NCBI GenBank assembly: GCA_036504215.1
Contig: DASXVO010000054.1
Coordinates: 1-64,000, forward strand
Length of the DNA stretch: 64,000 nucleotides
Direction: 5' to 3'
Origin: Vicinamibacterales bacterium
Lineage (GTDB): Bacteria > Acidobacteriota > Vicinamibacteria > Vicinamibacterales > Fen-181
The position numbers and the translations under genes are program-made. Below are positions 1 to 64,000 of the stretch, one piece after another (position 1 is the first letter of the stretch; every line of letters starts with the position of its first letter). The notes under the pieces are model-generated. The model searched no databases, was not told the DNA's origin, and saw nothing but the letters and a program-made list of their open reading frames with translations.

Positions 1-2
1 CG

Positions 3-74
3 TTGCGCGTGGATGGCGGCGTGGAGTTGGCGGAGAGCAGTATCTTCGCGCTGGGGCACCCGGTCCTCCATTGA
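3..74 (+). CDS. C-terminal 23 codons of an unidentified protein (cut by window edge)
   Basis: Frame 3 is open from the window edge to a TGA at 72-74. Of its 23 codons, 20 end in G or C, as in the real genes of this window. The other two frames do not show this bias. The fragment is too short to assign a function. It ends just upstream of the promoter-like and palindromic sequence that precedes the first receptor module. Confidence 0.35.
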   Translation: MRVDGGVELAESSIFALGHPVLH

Positions 75-81
75 GTGGTCG

Positions 82-111
82 TTGACAACGGCACCTCGAT
101 CGGACTAGGTT
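82..111 (+). promoter_or_regulatory. Possible sigma-70-type promoter upstream of receptor module 1
   Basis: A perfect TTGACA lies at 82-87, followed after 18 bases by TAGGTT at 106-111. The -10 match is poor. It sits just upstream of the palindrome at 117-138, an arrangement typical of a regulated promoter. No equivalent -35 box was found before the second module copy near 6440. Confidence 0.3.
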
Positions 112-116
112 ATGCG

Positions 117-138
117 CGTTGGAATTTTAATTCCAACG
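117..138 (+). promoter_or_regulatory. 22-bp palindrome, probable operator
   Basis: The arms CGTTGGAATT and AATTCCAACG are perfect inverted repeats separated by TT. A weaker relative, GGAATATATGTTCC, lies at 6454-6467 at the same distance before the intact M20 peptidase gene, and the roughly 35 bases after it are also similar. The placement beside a promoter-like sequence suggests a repressor or activator site controlling a peptidase/receptor module. The regulator is unknown. Confidence 0.5.
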
Positions 139-162
139 AGAAATGTCCTAAGTCACAAAATT

Positions 163-390
163 CCCTGGTCTGGCCAATACCGCTGCGAGATGCCTCCCTC
201 CGCGTGGCGCGCCTCGACGGCGTGTCGAGCCGGGAGCTCTCGAGTCCCCCGCGCAGGAACTTGGATCCCCATCCGCTCCCCCGATCTCGGGGTGCGGAGA
301 TCGGCCCAGGGTCGTGCAGGAGAGGGTCCGCGGCGGTCATAAGCAAGCTGTCAGCCTCGCGAAGCAGGCCCCCGCCAATCGTATCGTCAT
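163..390 (+). pseudogene. Gutted M20 peptidase gene (5' and 3' ends only)
   Basis: Bases about 155-262 align with the first ~100 bases of the intact M20 peptidase gene at 6498, including the segment reading A-R-x-D-G-V-S. Bases about 283-417 align with that gene's last ~100 bases and its spacer to receptor 2. Roughly 1 kb between the two parts is missing. The start codon equivalent to ATG 6498 is CTG here. This is a deletion remnant of a duplicated peptidase-receptor module and should make no functional peptidase. Confidence 0.75.
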
Positions 391-417
391 GTGGTTATCG
401 TGTTGGAGACAGACCCT

Positions 418-3342
418 ATGAACATGAAGACACTGATCGCATTTTGTCTGGCGCTGGCTGTCGCTGCAGGCGCCGCGGCCCAGGGAAACCCCACAGGGAC
501 CATCAGAGGTCAGGTGGTCGATCCGGACAAGTTGGCCCTGCCGGGTGTCACGGTCACGGTGACGTCGCCGGCACTCCAGGGCGCACGCACGGCGGTGACG
601 TCCGCCAACGGCGACTTCATCATTCCGTTCCTGCCGGCCGGCGAGTACACGGTCACGGTCGAGCTGCAGGGCTTCCAGGCGCAGAAACAGACGATCGGCG
701 TGGCGATGGCGGAGACGCAGCCACTGATGATCAAGATGTCTCTGGCCTCCCTCACTGAAACGGTGAACGTCACCGGCACGACGAACACCGAGGTGCTGAC
801 GACGTCCACGGTCGCCGAGACCTACAAGAAGGACACGCTGGAGCGCCTGCCGATCGGCCGGACGCTCAACGACGCCACCCTGCTGGCGCCCGGCGTCGCG
901 CCCAACGGCCCGAGCGGCAACATCATGATGTCGGGCGCGCTCTCGTTCGAGAACCTGTTCCTGGTCAACGGCGTGGTCGTCAACGAGAACCTGCGCGGCC
1001 AGGCGCTGAACCTCTTCATCGAGGACGCGATCCAGGAGACGAAGGTCTCGACCGGCAGCATCTCGGCGGAGTACGGACGGTTCCAGGGCGGCGTGGTCAA
1101 CATGATCACCAAGTCGGGCGGCAACAACTTCAGCGGGTCGTTCCGCACGACGTTCGACAACGATGCCTGGCGCTCGCTGACGCCCGATCCCAACGACCAG
1201 AAGGTCGACACCGTCACACCGACCTACGAGCTGACGGCCGGCGGCCCGATCCGCAAGGACAAGGTCTGGTTCTTCGGCGCGTACCGGCTCACGGATCCCA
1301 AGCGCAACAAGACCCTCGACTACACCGGGGTCAACTTCACCTACGACACCAAGGACACCCGGTACGAGGCGAAGGTCACCTACGCCCTGAACCAGAAGAA
1401 CAACATCAAGGCGTCCTACACGAAGCGGACGACCGCGAGCAAGAACAACTGGTTCGGCTCGGTCATGGACCTGGCCAGCTTGTACGACAACTCGACCGAG
1501 CAGACTCTCACCACGGTCAACTACACGAACGTGCTCACCAGCAACATCTTCCTCGAGGGTCAGTACTCGCGGAAGATCTCGGCGACGATGGACACCGGGT
1601 CGCGGTTCTCGGACCCGATCAAGGGCACCTACATCACCGACCGCTCGCGCAACAGCTACCGCTACAACGCGCCGACCTTCTGCGCGGTGTGCTACGACAG
1701 CACCGGCACCGGGTGGCTTGAGCACCGCGACAACTGGGACTGGTTCGTCAAGATGAGCTACTTCGTGTCGACGAAGAAGACCGGGTCGCACAACCTGGTG
1801 TTCGGCTTCGACAACTACAAGGAGTGGCGCAAGAACAACAACTGGCAGTCGGGGAGCAGCTTCGCCGTCAACGGCACCTCCGCGATCATCAACGGGACCA
1901 GCATCTTCCCGGTGCTCAAGAACGACAACACCACCTACATCAACTGGATGCCGCTGGTGAAGGAGACGGTCGGCAACGACATCAGGACGTACTCCGGATA
2001 CATCAACGATGCGTGGCGCCTGAGCAACAAGCTCTCGTTCAACATCGGCGCCCGCTACGACATGAATCGGTCGAAGGACCAGAGCGGCGCCGAGGTCGTG
2101 AAGGACTCGCAGTGGAGTCCGCGCGTCGGATTCAGCTGGGACATCAAGGGCGACGCCAAGTGGATCGCCAACGCGGCCTTCTCGCGGTACGTCATGGGCA
2201 TCAGCACCGCGCTGGTGGACGCCGGATCGGCCGGCGGACGGACGGCGAGCTACAGCTGGTACTACAAGGGCCCGAACATCAACACGGCCGCCGCGGGTCC
2301 CTATCTCACCGCCGACCAGGCGCTGCCGATCCTGTGGAAGTGGTTCAACGACAACGGCGGCGTCAACATGAAGACCCGGACGGCGCCGAGCATCCCGGGT
2401 GTCAGCACGAGGGTCAAGGACGGTGTGGTGTCGCCCAGCTCGAACGAGTTCTCGTTCGGCATCGCGAACCAGCTCGGGGACAAGGGTGTGTGGCGCGTCG
2501 ACTACGTCTACCGGAAGTCGGGCGACATGTATGGCGACTACCTCGACATGTCGACCGGCCTCGTGGCCGATCCGACGGGGCGCCAGTTCAACCTCACGCT
2601 GACGGGCAACACGCCGCTGGCCAAGCGCACCTACCAGTCGGTGGTGACCAATTTCAACTATCGGTTCAAGTCGGTGATCGTCAGCGCCAACTACACGCTG
2701 TCGAAGATGTGGGGCAACGTGAACGGCGAGAATACCGGCAGCGGGCCGATTCGCGCCGACCTGAACTGGTACCCGGAGTACAAGCAGGAAGGCTGGAACT
2801 ACCCGCTGGGCTACAACCCCGGCGACCAGCGCCACAAGTTCCGCGGCATGGTGACGTACCGCGTACCCGTCCCGCAGAGCGTCGGTTCGCTCGACATCGG
2901 GATGGTGCAGCGCTACGACTCGCCCGTGGCGCAGGACATCGCCGGCACGGTGGACAGCCGATCGTACGTGAACAATCCGGGCTACCTCAACCCGACCAGC
3001 GGCGTGACGTACTACTTCATCGGCCGCGGTGACTACCGGTTCGATCCGGTCTGGACGACGGACCTGTCCGTGATGTGGGGGAAGAAGATTCCGGGCATCC
3101 ACACCGAGGTGTTCTTCCGCGGCGTCATCACCAACCTGTTCAACAATGCCGCCGTCACCGGCGGTGATACGACGGTGAACACGAACTACAACAACAAGGC
3201 GTACGCCGTGTTCAACCCGTTCACGTCCGCGCCGGTGCAGGGCACGAACTGGGACTACAGCTCGATCTTCGGGCGGCCCCAGTCGAAGGATGACTACCAG
3301 AGGGCGCGCTTGTTCACCTTCTCGGTGGGAGTTCGCTTCTAG
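418..3342 (+). CDS. TonB-dependent receptor 1 (Oar-like, carboxypeptidase-type N-terminal domain)
   Basis: This 974-residue outer-membrane receptor starts with a signal peptide (M-N-M-K-T-L-I-A-F, cut near A-A-A-Q-G). Next comes a carboxypeptidase-regulatory-like domain at residues ~22-105, with the typical G-x-I-R-G-Q-V-V-D and L-P-G-V-T-V-T-V pattern. A plug domain and a long beta-barrel follow, ending in F-S-V-G-V-R-F, an aromatic-ended outer-membrane signature. Such proteins import large ligands using TonB energy. The setting among peptidases suggests peptides or protein fragments, which is inference. An in-frame GTG at 391 is possible, but ATG 418 begins the signal peptide. It is closely related to the receptor at 7692 and follows the gutted peptidase copy. 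Confidence 0.93.
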   Translation: MNMKTLIAFCLALAVAAGAAAQGNPTGTIRGQVVDPDKLALPGVTVTVTSPALQGARTAVTSANGDFIIPFLPAGEYTVTVELQGFQAQKQTIGVAMAETQPLMIKMSLASLTETVNVTGTTNTEVLTTSTVAETYKKDTLERLPIGRTLNDATLLAPGVAPNGPSGNIMMSGALSFENLFLVNGVVVNENLRGQALNLFIEDAIQETKVSTGSISAEYGRFQGGVVNMITKSGGNNFSGSFRTTFDNDAWRSLTPDPNDQKVDTVTPTYELTAGGPIRKDKVWFFGAYRLTDPKRNKTLDYTGVNFTYDTKDTRYEAKVTYALNQKNNIKASYTKRTTASKNNWFGSVMDLASLYDNSTEQTLTTVNYTNVLTSNIFLEGQYSRKISATMDTGSRFSDPIKGTYITDRSRNSYRYNAPTFCAVCYDSTGTGWLEHRDNWDWFVKMSYFVSTKKTGSHNLVFGFDNYKEWRKNNNWQSGSSFAVNGTSAIINGTSIFPVLKNDNTTYINWMPLVKETVGNDIRTYSGYINDAWRLSNKLSFNIGARYDMNRSKDQSGAEVVKDSQWSPRVGFSWDIKGDAKWIANAAFSRYVMGISTALVDAGSAGGRTASYSWYYKGPNINTAAAGPYLTADQALPILWKWFNDNGGVNMKTRTAPSIPGVSTRVKDGVVSPSSNEFSFGIANQLGDKGVWRVDYVYRKSGDMYGDYLDMSTGLVADPTGRQFNLTLTGNTPLAKRTYQSVVTNFNYRFKSVIVSANYTLSKMWGNVNGENTGSGPIRADLNWYPEYKQEGWNYPLGYNPGDQRHKFRGMVTYRVPVPQSVGSLDIGMVQRYDSPVAQDIAGTVDSRSYVNNPGYLNPTSGVTYYFIGRGDYRFDPVWTTDLSVMWGKKIPGIHTEVFFRGVITNLFNNAAVTGGDTTVNTNYNNKAYAVFNPFTSAPVQGTNWDYSSIFGRPQSKDDYQRARLFTFSVGVRF

Positions 3343-3358
3343 TCAGTGTTCGATGCCG

Positions 3359-3391
3359 TTCAGGGGTCGGCTCGTCCGGCCGGCCCCTGAA
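3359..3391. terminator. Hairpin between convergent genes
   Basis: A 13-bp stem (TTCAGGGGTCGGC paired with GCCGGCCCCTGAA, one G-T pair) has a 7-base loop. It lies between the receptor gene stop and the convergent serine hydrolase gene stop. There is no U-run, so it may act in either direction or with Rho. Confidence 0.55.
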
Positions 3392-3417
3392 TGGCCCCGC
3401 TTCCCCGTCCTGCCGAC

Positions 3418-4503
3418 CTACCTCGCGGTCCTCGCGTCGAAGATCAACTGCACCAGCTTGCCGAACTGCTCCCCGCTGACCTGCCGGCCGCGGATGTCGG
3501 TGTTCACACGGTGCACGATCACCATGTCGTATTCCGGCACGACGAGAATGAAGTGGCCGCCCGCCCCGCGGGCCGAATACGACCCTTTCGGCATCACGAC
3601 GCCAGGGAAGTGCCGGCCCTCGACCGCGACCCACCACAGGTAGCCGTAGCCGCCCGACTGGCCCGCGTCCGAATACGACGCGGTGCTCTCTGCCACCCAG
3701 TCCTTCGGCACGACCTCGGTGCCCCGCCACGAGCCCTGCCGCAGGAACAGCAGGCCGAAGCGCGCCATGTCGCGCGCGGTCATGCGGAACGGGTAGGCGG
3801 CGTACACCGAGTCCGCCCCGGTGAAGTACTGCCCGTCGTCGAGAATGTAGTCCTGCATGCCGATCGGGCCGGCGATCCGCGTCTGGAATTCCCGGTAGAT
3901 GCTGTTCTTCACCGCCCGCTCGAAGATCATGCCGAGCGCGTTGAAGTCCCAGTTGTTGTAGTACCAGAACGTGCCAGGAGCGTGGCTGTTGCGCGCCGGG
4001 CGCGCGGCCTTCATGGCCGGCGTCTCGTACAGCGCGGGATGGTACACGCCCGAGCGGGCCTTCAACAGGTCGTGCACGGTGGCGGTCTTCTCGGCCGCGT
4101 TCAACGACGGCTCGTTGTCGTCGATCCCGAGCTGCTCCAGGGTCTTGGCGAGGTCGATCCGGTTCTGGCGGACGTGGATCCCGTACATCGCGCTCAGGAA
4201 GCTCTTGCGAATCGAGTGAATGTTGTACTTCGCGTCGGTCCTGCCCCATTCGTCCAGGACCTTGCCCTGGACGACGACCATGACGGCCTCGGTATTGATG
4301 GTGGCCGCGTACTCCTTCGCCAGCTTCAGCTTCTCGGGAGACCACCCGAGCGCCTGCGGAGACGCTAGGCGTTCCCAGGTGGCGCCCGGGTACGTGGGCT
4401 GGTCCTGCGCTCGGCCGGCCGTCGTCCACGCTGCGGTGAGCAGCAGGACGCTGAGCGTCAACCAGCGTCCGATTCTTCGCGGTGTGCGTGTCGTGCGAAA
4501 CAT
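3418..4503 (-). CDS. Serine hydrolase, class C beta-lactamase / penicillin-binding-protein fold
   Basis: This is a 361-residue exported protein. The start at 4503 follows a good AAGGAG site and opens a signal peptide (hydrophobic stretch W-L-T-L-S-V-L-L-L-T-A-A). The S-x-x-K nucleophile motif is S-I-R-K at residues 97-100. The second motif is probably Y-Y-N-N at 181-184, the usual Y-x-N position. A C-terminal G-A-G-G-H-F segment fills the place of the third motif. These proteins hydrolyse esters, D-peptides or beta-lactams in the periplasm; the substrate cannot be read from sequence. The gene is convergent to receptor 1 and diverges from the M81 peptidase gene. Confidence 0.88.
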   Translation of the reverse strand: MFRTTRTPRRIGRWLTLSVLLLTAAWTTAGRAQDQPTYPGATWERLASPQALGWSPEKLKLAKEYAATINTEAVMVVVQGKVLDEWGRTDAKYNIHSIRKSFLSAMYGIHVRQNRIDLAKTLEQLGIDDNEPSLNAAEKTATVHDLLKARSGVYHPALYETPAMKAARPARNSHAPGTFWYYNNWDFNALGMIFERAVKNSIYREFQTRIAGPIGMQDYILDDGQYFTGADSVYAAYPFRMTARDMARFGLLFLRQGSWRGTEVVPKDWVAESTASYSDAGQSGGYGYLWWVAVEGRHFPGVVMPKGSYSARGAGGHFILVVPEYDMVIVHRVNTDIRGRQVSGEQFGKLVQLIFDARTAR

Positions 4504-4719
4504 GCTGTGACTCCTTGGGTGAGGGTGCGCGACGCGTGTCGCGGGAGGCGGGACGGGCACTCATCATCCCACACCCCGCCTGGCGAATCCAACGAGGCAC
4601 CAGGTGACCCGGATGGTTGCGTCCTGTGGCCGGAGTGCGGTACCGTCTGCGTCGCCCCCCTTCCAGATTTCAGATGTCAGCCGTCGGCCGGCCGTGCGTG
4701 CGTGACGATGCGGCCCGGC

Positions 4720-6276
4720 ATGGAGAACGATGTGAACCTGCTCGACCGTACCGTGTCCGCCATCCTCGTGTCCGCGCTGTCGCTGGTCGCCTGCCAGCAG
4801 GCGACGGCCGCCCAGGCCGCGGCGGCCAAACGCATCCGCATCGGCGTCGCCACCTTCTCGCACGAGACCTGCACGTTCTGCCCGGAGCCCACCGGCATCG
4901 CCGAGTGGGAGTACTACGGACCACCGCAGCGGGGGCCGGAGGTGCTGAAGTCGGGGCCCTACATCCGCGGCTTCGTCGACGCCGCCCGCGACCACGACAA
5001 CGTCGACCTGGTCGGCATCTACTCTCCTCGTGATTCGAAGGGCGGCTCGTCCGGCAGCTGGCTCACGACCGAGGCGTTCGACAAGTACTCGAACGGCATC
5101 GCCAGCGACTTGAAGCAGTCGGGCCCCTTCGACGCGGTCTACCTCTCGCTGCACGGCGCCATGGCGGTGACCGGCGTGCCGAAGCCCGAGGCGGAGCTGG
5201 TGCGCCGCGTGCGCAAGGTCGTCGGTGCGATTCCGATCGTGGTGACACTCGATCTCCACGCCAACGAAGACCACGAGCTGTCCGATGTCGCCAACGGCGT
5301 GCTGATCATCAAGCGCTACCCGCACTACGACGCGGCCCTGCAGGGCGATCGCGCGCTGCGGCTGCTGCTTCGGATGGTCCGAGGGACCTACAAGCCGACG
5401 ATGGCCACGCGCAAGCCGGGCGTCATCACGCCCAGCGTGTTCCAGGGGACGGGGACGTCGCCGGCGATGGAGATCATGGAGCGGGCGCGCATCTGGGAGG
5501 AGCGAACGCGCGACGTGTACGTGTCTGTCGCCTTCGGCTTCGCGTACGCGGACGTGCCGGATGTCGGCGCCACGGTCATGGTGATCGCCAACAACAACCA
5601 GGCGCTGGCGGACCGCATCGCACAGGACATGTCGGACTTCATCTGGAAGCAGCGCGTGCAGTTCGCCGGCAAGAAGATTCCGAAGACCGAGGAGGGCGTG
5701 CGGCTGGCGATGGAGGCGGTTCGCGCCGGCAAGCGCCCCGTGGTGGTCGCAGATCAGGGGGACCGCACGGGCAATTCGACGCACATCCTCGCCGAACTCA
5801 TCAAGCAGGGCGGCAAGAACTTCTGCCTCACCACGATCGCCGACGAGAGGGCGATCAAGGACATCCAGGCCAGGGCGAAGGTGGGCGAGTCGGTGAAGGT
5901 GAACGTCGGCGGGTACGCCGACGAGTTCGCCGGCAAGCCGGTTCCACTCGAAGGCGTGGTCGAGTACCTCGACAAGTACGAGGACCTCGGCACCGTGGCC
6001 GTGATCCGCTTCGGATCGAACAACCGCGTGATCCTGACGCCCGTGCTGGACCAGGTCACCGATCCGGGGATCTTCCCGGCGCTGCACATCGACCTGTCGA
6101 AGCTGGACATCATCGTCCTCAAGTCGCGCGTCCACTTCCGGCGAGGGTTCGTCGAGGACGGCCTGGCTGGCGCGGTCTTCGAGGTGGATGCGCCCGGACT
6201 CGGGCCGGCCGATCTGAGCATCGTGCCGTACAAGAACATTCCGAAAGGCCTGTACCCTCTCGACAGGAAGAACTAG
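4720..6276 (+). CDS. M81 family metallopeptidase (MlrC-like)
   Basis: This is a 518-residue predicted lipoprotein: a hydrophobic segment ends in L-V-A-C. The mature part has the M81 family pattern, including the early S-H-E-T, L-H-G-A-M near the N-terminal third, T-L-D-L-H-A-N as a likely metal-binding segment, and D-Q-G-D-R-T-G-N in the second half. The best-known member, MlrC, cleaves linearised microcystin, but most relatives have unknown substrates. ATG 4720 or GTG 4732 could be the start. The reading frame is open further upstream to 4507, which would add an implausible Pro/Arg-rich leader. The neighbouring peptidases suggest extracytoplasmic peptide breakdown. Confidence 0.87.
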   Translation: MENDVNLLDRTVSAILVSALSLVACQQATAAQAAAAKRIRIGVATFSHETCTFCPEPTGIAEWEYYGPPQRGPEVLKSGPYIRGFVDAARDHDNVDLVGIYSPRDSKGGSSGSWLTTEAFDKYSNGIASDLKQSGPFDAVYLSLHGAMAVTGVPKPEAELVRRVRKVVGAIPIVVTLDLHANEDHELSDVANGVLIIKRYPHYDAALQGDRALRLLLRMVRGTYKPTMATRKPGVITPSVFQGTGTSPAMEIMERARIWEERTRDVYVSVAFGFAYADVPDVGATVMVIANNNQALADRIAQDMSDFIWKQRVQFAGKKIPKTEEGVRLAMEAVRAGKRPVVVADQGDRTGNSTHILAELIKQGGKNFCLTTIADERAIKDIQARAKVGESVKVNVGGYADEFAGKPVPLEGVVEYLDKYEDLGTVAVIRFGSNNRVILTPVLDQVTDPGIFPALHIDLSKLDIIVLKSRVHFRRGFVEDGLAGAVFEVDAPGLGPADLSIVPYKNIPKGLYPLDRKN

Positions 6277-6346
6277 CGACGCTTCGCCTCGAACCGCCGA
6301 ACTCGCTTCGGCCAGGTTGTTTCCGGCCACAACGGATCAATCCGCA

Positions 6347-6385
6347 GCCCGCCGCCGCGCTCCCGGCTCAGCCGCGGCGGCGGGC
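6347..6385 (+). terminator. GC-rich hairpin after the M81 peptidase gene
   Basis: A 12-bp perfect stem (GCCCGCCGCCGC with GCGGCGGCGGGC) has a 15-base loop and lies 70 bases after the stop codon. No U-run follows. Confidence 0.5.
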
Positions 6386-6453
6386 GAACCGAATTCCCGG
6401 ACCGAAATTTTGCGCCCTGCACGTTGAGGCATTGGTGTAGACTGGTGCCCGCC

Positions 6454-6497
6454 GGAATATATGTTCCAGCAAAAGACGGTCTGAGTCAGAAAATTCC
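6454..6497 (+). promoter_or_regulatory. Conserved leader before the M20 peptidase, second copy
   Basis: The inverted repeat GGAATATATGTTCC, a C-x-A-x-A-A-rich stretch and an A-G-T-C-A-x-A-A-A-A-T-T-C-C block match the leader at 121-165 base for base at many positions, with nearly the same spacing. No Shine-Dalgarno sequence is visible before ATG 6498, so this leader may also act on translation. Confidence 0.4.
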
Positions 6498-7646
6498 ATG
6501 GTCCACCAGACGCGACTCCTGGACGCCTTCCTCAGCCTGGCGCGCATCGACGGCGTCTCCGGCCGGGAGCGCGCCGTCGCGGCCCACATCCAGGCCCGCC
6601 TCGAGTCCATCGGTCTGACCTGCAGCCTGGATCGCGCCGGCGAGACGTTCGGCGGGAACTGCGGCAACCTCGTCGGGCGGCTGCCCGGACGCGTGGACCT
6701 GCCGACGATCCTCTTGTGCGCCCACATGGACACCGTTCTCCCCACGCAGGGGTTGAACGTCGTCCTGGACGCCGAGCGGGTGTCGTCGGACGGAACGACG
6801 ATCCTGGGGGCCGACGACCGCGCGGGCGCCGCGATCATCCTGGAGATCCTCCAGGTGCTCGTCGACGAGAGGTTGGATCACGGCCCCATCGAGGTGCTCT
6901 TCACCGTCGCCGAGGAATGCGGCATGCACGGCGCCAAGACGGTGGACTCGGGCGCGTTCGAGGCCTCCATGGGCTTCGTCTTCGACAGTTCGGCCGCGTG
7001 CGGCCGGTTCGTCGTCGGCGCGCCGTCCGCGATGGCGTTCCGGATCCTGGTGCGAGGCCGGGCCGCCCACGCGGCGGTGTCGCCCGAAAAGGGCATCCAC
7101 GCCATCCAGATTGCTTCCCGCGCGATCGCCCGCCTGCCTCTCGGCCGGCACGGCGAGACCGGGATGCTGAATGTCGGCACCATCCGCGGCGGAACGGCCA
7201 TCAACGTCGTACCGGACGAGGTGGAGATCCTGGGCGAGACCCGGAGTGCGGACCCGGCCGCCCTGGACGCCCAGATGGCCCTCGTGCGAGAGGCATTTGA
7301 GCAGGCTGCGCTCGAGGGCGGCGGCCAGGTTGAGATTGCGTGGACCTGCAAGTACGGGGAATTCGAGCTGAAACCCACCGAGCCGGTTGTGCTCGCGGCG
7401 GTTCGGGGGATCAGGGCCGCGGGCTGCGAGCCGGAACCGATCCGGTATCCGGGGGGAAGCGACGCCAACGTCCTCAACGTCCGTGGGATCCCGACCGTCA
7501 ACCTGGGCATCGGGACCCACAATGCGCACTCCATGCAGGAATCGATGCCCATCCGCTGCCTGGTCCAGGGCGCGGAGATCGGCCTTGGCATCGTGCGGGA
7601 GTTGGTTCGCGGTGATCGAACGCGCGCTGTCAGCCTCGCGAGGTGA
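6498..7646 (+). CDS. M20 family zinc peptidase (PepT-like)
   Basis: This is a 382-residue cytoplasmic di-zinc peptidase without a signal peptide. Visible metal and catalytic motifs are A-H-M-D-T at residues 75-79, the bridging G-A-D-D-R-A-G at 104-110, the catalytic pair in T-V-A-E-E-C-G near 136-142, and a late T-H-N-A-H-S. The dimerisation insert lies around residues 170-280. The pattern is closest to tripeptidase-T-like proteins that release N-terminal amino acids from small peptides. The gene ends 45 bases before receptor 2, so the two are probably co-transcribed: uptake plus intracellular cleavage. A gutted copy lies in front of receptor 1. Confidence 0.9.
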   Translation: MVHQTRLLDAFLSLARIDGVSGRERAVAAHIQARLESIGLTCSLDRAGETFGGNCGNLVGRLPGRVDLPTILLCAHMDTVLPTQGLNVVLDAERVSSDGTTILGADDRAGAAIILEILQVLVDERLDHGPIEVLFTVAEECGMHGAKTVDSGAFEASMGFVFDSSAACGRFVVGAPSAMAFRILVRGRAAHAAVSPEKGIHAIQIASRAIARLPLGRHGETGMLNVGTIRGGTAINVVPDEVEILGETRSADPAALDAQMALVREAFEQAALEGGGQVEIAWTCKYGEFELKPTEPVVLAAVRGIRAAGCEPEPIRYPGGSDANVLNVRGIPTVNLGIGTHNAHSMQESMPIRCLVQGAEIGLGIVRELVRGDRTRAVSLAR

Positions 7647-7691
7647 GCCCCCGCTGTTGGTAATGCGGCTATCGTGCTGGAGACCGGTCTT

Positions 7692-10622
7692 ATGAACTTC
7701 AAAACACTCATCGTTCTACTTCTGGCGCTGGCCGTGGCCGCCGGCGCCTGGGCTCAGGGCAATCCCACCGGCGCCATCAGAGGCGCCGTGACCGACCCGG
7801 ACGGCCTGGCGCTGCCCGGCGTCACGGTCACCGTCGCTTCCCCTGCCCTGCAGGGCGCGCGCACCGTGGTGACTTCGGGCAACGGTGACTTCATCATCCC
7901 GTTCCTGCCGCCGGGCGAGTACACGGTGACCGTCGAACTCCAGGGCTTCGCGCCGCAGAAGCGCACGATCGGCGTGGCGATGGCGGAAACGCAGCCGATG
8001 CAGATCAAGCTCGCGATCGCGGCGGTCACCGAGACCGTCACCGTCACCGGTACGTCGTCCACCGAGGTCCTCAAGACCGGGACCATCGCGGAGACGTATA
8101 CCGCCACGAAGATCGAGTCGCTGCCGGCCGGCCGGACCCTGAACGACGCCGTTCTGCTCGCGCCCGGCGTGAACAACAACGGGCCGAGCAACGCCATCGT
8201 CATCGCCGGCGCGCTGTCCTACGAGACGCTGTATCTGATCAACGGCGTGAACGTGAACGAGAACCTGCGCGGCCAGGCACGGACGCTCTTCGTCGAAGAC
8301 GCGATCCAGGAGACGAAGGTCTCGAGCGGGAACATCTCAGCCGAGTACGGCCGCTTCAACGGCGGCGTCGTCAACATGGTCACCAAGTCGGGCGGCAACA
8401 TGTTCAGCGGGTCGTTCCGCGATTCGCTCAGCAACGACGCGTGGCGGTCGCGCCGGCCCCTCGGCGACGAGAAGCTGGACAAGATCGTCCCGACCTACGA
8501 GGGCACCTTCGGCGGCCCCGTCAAGAAGGACAAGCTCTGGTTCTTCACCGACGGGCGCTACACGAACTCCCAGCAGCAGAGGACGCTCTCCTACACGAAT
8601 CTGACCTACCCGTATGCCAAGAGCGACAAGCGCTACGAGGGAAAGGGCACGTACGCGCTGACCTCCCAGAACACGGTGAAGGCGTCCTACACGAACATGA
8701 AGACCTGGACGACGAACAACACGTCCAACAGCCCGATGGACCTCGACAGCCTGTACAGCAACGGCCAGACCGACACGCTGACCGCCTTGAACTACACGAG
8801 CGTTCTCTCCTCGAAGCTGTTCCTCGAGAGCCAGTTCTCGAGAAAGACGATGGCGACCGACAACACCGGTTCGCAGTTCACCGACCTCGTGAAGGGCACG
8901 CTGATGTTCGACCGGTCGCGCGGCAGCGCGCGCTTCAACTCGCCGACCTTCTGCGCGGTCTGCGGCAAGGGCTGGCACGAGGAACGCAATAACTGGGACT
9001 TCTTCGTCAAGCTCGGGTACTTCCTCTCGACCGACAAGGCCGGGTCGCACTCGGTTGTGGTGGGCTTCGACAACTTCAAGGAATCGCGCCAGGTGGACAA
9101 CTACCAGTCCGGCAGCGGGTACCGGGTGTACGCCACCAAGACGTACATCGCGACCACGCCCGACAAGACCATCTACCCGGTGATCGACGGCAGCAGCTAC
9201 GTCCAGTACACCCCGCTCGTGGCGCCGAGCGTCGGCAGCGACATCCGTACCTATTCGCTGTTTGCGAACGACCAGTGGCGGCTGAACAACAGGCTGTCGT
9301 TCAACATCGGGTTCCGCTTCGACCGCAACAGCTCGAAGGACCAGGGCGGCGTACCCGTGCTGAAGGACTCGCAGTGGAGTCCGCGCCTGGGCCTCAGCTG
9401 GGATCTCAAGGGCGACGGCAAGTGGATCGTGAACACCGGCTACGCCCGCTACGTCATGGGCGTGAACGGCGCGGTCGTGGACTCGGGGTCGGCCGGCGGC
9501 CGCACGGCGTCCTATTCGTGGGTGTACGCCGGGCCGAAGATCAACACCACCTGCACGCCGCCCAACTGCCAGCAGATCGCGGCCGTCCTGCCCCAGGTGT
9601 TTTCCTGGTTCGATGGCAATGGCGGCATCAACAACACGAAGTACCGGAACGCGCCGTCGGTTCCCGGCGTGACCACGAAGGTCAGCGGCGGCACGACTGC
9701 GCCGAGCTCCAACGAACTCACGGCCGGCGTCGCGCACGAGGTCGGCAGGGGCGGCACGGTCCGTATCGACTACGTCTACCGCAACTACAAGGACATGTAC
9801 GGCAGCTTCATCGACACGACGACGGGCCGGGTCACCGACCCGACCGGACGGACGTACGACGCCGAGAGCATCAGGAACACTCCCGATGCGCGCCGCTGGT
9901 ATCACGCGGTGACCGTCGCCGCGAACTACCGGTTGAGCAGGGTCGGCCTGGGTGGGAACTACACGCTGGCGTACTCGAAGGGCAACAACGACGGCGAGAA
10001 CGTGGGCAGCGGGCCGGTCATGGCCGGCATCAACGACTTCCCCGAGTACCGCCAGGAGTCGTGGAACTGGCCGACTGGCTACATGGGGAACGACCAGCGC
10101 CACAAGGTGCGTGTCTACGCGACGATGCTGCTGCCCGTGAGCCCGGCGCTCGGCCAGTTCACCGTTGGCGTCATTCAGCGCGTGAACTCGGGCACGCCGT
10201 ACGACATCGCGTTCTCGGTGGATCCCTCGACCTACGTCGCGAATCCCGGCTACCTCACCGCGCCGACGAGCGTCACCTACTACATCTCGGGTCGCGGCCC
10301 GCTCCGCACCGACGGCATCTCCAGCACGGACCTGTCGCTCATCTGGTCCAAGAAGCTCCACGGCTCGCTCGAGGTGTTCTTCCGCGGCCTCGCCTATAAC
10401 ATCTTCAACAGGCAGGGCGTGATGAGCCTGGACACCACCGTGTCGTCGAACGCGTCGCCGGGCACCTACACGAAGGCAAGCCTGCCGGTCTTCAACCCGT
10501 TCACGACCGCGCCGGTCGAGAACGTGAACTACCGGTATGGCCCGGAATTCGGCCAGCCGTCTGCTCCGAGCGATTACCAGGAGCCGCGCTCCTTCAGCTT
10601 CTCGTTCGGAATCCGCTTCTAG
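7692..10622 (+). CDS. TonB-dependent receptor 2 (Oar-like)
   Basis: This 976-residue paralogue of receptor 1 has the same order: signal peptide starting M-N-F-K-T-L, a carboxypeptidase-type domain with G-A-I-R-G-A-V-T-D and L-P-G-V-T-V-T-V, a plug with N-E-N-L-R-G-Q-A, and a beta-barrel ending F-S-F-G-I-R-F. The two receptors are colinear over their full length with long identical stretches, so they derive from one module duplication. ATG 7692 is preferred over an in-frame CTG further upstream because it opens the signal peptide and matches the receptor 1 start. It follows the M20 gene directly. Its ligand is unknown, with peptides the contextual guess. Confidence 0.93.
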   Translation: MNFKTLIVLLLALAVAAGAWAQGNPTGAIRGAVTDPDGLALPGVTVTVASPALQGARTVVTSGNGDFIIPFLPPGEYTVTVELQGFAPQKRTIGVAMAETQPMQIKLAIAAVTETVTVTGTSSTEVLKTGTIAETYTATKIESLPAGRTLNDAVLLAPGVNNNGPSNAIVIAGALSYETLYLINGVNVNENLRGQARTLFVEDAIQETKVSSGNISAEYGRFNGGVVNMVTKSGGNMFSGSFRDSLSNDAWRSRRPLGDEKLDKIVPTYEGTFGGPVKKDKLWFFTDGRYTNSQQQRTLSYTNLTYPYAKSDKRYEGKGTYALTSQNTVKASYTNMKTWTTNNTSNSPMDLDSLYSNGQTDTLTALNYTSVLSSKLFLESQFSRKTMATDNTGSQFTDLVKGTLMFDRSRGSARFNSPTFCAVCGKGWHEERNNWDFFVKLGYFLSTDKAGSHSVVVGFDNFKESRQVDNYQSGSGYRVYATKTYIATTPDKTIYPVIDGSSYVQYTPLVAPSVGSDIRTYSLFANDQWRLNNRLSFNIGFRFDRNSSKDQGGVPVLKDSQWSPRLGLSWDLKGDGKWIVNTGYARYVMGVNGAVVDSGSAGGRTASYSWVYAGPKINTTCTPPNCQQIAAVLPQVFSWFDGNGGINNTKYRNAPSVPGVTTKVSGGTTAPSSNELTAGVAHEVGRGGTVRIDYVYRNYKDMYGSFIDTTTGRVTDPTGRTYDAESIRNTPDARRWYHAVTVAANYRLSRVGLGGNYTLAYSKGNNDGENVGSGPVMAGINDFPEYRQESWNWPTGYMGNDQRHKVRVYATMLLPVSPALGQFTVGVIQRVNSGTPYDIAFSVDPSTYVANPGYLTAPTSVTYYISGRGPLRTDGISSTDLSLIWSKKLHGSLEVFFRGLAYNIFNRQGVMSLDTTVSSNASPGTYTKASLPVFNPFTTAPVENVNYRYGPEFGQPSAPSDYQEPRSFSFSFGIRF

Positions 10623-10647
10623 ACCGACGAGAAGTCTCGCGGCGCCG

Positions 10648-10688
10648 GACGGCGGGCCCGTGTCGAACGGGTCCGCCGTCTCTCTCTC
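10648..10688 (+). terminator. Rho-independent terminator after receptor 2
   Basis: A 13-bp stem with one G-T pair (GACGGCGGGCCCG with CGGGTCCGCCGTC) and a 7-base loop is followed by a TCTCTCTC tail. It lies 25 bases after the receptor stop. Confidence 0.75.
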
Positions 10689-11033
10689 CAGAGCGGCAGC
10701 ACCGCCGCCCGCAACTCCTTCACATCCACTTCGGTGATCACCGTCAACCGTGGACCTCGCAAGGCTGAAGCCCGCCGTCACCGTGGAGCCGGCGAATCGC
10801 GCCGCTCGTCGCTGACCCGCTCGCCGCGCTCCGTTTCGACACGTTCCGCGCGACCGACAAGTCTCCCCGACTGAATCCGTGCCAGGCAGTCGGTGGCACA
10901 GGCGACCGATAACCAGATCTTCAAGCACCTCGCAGTTGACTGGCATGCGCGCCGGCATCCCGCGCGCGCCGGGTGGAGTAAGATGGCCCATCGGCAAGGC
11001 TGCAACCTCGCCCTACAAGGAGAAGACCAAGCC

Positions 11034-12473
11034 GTGCACATTCCCAGCCGCACGCTCGCCTGGATCGCGCTCGTCGCGCTGGCCTCGCTGGCCGCCGCCC
11101 ACCGGCCGCCCTCGGCCGCTCCGCCCGGACCCGACACCATCCGGATCCCCTTCGAGCGCTACACGCTCCCGAACGGCCTGACGGTGATCCTGTCCCCGGA
11201 TCACACCACGCCCACCGTCACGGTGAACGTGTGGTACCACGTCGGGTCGAAGAACGAGGTGCCGGGACGGACCGGATTCGCGCACCTGTTCGAGCACATC
11301 ATGTTCACCGGATCCGGCCACGTGCCCTACGGCCTGCACGACAAGCTCACCGAGGGCGTGGGCGGCGAGAACAACGGCACGACGTCGAACGACCGGACGA
11401 CATACTTCGAGACGGTGCCGTCGAACTACCTCGAGTCGGCGCTCTGGATCGAGGCCGATCGGATGGGGTACCTCCTGGACACGCTCGACCTCGCGAAGCT
11501 CGACGCCCAGCGCGACATCGTGAAGAACGAGCGGCGACAGGGCGTGGACAACCAGCCGTACGGCAAGGTGCGCGAGATCGTCTCCCGCGCCATGTACCCG
11601 GCGGACAATCCCTATTCGTGGGACGTGATCGGCAGCATGGAAGACCTCGGCGCGGCGTCGGCCGAGGACGTCAAGAACTTCTTCCGTCTCTACTACGCGC
11701 CGAACAACGCGTTTCTCGCGATCGTCGGCGACGTCGACACGGCCCAGACCAAGGCGTGGGTGGCGAAGTACTTCAGCGACATCCCACGCGGCAAGCCGGT
11801 CGTGCGGCCGAACGTCCCCGCCGTGACGGTCCCCGCCGAACGCCGGTTCGCGTACGAGGACCGCGTGCAGGTGGCACGCCTCTACGTCCAGTGGCCGACG
11901 GTCGGTGAACGGCACGACGATCACTACGCGCTCGAGGTGCTCGGCAGCATCCTGTCCGGCCCGCGCACGGCCCGTATCACCAAGGCGCTCGTGTACGACC
12001 AGGAGGCGGCCGCGTCGGTGTCGGCGGGCCAGCGATCGCGCGAGGACGTCGGCGAATTCGCCCTGACGATCACGCCGCGCCCGGGGCACACGCTCACGGA
12101 TCTCGAGGCGGCGGCCGACGCCGTCATCGAGAAGCTGAAGGCGGACGGCCCGACGGCGGAGGAGATCCAGCGGGCCACGGCCGGCCTCGAACTCGAGTTC
12201 ATCGAGGGCCTCGAGTTCAACCTCGGCAAGGCGATGGGGCTCTGCGACGGCGCCGGCTTCCACGACGACCCGAACCACTACAAGATCGACTTCCAGAAAT
12301 CGATGGCGGTGACCGCTGCCGACGTGAAGCGCGTCGCCAACCAGTACTTGACGAAAGGGCGCATCGTGCTGAGCGTCGTGCCGGCGGGGAAGGCCGGGGA
12401 GGCGTCGAAGCCCGCCGAAAGCAGGAAGGTGACCGGTGCCGAAGATACGCCCCGACCGGAGGTGAAGCGATGA
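11034..12473 (+). CDS. M16 family zinc peptidase, catalytic subunit
   Basis: This is a 479-residue exported protein. The GTG start at 11034 has AAGGAGA ten bases upstream and opens a signal peptide (L-A-W-I-A-L-V-A-L-A-S-L). The inverted zinc motif H-x-x-E-H is H-L-F-E-H at residues 84-88, followed by the downstream E typical of the pitrilysin/insulinase family. A C-terminal M16 half without the motif follows. The frame is open upstream to 10893 but lacks a signal there. The stop overlaps the ATG of the next gene (ATGA), so this and the inactive partner are translationally coupled and likely form a two-subunit periplasmic oligopeptidase. Confidence 0.92.
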   Translation: MHIPSRTLAWIALVALASLAAAHRPPSAAPPGPDTIRIPFERYTLPNGLTVILSPDHTTPTVTVNVWYHVGSKNEVPGRTGFAHLFEHIMFTGSGHVPYGLHDKLTEGVGGENNGTTSNDRTTYFETVPSNYLESALWIEADRMGYLLDTLDLAKLDAQRDIVKNERRQGVDNQPYGKVREIVSRAMYPADNPYSWDVIGSMEDLGAASAEDVKNFFRLYYAPNNAFLAIVGDVDTAQTKAWVAKYFSDIPRGKPVVRPNVPAVTVPAERRFAYEDRVQVARLYVQWPTVGERHDDHYALEVLGSILSGPRTARITKALVYDQEAAASVSAGQRSREDVGEFALTITPRPGHTLTDLEAAADAVIEKLKADGPTAEEIQRATAGLELEFIEGLEFNLGKAMGLCDGAGFHDDPNHYKIDFQKSMAVTAADVKRVANQYLTKGRIVLSVVPAGKAGEASKPAESRKVTGAEDTPRPEVKR

Positions 12474-13921
12474 AGCCCCAGACCCGACGGCTGTCCGGCA
12501 TCGTCCTGGCCGTGGCCCTCCTGTCGCTGCCGCTCGCGGCGCAGCAGGCGCTCGATCGCACGAAAGTCCCGCCGCCCGGCAAGACACCGGAACTGCGGGT
12601 CCCCACCTGGACGAAGACGACGCTGGCCAACGGCGCGGAGTTGATCGTCTCGGAGAAGCACGACCTGCCGCTCGTCTCGTTCACGCTGACCCTGGCCGGC
12701 GGATCCGATCGGTTCGAGCCGGCCGACCGGCGCGGCCTGGCGGGCATCGCGGCGTCGATGCTGAGCGAGGGCACCAAGACGCGCGACGGCGAGGCACTGT
12801 CGAATGCGCTGCAGCTTCTCGGCACGTCGGTCACCGTCGGCATCGGCAATGACTCGGGCTCGATGGGCTTCGTGTCCACGTCCGGGAACCTCGCCGGCAC
12901 GCTCGACATCATGGCCGACATGCTCGTGAACTCGACGTTCCCGGCGCCGGCCCTGGACCGGATCCGCGCCCAGCGTCTCGTCACGCTGAACGCGGCCAGG
13001 GCGCAGCCAGGCGCCATCGCGAGGCGCGTGTTCCCGAAGGTGCTCTACGGCTCCGCGCACCCATACGGCCAGCTCACGACCGAGCAGTCGTACACGGCCA
13101 TCACGCGCGACGACATCGTCAGGTTCCACAAGGCCTACTTCCAGCCGGGCCGCGCAGCGGTGATCGTCGTCGGTGACGTCACGCCCGCCTCGGCGAAGGC
13201 CACGGTGGAGAAGGCCTTTGCCGCGTGGCCGGCCGGCGGCAGCAAGCCCGTGCCCACCTATCCGCCGCTGCCGGAGAAGCACCCGGCGACGATCTACCTC
13301 GTGGACAAGCCGGGGGCCGCGCAGTCCACCTTCGCAATCGGCAACCCGGGTCCGCCCCGGAGCACGCCAGACTACTACGCGCTCGAGGTGATGAACACGA
13401 TGCTCGGCGGCATGTTCCAGTCGCGGCTCAACGCGAACATCCGCGAGGAGAAGGGCCTCAGCTACGGTGTCAGCTCGTTCTTCATGTACGGAAAGGGCCC
13501 AGGCCCGTTCCGCGCGGGCGGCGACATCATCTCGGCCAAGAGCGACGTGGCGCTGACCGAGTTCATGAAGGAGCTTCGGGGCATCGGCGGCAGCCGGCCA
13601 GTGACCGACGAGGAGTTGGCGACGTCCAAGAGTTCGCTCGTGCAGAGCCTCCCCGGGATGTTCGCGTCGGTCGGCAGCATCGGCGGGGCGATCAGGACGA
13701 TCTGGATCGAGGGCCTGCCCGACACCTACTACCAGCAGTACGGGAAGGCGATTGGCGCGGTGACGAAGGCCGACGTGGTGCGGGTCGCGAAGCAGTACAT
13801 CGACCTCGATCACCTGTCGATCGTGATCGTCGGCGATCGCGCGACGATCGCGGCGCCGCTCGCCGCCACCAGGATCGCGCCGATCGTGGTGCTGGACATC
13901 GAGGGGAACCCGGTCAGGTAG
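12470..13921 (+). CDS. M16 family protein, non-catalytic partner subunit
   Basis: This 483-residue exported M16 homologue (signal peptide ending near P-L-A-A-Q-Q) starts inside the previous stop codon. Where the catalytic subunit has H-x-x-E-H, this protein reads G-L-A-G-I-A-A-S-M, so zinc cannot bind. It keeps the second-half G-L-S-Y-G-V segment that in heterodimeric M16 enzymes contributes substrate-binding residues. The pairing of one active and one inactive subunit is standard for bacterial M16B enzymes. The stop at 13921 is followed by scar sequence rather than another gene of the operon. Confidence 0.9.
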   Translation: MKPQTRRLSGIVLAVALLSLPLAAQQALDRTKVPPPGKTPELRVPTWTKTTLANGAELIVSEKHDLPLVSFTLTLAGGSDRFEPADRRGLAGIAASMLSEGTKTRDGEALSNALQLLGTSVTVGIGNDSGSMGFVSTSGNLAGTLDIMADMLVNSTFPAPALDRIRAQRLVTLNAARAQPGAIARRVFPKVLYGSAHPYGQLTTEQSYTAITRDDIVRFHKAYFQPGRAAVIVVGDVTPASAKATVEKAFAAWPAGGSKPVPTYPPLPEKHPATIYLVDKPGAAQSTFAIGNPGPPRSTPDYYALEVMNTMLGGMFQSRLNANIREEKGLSYGVSSFFMYGKGPGPFRAGGDIISAKSDVALTEFMKELRGIGGSRPVTDEELATSKSSLVQSLPGMFASVGSIGGAIRTIWIEGLPDTYYQQYGKAIGAVTKADVVRVAKQYIDLDHLSIVIVGDRATIAAPLAATRIAPIVVLDIEGNPVR

Positions 13922-13929
13922 AAGAAGGC

Positions 13930-14088
13930 GGCAAGGCGGGGAGGCGGCAAGGCTGGCTTGCCCCGCCGCACCGGCGAGAGGCCCTCCTCGACGAGATCGG
14001 CCGTCTGCTGGTCGAGATGGAAGCGCCGCTCCTTCTCGAGTTCCGCCTCGAGCCTCGCTCGGCCCCACAGGCGCTGCCACCAGGTCAT
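13930..14088 (-). pseudogene. N-terminal scrap of an ADOP-type ABC transporter permease
   Basis: From ATG 14088 the minus strand reads M-T-W-W-Q-R-L-W-G-R, then a segment with E-L-E-K-E-R-R-F-H-L-D-Q and an L-x-x-x-G-L-S-P. This is the characteristic N-terminus of acidobacterial duplicated orphaned permeases. It breaks off after ~40 residues into a short repeat-like sequence and then the antisense of the M16 gene; the ~750 further residues and all membrane segments are gone. It overlaps the PadR fragment in the way the intact gene pair usually does. Confidence 0.7.
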
Positions 14089-14250
14089 TCCGCGCCACCT
14101 CCGTCAGGCGATAGAACCTGGCCTCGCGGCCGGTCTCGGACTGCTTCCAGTCCGCGGTGAGGAGGCCGCGGTTCTCGAGCCGGTGCAGCGCCGGGTGGAG
14201 CGAGCCTTGCGGGGCCTGCGCGACGTCGAGCGCTGCCAAGGTGTGCACCT
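14082..14250 (-). pseudogene. Fragment of a PadR-family transcriptional regulator
   Basis: The minus strand encodes the winged-helix end of PadR: G-S-L-H-P-A-L-H-R-L-E-N-R-G-L-L, then S-E-T-G-R-E-A-R-F-Y-R-L-T-E. The N-terminal helices that should precede it are absent, and the C-terminal helix is replaced by the permease start. In Acidobacteriota, PadR genes typically sit directly before ADOP permease genes. The pair has therefore decayed together, and the M14 gene now starts divergently 50 bases away. Confidence 0.72.
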
Positions 14251-14299
14251 GCGCTACGATGGGCGCGCACCACCGACCGCGTCAGAAGAGGAGCGTCCC

Positions 14300-17086
14300 A
14301 TGCGTGTGGCCAGGATTCCGGGCCTTTCGTTCGCCATCACCGCCTCGGTCGTCGCCGTGTGCGTGGCCCAGGCACCGAAGACCGCGGACCGGCCCGAGGC
14401 GGGCGCGTCGGAAGCGATCGCCCGGTTCACCACCGAGACGAGGTTCCTGTCGCCCTGGGTGGCCTCGGTTCCGGCGTCCGACACCGTGCCGTCGCCGACG
14501 AGGTTTCTCGGGCACGTGGCCGGAGCCGCCGGCGAACTGACGCCCACGGCGAAGATCTACGCCTACATGCGCGCGCTCGCCGCGGCGTCGCCCCGCGTTC
14601 GCGTCGAGACGATCGGCCGCACCGAAGAGGGCCGGGAGATCCTCCTCGTGGCCATTGCCGACGAGGCCGGGATCCGCGGCCTGACGCGCCTGAAGGAGGC
14701 GACGGCCAGGCTGGCCGATCCCCGGCGCACGAGCCCGGACGAAGCGGAGACGATCATCGCCGGTGCGCGGCCGGTCTACTACTTCAACTGCGCGCTCCAC
14801 GCCGACGAGACCGGCAGCGCCGAGATGTCGATGGAACTGGCCTACCGGCTCGCCGTCTCCGAGGATCCGATGATCCAGAACATCCGGAAGGCGGTGCTGG
14901 TCCTCGTCAACCCGGTGGCCGAGCCGGATGGCCACGACAAGATGACCGAGTGGTTCGACACGTACCTGAAAGGCAGGCGCGAGTTCGCCACGCTGCCGCG
15001 CCAGTCCCCGCCCTACTGGAATCGCTACGTCTTCGTGGACATCAATCGGGACGCCCATCAGAAAGCGTTCGCGGCGACGCGCGCCGTGCACACGATGTTC
15101 TTCGACTACCACCCGACCGTGGTGCACGACCTTCACGAGTCAATCGCGCTGCTCCAGACCTGGAACGGCACCGGTCCATACAACCCGAACCTCGATCCCA
15201 TCGTCACCAGCGAGTTCCTCGAGATGAGCCTCCACGAGGTGACGTCGCTGACGGCGATGGGCATGCCGGGCGTGTGGACCTGGAAGTTCGGCGAGAGCTT
15301 CGGCCTGCACTACCTCGACTCGGTGGCGATGAACCACAACGCCGTCGGACGAGGGTACGAGACGTTCGGCAACGCGACACCCGAAACCGTGGACCGCGCG
15401 GTCGGCGACGACGCCTGGATCGGCGACAGTCCATTGAGCCGCGAATGGTACCGGCCGATGCCCGCGTCGCCGGCCGTCCGCTGGTCGATGCGTGACAACG
15501 TCAACTACCAGGAGACCGGCGCCCTGTCGATTCTCGACTGGACCGCCCGCCACGCCGCCGATCTGCTCCGCAACTTCTACCGCACCGGCTTCAACTCGTG
15601 GCAGAAGGGCGCGACCGACCTGCCTCGCGCCTATGTCATCCCCGCCGAGCAGAACGACCGGCTGGCCGTGGCCGCCATGGTCGATCGGCTGGTCGATCAG
15701 CACATCGAGGTGGGACGGCTGACGGCCGACCTCACGACGAGCGAAGGTCGGTTCGCTCGCGGCAGTTACGTGGTGAAGCTGGATCAGCCCTACCGCAACT
15801 ACGCGGTGGACGTGCTCGAGCGTCAGCACTTTCCGGCCGAGGCCGAGAACCTGCCCTACGACGACGTGTCGTGGTCGTTTCCGGTGGGCTTCGGCGTGAC
15901 CGCCGTGCGCGTCGATGACGAGCGCGTCAGGTCGGCGCCGTCCGAACCGGTGGCGACCGTCGTGGCGCCGCGCGGGTCGGTCGCCGGCGACGGGGCCGCG
16001 TTCCTGCTCCGCGACACCGGGCAGGAGGCCCTCCTGGCCGCGCGGTTCCGCCTCGCGCGGTTCGACGTGGAGATCGCGGAGAAGAGCTTCCTCGCCGCCA
16101 GCACGGACTACCCGGCGGGCTCATGGATCGTGCCGCAGCAGACCGGGCTTCGCGTCGCGCTGGCGGAGGTCGCAGGGGAGTTGGCGCTCGATTTCGTCGC
16201 CGTGGCGGCGGCGCCGGACGTGCCGCGCCACGCGGCCGCCCTGCCGAGGATCGGCCTGTGGGTGCCCTGGGCCGACACCGACGCGATGGGCTGGATCCGC
16301 TACACGCTCGATCGCGAGAAGGTGCCCTACACGTACCTGCGCGACGAGGACGTGCGTGCAGGGCGCCTCCGCGAACGCGTGGACGTCGTCGTCTACGGCC
16401 CGTTCGTGAAGCTGGACCTCGCGGCGCAGATTCACGGCATTCCCGCGACGAGCGGCCCGATGGCGTTCAGGCGCAGCGCCGAGACGCCGAGCCTCGGCGC
16501 GCCCGTCGAGTCGGACGACATCACCGGCGGGCCCGGCTATGTGGGTCTCGAGGCCATCCGCCGCTTCGTGGTTGATGGTGGTGTGCTCCTGACGCTCGGC
16601 AGCGGCTCGATGCTCCCACTCGAGGGCGGTCTCGTGTCCGGCGTGCGCCGTGCGTCGGCTCCCGACGTCTTCACGCCGGGCAGCGAACTCCGGGTGACGT
16701 TCGAACAGCCGAATCACCCGATTGCCTACGGCTACCGAAGCGAGTCCTCCGTCTTCCGCGGCAACCTGCCCGTGTACGACGCACCGCGCCGCTGGCTGGA
16801 CATGGCCTACTGCACCTCGTGCCTGGACGGCCCCGTCGATCGCCGAGGCGTCGTGGCGAGGTGGGGAGGCAGCGGTGCGATGGTCGTGAGCGGGGGCATG
16901 CGCGGCGAGAAGACGCTGAACGGGCATCCGGCGGTGTTCGACCTGCCGCTCGGGCGCGGGCGCGTGGTCGCCTACAACTTCACGCCGATCCACCGCGACA
17001 TGAACCGCTCGGACTATCGGCTCCTGTGGAACGCGATTCTCAACTGGAGGGCGCTCGGTTCTGGGCCCTCGGCAGCGAAGAGGTAG
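14300..17086 (+). CDS. M14 family zinc carboxypeptidase, exported
   Basis: This 928-residue protein starts at ATG 14300 after AAGAGGAG with ideal spacing, and has a signal peptide (A-I-T-A-S-V-V-A-V-C-V-A-Q-A). The catalytic domain occupies about residues 80-430. N-C-A-L-H-A-D-E gives the H-x-x-E zinc ligands, and the H-D-L-H-E-S segment is the likely third ligand region. The remaining ~450 residues look like an accessory domain with a glutamine-amidotransferase-like end (V-V-A-Y-N-F-T-P-I-H-R). Such enzymes trim C-terminal residues from peptides outside the cytoplasm. It is followed 14 bases later by the cysteine-synthase-family gene. Confidence 0.9.
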   Translation: MRVARIPGLSFAITASVVAVCVAQAPKTADRPEAGASEAIARFTTETRFLSPWVASVPASDTVPSPTRFLGHVAGAAGELTPTAKIYAYMRALAAASPRVRVETIGRTEEGREILLVAIADEAGIRGLTRLKEATARLADPRRTSPDEAETIIAGARPVYYFNCALHADETGSAEMSMELAYRLAVSEDPMIQNIRKAVLVLVNPVAEPDGHDKMTEWFDTYLKGRREFATLPRQSPPYWNRYVFVDINRDAHQKAFAATRAVHTMFFDYHPTVVHDLHESIALLQTWNGTGPYNPNLDPIVTSEFLEMSLHEVTSLTAMGMPGVWTWKFGESFGLHYLDSVAMNHNAVGRGYETFGNATPETVDRAVGDDAWIGDSPLSREWYRPMPASPAVRWSMRDNVNYQETGALSILDWTARHAADLLRNFYRTGFNSWQKGATDLPRAYVIPAEQNDRLAVAAMVDRLVDQHIEVGRLTADLTTSEGRFARGSYVVKLDQPYRNYAVDVLERQHFPAEAENLPYDDVSWSFPVGFGVTAVRVDDERVRSAPSEPVATVVAPRGSVAGDGAAFLLRDTGQEALLAARFRLARFDVEIAEKSFLAASTDYPAGSWIVPQQTGLRVALAEVAGELALDFVAVAAAPDVPRHAAALPRIGLWVPWADTDAMGWIRYTLDREKVPYTYLRDEDVRAGRLRERVDVVVYGPFVKLDLAAQIHGIPATSGPMAFRRSAETPSLGAPVESDDITGGPGYVGLEAIRRFVVDGGVLLTLGSGSMLPLEGGLVSGVRRASAPDVFTPGSELRVTFEQPNHPIAYGYRSESSVFRGNLPVYDAPRRWLDMAYCTSCLDGPVDRRGVVARWGGSGAMVVSGGMRGEKTLNGHPAVFDLPLGRGRVVAYNFTPIHRDMNRSDYRLLWNAILNWRALGSGPSAAKR

Positions 17087-17100
17087 AGGGGGCAGGCATC

Positions 17101-18033
17101 ATGAACGAATTGAGGCGGGATATCCTGGATTGCGTCGGCAACACCTCGCTGCTGGCCCTGCGACACATCGTGCCCGGCAATGGCGCCCGCATCCTGCTGA
17201 AGCTGGAGAGCGAGAACCCCACCGGCAGCATGAAGGACCGGATGGCGCTGGCGATGATTGAAGCGCCCGAGGCCGACAGGCGTCTGGCGCCGGGCGGTCC
17301 GGTCGTCGAATACACCGGCGGCAGCACCGGCGTATCGCTGTCTCTCGTGTGCGCGGTGAAAGGGCACCCCCTGGACATCGTGACCTCGGACGCCTTCTCC
17401 CGAGAGAAGCTCGATCACATGCGGATCCTCGGGGCCAGGCTTCACATCGTGCGCAGTGAGAGCGGGCACATGACCGAGAAGCTCACGCGGGACATGATCG
17501 AAGCCGCCGGCGTCATTGCGGCCACGACCGGCGCCTACTGGACCGATCAGATGAACAACCGGGACCAGATGGCGGCCTATCACGAGCTGGCGAAGGAGAT
17601 CTGGACGCAGACCGGCGGACGGATCGACGGCTTCGTCCAGAGCGTGGGCACCGCGGCGTCGCTGCGCGGGATCGGGGAGGCGCTGCGCCGCCGCAACGAG
17701 CGGATCCGCCTCGTCGCCGTGGAGCCCGCCGAATCCCCGGTGCTGTCGGGCGGCCCGGCCGGCGCCCACAAGATCGACGGGATCGGCGCGGGCTATGTGG
17801 TGCCGCTCTGGCAGGCGGGCATCGCCGATTGGATCGAGTGCGTGTCCACCGAGGAGGCCACGGCCATGGCCCTGCGGCTGGCGCGCGAGGAAGGCCTGTT
17901 CGCGGGGACGTCCACCGGCGCCAATGTGATCGCCGCGCTGCGACTGGCCGAACGGCTGGGACCTGACGCGATTATCGTGACCGTGATGTGCGACACCGGG
18001 ATGAAGTACCTGAGCAAGATGGCGTCGCACTGA
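17101..18033 (+). CDS. PLP-dependent cysteine synthase family protein
   Basis: This 310-residue fold-type II PLP enzyme has the Schiff-base lysine in N-P-T-G-S-M-K-D-R-M (K45), a substrate loop T-G-G-S-T-G (CysK has T-S-G-N-T-G) and a phosphate-binding loop S-V-G-T-A-A-S-L-R-G. It probably acts on O-acetylserine or a related amino acid, but the altered loop leaves the substrate open. The ATG has a purine-rich AGAGGGGG site upstream. Being 14 bases after the M14 gene suggests a shared transcript and amino-acid conversion after peptide breakdown. A fragment of a paralogue lies at 31133-31262. Confidence 0.9.
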   Translation: MNELRRDILDCVGNTSLLALRHIVPGNGARILLKLESENPTGSMKDRMALAMIEAPEADRRLAPGGPVVEYTGGSTGVSLSLVCAVKGHPLDIVTSDAFSREKLDHMRILGARLHIVRSESGHMTEKLTRDMIEAAGVIAATTGAYWTDQMNNRDQMAAYHELAKEIWTQTGGRIDGFVQSVGTAASLRGIGEALRRRNERIRLVAVEPAESPVLSGGPAGAHKIDGIGAGYVVPLWQAGIADWIECVSTEEATAMALRLAREEGLFAGTSTGANVIAALRLAERLGPDAIIVTVMCDTGMKYLSKMASH

Positions 18034-18180
18034 TCCGGTCGCAACAGGGCCGTGCGCGGCCTGAGTCTCGCGCCGATGGCGGAGCCGACCCGAGAGAGTC
18101 ATCCGGCGGGGACGGGAATCGTTCGGGCTGGACCGCGACCCGCCGGTCACGGGGACCGCTGGCCACACACGTACCGGGTG

Positions 18181-18360
18181 AACCGCCGGCGGCCGGAGAT
18201 TGCCCTTCGCCTGGTGGTCGGCGCGTCGCGAGGCGACGTCCTGCGTTGGGTGCTGGCCCGCGGCCTCGGCCCGGTCGTCATCGGCCTCGTGCTCGGGCTG
18301 GCTGGCGCAATTGGCGTGGGACGCCTGCTGCGCAGGGTGCTGTTCAACGTGCCTTCCACC
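18181..18360 (+). pseudogene. C-terminal scrap of an FtsX/ADOP-type permease
   Basis: The plus strand reads E-I-A-L-R-L-V-V-G-A-S-R-G-D-V-L-R and then a membrane segment V-V-I-G-L-V-L-G-L-A-G-A-I-G-V-G, followed by R-L-L-R-R-V-L-F-N-V. This is the classic last-transmembrane region of MacB/ADOP permeases. Nothing upstream supplies the rest of the protein, and the frame wanders into low-quality sequence after P-S-T. It is a second, independent permease remnant on the opposite strand to the one at 13930. Confidence 0.7.
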
Positions 18361-18465
18361 GCCGTATCCTGCACCGGGGAACCGATGGGCGGCCGGTTGC
18401 GGCCAGATTTTGTATCGGTTCGTCACGCGAGCGGGAATTGACGGTCGCTCCGTCGCGGGGAGAGC

Positions 18466-19182
18466 GTGTCTCGTCCGCTTGCGCGCGGCGCGTCTTACGA
18501 CGAGAATCTCCGCAGCGTGCTGACGCCAAGATCGAGACACCCGGCGCCGATCACCATCGTTCTCGTCCTGGCCGTGGCGGCTGGCGCCTGCGGCGGGTCC
18601 GTCACCGGTCCATCGCCGATGTCCCCGCCGACGTCGACGACCGTGCCGATCATGGGGCCCTCCCGTCTCGCCGCCGCGCAGATCGTGGCGTGGTTCAATG
18701 GGCGTCAGCCGCGGCCGTCCGGCGTCTACGCTGCCACCGTGCCGGCCGAGAGCCTGGCCCGGTTCTTCGTCGAAGAGGGGGCGATGGAAGGGGTGACGGG
18801 CGACGTTGCCTTCGTGCAGAGCGTGGTTGAGACCGGATGGTTCCGCTTTGGAGGGACCGTTCAGCCCTGGATGAACAACTTCGCCGGGATCGGCGCCGCC
18901 GACACGAACCCGGAACCCGCAACGTTCCCTGACGCGCGCACCGGCGTCCGCGCGCAGATCCAGCACCTGCGTGCCTATGCCGACCCGACGGCGCTGGCGT
19001 GCAGCGCGCCGCCGCTCGCCAACCCATGCGCCGATCCTCGCTTCGACCTGATCGCGCCGAAGGGCAAAGCGCCGACCTGGAATCAGATGGGCAACGGAAA
19101 CTGGGCCACGGCAACCACCTACGCGACGAGCATCCTCACCCTCTTCGACGAAGCGCTGGCGTTTCACGGCCTACGGCGCTGA
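18466..19182 (+). CDS. Glucosaminidase-domain lipoprotein (putative)
   Basis: This is a protein of up to 238 residues. A hydrophobic segment ending A-A-G-A-C-G gives a lipoprotein signal, so it is probably anchored facing the periplasm. The mature part contains a segment resembling bacterial endo-beta-N-acetylglucosaminidase (GH73-like) domains: F-V-E-E-G-A near the proposed acid residue, V-E-T-G-W-F, then N-N-F-A-G-I-G and R-A-Q-I-Q-H-L-R-A-Y. The likely role is peptidoglycan or chitin-type glycan cleavage. The start is uncertain: GTG 18466 or GTG 18517; the second gives a more normal signal length. It stands alone between permease debris and the giant protein gene. Confidence 0.75.
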   Translation: MSRPLARGASYDENLRSVLTPRSRHPAPITIVLVLAVAAGACGGSVTGPSPMSPPTSTTVPIMGPSRLAAAQIVAWFNGRQPRPSGVYAATVPAESLARFFVEEGAMEGVTGDVAFVQSVVETGWFRFGGTVQPWMNNFAGIGAADTNPEPATFPDARTGVRAQIQHLRAYADPTALACSAPPLANPCADPRFDLIAPKGKAPTWNQMGNGNWATATTYATSILTLFDEALAFHGLRR

Positions 19183-19698
19183 CTGATTCTCGGCGTGTGT
19201 CCTGGACGGAGCGGAGCCGGGTCTCCGGACTGTGGCCGGTCCTCGCGACAGGTCGCCGCGCTTGACGTTGATCACGCGTCACGTCGCTATCCTGGCGTGA
19301 TCGTCTCGTTTTGCGATTCCGCCACGGAAACCCTCGCCAGGCGACGGCTGGCCACACGGTTTGCGGGGATCGCGCGGGTGGCTCGCCGCAGGCTCCTCCA
19401 GCTCGAGCTGGCCACCCGACTCGCGGCCATGCCGCGTCTTCGGCCTGTCGAATGGTCATTGGCTTCGCGCGCAAGTCACCCACGATACAAAGATCGCTCA
19501 CCACAAACTGGCTGACGAACTCGAGAAGGTCAAGAGGGCACACATACGTCGCCGTACTTGTGCATCGAAAGACCGAGGACACGCAGGAAGAATCACGCTG
19601 GAAGGACTCCCCTCCCGGAGTGACTTCCCCCGAGCGCCAGTCCCTCCGCGGGCCCGGGGGCTCGCCGCCACCAGGTCAGCACCGTCAGCACCTGCTCC
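19183..19698. other. 516-base gap, no gene recognised
   Basis: Both strands were read. Open frames exist, but none shows a domain, a ribosome site or consistent codon bias. The segment lies downstream of both flanking genes, which converge here. No clear terminator hairpin was found. Confidence 0.5.
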
Positions 19699-22600
19699 TC
19701 ACCAGATCGCCAGCAACGCCGTCCGCACCTCCGCGATCTGGGCCGCCGTGATCACCGTCGTCCGGGCGGTGATCGTCGTCGCGCTCCATGTCGGTGGCGT
19801 CCTGCCCGCCGCCGTGTACACCGCCGCCAGCGCCGCTCTGAGCTCGGTGAGGTGTGCCGCTTTCACGAGTGTCGTGCCGGCGGTCAGCGTCGCGTCCGTC
19901 CACACGAACGTGCTCAGCCCGAACCGCGCGCGCAGCACGTCGATCTGTTGGCGCAGCTCGGTGACGTGCCCCGTCTTCACGGGCGTGACCCTGGGCTGCA
20001 ACGGGTCGTCGGTGAACGTCGGCAGCGGGCCCAGCGTGATCGAGGCCCCCTGGTAGGTCGTGGCTACGACGTTGGCCACCGTGTCGGACACCTCCCGGAC
20101 GATCGGGTCGTCGCCGAAGCCGATGGCGGTCGTCGCCGTTCCGCTACCCGCCGCCGCCTGGAAGGTCAGCAGCACGAGCGGATACGCCCCCGCCGGCATG
20201 CTCAATCCGGACGACAGGGCCAGCGCGATTCCCACCCGTCCGCTTCCGGCAGCCAGCGCATTCACGTTCGACGTCGCCGTTGCCACGTTGCTCCCGAGGG
20301 CCGCAGAGATGAACGTCAGCCGCGTGGGGTCGAACGTCACGCTGAAGCCCACTGCGTTCTCGATGCCCTGCGCCTGGAGCATCACCGGCACCACCGCCGA
20401 CCGTCCCCACCCCGCGGCCATCGCGGGCACCGCGATCACCGTCGGGCCCGCCCCTTCACGCGGACGTGCGGCCTCCGGCGTCGGTCTGGCAGACGCCGCC
20501 TGGCCCGCTGCCGCCGTCGGCCCCCCGGCCGGCGTTTGCGGATCGAGCCCGGCCACGTACCGGCCCGCCTGCACCCAGTCCGTGGCTGTCAGGCGCCCGT
20601 CCCCCGACGTCGCCCTCGGCGCGGTGTCCGCCCGCTGGTACTCGCTCCCCGCCGCCGCCGTGTCGAGTCCGGCCACGAAACGGCCCGCCTGGACCCAGTC
20701 GGTCACCGTCAGCGTGCCGCTGCCCGACGGCCGCGGCGCGACGTCGCCCTCGTACCCGCGAGTCGGCGTCACCGTGCCAGGGGCCCACGACGCGCCCAGC
20801 ACGTTGGCGAGCGCACCAGACACCTCTCGTGCGACCGGGTCATCACCAAAGCCGACCGCTGTCGCCGTCGAGCCCGCTCCGGCCGCTACGATGAGCGGCA
20901 CGGTCAGCATCCGGCACGTCCCCGCCGCGAACGTCTGGCCGGCTGACAGCGCCAACACGATCCCCAGCCTGCCACTGGCGGCTTGTGTCGCGTTGACGTT
21001 CACCGAGGCACCCGCCGCGCACGTCCCCAGGGTCACCGCTGGCGTCGGGTTCGGAGACGGGTAGCCGAGCACCGCCGGATCGAACGTCAGCGTGAACCCG
21101 ACGGCATTCTCGTCGCCCTGCGATACGAGCTCGACCGGCAGGTTCACCGTCGTTCCCACCATGCCCGTCATCGAGACGATGCGCACGACGCGCGCCGAGG
21201 GCGCCGTGTAGGTGAAACCGTTCGGCAGCGTACCGCTCTGGCTGTCCGGATTTGTCACGACGACGGCCACCGGCCCTTCGGCGTGTGGCCCGGTCGTTGC
21301 CGTGATCGACGCGGCGTTGACGACCGTCACGCTGGTCGCCGCCACGCCCCCGATCGTGACCGTCGCTCCGTTCACGAAGCCAGTCCCCGCGATCGCCACC
21401 GCCGTGCCGCCCAGCGTGCTGCCGTTGCTCGGCCCGATGGACGCCACGGTGACCGAACTCGGTGCCGCGACGCCCGTCCCCGTCAGGTTGAGGATGTACG
21501 GAGTCCTGTCCGCGTCGCTGTTTGCTATCGCGATCTGCGCGGACTTGGCGCCCACCGACGTCGGCCGGAACCGCACGGTGAACGTGGTCGTCCCCGCTTC
21601 CGCCACCGGCGACACGGGCTGCGCCACGACGGCGAACTGATCCGCGTTGGCCCCGGTGGTGCTCAGCGGCAGTCCGGTGAGGATCAGCCCTCCGACTCCC
21701 GTGTTGCCGATCATGAACACGACGTCGGTGTCCGTGTTCACCGTTCTCGACCCAATGGGGTGCGTCCCGCCACTGGCCAGCGGTGTCCCCGCCTGCGCGA
21801 GCGTGATCACGGGTACCGCGTCGGCCAACTGCCCCACGATCCCAGAAACCGCCCCGCCGGCTGTCACCAGCAAGTGCGTCGCCGCCGCGAACGTCGCGCT
21901 GGCCGAGTACCACTCCGGCAGGTACGCCGTGTTTGGCGTGCCGAAGTACAGCGCGTACTCGCCAGGGAGGATCCCCGTCATGGAGAAGGCTCCGGTGCCC
22001 GCGGCCGACGTGATCCAAGACCGAGGGAAGGTGCCGTCGAGCACGGAATACAGCTTGACGCTCGCGCTGATCCCGAAGCCCCGCAAGTCGCGGACGTTGC
22101 CCGAGATGGTGCCGCCGCTCCCCAATTGGAAATCGATCCCGCTGAGCGTCACGCCGGATTGCGTCGGCAGCGTGGTAGCGGTTCCCACCGAAGGCTTGTC
22201 CTGGTAGAACTCGGTCGCATATACCGACTTGGCGGCCCGCAGCACCGCTCCGCCGACCGGAACGCCTTGCAGCGTGTAGTTGCCGGCAGCGTCCGTGCGC
22301 ACGAAGCTGAATGCATTGCCTCCCAGATCGTAGCTCTGGATTGTCGCAGCGTTCAGCGGTCCCCCGGACAGGTTCGTGACACGACCGCTCACGATCGCCC
22401 CGACGTCCATCGTGATCGTGCCGAGGTTCAGCGTGACGCCAGCGGGCAGGCTCACAGCGTCCGCGTCCGCCGCCAGCGTCCTGTCATGGTAGTACTCATC
22501 GACGACGTTGATCGTCCACGTGGTCGAGTTGTACTGGTCCCGGCCGGTGAAGAACAGGTTGTACGAGCCGGGAGCCCTGGCGATCGAGAAGGTTCCGTCG

Positions 22601-25600
22601 GGGTTGGTCAACCCGATCGGGAAGCTGACGTTCCAGTCCAGTGGGAGGGGCTGCATCCGCACGGACACGCCGCCGATGCCCTGCCCGCTTCCGTCCGCCA
22701 CCCGTCCGCTGACGTACCCCAGGCCGAACCCGGTGCCCGTCTCGAGGGTCACGGCATAGTGCGCCATTCCGGTGCCGTCCGCGTAGTCGGTCGTCGAGTA
22801 GCCGACGTTGATGTAGTACCACCCGGATGCCACATTGTGCAGGTAGAGCGTCTCGTTGTCCGAGCCACTTATTGCGACGGTCAGAGGCCTGAGGCTGCCG
22901 TCCAGCACCTCGAAGTCGATGTCGCTGCGCCAGCCGGCCGGCCGTGGCGTGGGGTAATCGGAGAGCACCCGCACGTTCACCCGCAGGTCCTGCCCCGCGG
23001 AGGCCGGCGGAACGTAGAACTTGTACCAGTCGATGGCCGTCTCGCTCTCGAAGAGCAGCGTGGCGGTGGTTCCCATCGGCAGCACGGCAGCCGTCGCGGA
23101 GGAGTCATTCGGCTCGGTGGTGTCTCCGATGACCGTGAACGCGGCATCGCACACGTCGAAGACCGCCGGATTCGAGACGTCGCTGATCCGCAGCAGGTAC
23201 TGTGTGCCTGGCGCGCCGCCGACGTACGTCTCGAACGTCCCGGTATTCGGCGTCGAGGACACGATGTTCGACCAGCTCGTCCCGCCGTTCGTCGACACCT
23301 CGATCCTCACGTTGGCGACGTAGCCGGTCGACGACCACCGGATGGCGACCCTGCTGGTCAGGAGCAGGTTCTCGCCGCCGTTGGGCCACGTGACCGTGAT
23401 CGTCGGCGTGGCGCCCGCCGTGACGACGATCGGCACCGACTTGGCCGCCGCCCGGTAGTTCACCGTGTCGGTTGGCGTGAACACGACGGACAGCGACGAG
23501 GTCCCCGGCGGCAGGACGGTTCCGGACGCCGGCGTGTAGGTGAACGTTCCCGGGATGCCGGCCGTCGCGTTCAACTGCGTCGGCCCGATCGGGGTGCCGT
23601 ACGCGATCGAGGACGGGTTCGGCCACGTGATGGTGTTCGGCGCCGTGTCGACCGCCACGACGTAGAACCGGCTGGCGCTGCAACCCTGGCTGTCCACCGC
23701 GCCGACGACGAACCAGTAGGATCCCAGTTGCGTGACGGTTCCCGTCAGCGCGCCGGTCGTCGGGTCGAGGCTCAGGCCCGGCGGCATCGTGCCACGCGCG
23801 ACGCGGAATCCGTTGGTGGTCACCGATCCGGGATTGGGGGTCCCAGGTCCCCAACCGTCCACCTCGGCGGCGGAGAAGCCGTAGGGCTGCGCCCCGCCAC
23901 TGGCGGCGATGGTGGCCGAGTAGGGCACACCGAGCGTGGGGTTGCCGAGCGCGGCCGGCCCAACCGCCAGCGTGCCGCACCGCGCGAGCGAGAAATCCAC
24001 GCCCGTCGCGCGGGATCCGGACGGCACCGTGATCGCGTCGCCGCTTGTGGCCTGGCACGTGCCACCCGGGCAGGCCTTGCCGCTGTACTGCTGCATCGCG
24101 AATCCCGAGATGGGATTGGTCCGCGCGTAGTACGTGCCGGGCGTCACCGCCTGGTTCGACACGTATCGCCCGGTGGCGTCCGAGCGGGCATTGCCTACCA
24201 CGCCGCCACTCGGATCGAGGATGAACACCTCGATCCCCCCGACGCCGGCCTGACTCGTGGCGTCGACGACGCGTCCCTCGACGCGAGAACCCGGCTGCAG
24301 CGCGAAGTTGACGTTCCCGGTCGTCGCGCCCGCCGTGACCGCCACTGTCGAGGCGCTGGCCAGGCACGGCCAGAACGGGCAGACCACGCCGCTCGAGGCC
24401 TGGTTCTGGTAGCCGAGCATGTTGTCCGTGTAGACGTAGTAGTTCCCGGTTGGCAGTCCCCTCAGGACGTACAGGCCATCGGGTCCTGTGGTTGCCACGA
24501 GCAGTCGCCTGCCCGTCGAGTCCGCCAGGCGCACGATTACCTCGCCGAGTGGCGCAGACGTGGCCGCGTCCGTGACGGTGCCCGACACGGTACCGCCGGC
24601 AGCGAGCGTGAAGTCGACGCCGCCGCGGACTACCCCGGCCGCGAGGGGAACCGGCGTGCCGGCCGTAGCGTCCCCGTAGAGGTGCGAGACGCCGTCGTAC
24701 CGCTGGTTCATGTATCCCACATTGGGCGCGCGCGACGTGACCACGTAGTAGGTGTCCGCCGCCAGCCCGCGGATCGAATACGCTCCGGAGATGTCCGACC
24801 AGCCGTACGCGGTGGAGTCACCGTGCGTGGTGATCACGAAGGGCAGCACGTCCGGAACCGGAGCGCCCGAGGTGTTCCTGATGGTTCCCGTGATCGTCGC
24901 GCCGGCCACGAGTGGGAAGTCCACGTTCGTGCTCGAGCCGCCTTCCGACACGACGACCGCCGTGCCCGTCGTGGGATCGCAGTAGCCCATGATGCAGATC
25001 GGGCCGCCGAAGATCTGATCGACGAATCCGGCCTGGTTGTACGTCGTGAGGTAGTAGGTCCCGCCAGGCAGGCCGGCGAAGCTGTACGTGCCGGCCCCGC
25101 CGGTCCACGCCGTCGTGACCGTCGCGCCGTTCGACGCGAACAGCGTCACCGTCACCTCCGAGAGCGGCGAGCCTCCGCCCGTGACCGTTCCGCTGATCGT
25201 CGCGCCGGCGCGCGTGAAGTTGAAGTTGGCCACGGTCGATCCGCCGGCCGTTACGGTGATCGGCGTCCCGTCGGTCACCTTGCACGACGCCCCCGGGCAC
25301 GCCACGCCGTTGTAGACGATGTCGCCGAAGCCGGAGTTCGAGGCGCGCGCGAAGTAGGTGCCGGCTGGTAGGCCGTTGATGAAGTAATAGCCGGACCCGT
25401 TCGTTTTCGGCGCGGCCACCTGCACGCCGGCCGCGTTGAAGACTCGCACCGTCGCGTTGCGGGCCGGGACGCCGCCGGTCGTCACCAGACCCGTGATCCG
25501 GCCGCCTGGTGTCAGCGCGAAGTCCACGTTGCTCGCACCCTGGGCCGTCACCTGGATGCCGTTGCCCAACGGAATGACACACGCGCCGCCCGGGCACGGC

Positions 25601-28600
25601 TTGCCGCTGTATAGTTGCTCGACGAAGCCGGGGCCAGCCGCGTTCGTCGTGCGGGCGTAGTAGGTGCCCGGCGTCAGGCCCGCCACGGAGTACACGCCGG
25701 ACGCGTTCGTCGTGCTGCCGGCGATGGTGTAACCGGACGCGCCGTAGACCGTGACGGTCACGTTTGCCACCGGGTTGATCCCGTCGGTGACGTGTCCGCT
25801 GAGGCTGACGCCGTGCGCGAGGATGAAGTTGATCCCCGGCGTCGTCTGTCCCTGGGTCACGGGTACCGACGTGCCCGACAGGTAGGTGCAGCTGGCGCAC
25901 GAGAGGCCGTTGTAGAGTTCGGTGACGTAGCCGTCGGCCGCCACGCCCGTCGCCCTGACGACGTACAGGCCGGCGGGCAGGCCGTTGATGGTGTACATCC
26001 CCTGCGCGTCGGTGACGACGCCGGGATACGTCCCGAACCCGCTCCTCGTGACTGCCGTCACCGTCACGCCCGCAACGGGCGCCGTACCGTTGGTGACCGT
26101 TCCGCTGATCGCACCGCCCCGCGACAGCGAGAAGTTGATGCCCGAGAGCGTCTGCCCGGCCGCCACAGTTACGGACGTGCCAGCCGACGTGTCGCATCCG
26201 ACGCCGCCACAGTTGACGCCGTTGTACGTCTGTTCGAGGTAGCCTGACGGCGAGGCAGCCGTCTGCACGAAGTACGTGCCTGGTGGCAGGCCGTTGAAGC
26301 CGAACCCGCCCGCCGTGTCCGTCGTCCTGCTGAGCAGGAAGCGAGAGCCGGTCGAGTACAAGTCGATCTCGATGCCGTTCACCGGGTTGCCGCCCGCCGT
26401 GACCGCGCCAGTGATGGTGGCGCCCTGCGTCAACGCGAAGTCGATGCCGGCCATCGTCTGTCCGGCCGTGACGACGATTGGCGTCCCGGACACCACCGGG
26501 CAGCCATAACAGGTCAGGCCGTTGTAGATCTGGTTGGCGAATCCCTGCGCCGGTCCCGAGGTTGTCTGCGCGTAGTAGCTGCCTGTCGGCAGGCCGCTCA
26601 CGCTGTAGGTGCCGGACGGCGTGGTGTTGGTGGACCAGACCGGCTGGCCGTTGGCATCGAGGATCTGCACGGACACGCCCGAGAGCGGGGCGGCGTTGCC
26701 GGTGACCGTGCCCGAGATCGTCCCGCCGCGCGACAGCGCGAAATTGACCGTCGATGTCGCGCCCACCGTCACGCTCACGGGAGTGCCCAGCGTGGCGGCG
26801 CAGGTGCCGCCGGGGCAGGTCAGGCCGCTGTAGAGTTGGTCGATGTATCCCATCCCCGCGGCCGTGCCGGTCTTGACGTAGTAGGTGCCTCCCGCCACGC
26901 CCGTGAACGCGTACGCGCCGGACGGGCTGGTATTGGTGTTGCCCAGTTGGTTGTTGCTGGCGTCGAACACGCGCACGGAGAGGCCGGCCACCGGCGCCGA
27001 CGTGCCGGCATCGGTGATCGTGCCGGACACGGTGCCGCCGAGCGCGAGGGCGAAGTCGATCCCCGTCGTTGGAGCGCCGGCCGTCACGTTGACCGCCGTG
27101 CCGGTGTTGGTCGTGCAATTCCCGAGCGGGCACGGCAGGCCGTTGTAGAGCATGTCGATGTAGCCGAGGCCGTTCTGGGTCCGCACGTAGACCTGCCCCG
27201 GCGGCAGGCCGACGACCGTGTACACGCCGGAGGCGTCGGTGGTTCCATTCCCGATCTGGGCGTTGGACGAGTTGAAGGCACGGACGATGGCGTTGGCCAG
27301 CTTCGCGCCGTTGGCGGCGGCGCTCACCGTGCCCGTCACGCTGCCCGCCGCCGCCAGGGAGAAGTTGATGCCCCCTGTCGTCACGCCCTGCGTCACCGCG
27401 ATGCCCGTGCCCGTGTTCGCCGTGCAATTCTCGGTGGGGCACGAGATGTTGTTGTAGAGCTGTCCGACATACGCCGGCGTGTTCGCGGTGCGCGCGTAGT
27501 AGGTGCCGGTCGCGAGTCCGCCCGCGGTGTACACGCCCGACGCGTTGGTGGTGACGCTGGCCACCTGCGCGTTGGACGTGGTGTAGATGCGCACGGTCGC
27601 GCTGGCGATCGGCGCGCCGCCAACCGCCGCGGTCACCGTGCCGCCGATCGACCCGCCCGCCGGCAGCGCCAGGTTGATGCCCGACACGGTCTGCGGGGCG
27701 TTCACCGCGACCCCGGTGCCGGTCGTCGCGGTGCACGCGCCGCCCGTGCACGGGATGTTGTTGTAGAGGATGTCCACCAGGCCCAGCGGGTTCGACGATC
27801 GCACGTAGTACGTGCCCGACGGCAGGCCCGTCGCCGTGTAGACCCCGGACGCGTTCGTCGTGACCGTCTTCACGTTGGCGTTGGTCGTGTTGAAGACGCG
27901 CACGTTGGTGAAGGCAATCGGCGCGCCGCCGGCGGCGTAGCTGACCGTGCCGGTGATCGTCCCGCCCGGATCGAGGGCGAAGTCGATGCCGCTCGTCGCC
28001 AGGCCCTGCGTCGCGGCTACCGGGGTCCCCGTCGTCACCGAACAACTGAGGCAGGTGATGTTGTTGTACAGCTTGTCCACGTACGAGCCGTTCGTGTTCG
28101 TCCTGACGTAGTACGACCCGGTCGGCAGCCCGTACGCCGTGTAGGCGCCCGTCGCGTCAGCGTTCGTGCTCCAGCCGAGCCCGTTGCCGCTGCTGTTGAA
28201 GACCGTGACCCAAGCGCCGGGGATGGCCGCCCCCAGGTTGTCGGCGATGCGCCCCGCGATCTGTCCGCCCCGCACGAGGGCGAAGTCGATGTTGGGAGTG
28301 ACCTGGCCGTTCATCACCGCGACGCCCGTCCCCGCCTGCGTCGGGTTGCAGTTCGGGCACTGGATGTTGTTGTAGACCTGCCGGATGTAGGGCACGACGT
28401 TGTCCGTCTGGAGGTAGTACGTGCCGGTTGGGACCGTGGGCGAGGTGTACTCGCCGTTCGCATTCAGCCCGGAACTGCCCTGCCACTGGTTCGCGGTGTT
28501 GAAGATCGACACCGATCCGTTCGACACTGGCAGGCCCGTTCCCGCGTCGGTCACCCGGCCGGAAACGCGCCCTCCCGCCGACAGCGAGAAGTTGATGCCG

Positions 28601-30810
28601 CCCGTCACCGCGCCGAGCGTGACCGGGACCGGCGTGCCGCTCGTGACGTTGGTGCCGAACGGCAGATCGTTGTAGAGCTTGTTGACGAAGAAGTGCGATC
28701 CGTTCGTGCGGACGAAGTACGTGCCCGCCGGCAGGCCGAACGTGATGTAGTTGCCCGTCGAATCGGGCGGGGTCACGCGTCCGAAGCAGTTCCCCGTGGG
28801 GGAGCAGATCTCCACGCTCACGCCCGGCGCGCCGGTGCCATCAGCCGCGTTCGTCATCCGGCCGCTGATCTGCCCGCCCACCACCAGTGCGAAGTCGATG
28901 CCTCCGGTGGTCTGCCCCTGCGACACGATCACGGGGGTCGTCGTCGTGATCGCGCACCCGAGGCAGATCTGGTTCAGGTACGCCGTCTGGATGTAGGCGC
29001 CGAACGGGTCGGTCCGGACGTAGTACGTGCCCGCCGACAGCCCGGTCGAGACGTAGTTGCCGCTGGCGTCCGTCGACATGCCGCCCGCGTACGCGCCCGA
29101 CGCATCGAAGAAGCTCACGCCGAGCCCCGAGAGCGGCGTGCCAGAAGAGGCCGCGGTCGCGCGGCCGGAGATCGCGCCACCCGCCGCCAGGGCGAAGTCG
29201 ATCCCGTTGGTCGCAACCCCTGCCACGACCGTGATCGGCGTGCCGCTCGTCACGTTCCGGGGCCCTGACAGGCCGTTGTAGACCTGGTTGATGTATCGGC
29301 GCCGGTTGTCCGTCCCCGCGTAGTACGTGCCGGACGGCAAGCCGAACGACGTGCTGTAGTTCCCGGAGGCGTCGGGGCTTGCGCCGCCGAGGTGACGTCC
29401 CGTCGCGTCGTGGACGTTGACCCAGATGTCGTTGCCGGAGATCGCAAGGCCGGTTCCCGCGTCGGTCAGGCGCCCGGCGATCCGGCCGCCCGCGTTCAGC
29501 GCGAAGTTGATCCCGCCCGTCGTCGCGCCCACCGTCACCGCGACGGTCGTGCCCGTCGTCGCCGCGCAGTTGAGGCAGACGACGTTGTTGTAGGCCTGGT
29601 TGATGTAGCCGAGCGAATTGTTCGTGATGACGTGGTAGTTGCCGGCCGGAAGCCCGGACAGCGTGTAGTAGCCGGCCGGGTCCGTCCCAATCCCGGCCAT
29701 CCAGCGCCCGCTCGGGTCGTATGCCGTGACACCGACCGACAGGCCGTTGCCATTGGCGGCGTCCGTGATGCGGCCCGCGATGCGGCCACCGGCGTCGAGC
29801 GCGAAGTCGATCCCCGTCGTCGTTGCGGTGCCAGCGACGACGATGGGCGTCCCCGAGGTGATCGGCGTCCAGGCCGGCAGGTTGTTGTAGACCTCGTTGA
29901 TGTGGGTGTCGTTGCTGTTGCTGCGGGCGTAGTAGGTCCCAGGGGGCAACCCGAACGATGAGATGTAGTTGCCCGACGCGTCAGGCCAGTTGCTGCTTCC
30001 AAGGAATGTCCCGTTGGTGTCGATGATATCCACCCAGACGTTGCTCGTCAGCGGCAGCCCCGAGCCCGAGTCGGTGAACCGGCCGCTGATGCGGCCGCCG
30101 GCGGCCAGGGCGAAGTCGATGTTCGGCGTCGTGGCCCCTGCGGAGACGACGACTGGCTGCCCCGTGGTGACGTTGGCCCAGGAAGGCGCGTTGTTGTAGA
30201 GCTGATTGATGTACCCGAGCTGGTTGTTCGAGCGGACGTAGTAGGTTCCCGGCGGCAGGGCGGGGCTGAGGTAGTACCCGTTCACATCCACCCCGCCGCT
30301 GCCGTTGACCATCTGCCCGCTGGCGTCGAAGATCTCGAGCCCGACGCCGCTCGCGATCGGCACTCCGCTCGTCGCGCCGGTGAACCGGCCGCCGATCTGC
30401 CCGCCTGGAGCCAGCCTGAACACGATGTCCGTGACGCCGGCCGAGGTGACCGTGATCGGTGCCCCGCGGCTCCATTCCCACGGGCGGACGGTGATCGCGT
30501 CATACAGCTGATCGACGTAGCCGAGAGCGTTGCTTGTTCGGGCGTAGTACGTTCCTGGCGCCAGGTTGCCGGCGAGGAAGGCGCCGCCCGCGTCCGTCAC
30601 CGGGCTCGCCACCTGGCTGCCGGTCGCGTCCATGATCTGCACCGTCACATTGGCGATCGGCGCCAGCGCGCCGGTCGTCACGTGGCCGGTGATCGATCCG
30701 TTGTCCCTGGCCCCTGGGCCGGCCGCCAATGGGCCGGCGGCGGCCATGAGGAGCATCGCTGCGGCGGCGAGAACCCGGATCGACTGGTGGCGAAGGGGAT
30801 TGAGGATCAT
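19699..30810 (-). CDS. Giant secreted repeat protein (3703 residues) with cohesin/dockerin-like end
   Basis: The start at 30810 opens a signal peptide (V-L-A-A-A-A-M-L-L-M-A-A-A-G-P-L-A-A-G). Residues ~34-2270 are 22 tandem units of about 100 residues, each beginning G-G-x-I-x-G-x-V-T and containing G-T-Y-Y-V-R-T, a Y-I-N-Q-L-Y-N-N-like stretch and G-I-D-F-A-L; these are carboxypeptidase-regulatory/SdrD-type beta domains. Then follow a putative Ig domain, an M-B-G-like domain, a PPC domain (~2567-2694), three more regulatory-like units, a HYDIN-type domain, an IPT/TIG domain (~3120-3205), cohesin-like domain 1 (~3207-3347), two dockerin-like repeats (~3348-3424), cohesin-like domain 2 (~3454-3588) and a 107-residue C-terminal module shared with the protein at 34894. 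Probably a cell-surface or extracellular adhesive protein; no enzymatic domain is visible. Confidence 0.9.
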   Translation of the reverse strand: MILNPLRHQSIRVLAAAAMLLMAAAGPLAAGPGARDNGSITGHVTTGALAPIANVTVQIMDATGSQVASPVTDAGGAFLAGNLAPGTYYARTSNALGYVDQLYDAITVRPWEWSRGAPITVTSAGVTDIVFRLAPGGQIGGRFTGATSGVPIASGVGLEIFDASGQMVNGSGGVDVNGYYLSPALPPGTYYVRSNNQLGYINQLYNNAPSWANVTTGQPVVVSAGATTPNIDFALAAGGRISGRFTDSGSGLPLTSNVWVDIIDTNGTFLGSSNWPDASGNYISSFGLPPGTYYARSNSNDTHINEVYNNLPAWTPITSGTPIVVAGTATTTGIDFALDAGGRIAGRITDAANGNGLSVGVTAYDPSGRWMAGIGTDPAGYYTLSGLPAGNYHVITNNSLGYINQAYNNVVCLNCAATTGTTVAVTVGATTGGINFALNAGGRIAGRLTDAGTGLAISGNDIWVNVHDATGRHLGGASPDASGNYSTSFGLPSGTYYAGTDNRRRYINQVYNGLSGPRNVTSGTPITVVAGVATNGIDFALAAGGAISGRATAASSGTPLSGLGVSFFDASGAYAGGMSTDASGNYVSTGLSAGTYYVRTDPFGAYIQTAYLNQICLGCAITTTTPVIVSQGQTTGGIDFALVVGGQISGRMTNAADGTGAPGVSVEICSPTGNCFGRVTPPDSTGNYITFGLPAGTYFVRTNGSHFFVNKLYNDLPFGTNVTSGTPVPVTLGAVTGGINFSLSAGGRVSGRVTDAGTGLPVSNGSVSIFNTANQWQGSSGLNANGEYTSPTVPTGTYYLQTDNVVPYIRQVYNNIQCPNCNPTQAGTGVAVMNGQVTPNIDFALVRGGQIAGRIADNLGAAIPGAWVTVFNSSGNGLGWSTNADATGAYTAYGLPTGSYYVRTNTNGSYVDKLYNNITCLSCSVTTGTPVAATQGLATSGIDFALDPGGTITGTVSYAAGGAPIAFTNVRVFNTTNANVKTVTTNASGVYTATGLPSGTYYVRSSNPLGLVDILYNNIPCTGGACTATTGTGVAVNAPQTVSGINLALPAGGSIGGTVTAAVGGAPIASATVRIYTTSNAQVASVTTNASGVYTAGGLATGTYYARTANTPAYVGQLYNNISCPTENCTANTGTGIAVTQGVTTGGINFSLAAAGSVTGTVSAAANGAKLANAIVRAFNSSNAQIGNGTTDASGVYTVVGLPPGQVYVRTQNGLGYIDMLYNGLPCPLGNCTTNTGTAVNVTAGAPTTGIDFALALGGTVSGTITDAGTSAPVAGLSVRVFDASNNQLGNTNTSPSGAYAFTGVAGGTYYVKTGTAAGMGYIDQLYSGLTCPGGTCAATLGTPVSVTVGATSTVNFALSRGGTISGTVTGNAAPLSGVSVQILDANGQPVWSTNTTPSGTYSVSGLPTGSYYAQTTSGPAQGFANQIYNGLTCYGCPVVSGTPIVVTAGQTMAGIDFALTQGATITGAVTAGGNPVNGIEIDLYSTGSRFLLSRTTDTAGGFGFNGLPPGTYFVQTAASPSGYLEQTYNGVNCGGVGCDTSAGTSVTVAAGQTLSGINFSLSRGGAISGTVTNGTAPVAGVTVTAVTRSGFGTYPGVVTDAQGMYTINGLPAGLYVVRATGVAADGYVTELYNGLSCASCTYLSGTSVPVTQGQTTPGINFILAHGVSLSGHVTDGINPVANVTVTVYGASGYTIAGSTTNASGVYSVAGLTPGTYYARTTNAAGPGFVEQLYSGKPCPGGACVIPLGNGIQVTAQGASNVDFALTPGGRITGLVTTGGVPARNATVRVFNAAGVQVAAPKTNGSGYYFINGLPAGTYFARASNSGFGDIVYNGVACPGASCKVTDGTPITVTAGGSTVANFNFTRAGATISGTVTGGGSPLSEVTVTLFASNGATVTTAWTGGAGTYSFAGLPGGTYYLTTYNQAGFVDQIFGGPICIMGYCDPTTGTAVVVSEGGSSTNVDFPLVAGATITGTIRNTSGAPVPDVLPFVITTHGDSTAYGWSDISGAYSIRGLAADTYYVVTSRAPNVGYMNQRYDGVSHLYGDATAGTPVPLAAGVVRGGVDFTLAAGGTVSGTVTDAATSAPLGEVIVRLADSTGRRLLVATTGPDGLYVLRGLPTGNYYVYTDNMLGYQNQASSGVVCPFWPCLASASTVAVTAGATTGNVNFALQPGSRVEGRVVDATSQAGVGGIEVFILDPSGGVVGNARSDATGRYVSNQAVTPGTYYARTNPISGFAMQQYSGKACPGGTCQATSGDAITVPSGSRATGVDFSLARCGTLAVGPAALGNPTLGVPYSATIAASGGAQPYGFSAAEVDGWGPGTPNPGSVTTNGFRVARGTMPPGLSLDPTTGALTGTVTQLGSYWFVVGAVDSQGCSASRFYVVAVDTAPNTITWPNPSSIAYGTPIGPTQLNATAGIPGTFTYTPASGTVLPPGTSSLSVVFTPTDTVNYRAAAKSVPIVVTAGATPTITVTWPNGGENLLLTSRVAIRWSSTGYVANVRIEVSTNGGTSWSNIVSSTPNTGTFETYVGGAPGTQYLLRISDVSNPAVFDVCDAAFTVIGDTTEPNDSSATAAVLPMGTTATLLFESETAIDWYKFYVPPASAGQDLRVNVRVLSDYPTPRPAGWRSDIDFEVLDGSLRPLTVAISGSDNETLYLHNVASGWYYINVGYSTTDYADGTGMAHYAVTLETGTGFGLGYVSGRVADGSGQGIGGVSVRMQPLPLDWNVSFPIGLTNPDGTFSIARAPGSYNLFFTGRDQYNSTTWTINVVDEYYHDRTLAADADAVSLPAGVTLNLGTITMDVGAIVSGRVTNLSGGPLNAATIQSYDLGGNAFSFVRTDAAGNYTLQGVPVGGAVLRAAKSVYATEFYQDKPSVGTATTLPTQSGVTLSGIDFQLGSGGTISGNVRDLRGFGISASVKLYSVLDGTFPRSWITSAAGTGAFSMTGILPGEYALYFGTPNTAYLPEWYSASATFAAATHLLVTAGGAVSGIVGQLADAVPVITLAQAGTPLASGGTHPIGSRTVNTDTDVVFMIGNTGVGGLILTGLPLSTTGANADQFAVVAQPVSPVAEAGTTTFTVRFRPTSVGAKSAQIAIANSDADRTPYILNLTGTGVAAPSSVTVASIGPSNGSTLGGTAVAIAGTGFVNGATVTIGGVAATSVTVVNAASITATTGPHAEGPVAVVVTNPDSQSGTLPNGFTYTAPSARVVRIVSMTGMVGTTVNLPVELVSQGDENAVGFTLTFDPAVLGYPSPNPTPAVTLGTCAAGASVNVNATQAASGRLGIVLALSAGQTFAAGTCRMLTVPLIVAAGAGSTATAVGFGDDPVAREVSGALANVLGASWAPGTVTPTRGYEGDVAPRPSGSGTLTVTDWVQAGRFVAGLDTAAAGSEYQRADTAPRATSGDGRLTATDWVQAGRYVAGLDPQTPAGGPTAAAGQAASARPTPEAARPREGAGPTVIAVPAMAAGWGRSAVVPVMLQAQGIENAVGFSVTFDPTRLTFISAALGSNVATATSNVNALAAGSGRVGIALALSSGLSMPAGAYPLVLLTFQAAAGSGTATTAIGFGDDPIVREVSDTVANVVATTYQGASITLGPLPTFTDDPLQPRVTPVKTGHVTELRQQIDVLRARFGLSTFVWTDATLTAGTTLVKAAHLTELRAALAAVYTAAGRTPPTWSATTITARTTVITAAQIAEVRTALLAIW
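24000..30710 (-). repeat. About 22 tandem ~100-codon coding repeats
   Basis: The repeats encode the beta-domain array of the giant protein. Recognisable anchors recur every 300-330 bases: the codons for G-T-Y-Y-V-R-T, L-Y-N-N and a C-x-x-C or C-x-x-x-x-C pair in many units (for example C-L-N-C, C-L-G-C, C-P-N-C). Units have diverged, so this is an old expansion, but it is still an assembly hazard. Confidence 0.85.
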
Positions 30811-31132
30811 GGCTGGGAACTCCGTCACTCGAGATGGACCTGGGGATGAGACGCCGCGTGTGCAACAAATGAGGGATGCCCGCAGCGTGCCGGAGGGATG
30901 TCGAAAGCGAAACGGGTGGTGACCCCGAAGCGCGGACGGACGACCGGGCGGGAGAGCGCTCATGGACATCCGAGCACCCGCACGATGCGCAGTTGATTGG
31001 CCGAGGGGGCAGAATCGATCGGACTTACACAGTACGGTGTGAACGTAGCCCCGTGTCGAGCTAGCGTCAAGGGGAAAGTGGACGGGCGAGGGGCAGAACT
31101 GAAGCCGATGCCCGATCGATGATCACCTGCCG

Positions 31133-31262
31133 CGGTGCTGTCGGGCGGCCAGCTGGGCGCCCACAAGATCGATGTCATCGGAGCCGGCTTCGTCGTGCCG
31201 CGGTGGCTCGTCGGTGTCGCCGACGCGATCACTCACGCCGTCGAGGTTGACGGTCCGGGTCT
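31133..31262 (+). pseudogene. Internal fragment of a cysteine-synthase-family gene
   Basis: The plus strand encodes V-L-S-G-G-Q-L-G-A-H-K-I-D, then I-G-A-G-F-V-V-P. This matches residues ~215-250 of the intact enzyme at 17101 (V-L-S-G-G-P-A-G-A-H-K-I-D, I-G-A-G-Y-V-V-P) and is also similar in DNA. An in-frame TGA lies just upstream, and the similarity fades near 31262. Everything else of the gene is missing. The rest of 30811-31531 shows no gene. Confidence 0.75.
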
Positions 31263-31531
31263 CGGTATACGTCGGCGTCACCACTTGGCGGCGCACGCCG
31301 GGATCGACAAGAGGGCCAGCCCCGGTCCTGTCGGTGGCACGGGCCATCTCATGCGGAGTTTGCCGTTGTCCGCCCCTTGACGCCGCGCTATCCTGATCCG
31401 GGTTCTCCCGACAAGACGAGAGGTTGCCTGGCGCCGGCGCGCACGCGCGTGCCGGGCCGGGCCGTGGATGCGTGTCGCTTCACGCAGGATGGAACTTCGC
31501 GATCCGGCTGCGGCCGGACGAGGGAGGCACA

Positions 31532-32929
31532 ATGCTGGACCAGGCACAGGTCGACGACCTCAGATCGCACCTCCGGGGCGAGGTCATCGCCCGCGGCGAG
31601 GCGGGATACGACGCGGCGCGCCGCGTGTACAACGCCATGATCGACCGCTATCCCGCGGTCGTCGCACGGTGCGCGGATGTCGCGGACGTCAGAGAAGCCG
31701 TCCGCTTCGGCCGCGAGCACGACCTGCTCGTGGCCGTCAGGGGCGGCGGGCACAACGGCGGCGGCCTTGGCACGTGTGACGGCGGCATCGTCATCGACCT
31801 GTCACGGATGCGCGGCGTGCGGGTCGATCCCGAGGCCCGCACGGTCCGCGTGGACGGCGGCTGCACCTGGGGTGACGTGGACCACGCCACGCACGCCTTC
31901 GGGATGGCCGCTCCGGCCGGGATCATCTCCACCACCGGCGTGGCGGGCCTCACGCTCGGCGGCGGCATCGGCCACCTCACCAGGCGGTGCGGCCTCACCA
32001 TCGACAACCTGCTCGAGGCCGACGTGGTGCTGGCCGACGGCCGCATCGTCACGGCGAGCGCCGCCAGGAACGACGATCTCTACTGGGCCATCCGCGGCGG
32101 GGGCGGCAACTTCGGCGTCGTGACGTCGTTCCTGTTCCGCCTGCACGAGGTCGCGATCGTCACGGCGGGCCCGATGGTCTGGCCGATGGAACAGGCCGCC
32201 GAAGTGATGCAGTTCTACCGCGAGTTCATCGTCAAGGCCCCGGAGGAACTGAACGGGTTCCTCGCCTTGATGACCGTCCCGCCCGCGCCGCCCTTCCCGG
32301 CCGAGCTGCACATGAAGAAGATGTGCGCCATCGTCTGGTGCCACTCCGGGCCCGCGGCGAAGGTGGAGGACGCGCTGCGTCCCGTCCGCGCGTTCTCGCG
32401 GCCGGCGTTCGAGTTCCTGGGGCAGATGCCGTACCCGAGGGTCCAGAGCATGTTCGACGGCCTGTATCCGCCGGGGCTCCAGTGGTACTGGAAGGCCGAC
32501 TTCGTCACGACACTCGGCGACAAGGCGATTGCCGCGCACGTCGAGCACGGGGCCAACCTTCCGACGATGCACTCGACGATGCACCTGTATCCGATTGACG
32601 GGGCGGCGCACCGCGTGAGCCGCACGGCGACGCCGTTCGCCTACCGCGACGCGAACTGGGCGGAGGTGATCGTCGGCGTGGATCCGAGCCCGGCGAACCG
32701 CGATCGGATCGTGTCGTGGGCGAGGGCGTACTGGGACGCGACGCATCCGTTCGGCGCCGGGGGCGCGTACGTGAACTTCATGATGGAGGAGGACCAGGAC
32801 CGGGTGCGCGCGTCGTATGGCGAGAACTACGACCGCCTGGTGCGGATCAAGGCGAAGTACGACCCGGCGAACTTCTTCAGGGTGAACCAGAACATCAGGC
32901 CGGCGGCCGCGCACGCGGCGGGGGCGTGA
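31532..32929 (+). CDS. FAD-linked oxidase, berberine-bridge enzyme type
   Basis: This is a 465-residue protein. ATG 31532 follows AGGGAGG. The N-terminal FAD-binding (PCMH) domain has R-G-G-G-H-N-G-G-G-L-G at residues 70-80; H74 is the position that carries the 8-alpha covalent FAD bond in this family. The second loop reads G-V-A-G-L-T-L-G-G-G-I-G without the cysteine of bicovalent enzymes, so the flavin is probably held by one bond. The C-terminal BBE segment ends with Y-D-P-A-N-F-F-R-V-N-Q-N-I. It likely oxidises an alcohol, sugar or amine using oxygen; the substrate is not inferable. No signal peptide is seen. It stands alone. Confidence 0.9.
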   Translation: MLDQAQVDDLRSHLRGEVIARGEAGYDAARRVYNAMIDRYPAVVARCADVADVREAVRFGREHDLLVAVRGGGHNGGGLGTCDGGIVIDLSRMRGVRVDPEARTVRVDGGCTWGDVDHATHAFGMAAPAGIISTTGVAGLTLGGGIGHLTRRCGLTIDNLLEADVVLADGRIVTASAARNDDLYWAIRGGGGNFGVVTSFLFRLHEVAIVTAGPMVWPMEQAAEVMQFYREFIVKAPEELNGFLALMTVPPAPPFPAELHMKKMCAIVWCHSGPAAKVEDALRPVRAFSRPAFEFLGQMPYPRVQSMFDGLYPPGLQWYWKADFVTTLGDKAIAAHVEHGANLPTMHSTMHLYPIDGAAHRVSRTATPFAYRDANWAEVIVGVDPSPANRDRIVSWARAYWDATHPFGAGGAYVNFMMEEDQDRVRASYGENYDRLVRIKAKYDPANFFRVNQNIRPAAAHAAGA

Positions 32930-33222
32930 GCAGGGGAGCCCCGCGCGAGTACCTGGACCATCACCCGGCCGCGCTCCTTCACGCGCACCCTCGGCGCCTT
33001 CAGTGTGAGGAGCGGGGTAGTCCGGCACCAGCCGCTCGGCCAGCCTTGGCGGCCCGGTGCTACAATGCCTGCGATGCGCGCCTCGACCGCGTCGTCGCGG
33101 TCGCGGCGCTGCCGCCCTCGACCATCCTCATATCGGCGCCCTCCCCGCGCCGGCTCGCGACGCCGCCGGGCGCGGTGATGGGCACGGATCGTCACCGCAT
33201 TCACCAACTGGGAGGCAATTCG

Positions 33223-33426
33223 ATGGTCAGGAACATGGGACTCGCGGACCGCGTGATCCGAGTGCTGCTGGCGATCGTCGTCGCCATTCTCTACGTCACG
33301 GGCACGATCTCCGGCACCGCGGCGGCGATCCTCGGCCTCATCGCCGTGGTGTTCGTCGTGACCAGTGCGATGGGCTTCTGCCCGGCGTACCTCCCGTTCA
33401 AGATCACCACCGCCGGGAAGAAGTGA
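33223..33426 (+). CDS. DUF2892 (YgaP-like) small membrane protein
   Basis: This is a 67-residue protein preceded by GGGAGG. The sequence M-V-R-N-M-G-L-A-D-R-V-I-R fits the conserved amphipathic start of the family, followed by two hydrophobic segments (residues ~13-32 and 34-50) and a C-P-A-Y-L-P-F motif. The family forms small two-helix inner-membrane proteins, sometimes fused to rhodanese domains. The cysteine in G-F-C-P is conserved. The function of the stand-alone form is unknown. Confidence 0.88.
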   Translation: MVRNMGLADRVIRVLLAIVVAILYVTGTISGTAAAILGLIAVVFVVTSAMGFCPAYLPFKITTAGKK

Positions 33427-33429
33427 CGG

Positions 33430-33894
33430 CGGCGCGACCGGCGCGAGCGGGCCCACCCCGTACGCCTTGACGCGCGCGGCGGCGACGCCGTGCTTGCCGG
33501 TGAACTCGGCCGAGACCTCGATCCAGAATTCCTTCCCGTCCCTCGTCAGGCGGAGCGTGGACTTGCCCTTCTCGCTGAGCACCACCGTGCCGCCCAGCTT
33601 GGTGACGGCCGCCTCGAAGTTGCGCTGGATCTGCAGCTCTCTCGGCGTGGAGTCACGCTTCGCCTGCGGATAGTAGTTGATCCGCCAGAAGCGCCTTTCC
33701 ACCCGCTCGGTCTTGCCCTTTCCGACCGTGAAGGCAAAGGCGTCGAACTCCTTCTGGGCGCAACTGTGAATCCAGTAGCCCGGCATCCGGTTGAAGAGCG
33801 GGTGGCCCTTGCAGGCCGGATCGTCCTTCTGCTGTGCCGCCGCGAGGCCCGGGGCCAGGACGAAGACGCCCACGCCCACGCCCGATAGCGACAT
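33430..33894 (-). pseudogene. Truncated exported protein of the OmpA-associated type
   Basis: From ATG 33894 the minus strand gives a signal peptide (V-F-V-L-A-P-G-L-A-A-A-Q-Q) and then a conserved domain: H-P-L-F-N-R-M-P-G-Y-W-I, K-G-K-T-E-R-V-E and K-E-F-W-I-E-V-S-A-E-F-T-G-K. In acidobacterial relatives, to my recollection, this region continues into an OmpA-like peptidoglycan-binding domain. Here it stops at residue 134 (base ~33493) and runs into unrelated frame antisense to the DUF2892 gene. The C-terminal domain has probably been deleted. A Shine-Dalgarno-like AGGAAGGG lies too far upstream, so the start is uncertain. Confidence 0.6.
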
Positions 33895-34200
33895 TCGGAC
33901 GAATCTACGCGTGGTTCCCTTCCTGAGGATGCCGGGGGTCCGTTTCCGACTCGGCCCGGCGCGGCACACGCACCGCTCACGGCCGGGAGATGATGAGAGC
34001 AGGTTATGCCACTTCGGCCATCGTCCGCGGGCTGAGAACGGGGCGGCCGGCCCGAGCGGGGAGGCGCCTCCGACCGGGTCGATTCCTCCAGGATCTGGCA
34101 CGACGCCGGCCGGGGCCGCTATGATGGACCCTGTCGTCACGTCAGCCACCCGGTTGCCGAGGCCCGGCCTTGGCGCCACGCTCAGGAAGAAGGAGTGCTC

Positions 34201-34863
34201 ATGAAGAGGATCCTGTTCGCGACATCGGCGGCGCTCGCCCTCGCGGGGGCGGTTGCTCTCGCCCAGCAAGCCGCCGCACCCGCGCCCGCGCCGGCGCCCA
34301 TGCCGGCCAGCCCCCGCGGCACGGCCGCCACGCAGGTCGGCGGCAAGTGGGTGGTCGAGAAGCCCGGCACCGAGCCGCGGTATCGCGAGGGCAAGTGGAT
34401 CGTGGTGGACTACGGCCGGCCGATCCTGCGCGGCCGCGCGGACATCTTCGGCACGGCGGCCGACTACGGCAAGAAGGTGAATGCCGGCGCGCCGGTCTGG
34501 CGTGCGGGCGCGAACCAGACGACGCGCATCAAGACCGAGGTGCCGATCGTCCTTGCCGGCAAGACCGTGGCGGCGGGCGAGTACAGCCTGTTCGTCGAGT
34601 TGAAACCGGGCGCCTGGACGCTCGTCCTCTCGACGCAGGGATTCCAGCGGAAGTACGACCCCGCCAACAAGACCGAGACCTGGGGAGCGGAGAACTACGA
34701 TCCCAAGTTCGACGTCGTCCGCGTGCCGATGAAGACGACGACCGGCGCGCAGAGCGTCGATCAGTTCACCATCGGCTTCACCGACATGACGCCGCAGGGC
34801 GGCACGCTGTCGATGTCGTGGGAGAAGACCGCGGCGGCCGTGGCGTTCACCGTCGGGTCGTAG
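34201..34863 (+). CDS. DUF2911 domain protein, exported
   Basis: This 220-residue protein with a signal peptide (A-L-A-L-A-G-A-V-A-L-A-Q-Q) is followed by an Ala/Pro-rich linker and a DUF2911 domain. Typical features are V-V-D-Y-G-R-P-x-L-R-G-R, V-W-R-A-G-A-N-Q-T-T, A-G-E-Y-S-L-F and a late W-E-K-T-A. ATG 34201 has AAGGAG six bases upstream. The family is common in Bacteroidota and Acidobacteriota and has no established function. It is monocistronic here, with the convergent propeller gene directly after it. Confidence 0.9.
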   Translation: MKRILFATSAALALAGAVALAQQAAAPAPAPAPMPASPRGTAATQVGGKWVVEKPGTEPRYREGKWIVVDYGRPILRGRADIFGTAADYGKKVNAGAPVWRAGANQTTRIKTEVPIVLAGKTVAAGEYSLFVELKPGAWTLVLSTQGFQRKYDPANKTETWGAENYDPKFDVVRVPMKTTTGAQSVDQFTIGFTDMTPQGGTLSMSWEKTAAAVAFTVGS

Positions 34864-34893
34864 GGGAGAGGGGCGCCGGGCCGATCCGCCCGG

Positions 34894-37419
34894 CTACCAG
34901 ACTGCCAGCACCGCGGCCCGCAGCTCTGCGATGTCCACCGCGGTGACGACCGTGGCGCCGCCCGTCACGGCGGCGTGCGTGTAGGTCGGCGGCGGGTGAC
35001 TCGCCGCCGAGTACACGGCGTTCAATGCCGTCCGCAATTCCGTCACGTGCGCCGCCTTGACCGCCGTGCCCCCCGCGACGAGCGCGGCATCGGTCCAGGC
35101 GAATGCGCCCAGCGGGGCCCGCGCTCGCAGCGCATCGATGGCCTGGCGCAGTTCGGCGATGTGCGCGCCCTTCACCGTCGTCGATCCCGCCGTCAGCGGA
35201 TCGTCGGTGAACGTCGGGGCGCCCGGCGAGTTCGCGACGACGATGGTCACGGCCCTGGTGGCGCTCGAGTAGCTGGCCGTGTCGGTGGGCGTGAACATCG
35301 TCAGCAGCGTGTGCGTGCCCACCGTGAGCACCGTTCCCGCCGCCGGCGCGTACACGAACGTGCCGGCCACGGCGGATCCGCCGCTGCTCGCGGTCGCATT
35401 CAGTTGTGTCGCCGAGAGCGCCGTCCCGTAGACAATCGCCGAGGGCGGCGCCCAGGCGATCGTCGGCCTCGGGGGCAGGACCAGGGCGAACGCGCCGCTA
35501 CCGGATGTTCCCGCATAGAGCGTGGTCGGCGTCGCCGGAGCGATCGCCAGGGCACGAACATCGGCATTGGTCAGGCCGGCGTTCGCCGCGCTCCAGGTTC
35601 CGCCGCCGTTCGTGCTCTTGAACACCCCGCCGTTGAAGGCCGCCGCAATGAGGGTGGTCGGCCCCAGCGGGTCGATCGCGAGGGCTCGAACGAAGAGATT
35701 GGTCAGGCCGGAGTTGACCGCGCTCCAGGCCCCGCCGCCGTTGGTGGTCTTGAACACGCCGCCATTGGTCCCCGCATAGACGGTGGCCGGCGTGACCGGG
35801 TCGATCGCCAGCGTGAAAATTGAGGTGTTGGTCATGCCCGTGCTGGCGGCGTTCCACGTTGCGCCGCCGTCCGTGCTCTTGACCAGGTTGCCGCTCGTCG
35901 CCACGTAGATCGTGGCCGGCGTGACCGGATCGATCGCGAGGGCGGACACCCAGAGGGTGGTCGGGCCGGTATTGAGAGCGCCCCAGTTCGCCCCGCCATT
36001 CGTGGTCTTGTACACGCCGCCGCTCGACGGGGCCGCATAGAGGGTGGCCGGCGTCGCCGGATCGATCGCCAGGTACTTGATCTGGGAATTGGGCAGGCCG
36101 GTTCTGGCGGCGCTCCACGTGGCCCCGCCGTCCGTGCTCTTGCGCACGCTGTCGAAGGTCGTCCCGACATAGAGGGTGGCCGGCGTCGCCGGGTCAATTG
36201 CCAGGGCGTTGACCGACTGACTGGCCGGGCCCGTGTTGAGCGCGCTCCAGTTCGCTCCGGCGTCCGCGCTCTTGAACACGGCGCCCCACCCCCCCGCCGG
36301 GTCCGTCCTCACCGCATACAGGAGGCCCGGCGTCGATGGATCGATCGACACACCCGACACCACGCTGGCGGTCAGGCCGGCGGTGACGGCGCTCCACGTC
36401 CCGCCGCCGTTCGTGCTCTTGAACACGCCGTCGTGGGCCGTCCCCGCATAGAGCGTGGTTGGCGTCGTCGGATCGATCGCCAGGGAGAGGACGTCGGTGT
36501 CGGTCAGGCCGGTGTTGACCGCGGTCCATGCTCCGCCGCCGTTCGTGCTCGTGAACACGCCGCGGTCGCGCGTTCCCGCGTAGAGCGTCGCCGGCGTCGT
36601 CGGATCGATCGCCAGGGTCTGAACGGCGTAGAACGGCGTCAGGCCGGTGCTGGCCGCGGCCCAGGTTCCCCCGGCGTTCGTGGTCTTGTACACCTGTCCG
36701 GCAGACGTCCCCGCATAGACCGTGGCCGGCGTGGCCGAGTCGATGGCCAGCGCCGAGACAGAGGTAGCGACCAGGCCAGTGCCGGCCGCGCTCCACGTTC
36801 CCCCACCGTTCGTGCTCGTGAACACGCCGCCGCCAAGCGTCGCCGCATAGAGCGTAGCCGGCGTCGCCGGGTCGATCGCCAGCGCGTAGGCGTAGGGATT
36901 CACTGGCAGGCCGGTGTTGATCGCGCCCCACTGCCCCCCGCCGTTCGTGCTCTTGTAGACACCGCCGCCTGTCGCCGCATAGACGGTGGTCGGGGTTGCC
37001 GGGTCAATCAACAGGATGCTGGCATCGGTCGTACTGGTGAGGCCGGTGTTGGCCGCGTTCCAGGCCCCGCCGCCGTTCGTGCTCTTGAACACGCCGCCGC
37101 CCAGCGTGCCGGCATAGATCGTGGCCGGCGTCGCCGGGTCGATCGCCAGGGCGGCTACCGAGAGCTTGGTGAGGCCGGTGTTGACCGCGCTCCAGGTCGC
37201 GCCGCCGTTCGTGCTCTTGAACACGCCGCCGGCAAGCGTTCCCGCATAGAGCGTGGTCGGCGTGGCCGGGTCGATGGCGAGGGCATAGATGCGTCCGCCT
37301 TGGGGCCCGACGCTGGTCCACTCACCGGCCCCGGCGGCCGCGACCCGCGACTGGCCGGAGACACCGAGGAGCAGAAGGACGAGGAGAACGGCGGCCTGGC
37401 GTGTGGGGATGTGCTGCAT
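34894..37419 (-). CDS. Secreted sortilin/BNR-like propeller protein with shared C-terminal module
   Basis: This is an 841-residue protein with signal peptide (V-L-L-V-L-L-L-L-G-V-S-G). Residues ~28-650 are 13 full repeats and one half repeat of about 44 residues with the frame L-A-I-D-P-x-T-P-x-T-x-Y-A-G-T, G-G-V-F-K-S-T-N-G-G-x-x-W and N-T-G-L. These are BNR/Asp-box-type blades as in sortilin and photosystem-assembly-like propellers. Next is an M-B-G-type domain (Y-G-T-A-L-S-A-T-Q-L-N-A-T), and then a 107-residue C-terminal module (from base 35217) colinear with the end of the giant protein. Likely extracellular and structural or ligand-binding. Confidence 0.9.
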   Translation of the reverse strand: MQHIPTRQAAVLLVLLLLGVSGQSRVAAAGAGEWTSVGPQGGRIYALAIDPATPTTLYAGTLAGGVFKSTNGGATWSAVNTGLTKLSVAALAIDPATPATIYAGTLGGGVFKSTNGGGAWNAANTGLTSTTDASILLIDPATPTTVYAATGGGVYKSTNGGGQWGAINTGLPVNPYAYALAIDPATPATLYAATLGGGVFTSTNGGGTWSAAGTGLVATSVSALAIDSATPATVYAGTSAGQVYKTTNAGGTWAAASTGLTPFYAVQTLAIDPTTPATLYAGTRDRGVFTSTNGGGAWTAVNTGLTDTDVLSLAIDPTTPTTLYAGTAHDGVFKSTNGGGTWSAVTAGLTASVVSGVSIDPSTPGLLYAVRTDPAGGWGAVFKSADAGANWSALNTGPASQSVNALAIDPATPATLYVGTTFDSVRKSTDGGATWSAARTGLPNSQIKYLAIDPATPATLYAAPSSGGVYKTTNGGANWGALNTGPTTLWVSALAIDPVTPATIYVATSGNLVKSTDGGATWNAASTGMTNTSIFTLAIDPVTPATVYAGTNGGVFKTTNGGGAWSAVNSGLTNLFVRALAIDPLGPTTLIAAAFNGGVFKSTNGGGTWSAANAGLTNADVRALAIAPATPTTLYAGTSGSGAFALVLPPRPTIAWAPPSAIVYGTALSATQLNATASSGGSAVAGTFVYAPAAGTVLTVGTHTLLTMFTPTDTASYSSATRAVTIVVANSPGAPTFTDDPLTAGSTTVKGAHIAELRQAIDALRARAPLGAFAWTDAALVAGGTAVKAAHVTELRTALNAVYSAASHPPPTYTHAAVTGGATVVTAVDIAELRAAVLAVW
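35480..37330 (-). repeat. 13.5 tandem ~132-base coding repeats (propeller blades)
   Basis: Each unit encodes one Asp-box blade. DNA identity between units is high; the codons for S-T-N-G-G-G-x-W-S-A recur nearly unchanged. This suggests expansion by slippage or unequal recombination more recent than in the giant protein's array. Confidence 0.85.
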
Positions 37420-37510
37420 GGTGGGTCTTGGCTGAGAAAGGCGCTTATCTTACCATCTGGGGGCTTCGAGCGCCGCCGCCCGGGACCGACCTTCGTCATG
37501 CTGACCTGGA

Positions 37511-37725
37511 CATGGACGCGACATCGCTCCTCGTCGAGATCGGACGGCCGTTGCTGGAGGTCGGGTTGAACGCCGTCCTGATTGGCAACGCGGGCGCCGC
37601 GCAACCTGGCGAAGCTGAGCGCGCATGCGCGGGTTCGACGAGACGATCCGCCGATGGCAGGCCCTGCCGCCGGAGCGGCGGACGAACGTCCTCCGGAATC
37701 GCGTGGGCTTCCGCGGCGCGGTCCG
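37511..37725 (+). pseudogene. Remnant of a nucleotidyltransferase-type two-gene system
   Basis: Bases 37511-37605 read L-L-V-E-I-G-R-P-L-L-E-V-G-L-N-A-V-L-I-G-N-A, like the N-terminus of MNT-type nucleotidyltransferases, which continue to G-S-x-x-T-x-D-x-D; that catalytic part is missing. A different frame then reads D-E-T-I-R-R-W-Q-A-L-P-P-E-R-R-T-N, resembling a small partner protein. The two pieces are joined by a deletion. Family assignment is from memory of similar pairs and is tentative; a less damaged pair sits at 57924-58635. Confidence 0.4.
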
Positions 37726-37894
37726 GACCCGCGAAACCCCGCCTTCGTCCCGCTTTGTCCCGGCCCCGTCCCATCCCAGTTGCGTCCGGGCGGCGGGAAG
37801 GGCACGCTTCCAGCAGAACAGGCCACCTGCCGCGACGTCCGGGCGTCACCGCGAATCGACGCACGAGGACGTTCCCGCACGCGAGGAACATCGA

Positions 37895-38779
37895 ATGAAG
37901 AAGTCGGCGCTGCTCTTCCTGATCCTGCTGGCCGTGGCTTCGAACGGCCGATCTCAAACCACGCCCGAGGCGGGGCCCTACCTGGGCCAACGGCCTCCCG
38001 GGACCACGCCGGCCGTGTTCGCCCCGGGGATCATCTCCAGGGGAAACATCCACAGCCGCCTGGAAATCTCCCCCGACCTCCGGGAGATGTTCTGGAATAC
38101 CGTCGACATGAAGGCGTTTTCAACGCACATCCTGTCGGTCAGGAAGGTCGACGGGAGATGGTCGGACCCGCAGCCGCCGCCCTTTGCCAGGGACGGGGAC
38201 ACGCAGGGGGCCGTGTTCTCGCCCGACGGGAAGAGGCTGTACTTCCGTCGCAATACCGGTGACGGCTGGGTTGCCCGGTACGTCGAGAGAACGGAGGCGG
38301 GATGGAGCGCCCCCCGCGATGACGGCCCCATGGCGAACGGGAGTTCTTCGTTCACCACGTCGGGCCGGGCCTACTTCTCCGCGGCGATGGACACGAAGAT
38401 CTGGAACACCGGAATCTTCGAGGCGCGGTACTCGGCCGGCGGCTACTCGGACGTCACGCCGTTGGACGGCGCGATCAACGTTCCGAAGGCCATCGACTAC
38501 ACGCCCTACGTGTCGCCGGATGGTTCCTTCCTGCTGTTCGCCTCGAACCGTCCGCTCGTCAGCGACAAGGAAGTTCTGCACATCCACGTCAGCTTCAAGC
38601 GGAGTGACGGCACGTGGTCGGCTCCCCGGAGGGTCAGTGAGATCCAGGCGAGGTTTCCCTCGCTGTCGCCGGACGGCCAGTACCTGTTCTTCTGCGGAGA
38701 CGATGGGAACATCTATTGGGTGGACAGGGGGATCCTCGACCCGATCAAGGCCGCGTCTGTGAGTCCCGTCGTCAAGTAG
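37895..38779 (+). CDS. PD40/TolB-like beta-propeller protein, exported
   Basis: This 294-residue protein starts at ATG 37895 after GAGGAA, with a signal peptide (L-L-F-L-I-L-L-A-V-A-S-N-G). WD40-like PD40 repeats are visible by their S-P-D-G-K-R-L-Y-F, S-P-D-G-S-F-L-L-F and S-P-D-G-Q-Y-L-F-F signatures, spaced around residues 100-280. The proteins usually fold as small propellers that bind other proteins or sugars; no catalytic residues are evident. The frame is open upstream to 37625, but that part belongs to older debris. The gene is followed by a hairpin. Confidence 0.85.
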   Translation: MKKSALLFLILLAVASNGRSQTTPEAGPYLGQRPPGTTPAVFAPGIISRGNIHSRLEISPDLREMFWNTVDMKAFSTHILSVRKVDGRWSDPQPPPFARDGDTQGAVFSPDGKRLYFRRNTGDGWVARYVERTEAGWSAPRDDGPMANGSSSFTTSGRAYFSAAMDTKIWNTGIFEARYSAGGYSDVTPLDGAINVPKAIDYTPYVSPDGSFLLFASNRPLVSDKEVLHIHVSFKRSDGTWSAPRRVSEIQARFPSLSPDGQYLFFCGDDGNIYWVDRGILDPIKAASVSPVVK

Positions 38780-38782
38780 CGG

Positions 38783-38816
38783 GGGAGGGGCGTCCCCGCG
38801 CGGCCGAACCCCTCCC
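38783..38816 (+). terminator. Possible terminator after the PD40 gene
   Basis: An 8-bp G/C stem (GGGAGGGG with CCCCTCCC) lies a few bases after the stop codon. The loop is 18 bases and there is no U-run, so it is weak evidence. Confidence 0.35.
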
Positions 38817-39042
38817 GTGCGACCGGCGCCGGTGCGACCGGTCCAGAAACCTCTCCCAGTCCAGAACTCTCTCCTGGAGAGATTGTCCGCGTTGTCCGCG
38901 GTCTGATGACCGCGGGCGTCCTGTCGCACGGTTCTCGTGCGAAACCGCCAGGCGTGTCCGTCGGATCCGGCGAAGGCTCGGCACGTTCGCCGACCCCCAC
39001 GCTCTGCCATTCCGCGGTGAGCGTGAAGACTGGAGGTGTCGA

Positions 39043-39645
39043 ATGCGGAAATCCCGCGCGATGTTACTGGCGGCCGTCGCTCTCGACGGGCCTGGTGTTC
39101 CGGTATCGGTTCCAGGAGAAAGACGACGCCATCGGCGTGGGTGTCGGGGTGCACTTCGTCTTCGTGCCGAAGGGGACGAGCGACGCGAGCCGTGCGGCGC
39201 CAGCCCTGACGATCCACGTCGGCAAGGCGGCCATGCACGTGTTTGCCGGGATCGTGATCATGCCGACCGACGACGCCATCCTGCCGAACAACGCGGAGCG
39301 CGTGGTGGCACCCGCGTCGTTCAGCCCGGCGTCGTCTCCGAGGTTCTCAGCCCTCGCGTGGCGTTGCAGGAGGTTACGGCGCGACAGGAGATCGCGCGCC
39401 TGCAGAAGGAGGACTCGGGATTCACCGTGCTCACCCAGGACGTGCTCGCGCGCAAGTTCTCTCCGCTGACGGGCGCCAACGACATCGGCGGCTGGGAGAG
39501 GTCTCTCGGTTGTGGTTCCTCAGCCGGACCGGCCAATTCGGCAAGGACACCTTCGTTGAGAACCATGTCGACGATCAGGGCCGTATTGGTCTGGCCAAGA
39601 GCTGGAGCAGTTGCATGAAGAAGAGGATCAGGAGAGCCGTGTAAA
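39043..39645 (+). pseudogene. Frameshifted remnant of an exported protein
   Basis: ATG 39043 has TGGAGGT upstream and starts a signal peptide (M-L-L-A-A-V-A-L). The frame then shifts: L-S-T-G-L-V-F-R-Y-R-F-Q and G-V-H-F-V-F-V-P-K-G-T-S-D-A continue in a second frame to about 39320. A-L-Q-E-V-T-A-R-Q-E-I-A-R-L-Q-K and D-S-G-F-T-V follow in a third frame, and L-W-F-L-S-R-T-G-Q-F-G-K after another break. Each piece has high G/C third positions, so this was one gene broken by several indels. The family is not recognised. Confidence 0.5.
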
Positions 39646-39980
39646 ACTGCGCGGCACCCTGCGTGGTCGCGGCGGCGACGTGCGGCGGCACCGTGGTCGC
39701 CTATCTCGGGTGTGTCGGGCTCGCCTGTGGCGGCTGCCTGGTATTCAATTTCGCAGGAGATTGTCTGCACTTTCAGTTTGATCTCGCCGGTGGACAAGTC
39801 GACCACTGAATCGGCCCGGCTGTGTCCCCATGCCGTGTCTTGGACATAGGAATCCGTGAGCGCCCACGTCCCCCACTGTGGGGTGCCGGCGGCGTTGGTG
39901 ACGTAGAAGAGTGGCCCGGCGGTTCCGGCGCGGGCGGCGAACAGGCACATGCACACAGACAGCCAAAATCGTGGTGTCAC
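39321..39980 (-). CDS. Hypothetical exported protein, probably degraded at its C-terminus
   Basis: GTG 39980 has a strong AGGAGGG site six bases upstream and opens a signal peptide (W-L-S-V-C-M-C-L-F-A-A-R-A-G-T-A). About 60 plausible mature residues follow (F-Y-V-T-N-A-A-G-T-P-Q-W-G-T-W-A-L, V-D-L-S-T-G-E-I-K-L). After base ~39740 the reading becomes Arg/Ala-rich, runs antisense to the plus-strand remnant, and probably no longer reflects the original protein. No family was recognised. It may be a pseudogene or a short secreted protein with a scrambled tail. Confidence 0.4.
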   Translation of the reverse strand: MTPRFWLSVCMCLFAARAGTAGPLFYVTNAAGTPQWGTWALTDSYVQDTAWGHSRADSVVDLSTGEIKLKVQTISCEIEYQAAATGEPDTPEIGDHGAAARRRRDHAGCRAVLHGSPDPLLHATAPALGQTNTALIVDMVLNEGVLAELAGPAEEPQPRDLSQPPMSLAPVSGENLRASTSWVSTVNPESSFCRRAISCRAVTSCNATRGLRTSETTPG

Positions 39981-40281
39981 AGGTCCCTCCTTCCGGCTGG
40001 CACGCAGCCGGCGCCGCGCTGGCTGCAAATCACGGCCCAACTCGGCAATGTTGGGATCAACCGTTCGCCCGCTGTCGTTGCCGGCTCCGCCCGGTCATTG
40101 GGCCCAGGCGTCAGGTCGGCCTCATGTCCGCGTCGACGGCCAGGGGCGGGTCATCGGACGCCACCTGCCTTGTCGCGGGGTCGGGCAGGGCGAACAACAT
40201 CCCGGGCGCGGCCGAGGGCATCACCGAACCGCGCGTGACCATCGCGGCGGTCGCGTGATGGCGCGTTGTGGCGGCGCCGTG
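39981..40281. other. No gene recognised
   Basis: This 300-base stretch between the degraded exported gene and the Fis-like fragment has no credible frame, ribosome site or hairpin on either strand. Confidence 0.4.
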
Positions 40282-40509
40282 TCAGCCGGCGTCGGGCTGG
40301 GAGCGACTTGTCTCCAGGAGTCCGAGCCTCTCGCGTTTGAGGTAGAGGCCCTTGCGCGACAGGCCCAGGAGTTTCGCGGCTTCGTCCATCCGGTTGCCGG
40401 AGACCGAGAGCGCGTTTGTGACGTGGGCGCGCGAGAAATCGATGTACAGCGCGGCGGCCAGGCGCAGGTACGCGGCGAGCAGTCGGAGCTTGTCGTCCAC
40501 GCCGGCCAT
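40282..40509 (-). pseudogene. Fis-type helix-turn-helix fragment, duplicated end of a sigma-54 activator
   Basis: The 75-residue frame ends R-A-H-V-T-N-A-L-S-V-S-G-N-R-M-D and then [17 protein letters not shown]. It nearly matches the C-terminal DNA-binding domain of the sigma-54 activator remnant at 43782 ([16 protein letters not shown]). No ATPase domain precedes it. ATG 40509 with a GGAG nine bases away could still express a small Fis-like protein, so function is not excluded. The next 350 bases upstream (40510-40858) hold no recognised gene. Confidence 0.6.
40287..40446 (-). repeat. Direct repeat, copy 1 (flanks the ATPase gene)
   Basis: About 160 bases align with 43787-43946 at a constant offset of exactly 3500, with no gaps. 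The block includes more than 40 consecutive identical bases (from 40326). It encodes the Fis-type helix-turn-helix. Confidence 0.85.
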
Positions 40510-40858
40510 CGTCGTGCGCTCCGGGTAGGTGGTGATGTCCTCCTGGCGGCGGCGGAGGCGGCAGAGCGCGGCGAGGAAGCAGCGACCGAGCGGCGGGCCG
40601 GCACCCTCGGGTGTGGTCACGCCGGCGTTCATGCGCACGTGCGATGACCTGCGCGGGGCGGGGTGGCCAGCGGCTGTTCCATTGCCGTGATCCAACGGAG
40701 GCTGCCGCACGAGCGAGTGGCGGCGCCTGCGAGCGGCGCCAGCAACCGAGCCGATCGTGAGCTTCCCCAATTGATGGGCCGTTCTTGGATCGACCGCCAG
40801 CGGTGGAGAGCGGCCCTCCGGAAGGCGAGGTTCCGCGAGAGACCGGTCGTTGCCATCC

Positions 40859-43261
40859 TCAAGGGTGCGGCGTGCGCTCGATGACGACGAAACGGCGCTT
40901 CTCGCCCTTCTTCCGTCGCTCCTCCGGATCCAGCCACTCGAGCGGAACGAGCACGTGGCGCCTGAGCTCCGCAGATTCCTCGAACCGCGGGACGTTCGAG
41001 ACGAGGATGCAATCGCCGCGCACTTCCTCGAAACGGGCCGCCAGGATCTCCATGCTGCGGAACCCGTTCACCGGCACCATGTCGTGGAACAGCTGGAGGA
41101 CGGCCCGCTGAATCGTGCGGATCGGCCGGTCCGGCCGGTCGAGCAGGGAGAGCATCGAATACACCTGCTCGGTCCTGAGCGGCGCGTCCGCCTTCTCGAG
41201 CCGCTCCAGAATCCCCGGCCTGCCGATCAGTCTGTACGCGGCAAGGTCCTCGCCGAAATCGGCCTTGCCGAGCTCCTCCGCGATCGCGTCACGCGAAGGC
41301 CCGCCGGAGAGCTCCGTGAGATCGAGAATCGGGCCGTTCAGCCGGGATACGAAGTCGGAGCCCTTCGTCGTCGGCTTGTCCCCGCCCACCATGTCCTTCA
41401 GGCTGCTGGTGGAGGCAAAGACCCAGGCGCAGCGCTTGAGGCGATGTGAGTGCCCGTCCTTCATGAAGTGGCCGTCCCAGAGGGGACCGAGAAACAGCGG
41501 TATGGCGTCGAATCCCTGGATGGGCGCGTTGATTTCGTCGACGAATACCAGCGTCCGCCTCTCCGTTCGGCTCAGGATGGCTGCGATCGCCGTCAGGCAG
41601 TCGATCACCTCTTCGCTGCTCGCCATCTGGGCCATCGAGAACTCGACGAACTCCATGCCGAAACGATCGGCCAGGCACTTGGCGAGGAACGTCTTGCCCC
41701 AGCCGGGAGCGCCGGTCACCAGACAGCTCAACGGCCGGGCCGGATCCGGGTCGCGCTTGAACGTGCCCACGGACCAGACCAGCCTGTTGATCGCCGTGCG
41801 CTTGGGGCTGCCGACGCAGATGTACTTCTTGAGGCTCCCTTCCGCGCGCCAGAGCTGGAGCTTATTATTGCGGACGGTACCGATCCCCGACGAGGAGGCA
41901 ATCCAGGCCCGCCACAGGTCGTCGTAATTCTTGGGAGGCGGCGGCGCAGGGAGTGGGTGGTTCCCCGGAAGCGAGACGTTGGACAGAATCATGCCGTGCG
42001 GCCTGCGGCCGCTGCCACTGGACGCCTCGGTCCATTCGTAGGCTACCGCGAGCGCCCGCTGACACTGCAGGCCAAACGCGTCGGGACCCGACTGGAGCCG
42101 CTGCGCCACGAGGCTGGCAAACAGGACCGACGTCCTGCCGGTGTTGGCTCGCTGCTTCGCCCGGTCCAAATCCACCAGGTGACAGCGGTGCTTCGCGCGT
42201 CCTTGCGCCCGTCGGCGCCGCATGTGAGCAGAAGGGTTTCCGTCGCCAACAAGCTCCAGGGCAAACAGCTTGTTGTCGTCGCAGAGCACGACCGCGTGCT
42301 TCGGGGCGGGAAGGCATGCCTGTGGTCCAGCAGTTGTCGGGTTGGCCGCGGGACCCTCCGGGGAATCCTCCCTGTACCAGAAGGTCCGAGTGAGCTCACC
42401 CAGGAGTTCCAGGCCCGCCCGGCCGAGATTCGGGCCGTGCCACCATTCCCGGCCGGGCTTCAAGTGGTCGGCCAGCTTGAAATCGATCACGACGAGTTCC
42501 AGGTCCAGATCCTGCGGCAAGGCCTTCATCCAGGCTGGGTCTTCCATCTTGCTCCGGATGAACCAGCGCGCCTTCGGTGCGCCGTCGAGCTCGAGGATCG
42601 CGCGAATGGTCTCCTTCCGCATGACGCCCTTGCCGTGGTCCACGATCACGACGGCCGCGATCGTCTTCCCCTTCGTCTTCTCCGTCAGACTCCCGTAGCC
42701 GAATTTGCCCGACTGCGACAGATCGCTTTCCCAGTCGATTCGATAGAGCACCCGGCCCGGGTCGGTATCCGAATCGGACTCGCACCGGATGATCCGGTTG
42801 GTCGGGACGGTGTCACTCGACGCCAGGTTGGCGAGCGTATCCCCGAACGTCCACTCGCAGTCATCCGTCGTCGCGTCTTGCTGGGAGCACAGCCCGCGGC
42901 CTCGCCCCGGCGCCGGAGCGAGGCCGCGGAGGTTCAGGTGCGATAGTCGTGAGTAGGACCGCTCCGCGGGGCAGAGCGCGCACGGAAATACCTCCTCGTC
43001 GGCGGGGTTCCACGCGCCGACGCCAAAGCATGTGTGGCCTGGCACGTTTCTGAGCGCTCTGTAGACGATCGACGCTCCGCAGGGCGACGTCTGGCGCACC
43101 AGGGGCCGGTCGTGACGGACCTCGTAGTGGTGCTCGCCCGGCTGCGAGCTGTGGTGGAGGTTCAGCGGGCTGAGCGTCCAGGTCTCGTCGATGAACCAAT
43201 CGCCGACCACCAGGATGGCGGTATGCGGCGTCTGGGTTTCCGGTGCGGCCGCGTCCGGCAT
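40859..43261 (-). CDS. Degenerate ribokinase/RfaE-like domain fused to an AAA+ ATPase
   Basis: This is an 800-residue cytoplasmic protein; the start at 43261 follows GGGAGAA. Residues ~15-420 resemble a PfkB/RfaE carbohydrate kinase: I-L-V-V-G-D-W-F-I-D-E at the start, R-V-L-Y-R-I-D-W-E like the RfaE L-x-R-I-D-x-E strand, A-A-V-V-I-V-D-H-G-K-G-V like S-D-Y-x-K-G, and G-P-N-L. Where kinases have G-A-G-D it reads T-G-R-T-S (~373-378), so the catalytic aspartate is missing. A C-x-x-C pair near residues 94-97 may bind a metal. The C-terminal AAA+ domain has Walker A G-A-P-G-W-G-K-T (517-524) and Walker B L-V-F-V-D-E-I-N (~571-578). A sensor-plus-motor role is inferred. The gene stands alone between two direct repeats. 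Confidence 0.75.
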   Translation of the reverse strand: MPDAAAPETQTPHTAILVVGDWFIDETWTLSPLNLHHSSQPGEHHYEVRHDRPLVRQTSPCGASIVYRALRNVPGHTCFGVGAWNPADEEVFPCALCPAERSYSRLSHLNLRGLAPAPGRGRGLCSQQDATTDDCEWTFGDTLANLASSDTVPTNRIIRCESDSDTDPGRVLYRIDWESDLSQSGKFGYGSLTEKTKGKTIAAVVIVDHGKGVMRKETIRAILELDGAPKARWFIRSKMEDPAWMKALPQDLDLELVVIDFKLADHLKPGREWWHGPNLGRAGLELLGELTRTFWYREDSPEGPAANPTTAGPQACLPAPKHAVVLCDDNKLFALELVGDGNPSAHMRRRRAQGRAKHRCHLVDLDRAKQRANTGRTSVLFASLVAQRLQSGPDAFGLQCQRALAVAYEWTEASSGSGRRPHGMILSNVSLPGNHPLPAPPPPKNYDDLWRAWIASSSGIGTVRNNKLQLWRAEGSLKKYICVGSPKRTAINRLVWSVGTFKRDPDPARPLSCLVTGAPGWGKTFLAKCLADRFGMEFVEFSMAQMASSEEVIDCLTAIAAILSRTERRTLVFVDEINAPIQGFDAIPLFLGPLWDGHFMKDGHSHRLKRCAWVFASTSSLKDMVGGDKPTTKGSDFVSRLNGPILDLTELSGGPSRDAIAEELGKADFGEDLAAYRLIGRPGILERLEKADAPLRTEQVYSMLSLLDRPDRPIRTIQRAVLQLFHDMVPVNGFRSMEILAARFEEVRGDCILVSNVPRFEESAELRRHVLVPLEWLDPEERRKKGEKRRFVVIERTPHP

Positions 43262-43781
43262 GTGCAGTTCTCCCTGGTCGAGGGGTGCGGCCTCGACGCC
43301 CCCCTCGGGGGAACGTCGACGGACCGGCATCGGGTTCACTGGACGATGACCTCAACGGGCCGTGTTCGCAGGATGTCTTGTGGCGAGTCGAATAGAGCGG
43401 CACACCGCCGCAAACTCGCGAACGGGGTTCGAGGGCTCGAGGTGTCCAGCTGATTATCTTCGCGCGGACGCCCCTGTCAAGGAACGAGAGGCGGAACGAG
43501 GGGCGTGCGCCCGGTCTTCCCAGGCCTGCCACGCGAGGCCCAGGCGCAGGCCCTTCAGGTGCAGCCACATGTGTGAGAAACCGAGGAGCCCAGTCGGAGT
43601 GGTTCTGGCAGCCGCGCCGCCGACGTACTTCGATCGTTGCCGGCGGCGGGTCGGCAGGTAGGGGGGACGACCCGTCCTGGACGAGGAGGGCGAGTCGAAC
43701 TGCAACGCGGAGATGCGGCAAGGCGGAATGGCGGGCTTGTCCCGCCGAAGCGGCGCTAATTCACATCGCCGCGAAGGCGGA
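43262..43781. other. Gap upstream of the ATPase gene, with a short palindromic repeat
   Basis: No gene was recognised in this ~520-base interval. It must contain the promoter of the ATPase gene, but no clear -35/-10 pair stands out. At 43730-43746 it holds GGCGGG-CTTGT-CCCGCC, a REP-like palindrome. Related sequence (G-G-C-T-G-G-C-T-T-G-C-C-C-C-G-C-C) occurs at 13950-13970, at the break of the permease scrap. Confidence 0.45.
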
Positions 43782-44645
<864 letters not shown>

Positions 44646-44670
44646 AAACTCGCCAGATTCGTTAGCAGAG

Positions 44671-44687
44671 GTGGCTAAACCGGCCAC
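44671..44687. repeat. IS21-like terminal motif
   Basis: It contains AAACCGGCCAC (44677-44687) inside the inverted repeat GTGGC...GCCAC. The same AAACCGGCCAC recurs at 47052-47062 and as GAACCGGCCAC at 47027-47037, just before the istA fragment. Multiple short repeats of this kind occur at the ends of IS21-family elements. The activator remnant breaks off about 30 bases away. Confidence 0.4.
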
Positions 44688-44880
44688 ATTTGGCACGCTG
44701 GACTGGACACGAGCCGGCACGCTCCGCCGACGCGGTTCCGCACCCTTCCCGGTCCTCTTCCACACCGAGAGCCACAAATCCAGCCACAACGACGGGACTG
44801 GGTGGGCGACCACGGTGTGTTGACCCGAATCCTCAGCCGAAATAATGTTAGTGTCGCCTTCTGCCGAGAAGCCCGATCCT

Positions 44881-45240
44881 ATGTCGCCAAAGAGTCGCCG
44901 CAGGCCACGCCCCAAGACCAAGATGACGAAGAAGCGTCAGGCTGCGCCGCGACTTGCCCTCGATTACTACACCGTCGTCTTCCATGGCCTCTTCACTGAA
45001 CTCGAACTGAGCGGGTACGAGTACGGATCGCCCCCCGCGGTCCGCTCCAGCTACTGGTTGGTCGTTCCGCCCGGCCACTACGGCACCACCGCAGGACTGG
45101 ATCTCGTTCAGGGATATGCCGTCCGCGTTGAGGAAGAGCTGAAGGCCATGGTTGCGCCGCAGAGCCTTGCGTATTGGCTGCACGTGTACCGACGACTCGC
45201 TCCGCGCTTGCCCGGCCAGTCCCCGGCTACCGTCATGTGA
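44881..45240 (+). CDS. N-terminal part of a split accessory protein
   Basis: From ATG 44881 this reads a Lys/Arg-rich start (S-P-K-S-R-R-R-P-R-P-K-T-K), then a compact domain with D-Y-Y-T-V-V-F-H-G-L-F-T-E and E-E-E-L-K-A-M-V-A, and stops at TGA 45238. The same reading frame stays open directly after the TGA through to 46728. An apparent helix is interrupted: S-L-A-Y-W-L-H-V-Y-R-R-L before the stop and V-R-R-T-L-E-A-A-F-R-K after it. It is most likely one gene with a nonsense mutation (CGA to TGA would suffice). No ribosome site is obvious, and the family was not recognised. Confidence 0.5.
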   Translation: MSPKSRRRPRPKTKMTKKRQAAPRLALDYYTVVFHGLFTELELSGYEYGSPPAVRSSYWLVVPPGHYGTTAGLDLVQGYAVRVEEELKAMVAPQSLAYWLHVYRRLAPRLPGQSPATVM

Positions 45241-45333
45241 GTTCGCCGCACACTTGAGGCCGCGTTTCGAAAGTACGCTCAGCTGTCGCCCTGCAGTCGG
45301 ATCGCCGTTTCGACGGAGGTACCACTCGAAGCG

Positions 45334-46728
45334 GTGTTGCGAGGCCGTATTCGGCAGTCCCGGTACGCTACACCGATAGCGAGGGCGTTACGGCGCAGGC
45401 AGCTCGTCCTCACAGACTTCGGACGAGCCGAACTCCAAGAAGCCCTGGAGGCAGAGAAACTAGCGTTTGAAATCTGGCGGTGCGGTGCAACCCTGCGGGC
45501 GATAGGAAAAGGCACGGGGCTTGTTGTCACGGGTGATGCTCTCGCGTTTCACGACGGTCGCGACGACCAACTTAATCGTCTACTCGAGTCCCACGACAGT
45601 CGTGCAGGGGGAATGGAGGCGTCGGCGACTGGGACAGTAATAGCCAACGACCAACCTCGCGGGTTTCTGCTCGTCCCCTCATACAACGTCCGCGAGGTAC
45701 CCAGTGACCAGTATTTTCGGCTCGCCCGGGCATTCGCAGGACCGCTTCGCATGGCTGACGGGGGGACTTTCAACTTTCTGTGGACTCCGTTCGATGTTCG
45801 TGCTTTCGCCCGTGCGCACGCCCCATATTCGCAGGGCTTCCAAGAGGCGCACGGCGTTCCGCTCATGGCTGCGTTGGCCGTCATTGCAGCCCTGCTCCTT
45901 CGAGTCATGTACCTATGGCGCGAGGGCCAGGAACGTGTCATTCGCTATATTCAAAGGGCATACGAGGGACCATATACGTGGGAGTACATCGTTGAGGAAA
46001 CGAGCACATTCTTGCAGAGTGGGCTCAAGTGGCTGAACGTTACCGGAGTCGAGAAGACGGACGTTGAGAGGACCCTGCGACTGCTAACCCTTCCGCCGGA
46101 TCGTACCCCTATTGACCTCCTCCTTGGCGGTCCGCCGGCCCTGATACTTCCCGTCGCGGAGAATCGGTTCTTTCTTGACTACGCCTGGTTGTACGAGACG
46201 TTCTACACCATGTTCTACGGCATTACGCTGACGAACGAGAACTTCAAGGGAGATGCGCTTGAAGAGGCTGTCCGGAGAGAGGGCGCACCACTGACGCACA
46301 AGCGTTTGAAAGCCGTAGACGGGCAGCAACGTCAGATCGACGCGGCTTTCGCGGTGGGCGGCACACTGGTAATCGCCGAGTGCCGAGCTTTCGGGCGCTC
46401 GCTGGCAGTGGATCGAGGCGACCCGAAAGCAATCAGATACAGAACGACGAGAGTCGATGCGGCGCTCAGCGCCGTGGATGAAAAGGCGAGATGGCTCCGC
46501 GAACGGCCCATCGGCCGGAACTATGACATCTCGCGCTTCGACCGGATCGTCCCGATGGCTGTTACGCCCTTCGTCGAGTTCATTCCCAGCCTGGATCGAT
46601 GGTACTGGCTCGCCCCGGAACTGCCTCGCGTACTTACTCCTGCCGAGCTGGCAGAGGCTCTCGACGAAGGAACACTCGGAGAAAGAATCTGGAACGCCGT
46701 CGAGCGAGGTACAATCCACCAATCCTGA
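45334..46728 (+). CDS. C-terminal part of the split protein, with a nuclease-like end
   Basis: The frame is open from 45241; the first usable start is GTG 45334 (464 residues). One hydrophobic helix (G-V-P-L-M-A-A-L-A-V-I-A-A-L-L-L) lies near residue 185. In the last third, R-Q-I-D-A-A-F-A-V-G-G-T-L-V-I-A-E-C-R resembles the D-x(n)-E-x-K core of PD-(D/E)XK nucleases such as NERD or Mrr types, but with E-C-R instead of E-x-K. G+C content is clearly lower than in the flanks (48-53% in hand-counted lines near 45901-46020). It is probably an acquired accessory gene, possibly inactivated; function unknown. Confidence 0.6.
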   Translation: MLRGRIRQSRYATPIARALRRRQLVLTDFGRAELQEALEAEKLAFEIWRCGATLRAIGKGTGLVVTGDALAFHDGRDDQLNRLLESHDSRAGGMEASATGTVIANDQPRGFLLVPSYNVREVPSDQYFRLARAFAGPLRMADGGTFNFLWTPFDVRAFARAHAPYSQGFQEAHGVPLMAALAVIAALLLRVMYLWREGQERVIRYIQRAYEGPYTWEYIVEETSTFLQSGLKWLNVTGVEKTDVERTLRLLTLPPDRTPIDLLLGGPPALILPVAENRFFLDYAWLYETFYTMFYGITLTNENFKGDALEEAVRREGAPLTHKRLKAVDGQQRQIDAAFAVGGTLVIAECRAFGRSLAVDRGDPKAIRYRTTRVDAALSAVDEKARWLRERPIGRNYDISRFDRIVPMAVTPFVEFIPSLDRWYWLAPELPRVLTPAELAEALDEGTLGERIWNAVERGTIHQS

Positions 46729-47121
46729 ATGTTGCCCGCGATCTTGGGCACCAGGTTACGGTCATCATGGGCGAGGAGACGACAGTAGGGAAGTAGCCGC
46801 GGGCGACAAGGCAACGTGCAGTCGCCAGGCGACGAAGATCGTAGGGCTCGGAATCTAGGGCCTGCACCTACAATGCGCACCACGTACTGAACGGAGGGGC
46901 TCGCGCCGTAGGCGCTCCCCCGTGTACCTCGGCTGCTCAGGCACAGTATTTCCAGCAGGTACACGCAATCCACCAGTACCCTTTCCCTTACCTCTCATTG
47001 CAGGTTTCAGCCTGGGCACACAGCCAGAACCGGCCACTGATGGACACCTCAAAACCGGCCACCACACATCGACGACCGAGACGTTGACGGCGGCGGGGGA
47101 GCGCGTGTTCCCTACGTGGCG
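46729..47121. other. Gap with IS-like terminal repeats, no gene
   Basis: No credible coding frame was found. Two copies of the A-A-C-C-G-G-C-C-A-C motif lie at 47027-47062. This suggests the stretch before 47122 is the terminal region of the degraded insertion sequence. Confidence 0.4.
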
Positions 47122-47493
47122 ATGAGTAACGTATCGGACCGCGAGAAACGACACCAAGTGCTGGCGCCAGGGCGATTGGACTGGCCGCTTCGGCGAATTG
47201 AGGAAACCACGGGGCTTCGACGCGAGACGGTGAGCCTGTATCTGGAGGCGGCCGCCGTTGCGGTGCAGGAGCGCGGGAGCCGACCACGCGCGGGGCCGCC
47301 GCCAACACCGGCCACCACGCCGGAGGTGTCCACCGACCCGGACAAGGCGAGAGCGGCCACCGTGCGCGAGGAGGTGTTCGCGGACTCCGGGCGCACGACG
47401 CCGGCCGTCGGCGCGGTGCCACCCGAGTCGATGGGCGTTCTTGCGGGGTGTTCGTTGCGATCCTCCGGCCCTGCCACGGTGAACCTTCACTGA
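47122..47493 (+). mobile_element. IS21-family transposase (istA) fragment
   Basis: The first ~45 residues, M-S-N-V-S-D-R-E-K-R and then A-P-G-R-L-D-W-P-L-R-R-I-E-E and T-G-L-R-R-E-T-V-S-L-Y-L, match the N-terminal helix-turn-helix of IS21-family IstA proteins, followed by the usual Pro-rich linker. The frame then ends at 47493 without the integrase catalytic core, and no istB follows. It is a dead remnant lying between the split accessory gene and the three-gene operon. Confidence 0.65.
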
Positions 47494-47618
47494 CCTCGTA
47501 GGGTATCGTGCGAGCCTACTGACCCGCGCAACGGCCGGAGCCTCGCCAACAGCAGGCTTTTCGAGCGAGAGCGTAGTTCCGCCGGCCAGGGGTTTCGGGG
47601 ACGCGAGTCTTCGAAGGG

Positions 47619-50171
47619 CTACAGCGTGTCTCCGCCAGGGACCGGAGCCGAGGCACTCAAGAGCCCTTCTCCCCCGTCCGGACCTTCGGTCGCCAGAGAT
47701 GCCTGTGCCTCTGACTTCTGCAGGTCGAACTCGAGCGTGAGCGTGTCCCCGGCCTCGGCCCCCACTCTCCGAAACAGGGGGCCGAGGCCCCATCCTTGGG
47801 CGCCACGGCAGCGTAGGGTGCCGACTGGATTCCCGAGGCGAGTTAGGCGAAAGTCGCGCTCGAGAGATCGCGCGAAGGACGCGGGGATCCCCACAATCCC
47901 GTTCGACACGGAGGCTTCAGAGAGGCGATATACCAGCCGTACGCCATTTGCGGTCCAGCCAGAATCCAACACGTACCGGGATTTCCGAGTGTTCCGACGT
48001 AGCTGAACTGACTCAACCGCGCCTGGTGGAATGGGAACTCCTCGAAGTCCATAAACCTGCGGGGCGTACCGAACTACGACGGGAGAGTACGTCAGCGCCG
48101 CCTGCAGACTCGGGCGGCCGAAACCGTTGCTGATCCACGCGCGCTCGAGTTGTGCGTGCTCCATTACCGATCCATTGTCGAGAAGCACGCGCCACAGATT
48201 CCTTTCTGTGGGGGACAGGAGGGGATGCAACACGGCCCCTTCCCGCCCCGCCACAACCTCTGCCTCGATTTTGAGACATGGATCAAGGCTGCACAGCTTG
48301 AGTAGGATCGCCTTCGGCGGCACGGCTGTCCTGAGGCGGTAGTCTCTAGCCACACCGCCACGGAGCTCGGACAACCGCACGCGTCCCGCCACGGCTACGA
48401 CCTTGTGCACCCGCCGGAGAACTGGGTTTCCATCGATCTCCCGTTTGCAGAACCAGCGATGATCATTGTCCAGCCAGAGCAAATCAGACCTCGTGCGGAG
48501 AAACCGGGAAACGCCTTCAGGGTGCGGTGGCTCAGGGAGTTGCGATCGCAAGGCGTCGTACACGTCCTCCACACAGGCGGTCCCGTACTTGCGGGCGAGG
48601 CGGGAAGCCTCCCGAGACACCTCGCGTACGGATCCCTCGCCAGCCTTCGTCGAAACGAAGCATCCTGACGGAACGTCGAACCGAATCACAGCCGACCGAC
48701 CGAGGGCCTCCGCCAGTTCTCCGAGGAACTGAAGCTCGGAATCGAATGGGATCAGCGCTTCGCCCGCTAGGGCGCTGGCCAACGTCGACGCGGTCGTCGG
48801 CGCCATGCCCTGCGCGGTCTCGAGAGCACGGGCTGCGACTGGTGCAAAGAGCCGCCCTCCCGCTCCGAGGCGCCCTCTCGCTCTGCTGGCAACCTGACGG
48901 ACTCGCTCTCTACTGATGCCGTACTCATCGGCGACCTGCTGCAATGTCGTCCCGCCACGCCCGTCCCATCCCCAGAACCGCAGGATGATCTTGCCGTGAG
49001 TCGCTGTGGAGAACGACATGACGATGGCCTCGAGCTCGGAGAGCAGAGGCAGCCTTCGGGCGCCTTCAACTACCGATCGAAGGCCGCTCAACGCCTTCAG
49101 CCTTCCTTCGTATCCAGCCTCCATCACCAGTGTTGAGGGATCGAGCGCCAGCAACATCGACGTGTCCGAACATCCGGGTGCGGCCGCGCGCAAGTATGAA
49201 CCGAAGCGGGGATCTCTCGCGCGGATCACCTCTGGCCCGAGCACCTGCTCGAGCCTCATGAACTCGACTGCCACGTCGAGGCTCCTCCGTTTCGCGCGCC
49301 GGTCGGCCTCCGCATCGACAGTGAGGCCGACGTGCCCCTGAGGGAGTCGTTCCTCGGTCGAGTTGTGGAGCGGTTCACTCCCACCTGCGAGGCAAGACCG
49401 GCCGGTCGCCGTCTCCAGCGCCGCCAATAGATTGCGCAGCGACGTTCTGCCGAAGTTCTTCGTTCCCATCAGGTCGTTGAGGGACATTCCATTCAGCGCC
49501 GCCGGCTGAGACATCCTACGACCCATGACCAGTGCATTGTCGATTCGGACGCTGATGTCGAGATCTTCCCACTGAAGCCGCTCGGGAATTCCCCATAGTC
49601 GGCCGTCACGCAACGGCAAGCGTGTTCGCAGGTGGTCTTCTGTGCCTGGGCCGGCACTGGTTTGAGGTGTGTCGGTCGTCTGTGCCTCTCCGCCCACCGG
49701 AGCCCCGTTATGTTGTTCCCGTGCCACGACGCTCACAAGCCCGGTGGCGTCTTCGAGGGCCGTCAGAAGGTCGACGAGGGACTTCGGCCCGAAGGCCCAC
49801 GTGTCCATTAGTTCGGTCAGCCGCCAACCGCAAAGACACGTTGGCCGTGCCAGGTTTCGACGTGATGTGAGCGCGTTGTACGCCCGGACGCCCAGGTCGA
49901 GGTCGTCCCATTCCAGCCAGTCTGGAAGTTCGACAATCCGCAGGCTCCCAACTACCCCGATCCTACGGTTTACGGCTGCGACGACCTCACGCGCGGCGCG
50001 TCGGCAGACCGCAGTACCGAGCGTGTCCCAAACCGATCCGTCAAGGTCCTTCAGCAGCAGAGAGGGACCGGCTGTGCCTAACACTGCCGCCGGAACAGGC
50101 TCGGTCAGGTACTCCGCGAGCGAGCCTGGCGCGATCCGCCTCCCGGGCCGGGGGTACCTTGCCATTGACAT
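47619..50171 (-). CDS. Two RNA-polymerase-alpha-CTD-like domains plus sigma-70 region 4-like HTH (850 residues)
   Basis: Residues ~85-141 (W-D-D-L-D-L-G-V-R-A-Y-N-A-L, then W-A-F-G-P-K-S-L) and ~198-254 (W-E-D-L-D-I-S-V-R, then K-N-F-G-R-T-S-L) match the helix-hairpin-helix fold of the alpha-subunit C-terminal domain. Residues ~397-437 (T-L-Q-Q-V-A-D-E-Y-G-I-S-R-E-R-V-R-Q-V) match sigma-70 region 4. The rest looks like several winged-helix units. It therefore combines DNA- or promoter-binding parts of transcription proteins with no polymerase core. Third gene of an operon: the start lies 6 bases after the ATPase stop, and a second ATG at 50165 is possible. Role unknown; DNA recognition is inferred. 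Confidence 0.75.
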   Translation of the reverse strand: MSMARYPRPGRRIAPGSLAEYLTEPVPAAVLGTAGPSLLLKDLDGSVWDTLGTAVCRRAAREVVAAVNRRIGVVGSLRIVELPDWLEWDDLDLGVRAYNALTSRRNLARPTCLCGWRLTELMDTWAFGPKSLVDLLTALEDATGLVSVVAREQHNGAPVGGEAQTTDTPQTSAGPGTEDHLRTRLPLRDGRLWGIPERLQWEDLDISVRIDNALVMGRRMSQPAALNGMSLNDLMGTKNFGRTSLRNLLAALETATGRSCLAGGSEPLHNSTEERLPQGHVGLTVDAEADRRAKRRSLDVAVEFMRLEQVLGPEVIRARDPRFGSYLRAAAPGCSDTSMLLALDPSTLVMEAGYEGRLKALSGLRSVVEGARRLPLLSELEAIVMSFSTATHGKIILRFWGWDGRGGTTLQQVADEYGISRERVRQVASRARGRLGAGGRLFAPVAARALETAQGMAPTTASTLASALAGEALIPFDSELQFLGELAEALGRSAVIRFDVPSGCFVSTKAGEGSVREVSREASRLARKYGTACVEDVYDALRSQLPEPPHPEGVSRFLRTRSDLLWLDNDHRWFCKREIDGNPVLRRVHKVVAVAGRVRLSELRGGVARDYRLRTAVPPKAILLKLCSLDPCLKIEAEVVAGREGAVLHPLLSPTERNLWRVLLDNGSVMEHAQLERAWISNGFGRPSLQAALTYSPVVVRYAPQVYGLRGVPIPPGAVESVQLRRNTRKSRYVLDSGWTANGVRLVYRLSEASVSNGIVGIPASFARSLERDFRLTRLGNPVGTLRCRGAQGWGLGPLFRRVGAEAGDTLTLEFDLQKSEAQASLATEGPDGGEGLLSASAPVPGGDTL

Positions 50172-50177
50172 CAGTCA

Positions 50178-51839
50178 CTACATGACGGGGAGAATCGCGT
50201 CCCTGAACGAGACAACCGCCCTTCGGCTTAGCCGGTCGATTGTGTCTCTGACGTGGAATAGCGCCTCGCTAGGCTCGACAAGTTCGTCACTCGCCGCTAA
50301 TAACTGGGCCAACGCCACGGCGTATTCCGTCAGCGCGACTTCGATCGCCAGATGCCGAAAGGAAGTCTGTTCGGCCGTCCCGCTGCCTTTGGCCGCAGCG
50401 ATCTGAGGATGGTCCAGGTTCACGACGATAGTCCGCTCCGCCTCGACGTACTTCGCCCGCCGCTCGCTCTTGCCCACCGCGTCGAACCTGACTCTGATTC
50501 CTCCGCCCGTCCCTCTCCCGCGGGTCCGCACGGCCGGATCCCCCCTGAGGCTTCCGGCAGGGTCGCGCTCCAAGACCGAGCCTAGGGTACGGGGCGATCC
50601 GCCCTGTCCACCACGTCCGCGGTCAACGCCGGGAGAGCCCTCGATGCTGACCTCTGTGCCAAATGTCAATTCTCCGGGTGTCAGGAACTCATCTGCACCA
50701 CCGGGCGCGGCACCGTCCGGTCCCGGCGCCGGTGAGGAGCGGCCGCGGGCGGCTGCCACCTGACGCCGGAACTCCCGGAAGTCTTCATTGAGGAGGTCCG
50801 CGATCTCGTCAGCTTGCCGGGCCAGTCTCTTTGCTTCTTCGGTAGCTTGTCGGTCCCTGTCCGCTCGCACGAGCTGCCGTCGAACGCCCTCGATACAGGG
50901 GCCAATGAAGGAGTACAGAGCGCGGACGACGCGATTCTCCGGGTTCAAATGCATGGACCGACTCATGTCGAACGCTGGCGGAAGCGCCGAGTCGGACTCG
51001 AGTCGCGGAACGTCGATCTCACCGAAGATGTACTGTGCGCACTCTTTCCCTTCGGCTCCGGCGAGCGTGTTCTCGTGCCAGTTCCCGTTCGAGTACACGG
51101 CAACGCCGCGCGATTCCTCCTCCAACGGGGCCCGTGCAACCCGCACTCGAAGCTCGACATCGCCCAGCAGTCCTGCAACCGCGGGCTCGGGACGGAAAGA
51201 GTGTTCCGAATTTACCTCCGGCTCGATCACCTCGCATGCCCGATTGTTCACGAACACCCGCGCCCCGCGGTCCCGCCAGCGCGCGAGGTGTTGTTCTACG
51301 TATCGGACCACCTTCGCCTGGTCGAGGCGGCTTAGGCGAAGGCCTTCCACGATTACTTCCGTGCCGTTGGGCTCGCCGGTCTCCACTTCCTTTTCGACCG
51401 TCTGCACCGGGATTGGATCCCCGGAGGCCATCGTCTCGACGTCGCAGCGTCGGAGCACGACCTCCGATCGTCGGCCGCATCTTACGGTTCTCACCCTCAG
51501 CGTCTCGCCAATGCCAAACGCCGCCGACTTGCCCGTTCCGAACATTCCGCGGCCTGGTCGGCCCTGCCGACGGTCCTGGTTCTCACCGTGCATCACGAAG
51601 AAGTGCTGAAGACCCAGCCAATCCATACCCCGCCCGTTATCTAAGACACGGATCGTCCTTCGTCGGTCCTCGAGTTGCACCCTCACCTCGGGGATCTTCC
51701 CGGGATCCACGTACTGCAAGCCGTTGGATACGTACTCCCAGATGACCAGCGCTTCGCTCCGAAAGAACGCCGCGCTCTGGAGAAGATCGCGGCCGACGTG
51801 GCTGACGACAAACAGCTCCGGCGTATCCCCTGCAGCCAT
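50178..51839 (-). CDS. GHKL/HSP90-like ATPase
   Basis: This is a 553-residue protein; ATG 51839 follows AGGGAGG and lies 4 bases after the upstream stop. The Bergerat ATP-binding fold is clear: N-box E-Y-V-S-N-G-L-Q (N39), G1 box D-N-G-R-G-M (67-72) and the glycine-rich lid G-R-G-M-F-G-T-G-K-S-A (97-107). A transducer-like region with V-N-N-R-A follows, then a charged helical stretch (~290-345) that may be a coiled coil, a Gly/Pro-rich linker and a conserved C-terminal domain. There is no histidine-kinase phosphoacceptor, so it resembles MutL, MORC and HSP90-type clamps found in prokaryotic conflict systems. It is the central gene of the three-gene operon. Confidence 0.85.
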   Translation of the reverse strand: MAAGDTPELFVVSHVGRDLLQSAAFFRSEALVIWEYVSNGLQYVDPGKIPEVRVQLEDRRRTIRVLDNGRGMDWLGLQHFFVMHGENQDRRQGRPGRGMFGTGKSAAFGIGETLRVRTVRCGRRSEVVLRRCDVETMASGDPIPVQTVEKEVETGEPNGTEVIVEGLRLSRLDQAKVVRYVEQHLARWRDRGARVFVNNRACEVIEPEVNSEHSFRPEPAVAGLLGDVELRVRVARAPLEEESRGVAVYSNGNWHENTLAGAEGKECAQYIFGEIDVPRLESDSALPPAFDMSRSMHLNPENRVVRALYSFIGPCIEGVRRQLVRADRDRQATEEAKRLARQADEIADLLNEDFREFRRQVAAARGRSSPAPGPDGAAPGGADEFLTPGELTFGTEVSIEGSPGVDRGRGGQGGSPRTLGSVLERDPAGSLRGDPAVRTRGRGTGGGIRVRFDAVGKSERRAKYVEAERTIVVNLDHPQIAAAKGSGTAEQTSFRHLAIEVALTEYAVALAQLLAASDELVEPSEALFHVRDTIDRLSRRAVVSFRDAILPVM

Positions 51840-51843
51840 GACT

Positions 51844-52638
51844 CTACCTCCCTCTCAGCGCCCGGACCTGCTCGGCGGCCTCGGTGAGCAGCGCCACGAG
51901 CCCACGATCGTCGGCAACAGCGTTCAGAACGCGGGCGATCCGCCGCTCTCGAACACACCCAACGATGTACTCGTCCACCCGGAAGAGCGATTCGAGATCT
52001 CGGGCCGAGAGTACGTTCGGTCCGCTCCGCCGCAGTATCTCCAGAGCGGGATGCCCGAAGAGCCAAGCACGTTCCCCTCGCTCCCGCTTGGTCGCGAGCG
52101 TGCCTACCCGACTGGTGGCGTTAGGTGGCGAGTCGTCGGAGGCGAGCTGGGCGGCTCGGGCCCTCCCCCGCTGCGTAAGCATCCAACCTGTGTGGCCTGA
52201 CCCGATGACGTTTCCTCCATTCGCCGGCTTCTTTGCGTCCGACAGCGAGACCCGGACGAGTTCGAGGTTGATCTGATCGGGGTACCTCCGCCACGCGAAC
52301 CGTCCAGGGGCAAGCTCGCTCACCCGCTTCGCTACATCCTCAGTGTCAATCCTCACTCCCGCGCCACCGAGCGCGTACAGAGCCAGCGTGACGAGGTCAA
52401 CGCCAGACGGCCGTCGAGTCGTACTCCCAATGGAACGGTTCCGACCGGGAGAGAAAGCGTCTGCGTCGTCCGGTTGAGCGGTGCATGGGTTGGACGCCGG
52501 CGAAGCGGTGAAGCGCGTTCGGCTTCGCACACGTTCAACCGACGGTGGGCGAGGATCGGGTCCGAGTTGCATCACGGTAATGGCTCTCTTGGATTCGGTG
52601 CCCGCGCCTTCACGCCGCAGTCCCTTCCTTCTAGCCAT
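51844..52638 (-). CDS. Winged-helix-like protein, first gene of the operon
   Basis: The 264-residue reading from ATG 52638 is preceded by GAGGTGG. The first ~75 residues are basic and low-complexity. A conserved-looking domain follows: V-D-L-V-T-L-A-L-Y-A-L-G-G-A-G, D-T-E-D-V-A-K-R-V-S-E-L-A-P-G-R-F, then W-M-L-T-Q-R-G-R. This is a helix-turn-helix/winged-helix pattern of the type seen in restriction-associated proteins. A second helical region covers residues ~185-260. The family was not recognised. The 4-base gap to the ATPase gene implies co-translation. It may be the sensor or DNA adaptor of the system; this is inference. Confidence 0.6.
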   Translation of the reverse strand: MARRKGLRREGAGTESKRAITVMQLGPDPRPPSVERVRSRTRFTASPASNPCTAQPDDADAFSPGRNRSIGSTTRRPSGVDLVTLALYALGGAGVRIDTEDVAKRVSELAPGRFAWRRYPDQINLELVRVSLSDAKKPANGGNVIGSGHTGWMLTQRGRARAAQLASDDSPPNATSRVGTLATKRERGERAWLFGHPALEILRRSGPNVLSARDLESLFRVDEYIVGCVRERRIARVLNAVADDRGLVALLTEAAEQVRALRGR

Positions 52639-53252
52639 GCTGGGCCACCTCGTGCCGCTCGGAATGAACCGGCCGCCGAGATTGTATCCGACGTTGGCCC
52701 AACCAGACAGTGCCACGGCCGGAGGGGTGTGCATGACCTCCCGAGTGCGGTGTCTCCGCCACGGTGATTCCGCCGCCGCCACTGGTTGAAGCAAATGGAA
52801 CGACCGGGATACGGAGCTGGTACTAGGAGGGGATCGCGGTCAATTCAAGCCGTACGCGACTTGTGCACCTACCGATGGACAGTCGCCCATAGTGACTCGG
52901 CGGTAGCGTGTCCGATCCCGCGTGAAATCGGGAGGTTCTCACCGAGCCTCCAACTCGACGATGACGATCGCAGAGAGTCGGGGTGACACCCGGCCGCGCG
53001 CAGAGGGCTAACCCGCACGCCGTCCAATTCACCGCGGGAAGCTACGGCGGCTCGGCTCGACAAATTGTCAACTGCGCGTTCAACGCGGGACGAGGGGGGG
53101 AAATGGCTGGCCGACAACTCGATGCCGCCAAGCCTGAGGATTTGCTGACTCGGCGGCACCGCCGTCGTTGCATGTGCCAGAAAGCAGCAACGGCCGTTCG
53201 CTCAAGCCGAACGGCCGCTGGTTGGGATCCGATTTGCATCACTGTCTGGCGA
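52639..53252. other. Intergenic region upstream of the operon and downstream of the subtilase
   Basis: No gene was recognised on either strand in this ~610-base stretch. It should hold the operon promoter. It carries the hairpin described at 53191-53217. Confidence 0.5.
53191..53217 (-). terminator. Terminator-like hairpin after the subtilase gene
   Basis: A perfect 10-bp stem (CGGCCGTTCG with CGAACGGCCG) has a 7-base loop. Read on the minus strand it is followed by T-T-G-C-T-G-C-T-T-T-C. It lies 35 bases after the subtilase stop codon. Confidence 0.65.
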
Positions 53253-53908
53253 CTACTCTCCCCAGATGATTCGACTACCCCAAACGATGCGGTCGGCCGT
53301 GGTGGCACGGCCGCTACCCCACACGATGCGGCTGCCCCATACGATTCTGTCGGCGGACGGTGAGTCCGAACTGCCCCAAACGATCCGGCTACCCCAGACG
53401 ATCCGGTTGCCCCACACGATCCTGTCCGGCGCGACGACGTCTCCGTTGCCCCACACGATCCGGTCGGCGTCCACCGGGTCGGTGTTCCCCCAGACGATCC
53501 GGTTGCCCCACACAATTCGGTTCCCCCAGACAATGCGGTTGCCCCACACGATCCGGTTCGCGTCCACCGCGTCGGACCCCCACACGATGTGGTTGCCCCA
53601 GACGATCCGATTGCCCCACACGATCCGGTCGCCCCAGATCTGCTCGTTCCCCCACACGATCCGGCTGCCCCACACAATGTGGTTCCCCCACACGATCCGA
53701 TCGCCCCACACGATCCGGTTCCCCCACACAATGCGGTCGGCCTCCACGATCCGGTTGCCCCACACAATCCGGTTCCCCCACACGATCCGGTCCGGCGACA
53801 CGTCGTTCCCCCACACGATCTGATTGCCCCACACGATGTGGTTCCCCCAGACGATGTGGTTCCCCCACACAATCCGGTTGCCCCACACGATGCGGTTCCC
53901 CCACACGG
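53253..53908 (-). repeat. 29 tandem 18-base units encoding the R-I-V-W-G-N tail
   Basis: The units are nearly identical at the DNA level (core G-T-G-T-G-G-G-G-N-A-A-C). Blocks of 2-6 units are separated by five spacer codon groups encoding D-V-S-P-D, D-A-V-D-A-N, T-D-P-V-D-A-D, G-D-V-V-A-P-D and similar. Confidence 0.9.
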
Positions 53909-55325
53909 TCCGCGACGCCGTCGTCACGTCGTCCTCGCGCCAGAACGTCAGGCCGCTCGGCGACACGGTCTCGCCGGCAATCACCACGTCGTCGTTCGCC
54001 TTCGGACCGCCGATCGCGATGTTGAGGGACGTCAGCACGTTCAAACTCCCCGCCCCGCAACTCGCAATCCCCTCGGCCGGCAGGAAACTCGCCCCCATCT
54101 GCAGCGCCACCTTCACCTTCACCGGATCGAGCTGCGGGTTCGCCTCGAGAAGAAGCGCCGCCGCCCCGGACACCACGGCGGTGGACATGCTGGTGCCGCT
54201 CATCTGCATGTAACGCTGGTCGCCCACCACGCCCGCGTCGAGGTCGGGATACTGGCCGATGATGCTCGTCCCGGGCGCCTCGAGCGACACGATCCGGTTG
54301 CCCGGCGCCACCAGGTCGGGCTTCATCACGTAGTCGAACATCGTCGGCCCGCGCGAACTGTAGGTGGTCATCACGTCGTCGGACCGGACGGGCGTCTGCT
54401 TCGTGTTGAGCGCCCCCACGGTAATCGCATACGGCGAGTTGCCGGGCGAGTCGATCGCCCCGAACACCATCCGCCCGTCGTCGGTCTTGCCGACATTCCC
54501 CGCCGCCGCGACGACGACCAGGCCGTGCGAGACGGCGCGCGCGACGGCCTGGCAGAGCGGGTCGTCCTCGGACGATTCCATCACGGGGTGGCCGAGCGAC
54601 AGGTTGAGGATGCGGATGTTGAACTGCCGGCGGTGCGCGACGGCCCAGTCGATGGCTTCGATGACGTCGCTGACGGTGCCGGCCCCCTCGGCGTCGAGAA
54701 CGCGCAGGTTCAAGAGGCTGACACCGGGCGCGACACCGCTGTACTCGCCCTGCTGCGGCTGCGCGGCGATGATGCCGGCGACGTGCGTGCCGTGGCCGAA
54801 CTCGTCAACGGCCCCGCCGCGGCGGGTGGTGAAGTCCACGCTCGCGACAATCTTCTGCGCCAGCGCCGGGACGCGCGCGATGCCCGAGTCGATGACGGCA
54901 ATGGTCACGCCCTGGCCGGTGTAGCCGCGAAGGCCCCCGAGCCCCGCCCACACCTGGTCGGCGGCAATCGCCTGGGCGGTGACGGCCATGTTGGTGTGGA
55001 CCTTGACGTCGCCCGACACGTGGTCGATCTCCGCGTCGGCGGCCAGCGCGTCGAGCTGGTCGGGGCTGACGCGAAGGACGCCGCCCTGCTCGAGCCACCG
55101 GGTGGCGGCGGCGCCGTGACGGGCCGCGAGCGCCTCGATCGACTCGCGGTTGCCGGTGACAATGACGTCAATCGACGGCGCGGTGCGGTCGGCGAGGTGC
55201 TGGACGAGGTCGCGCGACAACCGGGCGCGGTGGCCGGGGCCGTCGGCATAAAGGCCGGTCGCGCCGAGCGCGAGGGCGACGACGACCAGGACCAGCGTCT
55301 TCAGGATGGGGAGGCGACGGAACAT
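53253..55325 (-). CDS. S8 subtilisin-like protease with C-terminal VWGN hexapeptide repeats
   Basis: This 690-residue exported protease starts at 55325 after GGAGG, with a signal peptide (T-L-V-L-V-V-V-A-L-A-L-G-A-T-G). An inhibitor-I9-like propeptide lies at ~30-110. The triad sits in A-V-I-D-S-G (D146), F-G-H-G-T-H-V-A-G (H178) and S-G-T-S-M-S (S ~377). From residue ~473 the chain is 29 near-copies of the hexapeptide R-I-V-W-G-N (variants H/Q-I, ending D or S), broken only by 5-7-residue Asp-rich spacers, up to the stop. The repeat tail may form a beta-solenoid or an export or anchoring device; this is inference. A small HTH gene lies just upstream on the same strand. Confidence 0.92.
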   Translation of the reverse strand: MFRRLPILKTLVLVVVALALGATGLYADGPGHRARLSRDLVQHLADRTAPSIDVIVTGNRESIEALAARHGAAATRWLEQGGVLRVSPDQLDALAADAEIDHVSGDVKVHTNMAVTAQAIAADQVWAGLGGLRGYTGQGVTIAVIDSGIARVPALAQKIVASVDFTTRRGGAVDEFGHGTHVAGIIAAQPQQGEYSGVAPGVSLLNLRVLDAEGAGTVSDVIEAIDWAVAHRRQFNIRILNLSLGHPVMESSEDDPLCQAVARAVSHGLVVVAAAGNVGKTDDGRMVFGAIDSPGNSPYAITVGALNTKQTPVRSDDVMTTYSSRGPTMFDYVMKPDLVAPGNRIVSLEAPGTSIIGQYPDLDAGVVGDQRYMQMSGTSMSTAVVSGAAALLLEANPQLDPVKVKVALQMGASFLPAEGIASCGAGSLNVLTSLNIAIGGPKANDDVVIAGETVSPSGLTFWREDDVTTASRTVWGNRIVWGNRIVWGNHIVWGNHIVWGNQIVWGNDVSPDRIVWGNRIVWGNRIVEADRIVWGNRIVWGDRIVWGNHIVWGSRIVWGNEQIWGDRIVWGNRIVWGNHIVWGSDAVDANRIVWGNRIVWGNRIVWGNRIVWGNTDPVDADRIVWGNGDVVAPDRIVWGNRIVWGSRIVWGSSDSPSADRIVWGSRIVWGSGRATTADRIVWGSRIIWGE

Positions 55326-55336
55326 GCTGTCCTCCA

Positions 55337-55412
55337 AAACCGCACGGGCGGGACGCCCATGCCACTCTTCAACATCGCAAACCGCACGGGCGGGACGCCC
55401 ATGCCACTCTTC
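55337..55412. repeat. Two identical 34-bp direct repeats ('WHGRPARA' type)
   Basis: Copies lie at 55337-55370 and 55379-55412, 42 bases apart. Each contains the palindrome GGGCG-GGA-CGCCC and, on the minus strand, would read E-W-H-G-R-P-A-R-A-V. Such units recur between genes in several GC-rich phyla, to my recollection, and are probably an interspersed repeat rather than coding. They sit in the gap between the HTH gene and the subtilase gene. Confidence 0.7.
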
Positions 55413-55417
55413 GTTCA

Positions 55418-55681
55418 CTACTGCAACCGCGCCATGATCTCGGCCGGCACCGGTTCGCCGCTGGCGCGCGACTGGTTCTCGAGAAATTCGCGAATCGACG
55501 AGAGGTACACACGCTGCGACCCGCACCGCGTGCGAATCGTCTGCAGCCGGCCGTCGCGAATCCAGTAATACAACGTCCGCTTCGACACGCCCATCAGGTC
55601 GACGGCCTGATCGAGCAGCACCGTGCGGCCGGGATTCGGTCCGGACGTGGAACGCGAGGACGGGCTGAACATCTGATCCAC
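55418..55681 (-). CDS. Helix-turn-helix (MerR/excisionase-type) DNA-binding protein
   Basis: This is an 87-residue protein. GTG 55681 has GAGGGGGA five bases upstream; ATG 55672 is an alternative. After a short Ser/Arg-rich start, the domain reads L-L-D-Q-A-V-D-L-M-G-V-S-K-R-T-L-Y-Y-W-I-R-D-G-R-L, then a wing with G-S-Q-R-V-Y-L and I-R-E-F-L-E-N-Q, as in excisionase-family winged HTH proteins. It is upstream of the subtilase gene on the same strand with a 92-base gap, so it may be co-transcribed with it or control it. Candidate operators lie upstream at 55869 and 55938. Confidence 0.82.
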   Translation of the reverse strand: MDQMFSPSSRSTSGPNPGRTVLLDQAVDLMGVSKRTLYYWIRDGRLQTIRTRCGSQRVYLSSIREFLENQSRASGEPVPAEIMARLQ

Positions 55682-55868
55682 GCGGGTCCCCCTCGGTCTT
55701 CTGAAAGGCACGGGCCGTGCCAGTTGGGCTGGTTGCGGCTGAATGCGCTCAAGTTGTTGAAGGGTAACGACTTCTGTCAAGTGAACCGGGGCAGTCTGGA
55801 AGACCCGGTTCTGGGGGGTACGGCCAACGGGCTGGCCACTCGGGGTTGGCGGCGGGGCGCGGGACGGG

Positions 55869-55885
55869 GTGGCAGGAATTGCCAC
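55869..55885. promoter_or_regulatory. Inverted repeat, candidate operator
   Basis: GTGGCA-GGAAT-TGCCAC is a perfect 6-bp inverted repeat, 190 bases upstream of the HTH gene start. Sigma-54 promoter spacing was considered and does not fit. Confidence 0.3.
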
Positions 55886-55937
55886 GCCGTTGCACAGGAA
55901 ATCGCGTCGGAAAGTGCGAAGCCGGGTTGAGGGGGCG

Positions 55938-55959
55938 ACCGGCCAGTTTATTGGCCGGT
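55938..55959. promoter_or_regulatory. Inverted repeat upstream of the HTH gene
   Basis: ACCGGCCA and TGGCCGGT form a perfect 8-bp inverted repeat around GTTTAT. It could be an operator or a terminator for the amidohydrolase gene further right. The rest of 55682-56198 holds no recognised gene. Confidence 0.35.
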
Positions 55960-56198
55960 AGGGCCATGCGTTGGCTGACGCGAGGCGCTGCGCCCGGGAG
56001 CGGGCGCTGCGGGAAAATTCAGAGAGATCTGCGGCAGAATGCGAGGAAGAACTGAAAGACGTCGGCGGGGAAGGGGCCTATTGTCCTATGCGGACCCGGT
56101 TGCTGCCACGTGCCGAGCCAGCACGTCCTCCTCCATCTTTTGGCAGCTCCAGTCACCGGGTCTCTCTCCCCACCCGCCCGAGACGGTGACGCACGCGT

Positions 56199-57821
56199 TC
56201 ATTTCGCCGGCAGGAGCGATCCGCGCGCGATCGGTTCGCCGTTCAGGAAGATCGTCTCGATCGCGTCGTACGCGGCCATGGTCTTCAGCGGATCGGCGCC
56301 GAGCAGCAGGAGGTCGGCGCGCTTGCCAATCTCGATCGAGCCGAGACTGGCCGAGAGGCCGAAGGCTGCCGCATTGTCGATCGTCGCGGCGCGCACGATC
56401 CGCGCGAGCGGCACGCCCGCCTCGAACCACCGCTGCAGTTCCAGCCGCCCGTTGAGGCCAGGCGGGTTGCCGATCCCTTCGTTCGACGGCGTGTCGGTGC
56501 CGAACAGAATCGCGACGTGCTCGGCCAGCATCATCCGAAGCGTCGCGGTGGCGCGAGCCGGCGCGACCGCCATGGCCGTCGCGGCGTCGGGCGCCCCGGG
56601 GCCGAGAAGACCCGCAACCGCGCGCCGGTATTCGCCGGCAATCGCACGCCGCGCCGCCAGCGACTCCTCGCCGTGAAGGTAGGCGACGAGCGCGCGCGGC
56701 AGCGCCTCGGCGAGCCGGGGATCGTCGAGCAGCGACCAGTCGAAGACCGACTGGTCGCCGTAGACGGCCTGCAAGGTCGGCTGGACGCGAATCCCGGCGC
56801 GGGCGGCTGCCTTGATGGCGGCGCGGGCTTCAGCCGGAGGCGTCGGGTCGAGCGAGTTGCCGGGCCAATGCCAGAGGCCGTGCGCGATCACGTCGGCGTG
56901 CGCGTTCATCGCGGCGCGCCAGCCTTCGACGCCGTTCGCGTGGACGACGAAGACCAGCCCCCGGCGCCTGGTCTCTTCGCGCAGCGCCTCGAGCGTCTCG
57001 GGGCGGGGAACCGGCCAATGGAAGGCGCCGCCAAATCCCGGCTCGACGAACGTCTTCACGCAGATGCCGCCCGACTCGACCACGCGATCGACGGCGCGCG
57101 CGGGAGTGTAGTTGCGCGGGTCGAGCGTGGCCGGCCACCGATCGGCCTGCGCCGGTTCGTACACGAGATTCGCGAGGTCCGCCGCCGCCGGGTCCCCGGG
57201 CACCTGCTGCGCGCCGTATCCGCCGGCGACGCGCACGCCGCGCCCGGCATGGTAGAGCGTGGGGTGGAGCGGCGCCGAATCGAACCACGTGCGGGCCTGG
57301 GGCTTCAGGTCCAGATCCACCAGCGTCGTGAAGCCGAAGGCGAGATAGGCGCGCGGAAGCTGCGCGCAATAGGCCGCGAGCAGCTCCGGGTGGGAGCCGA
57401 TCGCGGCGTCGTCGATCGGGCCCTGGTTGCCGACGTGTACGTGCGAGTCGATCAGGCCCGGGATGAGGAATCGGCCGCGACCGTCGATCTTCCTGGCGTG
57501 CGGGCCGACGACGAGCCCGGTGCCGATCTGCGCAATCCGGCCGTGGCGAACGACCACGTCGGCATGGAGCAGCGGGGCCTGCCGCTCGGGAGAGACGAGC
57601 GTGACGTCCGCGATCACCACTCCGTCATCCACGACCTTGGGCGCGCAGGCGCCAGCGCCTGCCGCAAGCGAGAGCGCGACGGCGATCGAGAGCACCACGT
57701 TCGACGAGGTCGCCGTGATGGCGCTCTCCTTCAACGACGCGTCACGCCCGCGCGGGCCGCTCACCGGCGTCGAGCTTGCCGCAAGACCTTCAGGGCATTC
57801 GAGAGATCGAATTGTCTGCAT
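56199..57821 (-). CDS. Amidohydrolase-family lipoprotein
   Basis: A metal-dependent hydrolase: the strand-one motif G-L-I-D-S-H-V-H-V-G supplies the first two metal histidines, F-V-V-H-A-N and V-I-A-H-G-L-W-H the next, and F-G-T-D-T-P-S-N-E-G the final aspartate. The C-terminus ends in G-K-R-A-D-L-L-L-L-G, typical of imidazolonepropionase/prolidase-like members. A lipoprotein signal (V-A-L-S-L-A-A-G-A-G-A-C) starts only 24 residues after an ATC codon at 57719, which has a perfect AAGGAG six bases upstream. The nearest ATG upstream is 57821, so the true start is uncertain (540 or 506 residues). Substrate unknown, probably a cyclic amide or dipeptide outside the cytoplasm. Confidence 0.88.
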   Translation of the reverse strand: MQTIRSLECPEGLAASSTPVSGPRGRDASLKESAITATSSNVVLSIAVALSLAAGAGACAPKVVDDGVVIADVTLVSPERQAPLLHADVVVRHGRIAQIGTGLVVGPHARKIDGRGRFLIPGLIDSHVHVGNQGPIDDAAIGSHPELLAAYCAQLPRAYLAFGFTTLVDLDLKPQARTWFDSAPLHPTLYHAGRGVRVAGGYGAQQVPGDPAAADLANLVYEPAQADRWPATLDPRNYTPARAVDRVVESGGICVKTFVEPGFGGAFHWPVPRPETLEALREETRRRGLVFVVHANGVEGWRAAMNAHADVIAHGLWHWPGNSLDPTPPAEARAAIKAAARAGIRVQPTLQAVYGDQSVFDWSLLDDPRLAEALPRALVAYLHGEESLAARRAIAGEYRRAVAGLLGPGAPDAATAMAVAPARATATLRMMLAEHVAILFGTDTPSNEGIGNPPGLNGRLELQRWFEAGVPLARIVRAATIDNAAAFGLSASLGSIEIGKRADLLLLGADPLKTMAAYDAIETIFLNGEPIARGSLLPAK

Positions 57822-57923
57822 GTTCACGTTCGAGTGTCGGGGCTGGGCGGTTCTCAACCGACGGTCAGCGACCACATGGGAGTACACGGACGGCCGGCGT
57901 AGAAGGTTCGGTGCCCGCGGCGG

Positions 57924-58397
57924 TCAACCTCGCCCCCTGGATCTCTCGACCTCGGCCTCGAAGAGCGGCACGAGATCAGGCTGGCCGAGCGCCTCTTCCA
58001 GTACCGCCAGCGTTCGGTGGATCAGCGGCAGGTCGAGAAGGCCAGCCCGATCCATGAGGATGCCGCGGATGTCGTCGATGTCCTTCGGTCGTCCGGCCAA
58101 CACGACGTCGAGCGCGAGACCCGTCGGCTGGTGAACGAGTGGAAGCACCCGGGCTTGTCGGACGAACTCCGGCGTGGCGACGATGCGCAGGTCGAACGCC
58201 CGTCCCTGCAACGCGCTCACCAATTCGCGGCTGTCCAGGGATCCCAGCCGCACGGTCACGTCCACGTCGGTCGTCAAGCGCGGCCGGCCCCAAATCAGGA
58301 CGGCTTGCGCACCGGACACGTACCACGGCACGCGAAGACGCGCGAGTTCGTGCGAGAGTTCGGCGAGGAGATCAGCGGGACCGGATGCGGACGGCAC
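57924..58397 (-). CDS. MNT-type nucleotidyltransferase with apparent internal deletion
   Basis: This is a 157-residue protein. The nucleotidyltransferase active-site region is V-L-I-W-G-R-P-R-L-T-T-D-V-D-V-T-V, with the two aspartates. From L-A-L-D-V-V-L-A-G it jumps straight to R-P-K-D-I-D-D. In related proteins, as I recall them, about 30-40 residues separate a D-V-V-L-A-G from a later V-L-A-G-R-P-K-D. The two V-L-A-G segments may therefore have recombined. The third catalytic region could be lost. It overlaps its upstream partner gene by 26 bases. Such pairs often act as toxin-antitoxin-like modules. Confidence 0.7.
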   Translation of the reverse strand: MPSASGPADLLAELSHELARLRVPWYVSGAQAVLIWGRPRLTTDVDVTVRLGSLDSRELVSALQGRAFDLRIVATPEFVRQARVLPLVHQPTGLALDVVLAGRPKDIDDIRGILMDRAGLLDLPLIHRTLAVLEEALGQPDLVPLFEAEVERSRGRG

Positions 58398-58635
58398 GGA
58401 GGGCCTCGGTCACGCGCAGGTGGACGGCGAGGTCTGCCGCACGTTCGGACTCGGTGGGCCAGTCGGGACGCACGGCCCGCGCATGCTGGCGGAGTTGTTC
58501 GCCAATCGCCAAGGTGTCGTCGGCGGTCCGGTCGCGTTTGCGGTCTCGCCAGAACTCGGCCTTCGCCTCGGCGACGAGCGACCAGTCGCGGTGAGCGAAC
58601 GCGAGGAGATCCTGCCGGTTCACCAAGGCGATCAT
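58372..58635 (-). CDS. Small partner protein of the nucleotidyltransferase
   Basis: This 87-residue helical protein reads L-V-N-R-Q-D-L-L-A-F-A-H-R-D-W, then A-K-A-E-F-W-R-D-R-K-R, and near the end P-D-W-P-T-E-S-E-R-A-A-D-L-A-V-H. It overlaps the nucleotidyltransferase start, so the two are translationally coupled. I recognise the pattern as a recurrent small gene before such nucleotidyltransferases but cannot name a family. ATG 58635 lacks a clear ribosome site. It is divergent from the GH2 gene. Confidence 0.65.
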   Translation of the reverse strand: MIALVNRQDLLAFAHRDWSLVAEAKAEFWRDRKRDRTADDTLAIGEQLRQHARAVRPDWPTESERAADLAVHLRVTEALRAVRIRSR

Positions 58636-58760
58636 AATACCGGCACCGTGCCGGCGGTGTCCGCGAAGGGGTGTTCCCACACTCGAAGGGTGAGGAAGCG
58701 CTCGCCGCGGGTGCTATGCTGCTCGGGCTGCGGCCTGAAGAGGAAACGCGAGGACAAGCC

Positions 58761-61700
58761 ATGCCCCATGCGAACCGTTACGGCATCACGCTGGTGTGCG
58801 GAGTCGTGGCGTCGGTGCTCTGTGCGGCCGGCGTCTCTGCCGCCAATCCGCAGGCCGCCGACCCGCGGACCGAGCGCCAGTACCTGTCCGGCCACGGCCC
58901 GAAGGACGCGGTGTCGTGGGAGTTCTCGGTGACGGGCGGCCGGCGCGCCGGCGAGCAGGCCACGATCCCGGTGCCGTCGAACTGGGAGCAGCACGGGTTC
59001 GGCCACTACAACTACGGACAGGATGCCGCGCCGAAGAGCACCGAGCACGGGCTCTACCGCCTCCGCTTCGCCGTGCCCGAACCGTGGAAGGGGCGCCGGA
59101 TCCGCCTCGTGTTCGACGGCGTGATGACCGACGCGACGGTGAAAGTGAATGGCCGTCTCGCGGGTCCGGCGCACCAGGGCGCGTTCTACCGCTTCCACTA
59201 TGACGTCACGTCCCTCGTGACGTTCGGCGTCGCGGCCGACAACGTGCTCGAGGTGGACGTCGCGAAGGCCTCGGCGAACGCCGACACCGAGATCGCGGAG
59301 CGCGGCGGCGACTACTGGGTGTTCGGCGGCATCTTCCGGCCCGTGTGGATCGAGGCCGCGCCGGCGCAGTCGATCGAGCACGTCGCCATCGATGCGAGGG
59401 CCGACGGCACGTTCTCGGCGGACGTCACGCTCGCCGCCGTCCGCGACGCCACGGCCGTCGCGGCGCAGATTCTCACCCCGGACGGCACCGCCGTGGGCGC
59501 GCCGTTCTCGACCGTGATTCCAGCCGGCGGCGCAGGCCGCGTGCGGCTGGCCGCGAAGGTGGACGGCCCCCGGCTCTGGACCGCCGAGACCCCCGCGCTC
59601 TATTCGGTCCGGCTGACCTTGCGCAAGGGCGACGAGGTGCTGCACGCGACGACGGCGCGCTTCGGCTTCCGCACGTTCGAAGTGCGGGCCGGCCAGGGGC
59701 TCTTCCTGAACGGCCAGCGCATCCTCCTCAAGGGCGTCAATCGCCACAGCTTCCGCCCCGAAACCGGCCGGAGCCTCGATCGCGACGACTGCTACGACGA
59801 CGCGCGCCTCATCCGATCGATGAACATGAACGCCGTCCGCATGTCGCACTATCCGCCGGACGAGGCGTTCCTCGAGGCCTGCGACGAACTCGGCCTCTAC
59901 GTGCTCGACGAGCTGAGCGGCTGGCACCACGCCCACGACACCGAGGTTGGCCGCCGCCTCGTGCGCGAGATGGTCGAGCGCGACGTGAACCACCCGAGCA
60001 TCCTGTTCTGGGACAACGGAAACGAGGGCGGCTGGAATCGCGAACTCGACGGCGAGTTCGACCTGTACGACCCGCAGCGCCGCCGGGTGCTCCACCCGTG
60101 GGAAGTACACGACGACATCGACACGAAGCACTATCCGACCTACGACGACCTGGCGAGGCGCCTGCTCGGGCCGAACCTCGTGATGCCGACCGAGTTCATT
60201 CACGGCCTCTACGACGGCGGCGCGGGCGCTGGGCTCGAGGATTACTGGAACGCCATCGCCGGGTCGCCCTTCGGGGCCGGCGGATTCCTGTGGGTCTTCG
60301 CCGACGAGGGCATCGCGCGCACGGACCGGAACGGACGCATCGACGTCTTCAGCACCTTCGCCCCCGACGGCATCGTCGGTCCGCGCCACGAGAAGGAGGG
60401 CAGCTACTACACGGTGCGCGACGTGTGGTCTCCGGTCCAGGTGACCTCGCCCGTGCTCGACGCGACGTTCGCCGGCACGATCGCGGTGGCCAATCGCTAC
60501 GACTTCACCTCGCTCGCGCGGTGCCGCTTCGACTGGCGGCTCGTGCGCTACCCCGGACCGGGCGGCAGGAACGCCGCGCCCACCGTGATCTCCGAGGGCA
60601 GCGCTCCCGGCCCCGCCGTGGCGCCGCATGCCAGCGGTCAACTGGCCCTGGCCCTTCCCGCACGCTGGCGCGACGCCGATGCGCTGGCGCTCGCCGCAGT
60701 CGGCCCGGACGGACAGGAGCTGTGGACGTGGACATGGCCGGTGACAGCGTCCGGCCCGCGCGTGAACGCCCTGGCGGCGCGCCGCGGCGCGTCGCCGAAG
60801 GTCGAGAAGATGGCGGGCGAGATTCGTCTCACCTCGGGCGAGGTGACGGCGGTTTTCGACGCCGCCACCGGTCTGCTTCGCAGCCTGCGCCGGGGAGATC
60901 GTACGTCCGCCCTCGCGAACGGGCCGCGGGTCGCGTTCGGCCGTCCCGCCTCCGCCGGGCCGGCCGAGTGGCTGCCCTTCGCGCGGGAAGACACCGCCAC
61001 CGGGACGCGCCAGCTCGCCGCGCCGCACCTGGCCAACGTGATCGAGATCGACCTCGACTACACGCGAGCCGTGTCGTGGGCCGGCCTCAGGCTCGAGCTC
61101 TCGGCGGATGGCCGTTCATGGAAGACCGTCTACGACGGCACGCGGCGCGCGGGTGATGGGAAGGCCTTCAGCTTTCCGCCGCAGTCCGTGCTCGCGGTGA
61201 GGCTCTCGAACGTGCGACGCTCCGACGGCGGGCCGATGGCCGTCACGGCCGTGCGCCTCGGCTACGCGGCGGGCCGCTTCCCGGCCGCGCCAGCCGCCGC
61301 GGGCGTCGTGACGGGCGGAGTGGATCGCGACGCGCGGAGCGGCGAAACCGTCGCGTGGGTCGAGGGTCGCGGCACGGCAGGATTCGACCAGATCCGCTGG
61401 ACGCTCGGCGGCGACGGATCGCTGCGCCTCGAGTACCGCTACGCGCTCGGCGGCGAGTTTCTCTATCACGGCATCACGTTCGACCACGCCGAGGAGACGA
61501 TGCGCTCGCTCAGGTGGCTCGGCGACGGTCCGTACCGTGTCTGGCAGAACAGGCGCCGGGGCACGTGGCTCGGCGTTCACGAGATCGCGCGCCACGACAT
61601 CCAGCCCGGCGAGGCGTGGAGCTATCCCGAGTTTCAAGGCTGCTTCGCGGGCCTGCGCTGGGCGCGGCTCGACACCGCCGCGGGGCCGCTGACGATCGCG

Positions 61701-61922
61701 AGCGCGACGCCCGACATCTACCTGCGCGTCGGCACGCCGCGGATCGATCACCAGAACACCACCGTCGAGTTCCCCGCGGGTGACGTATCGTTCCTCCACG
61801 CCATTCCCGCCATCGGGTCGAAGTTCGTCGCCCCCGACAAGTCCGGCCCGTCGGGGCGTCCGGCCACGGCCTCCGGCAGCTATCGCGGAACGCTGGTCTT
61901 CTCGTTCGGCGAGGGGCGATGA
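58761..61922 (+). CDS. Glycoside hydrolase family 2 protein, exported
   Basis: This is a 1053-residue protein. ATG 58761 follows GAGGA and opens a signal peptide (C-G-V-V-A-S-V-L-C-A-A-G-V-S-A). The order is a sugar-binding jelly-roll domain (W-E-F-S-V, P-S-N-W-E-Q-H-G-F-G-H-Y-N-Y-G), an Ig-like domain, and a TIM barrel with L-K-G-V-N-R-H-S. The acid/base E422 is in W-D-N-G-N-E-G-G-W, and the likely nucleophile E478 is in M-P-T-E-F-I-H. A long C-terminal part has further beta domains and a late galactosidase-like segment. It cleaves beta-linked sugars (galactosides, mannosides or similar) outside the cytoplasm; specificity is not decidable by eye. Confidence 0.9.
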   Translation: MPHANRYGITLVCGVVASVLCAAGVSAANPQAADPRTERQYLSGHGPKDAVSWEFSVTGGRRAGEQATIPVPSNWEQHGFGHYNYGQDAAPKSTEHGLYRLRFAVPEPWKGRRIRLVFDGVMTDATVKVNGRLAGPAHQGAFYRFHYDVTSLVTFGVAADNVLEVDVAKASANADTEIAERGGDYWVFGGIFRPVWIEAAPAQSIEHVAIDARADGTFSADVTLAAVRDATAVAAQILTPDGTAVGAPFSTVIPAGGAGRVRLAAKVDGPRLWTAETPALYSVRLTLRKGDEVLHATTARFGFRTFEVRAGQGLFLNGQRILLKGVNRHSFRPETGRSLDRDDCYDDARLIRSMNMNAVRMSHYPPDEAFLEACDELGLYVLDELSGWHHAHDTEVGRRLVREMVERDVNHPSILFWDNGNEGGWNRELDGEFDLYDPQRRRVLHPWEVHDDIDTKHYPTYDDLARRLLGPNLVMPTEFIHGLYDGGAGAGLEDYWNAIAGSPFGAGGFLWVFADEGIARTDRNGRIDVFSTFAPDGIVGPRHEKEGSYYTVRDVWSPVQVTSPVLDATFAGTIAVANRYDFTSLARCRFDWRLVRYPGPGGRNAAPTVISEGSAPGPAVAPHASGQLALALPARWRDADALALAAVGPDGQELWTWTWPVTASGPRVNALAARRGASPKVEKMAGEIRLTSGEVTAVFDAATGLLRSLRRGDRTSALANGPRVAFGRPASAGPAEWLPFAREDTATGTRQLAAPHLANVIEIDLDYTRAVSWAGLRLELSADGRSWKTVYDGTRRAGDGKAFSFPPQSVLAVRLSNVRRSDGGPMAVTAVRLGYAAGRFPAAPAAAGVVTGGVDRDARSGETVAWVEGRGTAGFDQIRWTLGGDGSLRLEYRYALGGEFLYHGITFDHAEETMRSLRWLGDGPYRVWQNRRRGTWLGVHEIARHDIQPGEAWSYPEFQGCFAGLRWARLDTAAGPLTIASATPDIYLRVGTPRIDHQNTTVEFPAGDVSFLHAIPAIGSKFVAPDKSGPSGRPATASGSYRGTLVFSFGEGR

Positions 61923-62040
61923 GCGTCGGCGGTGTGGAGCTGCACGCTCAGGGCGTAACCCACGCCTTGCGACGTGGGGCCGGTCGTTCCATCGTGGCCA
62001 ACCAGAGGCCATCTCCCGGGAGAGATCGTCGCACCGGCAG

Positions 62041-63591
62041 CTATCCGCCTGTTGCCCGGCCCGCTTGCTGGATCGCCTCGAACTCGACGAGGGCGAGGTC
62101 GTACGCCAGGATCGCGCCGATCTCGTTCGTCCTGGCCTGCGCGAGATCCCGCTGGGCCTGGATCACGAGGAAGCTGGTGGACATGCCGGCGTCGAACCGC
62201 TTGCGCTCGGCCTCGAGCCGCTGCTCGGCGAGCTGGCGCGCGGCGCGGGCGGTCTCAATCCGCCTGGCGTTCATCTCGATCTTCCGCCAGGCGTCCCGCA
62301 CCTGCAGAATGGCGCGCGACTCGGCGCTCTTCAGCCGCTCGCGCGCCTGCTGGTCCTCGAGTGTGGCGCGGGCGTGGTTCGCGTGCTCGGTGGACTGGCC
62401 GATCGGGTAGTTGAAGCTGACGCCGACGAACCAGGTCGGGTAGTTGGCCGAGAACACCTGGTTCATCACGGACCCGAAGCCGGTCTCCGCGCCGGGGCCG
62501 ACGATCGTGCCGGGAAATCCGCCCGTGCGCAACACCTGCGTGCCGCCGAGACCGTTGGCCTGGTAGCTGGCGTTCAGCCGGACGTCGGGGCGCCGCTGGT
62601 TGTCGGTGAACCTCACGGTGAGATCGGCGTTGTCGATTTCCTTGCGCGCCCGGACGAGGTCGGTGCGGTCCTTGAGCGCGGCGGTCACGGCGGCTTCGAG
62701 GTCTGGCGAGGCCAGGCCGAGCGGGGGCGAATCGGCGGGCTCGAGGCCCACGCGCCACGCGCTCCGATCGCTCGTGTCGAAGATCAGCGTCCGCAGCACG
62801 TCCTCGGCTTCCTTCACCGCCGTCTCCGCGATGATGAGCTGCTCCTGGTCGGCGGCAACCTCGGCCTGCGCCGACACCAGGTCGAGGGGCGGCGACTGGC
62901 CGTAGCCCACCTTGACCTTGTTCACCCGCACCAGCTCGCGGGCGAGGTCGAGCGTCGATGTGCGCGCGCCGACATTCGCGATCGCGGTGACGAGGTTCCA
63001 GTACGCGCTCTTGACGTTCGCGACGGTCTGCACGAGCGTTTCGCGAAGGCGCGTGTCGGCAATCGCGCGGTTCACGCGGCTCGACGCCAACTGCAGCCGC
63101 GCGGAGTCGATCGCGAGGTCGCGGACCAGGGGCTGCGACAGAGACACCGACAGCCCCGACTGCAGCACCGGGTTGTAGCTGTTCAGGAAGCTGTCGCTGC
63201 TCGTGTGGACGTAGTCCCACGACACGCTGTACGACGTGCCGTACCACGGCAGCCGTTGGAAGAGGCCCAGGGTTGTCGTGACGGCGTCGTTGCGCGTGGG
63301 CGTCGGCACCAGGAAACTCGACGGCGGCTCGAGCTGGTTGTTCCGCTGGAGGCCGGTGTTGAACGTCGGCCGGAAAGCTCCGGCCGCCGCCGCGATCTGT
63401 GTGTCCCCAATCTGCGGCGTGATCCGTTCGGCCGCCAGCTCGATGTTGTGATCGAGCGCCATCTTCACGGCGTCGTTCACGGTCAGGCGGAGTGTTTCGG
63501 GCTGGGCGGCGGCCGGCATCGCCGGCGCCTGCCCGGATGGCGACGCGGAAACCGCCACCCAGATGGATATCATCAACAGCGTTCGGCGCAT
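62041..63591 (-). CDS. TolC-family outer-membrane efflux protein
   Basis: This is a 516-residue protein with signal peptide and two OEP repeats. L-T-V-N-D-A-V-K-M-A-L-D-H-N is the typical start of the first repeat, and long alpha-hairpin segments with A-R-A-A-R-Q-L-A-E-Q-R-L-E-A-E and F-D-A-G-M-S-T-S-F-L-V-I-Q-A-Q-R-D-L-A mark the end of the second. It forms the trimeric channel through which an inner-membrane pump expels substrates. The RND pump gene ends 77 bases upstream on the same strand, so the two form one efflux operon. Start 63591 follows GAGAGGA at long spacing. Confidence 0.92.
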   Translation of the reverse strand: MRRTLLMISIWVAVSASPSGQAPAMPAAAQPETLRLTVNDAVKMALDHNIELAAERITPQIGDTQIAAAAGAFRPTFNTGLQRNNQLEPPSSFLVPTPTRNDAVTTTLGLFQRLPWYGTSYSVSWDYVHTSSDSFLNSYNPVLQSGLSVSLSQPLVRDLAIDSARLQLASSRVNRAIADTRLRETLVQTVANVKSAYWNLVTAIANVGARTSTLDLARELVRVNKVKVGYGQSPPLDLVSAQAEVAADQEQLIIAETAVKEAEDVLRTLIFDTSDRSAWRVGLEPADSPPLGLASPDLEAAVTAALKDRTDLVRARKEIDNADLTVRFTDNQRRPDVRLNASYQANGLGGTQVLRTGGFPGTIVGPGAETGFGSVMNQVFSANYPTWFVGVSFNYPIGQSTEHANHARATLEDQQARERLKSAESRAILQVRDAWRKIEMNARRIETARAARQLAEQRLEAERKRFDAGMSTSFLVIQAQRDLAQARTNEIGAILAYDLALVEFEAIQQAGRATGG

Positions 63592-63668
63592 GGTCGGTCG
63601 TCAATCCTCTCGAGTTGGTGTCGTCAGCCGCGGTGACTTGGAGTCTCTGGCGTCCTCGGTGGTTCAAC

Positions 63669-64000
63669 CTAGCCGCCCGCGGTCCGCGCCTCCGCGAGTT
63701 CCGGCATCCGGGTCTCCTCCGAGCCGGACTCGCCGGCCCTGACCGCATGGCGCCGCGCCACGAGCACGTAGATCGACGGCACGACGAACAGCGTGAAGGC
63801 CGATCCGATCACCATCCCGGTGACCAGCATCATGCCGATGCTGTTGCGGGCGCCGGCGCCCGGGCCCCGCGCGAACACCAGCGGCAGATGACCCATCACG
63901 GTGGCGGCGGTCGTCATCAGGATCGGCCGAAGCCGCGTGGATGCGGCTTCGACGACGGCGTTTAGCTTGTCGCTGCCCGCCTCCTGGAGCTTGTTGGCGA
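63669..64000 (-). CDS. RND efflux permease, C-terminal end (cut by window edge)
   Basis: The frame runs from the window edge to 63669 (about 110 residues). It shows the end of an AcrB-type pump: R-L-R-P-I-L-M-T-T, G-H-L-P-L-V-F-A-R-G-P-G-A-G-A-R, then the last two membrane helices with G-M-V-I-G-S-A-F-T-L-F-V-V-P-S-I-Y-V. This is the inner-membrane proton-driven transporter that should work with the TolC-family protein encoded directly downstream. The rest of the gene, and probably a membrane-fusion protein gene, lie outside the window. Confidence 0.9.
   Translation of the reverse strand, partial: ANKLQEAGSDKLNAVVEAASTRLRPILMTTAATVMGHLPLVFARGPGAGARNSIGMMLVTGMVIGSAFTLFVVPSIYVLVARRHAVRAGESGSEETRMPELAEARTAGG

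What the first reader, a model, noticed from the sequence alone, without database searches (positions are those of the whole stretch)
47619..52638. Undescribed three-gene operon: winged-helix protein, GHKL ATPase, polymerase-like DNA-binding protein
The three genes are separated by 4 and 6 bases and sit next to IS remnants and a nuclease-like gene. A Bergerat-fold clamp coupled to a protein assembled from alpha-CTD and sigma-region-4 folds matches none of the named defence systems I can recall. A plausible role is ATP-dependent recognition of foreign DNA or of transcribing polymerase, followed by silencing. No effector nuclease is encoded in the operon itself.
Basis: partly seen in the sequence, partly recalled or inferred. 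Interest (0 to 1): 0.82.

Follow-up and report, generated by a model that had tools for sequence, protein, structure and literature searches.

The report
Three-gene DNA-binding ATPase defence island module
A compact set of three genes, an ATP-driven clamp and two DNA-binding proteins (one carrying parts that resemble the promoter-reading pieces of RNA polymerase), keeps turning up together in distant bacteria beside known anti-virus systems, and appears to be an undescribed module that recognises and silences or flags foreign DNA.

Summary
In detail: three adjacent genes (gaps of 4 and 6 bases) encode a winged-helix protein, a GHKL ATPase with intact motifs, and an 850-residue DNA-binding protein with two alpha-CTDs and a sigma-70 region 4. 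To this I add three winged helices and a C-terminal B3/VP1-like pseudobarrel (moderate-confidence model). The trio is a real unit: seven loci sequenced far enough carry all three genes, in three different gene orders, in Acidobacteria and Actinomycetota, with partial copies in Filomicrobium and a Thorarchaeota-labelled MAG. It is rare and patchy.

In the window it lies on a low-GC3 insert of about 8.6 kb that separates two genes adjacent in relatives and truncates one. Five Actinomycetota copies sit beside Lamassu, Dsr1/DISARM-like, BREX, type II or type IIG restriction genes. PADLOC, Pfam and NCBIfam do not recognise the trio, and no paper searched describes it.

Best reading: a paraMORC-type ATP clamp guided by a multi-domain DNA reader, acting in defence by silencing or marking foreign DNA. 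A controller of neighbouring immune operons is the main rival. No function has been tested. Novelty: new variant of a known kind (GHKL defence ATPases).

The parts
51844..52638 (-). Gene 1: winged-helix protein (264 aa as annotated; conserved part residues ~78-264, i.e. 51847-52407; ORF open up to 52794)
   Evidence: AlphaFold model with winged helix at residues 78-170, VIA-align Z 9-10 to MarR/MntR/AF1382 winged helices
50178..51839 (-). Gene 2: GHKL (Bergerat-fold) ATPase, 553 aa
   Evidence: Pfam HATPase_c_3 E 4.5e-10; motifs WEYV.N, DNGRGMD, GRGMFGTGKSAAFG, NGT conserved
51402..51743 (-). GHKL ATP-binding domain (residues 33-146)
   Evidence: Pfam
50205..50504 (-). Conserved C-terminal domain of the ATPase (GGF.V.F...RA.Y...R.I.VNLDHPQI), no known family
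   Evidence: Alignment; no PDB sequence relative
47619..50171 (-). Gene 3: 850-aa DNA-binding protein assembled from polymerase-type and winged-helix domains
49743..49910 (-). First alpha-CTD repeat (residues 88-143)
   Evidence: Pfam reports two stretches; NCBIfam rpoA 88-140; model helices
49407..49571 (-). Second alpha-CTD repeat (residues 201-255)
   Evidence: Pfam 202-253; Z 8.9, rmsd 1.7, 61 residues, 33% id to a solved cyanobacterial alpha-CTD
48867..48989 (-). Sigma-70 region 4 HTH (residues 395-435), recognition helix SRERVRQ
   Evidence: Pfam E 8.7e-08; profile of the family matches sigma-A/RpoD, E 1e-14; present in 9/9 homologues
48048..48635 (-). Three predicted winged-helix domains (residues 513-708)
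   Evidence: AlphaFold secondary structure; VIA-align Z 7-9 to single winged helices and Z 7-8 to tandem SelB winged helices
47691..47972 (-). C-terminal B3/VP1-like DNA-binding pseudobarrel (residues 734-827)
   Evidence: Foldseek prob 0.99-1.0 but E 0.05-0.16 to LEC2/FUS3 B3; VIA-align Z about 7 to ARF1, VRN1, FUS3, VAL1, TEM1 B3 domains over 741-830
44622..53252 (.). Lower-GC3 insert that carries the trio; it separates the S8 peptidase gene from a truncated sigma-54 regulator gene (boundaries approximate)
   Evidence: GC3 of trio 0.70-0.73 against 0.85-0.92 in host-like genes; S8 and intact sigma-54 regulator are 73 bp apart in relative G125 (L057), near each other in L058, L059

Best explanation
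The three genes form a mobile, defence-associated DNA-surveillance complex. Step 1 (inferred from domains): the large protein binds DNA; its alpha-CTD repeats and sigma-region-4 helix keep key residues by which RNA polymerase recognises UP elements and -35 boxes, and its winged helices and B3-like barrel add further DNA contacts, so promoter-like or otherwise marked DNA is bound without a polymerase core. Step 2 (inferred by analogy with MORC/MutL): the GHKL ATPase is loaded there, closes as an ATP-dependent dimeric clamp, with the winged-helix protein as adaptor. Step 3 (inferred): the closed complex blocks or compacts the DNA (transcriptional silencing) or holds it for host nucleases or neighbouring defence systems, since the operon has no recognised nuclease or toxin. 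Shown: the trio is real, conserved, horizontally acquired, has intact ATPase motifs and is found beside defence genes.
For: All seven loci complete enough to judge (window, L001, L005, L037, L038, L039, L040) have all three genes side by side, in orders WH-GHKL-SIG, SIG-WH-GHKL and divergent, with gaps of at most 15 bp or short overlaps where co-directional: conservation through rearrangement means the three work together. No fourth gene is shared between loci. Neighbours of relatives by PADLOC: Dsr1 plus DrmD-like helicase plus PglX-like MTase (L037), BrxC (L041), M.Eco57I-type MTase (L038, and 58% identical in L004 beside a GHKL remnant), type IIG and PD-T7-5 (L039), LmuB (L001, which also has a Schlafen helicase). 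Eco57I-type MTase within 10 kb in 3 of 8 genomes: P about 5e-5 under uniform placement. Insert in the window: GC3 and gene order in relatives. Intact GHKL motifs. Sigma-4 motif RER.RQ kept in 8 of 9 homologues. GHKL ATPases in defence loci: PMC2292703; a GHKL-Shedu protein shown to be anti-phage: PMC12137116; alpha-CTD followed by three wHTH in BREX PglW: PMC12839542; DNA compaction by MORC2: PMC12216690 (title and abstract only).
Against: No effector activity is encoded; no phage data exist. The window itself has no recognised defence neighbour, and L005 has none in the DNA visible on one side. In L037 and L041 the trio lies just upstream of, and on the same strand as, immune genes, as a regulator would. 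The MORC-specific S5 motif is absent, so MORC-style compaction is only an analogy. The B3 and winged-helix assignments rest on a model with mean pLDDT 63.6. L001's large protein lacks alpha-CTDs, so promoter reading by alpha-CTD cannot be essential; L005 alters the sigma-4 recognition helix. Enrichment rests on few loci and assumes uniform placement.
Confidence: 0.45

Rival explanations
1. The trio is an ATP-dependent transcription controller of adjacent immune operons (comparable in role to CapK/CapS, CapW, BrxR): the large protein binds their promoters and the GHKL protein switches it after DNA damage or infection.
For: Only DNA-binding and ATPase domains; sigma-4 and alpha-CTD modules are promoter-reading parts; in L037 Dsr1 starts 55 bp downstream of the trio, in L041 a BREX-like set follows on the same strand. 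CapK/CapS, a GHKL plus wHTH pair, sits beside diverse immune systems and R-M (PMC13373217).
Against: In the window, L005, L001 and L038 no recognised immune gene lies downstream on the same strand. The neighbours differ in nearly every locus. The ATPase is a 550-aa HATPase_c_3 protein with a conserved C-terminal domain; no STAS domain was found in the trio by Pfam.
Confidence: 0.27
2. The trio is a restriction-like system: the complex recognises a site or modification and cuts or recruits a nuclease not yet recognised, perhaps through the ATPase's C-terminal domain or an R-M partner elsewhere.
For: B3-like domains occur as target-recognition domains of restriction enzymes such as EcoRII (established knowledge); VP1/RAV domains noted near MORC genes (PMC2292703); neighbouring M.Eco57I-type and type IIG enzymes in L038, L039, L004; weak GHKL match to BbrUII restriction enzymes.
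Against: No nuclease family in any of the three proteins; no methyltransferase or nuclease is shared by all loci.
Confidence: 0.18
3. The trio is a plasmid- or island-maintenance or recombination module with no immune role that only travels with defence islands.
For: Singleton sigma-4 proteins of related type occur on plasmids and megaplasmids; the window copy lies on an insert.
Against: Found in several phyla, on a 1.17-Mb contig in L001; no integrase, Par or replication gene is a shared neighbour.
Confidence: 0.1

Closest known systems
Prokaryotic MORC/paraMORC GHKL ATPases in restriction-modification loci (Iyer et al. 2008, PMC2292703)
   Same: HATPase_c_3-type N-terminal GHKL domain with intact motifs, patchy spread by transfer, R-M neighbours, DNA-binding partners, VP1/B3-type domain reported in some neighbourhoods
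   Different: No MORC S5 signature, no recognised fused nuclease or TIR domain, no fixed SFII helicase; two dedicated DNA-binding partner genes instead
MZA system (mzaABCDE; as discussed in PMC9523054; NCBIfam NF041931)
   Same: Defence operon containing a sigma-70 region 4 protein (mzaA)
   Different: The large protein matches MzaA only over profile 661-701, 16.3 bits against a cut-off of 800; it has winged helices and a B3-like domain after sigma-4; no Z1, AIPR or nuclease genes found
VcSduA, GHKL-Shedu (PMC12137116)
   Same: GHKL ATPase domain in a tested anti-phage protein
   Different: VcSduA carries a DUF4263 PD-(D/E)xK nuclease; none was found here
BREX PglW (PMC12839542)
   Same: Alpha-CTD-like domain followed by three winged helices
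   Different: PglW has kinase, NERD nuclease and AAA+-like parts and belongs to a BREX operon
CapK/CapS immune-operon regulators (PMC13373217)
   Same: GHKL protein plus wHTH protein beside diverse immune systems
   Different: CapK is an HTH-STAS-GHKL kinase with a STAS-domain substrate; the trio has a larger HATPase_c_3 ATPase and no STAS domain found
Rhizobium leguminosarum pRlX5 GHKL pair (L015)
   Same: GHKL relative (hhalign E 1.3e-27) next to a protein sharing the last winged-helix and B3-like region (hhalign E 1.2e-4, prob 55%)
   Different: Shorter partner without alpha-CTD or sigma-4; no winged-helix third gene found; undescribed

Membership tests
GHKL (Bergerat fold) ATPase | Four ATP-binding motifs (N box, G1, G2, G3) | tested here: met
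   HATPase_c_3 40.1 bits over cut-off 25; motifs conserved
MORC proper | GhXhhpXXRhl motif in the S5-fold domain | tested here: not met
   Motif search negative in all ten homologues, four of them partial
paraMORC (broad sense) | N-terminal GHKL plus S5 domain, R-M or defence neighbourhood | tested here: inconclusive
   GHKL and neighbourhood met; S5 domain not modelled
MZA | MzaA-type protein over curated cut-off | tested here: not met
   16.3 bits against 800, 42 residues only
MZA | Companion mzaB-E genes in the operon | tested here: not met
   No PADLOC, Pfam or NCBIfam match to other MZA components in the trio or P0004/P0005
Shedu / GHKL-Shedu | DUF4263 nuclease domain | tested here: not met
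   No such domain in any of the three proteins
BbrUII/HgiDII restriction enzyme | Full-length match over cut-off (550 bits) | tested here: not met
   39.9 bits, best stretch the N-terminal GHKL part 9-187
CapK/CapS regulators | STAS domain on both proteins and GHKL kinase | tested here: not met
   No STAS family; HATPase_c_3 match instead
Sigma-70 factor | Region 2 as well as region 4 | tested here: not met
   Only region 4 found
B3/VP1 pseudobarrel domain | Fold of residues 734-827 | tested here: inconclusive
   B3 domains at Z about 7 and Foldseek prob near 1 but E above 0.05
Anti-phage defence system | Measured protection against phage | not testable with these tools
   Needs bench work

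The most novel reading that the evidence does not exclude
A class of xenogeneic silencers that recognises foreign DNA by promoter reading: polymerase-derived modules (alpha-CTD for UP elements, sigma-4 for -35 boxes), detached from polymerase, guide an ATP-driven GHKL clamp onto promoters, shutting down transcription of incoming DNA without cutting it.
Probability: 0.2. Interest if true: 0.88.

Novelty: new variant of a known kind. Interest (0 to 1): 0.62.

Why it matters
Prokaryotic MORC-type ATPases are mostly uncharacterised, and their eukaryotic relatives silence genomes by an unsettled mechanism. A three-gene bacterial module with an intact ATPase and an explicit DNA-reader would give a small, testable model. 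If it protects without a nuclease, it would be a defence that silences foreign DNA through promoter recognition.

Tried and rejected
MZA, Shedu, BbrUII and CapK/S membership rejected by profile. P0004 as the fixed effector: rejected, no homologue in other trio loci. Viral contigs: none of 52 pattern matches confirmed; phages and plasmids: only distant GHKL or sigma-4 proteins. The Pseudomonas megaplasmid sigma-4 protein lies in a replication module, not a trio. PDB profile searches with the WH and GHKL families gave no relative and the B3-region profile only chance matches. MzaA search of related genomes returned what look like housekeeping sigma factors and scattered low-scoring matches, none over the cut-off. 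Same-genus contigs (L049, L050) end beside the S8 gene, so the empty site had to be read from wider relatives. Inverted repeats bracketing the region are 83% complementary 23-mers, taken as chance. No tRNA in the window.

Full report
Observation. Pfam gives HATPase_c_3 for the second protein, and two RNA_pol_A_CTD stretches plus Sigma70_r4 for the third; the first has no Pfam match. PADLOC and NCBIfam give no family assignment, only weak or partial matches.

Domain anatomy. The ATPase keeps the four GHKL motifs across homologues (one copy, L039, varies at G1 and G3) and has a conserved C-terminal domain (VNLDHPQ region) of no known family. The AlphaFold model of the large protein (mean pLDDT 63.6, 5-row alignment) shows two alpha-CTD units, sigma-4, three winged helices and a C-terminal alpha+beta barrel. 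VIA-align gives Z 8.9 to a solved alpha-CTD, Z 7-9 to winged helices (and 7-8 to tandem SelB ones), and Z about 7 to several independent B3 domains over residues 741-830; Foldseek ranks LEC2 and FUS3 B3 near the top with probability about 1 but E above 0.05. I treat B3 as likely, not proved. The first protein models as a winged helix at residues 78-170 (Z 9-10 to MarR/MntR types); its first 77 residues are disordered and unconserved, so the start codon is uncertain.

DNA-reading residues. The sigma-4 recognition helix RER.RQ, which in primary sigma factors reads the -35 box (established knowledge), is kept in 8 of 9 homologues. Both alpha-CTDs in the window keep the Arg and Asn of the VR..N motif and the Gly and Ser of the G..S motif, corresponding to E. 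coli R265, N268, G296 and S299 (sequence; correspondence from general knowledge). The number of alpha-CTD units varies from none (L001) to at least two (window, L002, L039), so sigma-4 and the C-terminal half are the constant part.

Conservation. Relatives were found in Actinobacteria UBA2272, Filomicrobium, a Thorarchaeota-labelled MAG (a 3.6-kb contig, so possibly misbinned) and Acidobacteria, and in five more Actinomycetota genomes. The trio is rare: 2 of 297 genomes of the window's phylum at E 1e-20, of which one is the window itself and the other (L009) is a different GHKL protein; 6 of 296 in Actinomycetota; 1 of 299 in Pseudomonadota, the centre genome itself. All seven loci long enough have all three genes, in three different arrangements. 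Pairwise identities of the three proteins correlate (Pearson 0.71-0.92). No fourth gene is shared by all loci. A distant Rhizobium plasmid pair (L015) keeps only the GHKL protein and a shorter partner.

Neighbourhood. PADLOC and Pfam on neighbours: L037 has Dsr1, a DrmD-like PLD-SNF2 helicase and a PglX-like MTase; L041 has BrxC and an NsnB-like ATPase; L038 has an M.Eco57I-type MTase, 58% identical to one in L004 that lies beside a GHKL remnant; L039 has a type IIG enzyme and a PD-T7-5-like gene; L001 has LmuB and a Schlafen-type helicase. Eco57I-type MTases lie within 10 kb of the trio in 3 of 8 genomes, P about 5e-5 for uniform placement. These figures rest on few loci.

Mobility in the window. 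GC3 of the trio is 0.70-0.73 against 0.85-0.92 for most neighbouring genes. In relative G125 the S8 peptidase gene and an 893-aa sigma-54 regulator gene lie 73 bp apart (L057); L059 and L058 have the same order with one gene between them. In the window they are separated by about 8.6 kb carrying the trio, and the sigma-54 gene retains only the part matching residues 625 onward. The trio thus came in with, or replaced, DNA at this spot. The window has no recognised defence neighbour of its own.

How it may work. Shown: a conserved, transferred, defence-associated three-gene unit with an ATPase bearing intact motifs and many DNA-binding domains. Inferred: DNA is read by the large protein, the ATPase clamps on it, and transcription is blocked or the DNA is handed to other systems. 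GHKL proteins in defence have precedents (PMC2292703; VcSduA in PMC12137116, where ATPase and nuclease mutations both abolish protection), and MORC2 compacts DNA (PMC12216690, title and abstract as listed). The chief rival is a controller of adjacent immune genes, as CapK/CapS are (PMC13373217): L037 and L041 would fit it, but the window, L005, L001 and L038 have no recognised immune gene downstream on the same strand. A restriction-like reading cannot be excluded because the ATPase C-terminal domain is unknown.

Comparison. It is not MZA, Shedu, BbrUII, CapK/S or a sigma factor by tested features, nor MORC proper (motif absent). Broad paraMORC membership is open because the S5 domain was not modelled. 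I found no paper describing the trio, but the library holds open-licence papers only. I rate it a new variant of a known kind.

Noticed in passing
window 44845-45240 and 45334-46728 (+): Two low-GC3 open frames, the second resembling a restriction-fold protein by eye (..GTLVIAECRAF..), with no Pfam, PADLOC or NCBIfam match; possibly one broken gene on the same insert.
   Followed up: partly
window 43782-44621 (-): Sigma-54 regulator gene truncated at its N-terminal side by the insert; relatives have 893-959 aa versions.
   Followed up: yes
window 53257-53966 (-): S8 peptidase with a C-terminal tail of tandem 18-nt repeats encoding (D)RIVWGN hexapeptides.
   Followed up: no
window 40859-43339 (-): 826-aa protein with a C-terminal AAA+ domain and a weak carbohydrate-kinase-like N-terminal match.
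   Followed up: no
window 47116-47493 (+): Short frame that looks like a fragment of an IS transposase N-terminus; no Pfam match.
   Followed up: partly
window 40271-40432 and 43771-43932: 162-nt direct repeat, 83% identical, at the 3' end of the truncated sigma-54 gene and 3.5 kb away.
   Followed up: no
L015 7941-10619: Rhizobium plasmid pair of GHKL ATPase and a shorter winged-helix/B3-like partner, a minimal distant relative with no annotation.
   Followed up: partly
L001 8795-9418: A fourth gene (207 aa, no Pfam match) overlapping the winged-helix gene in the UBA2272 locus only.
   Followed up: no
L041 5764-6729: Another sigma-4-like HTH protein between the trio and the BREX-like genes.
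   Followed up: no
L010, L011, L012: Plasmid and megaplasmid proteins sharing the sigma-4 plus winged-helix region of the large protein without GHKL partners nearby in the annotation.
   Followed up: partly
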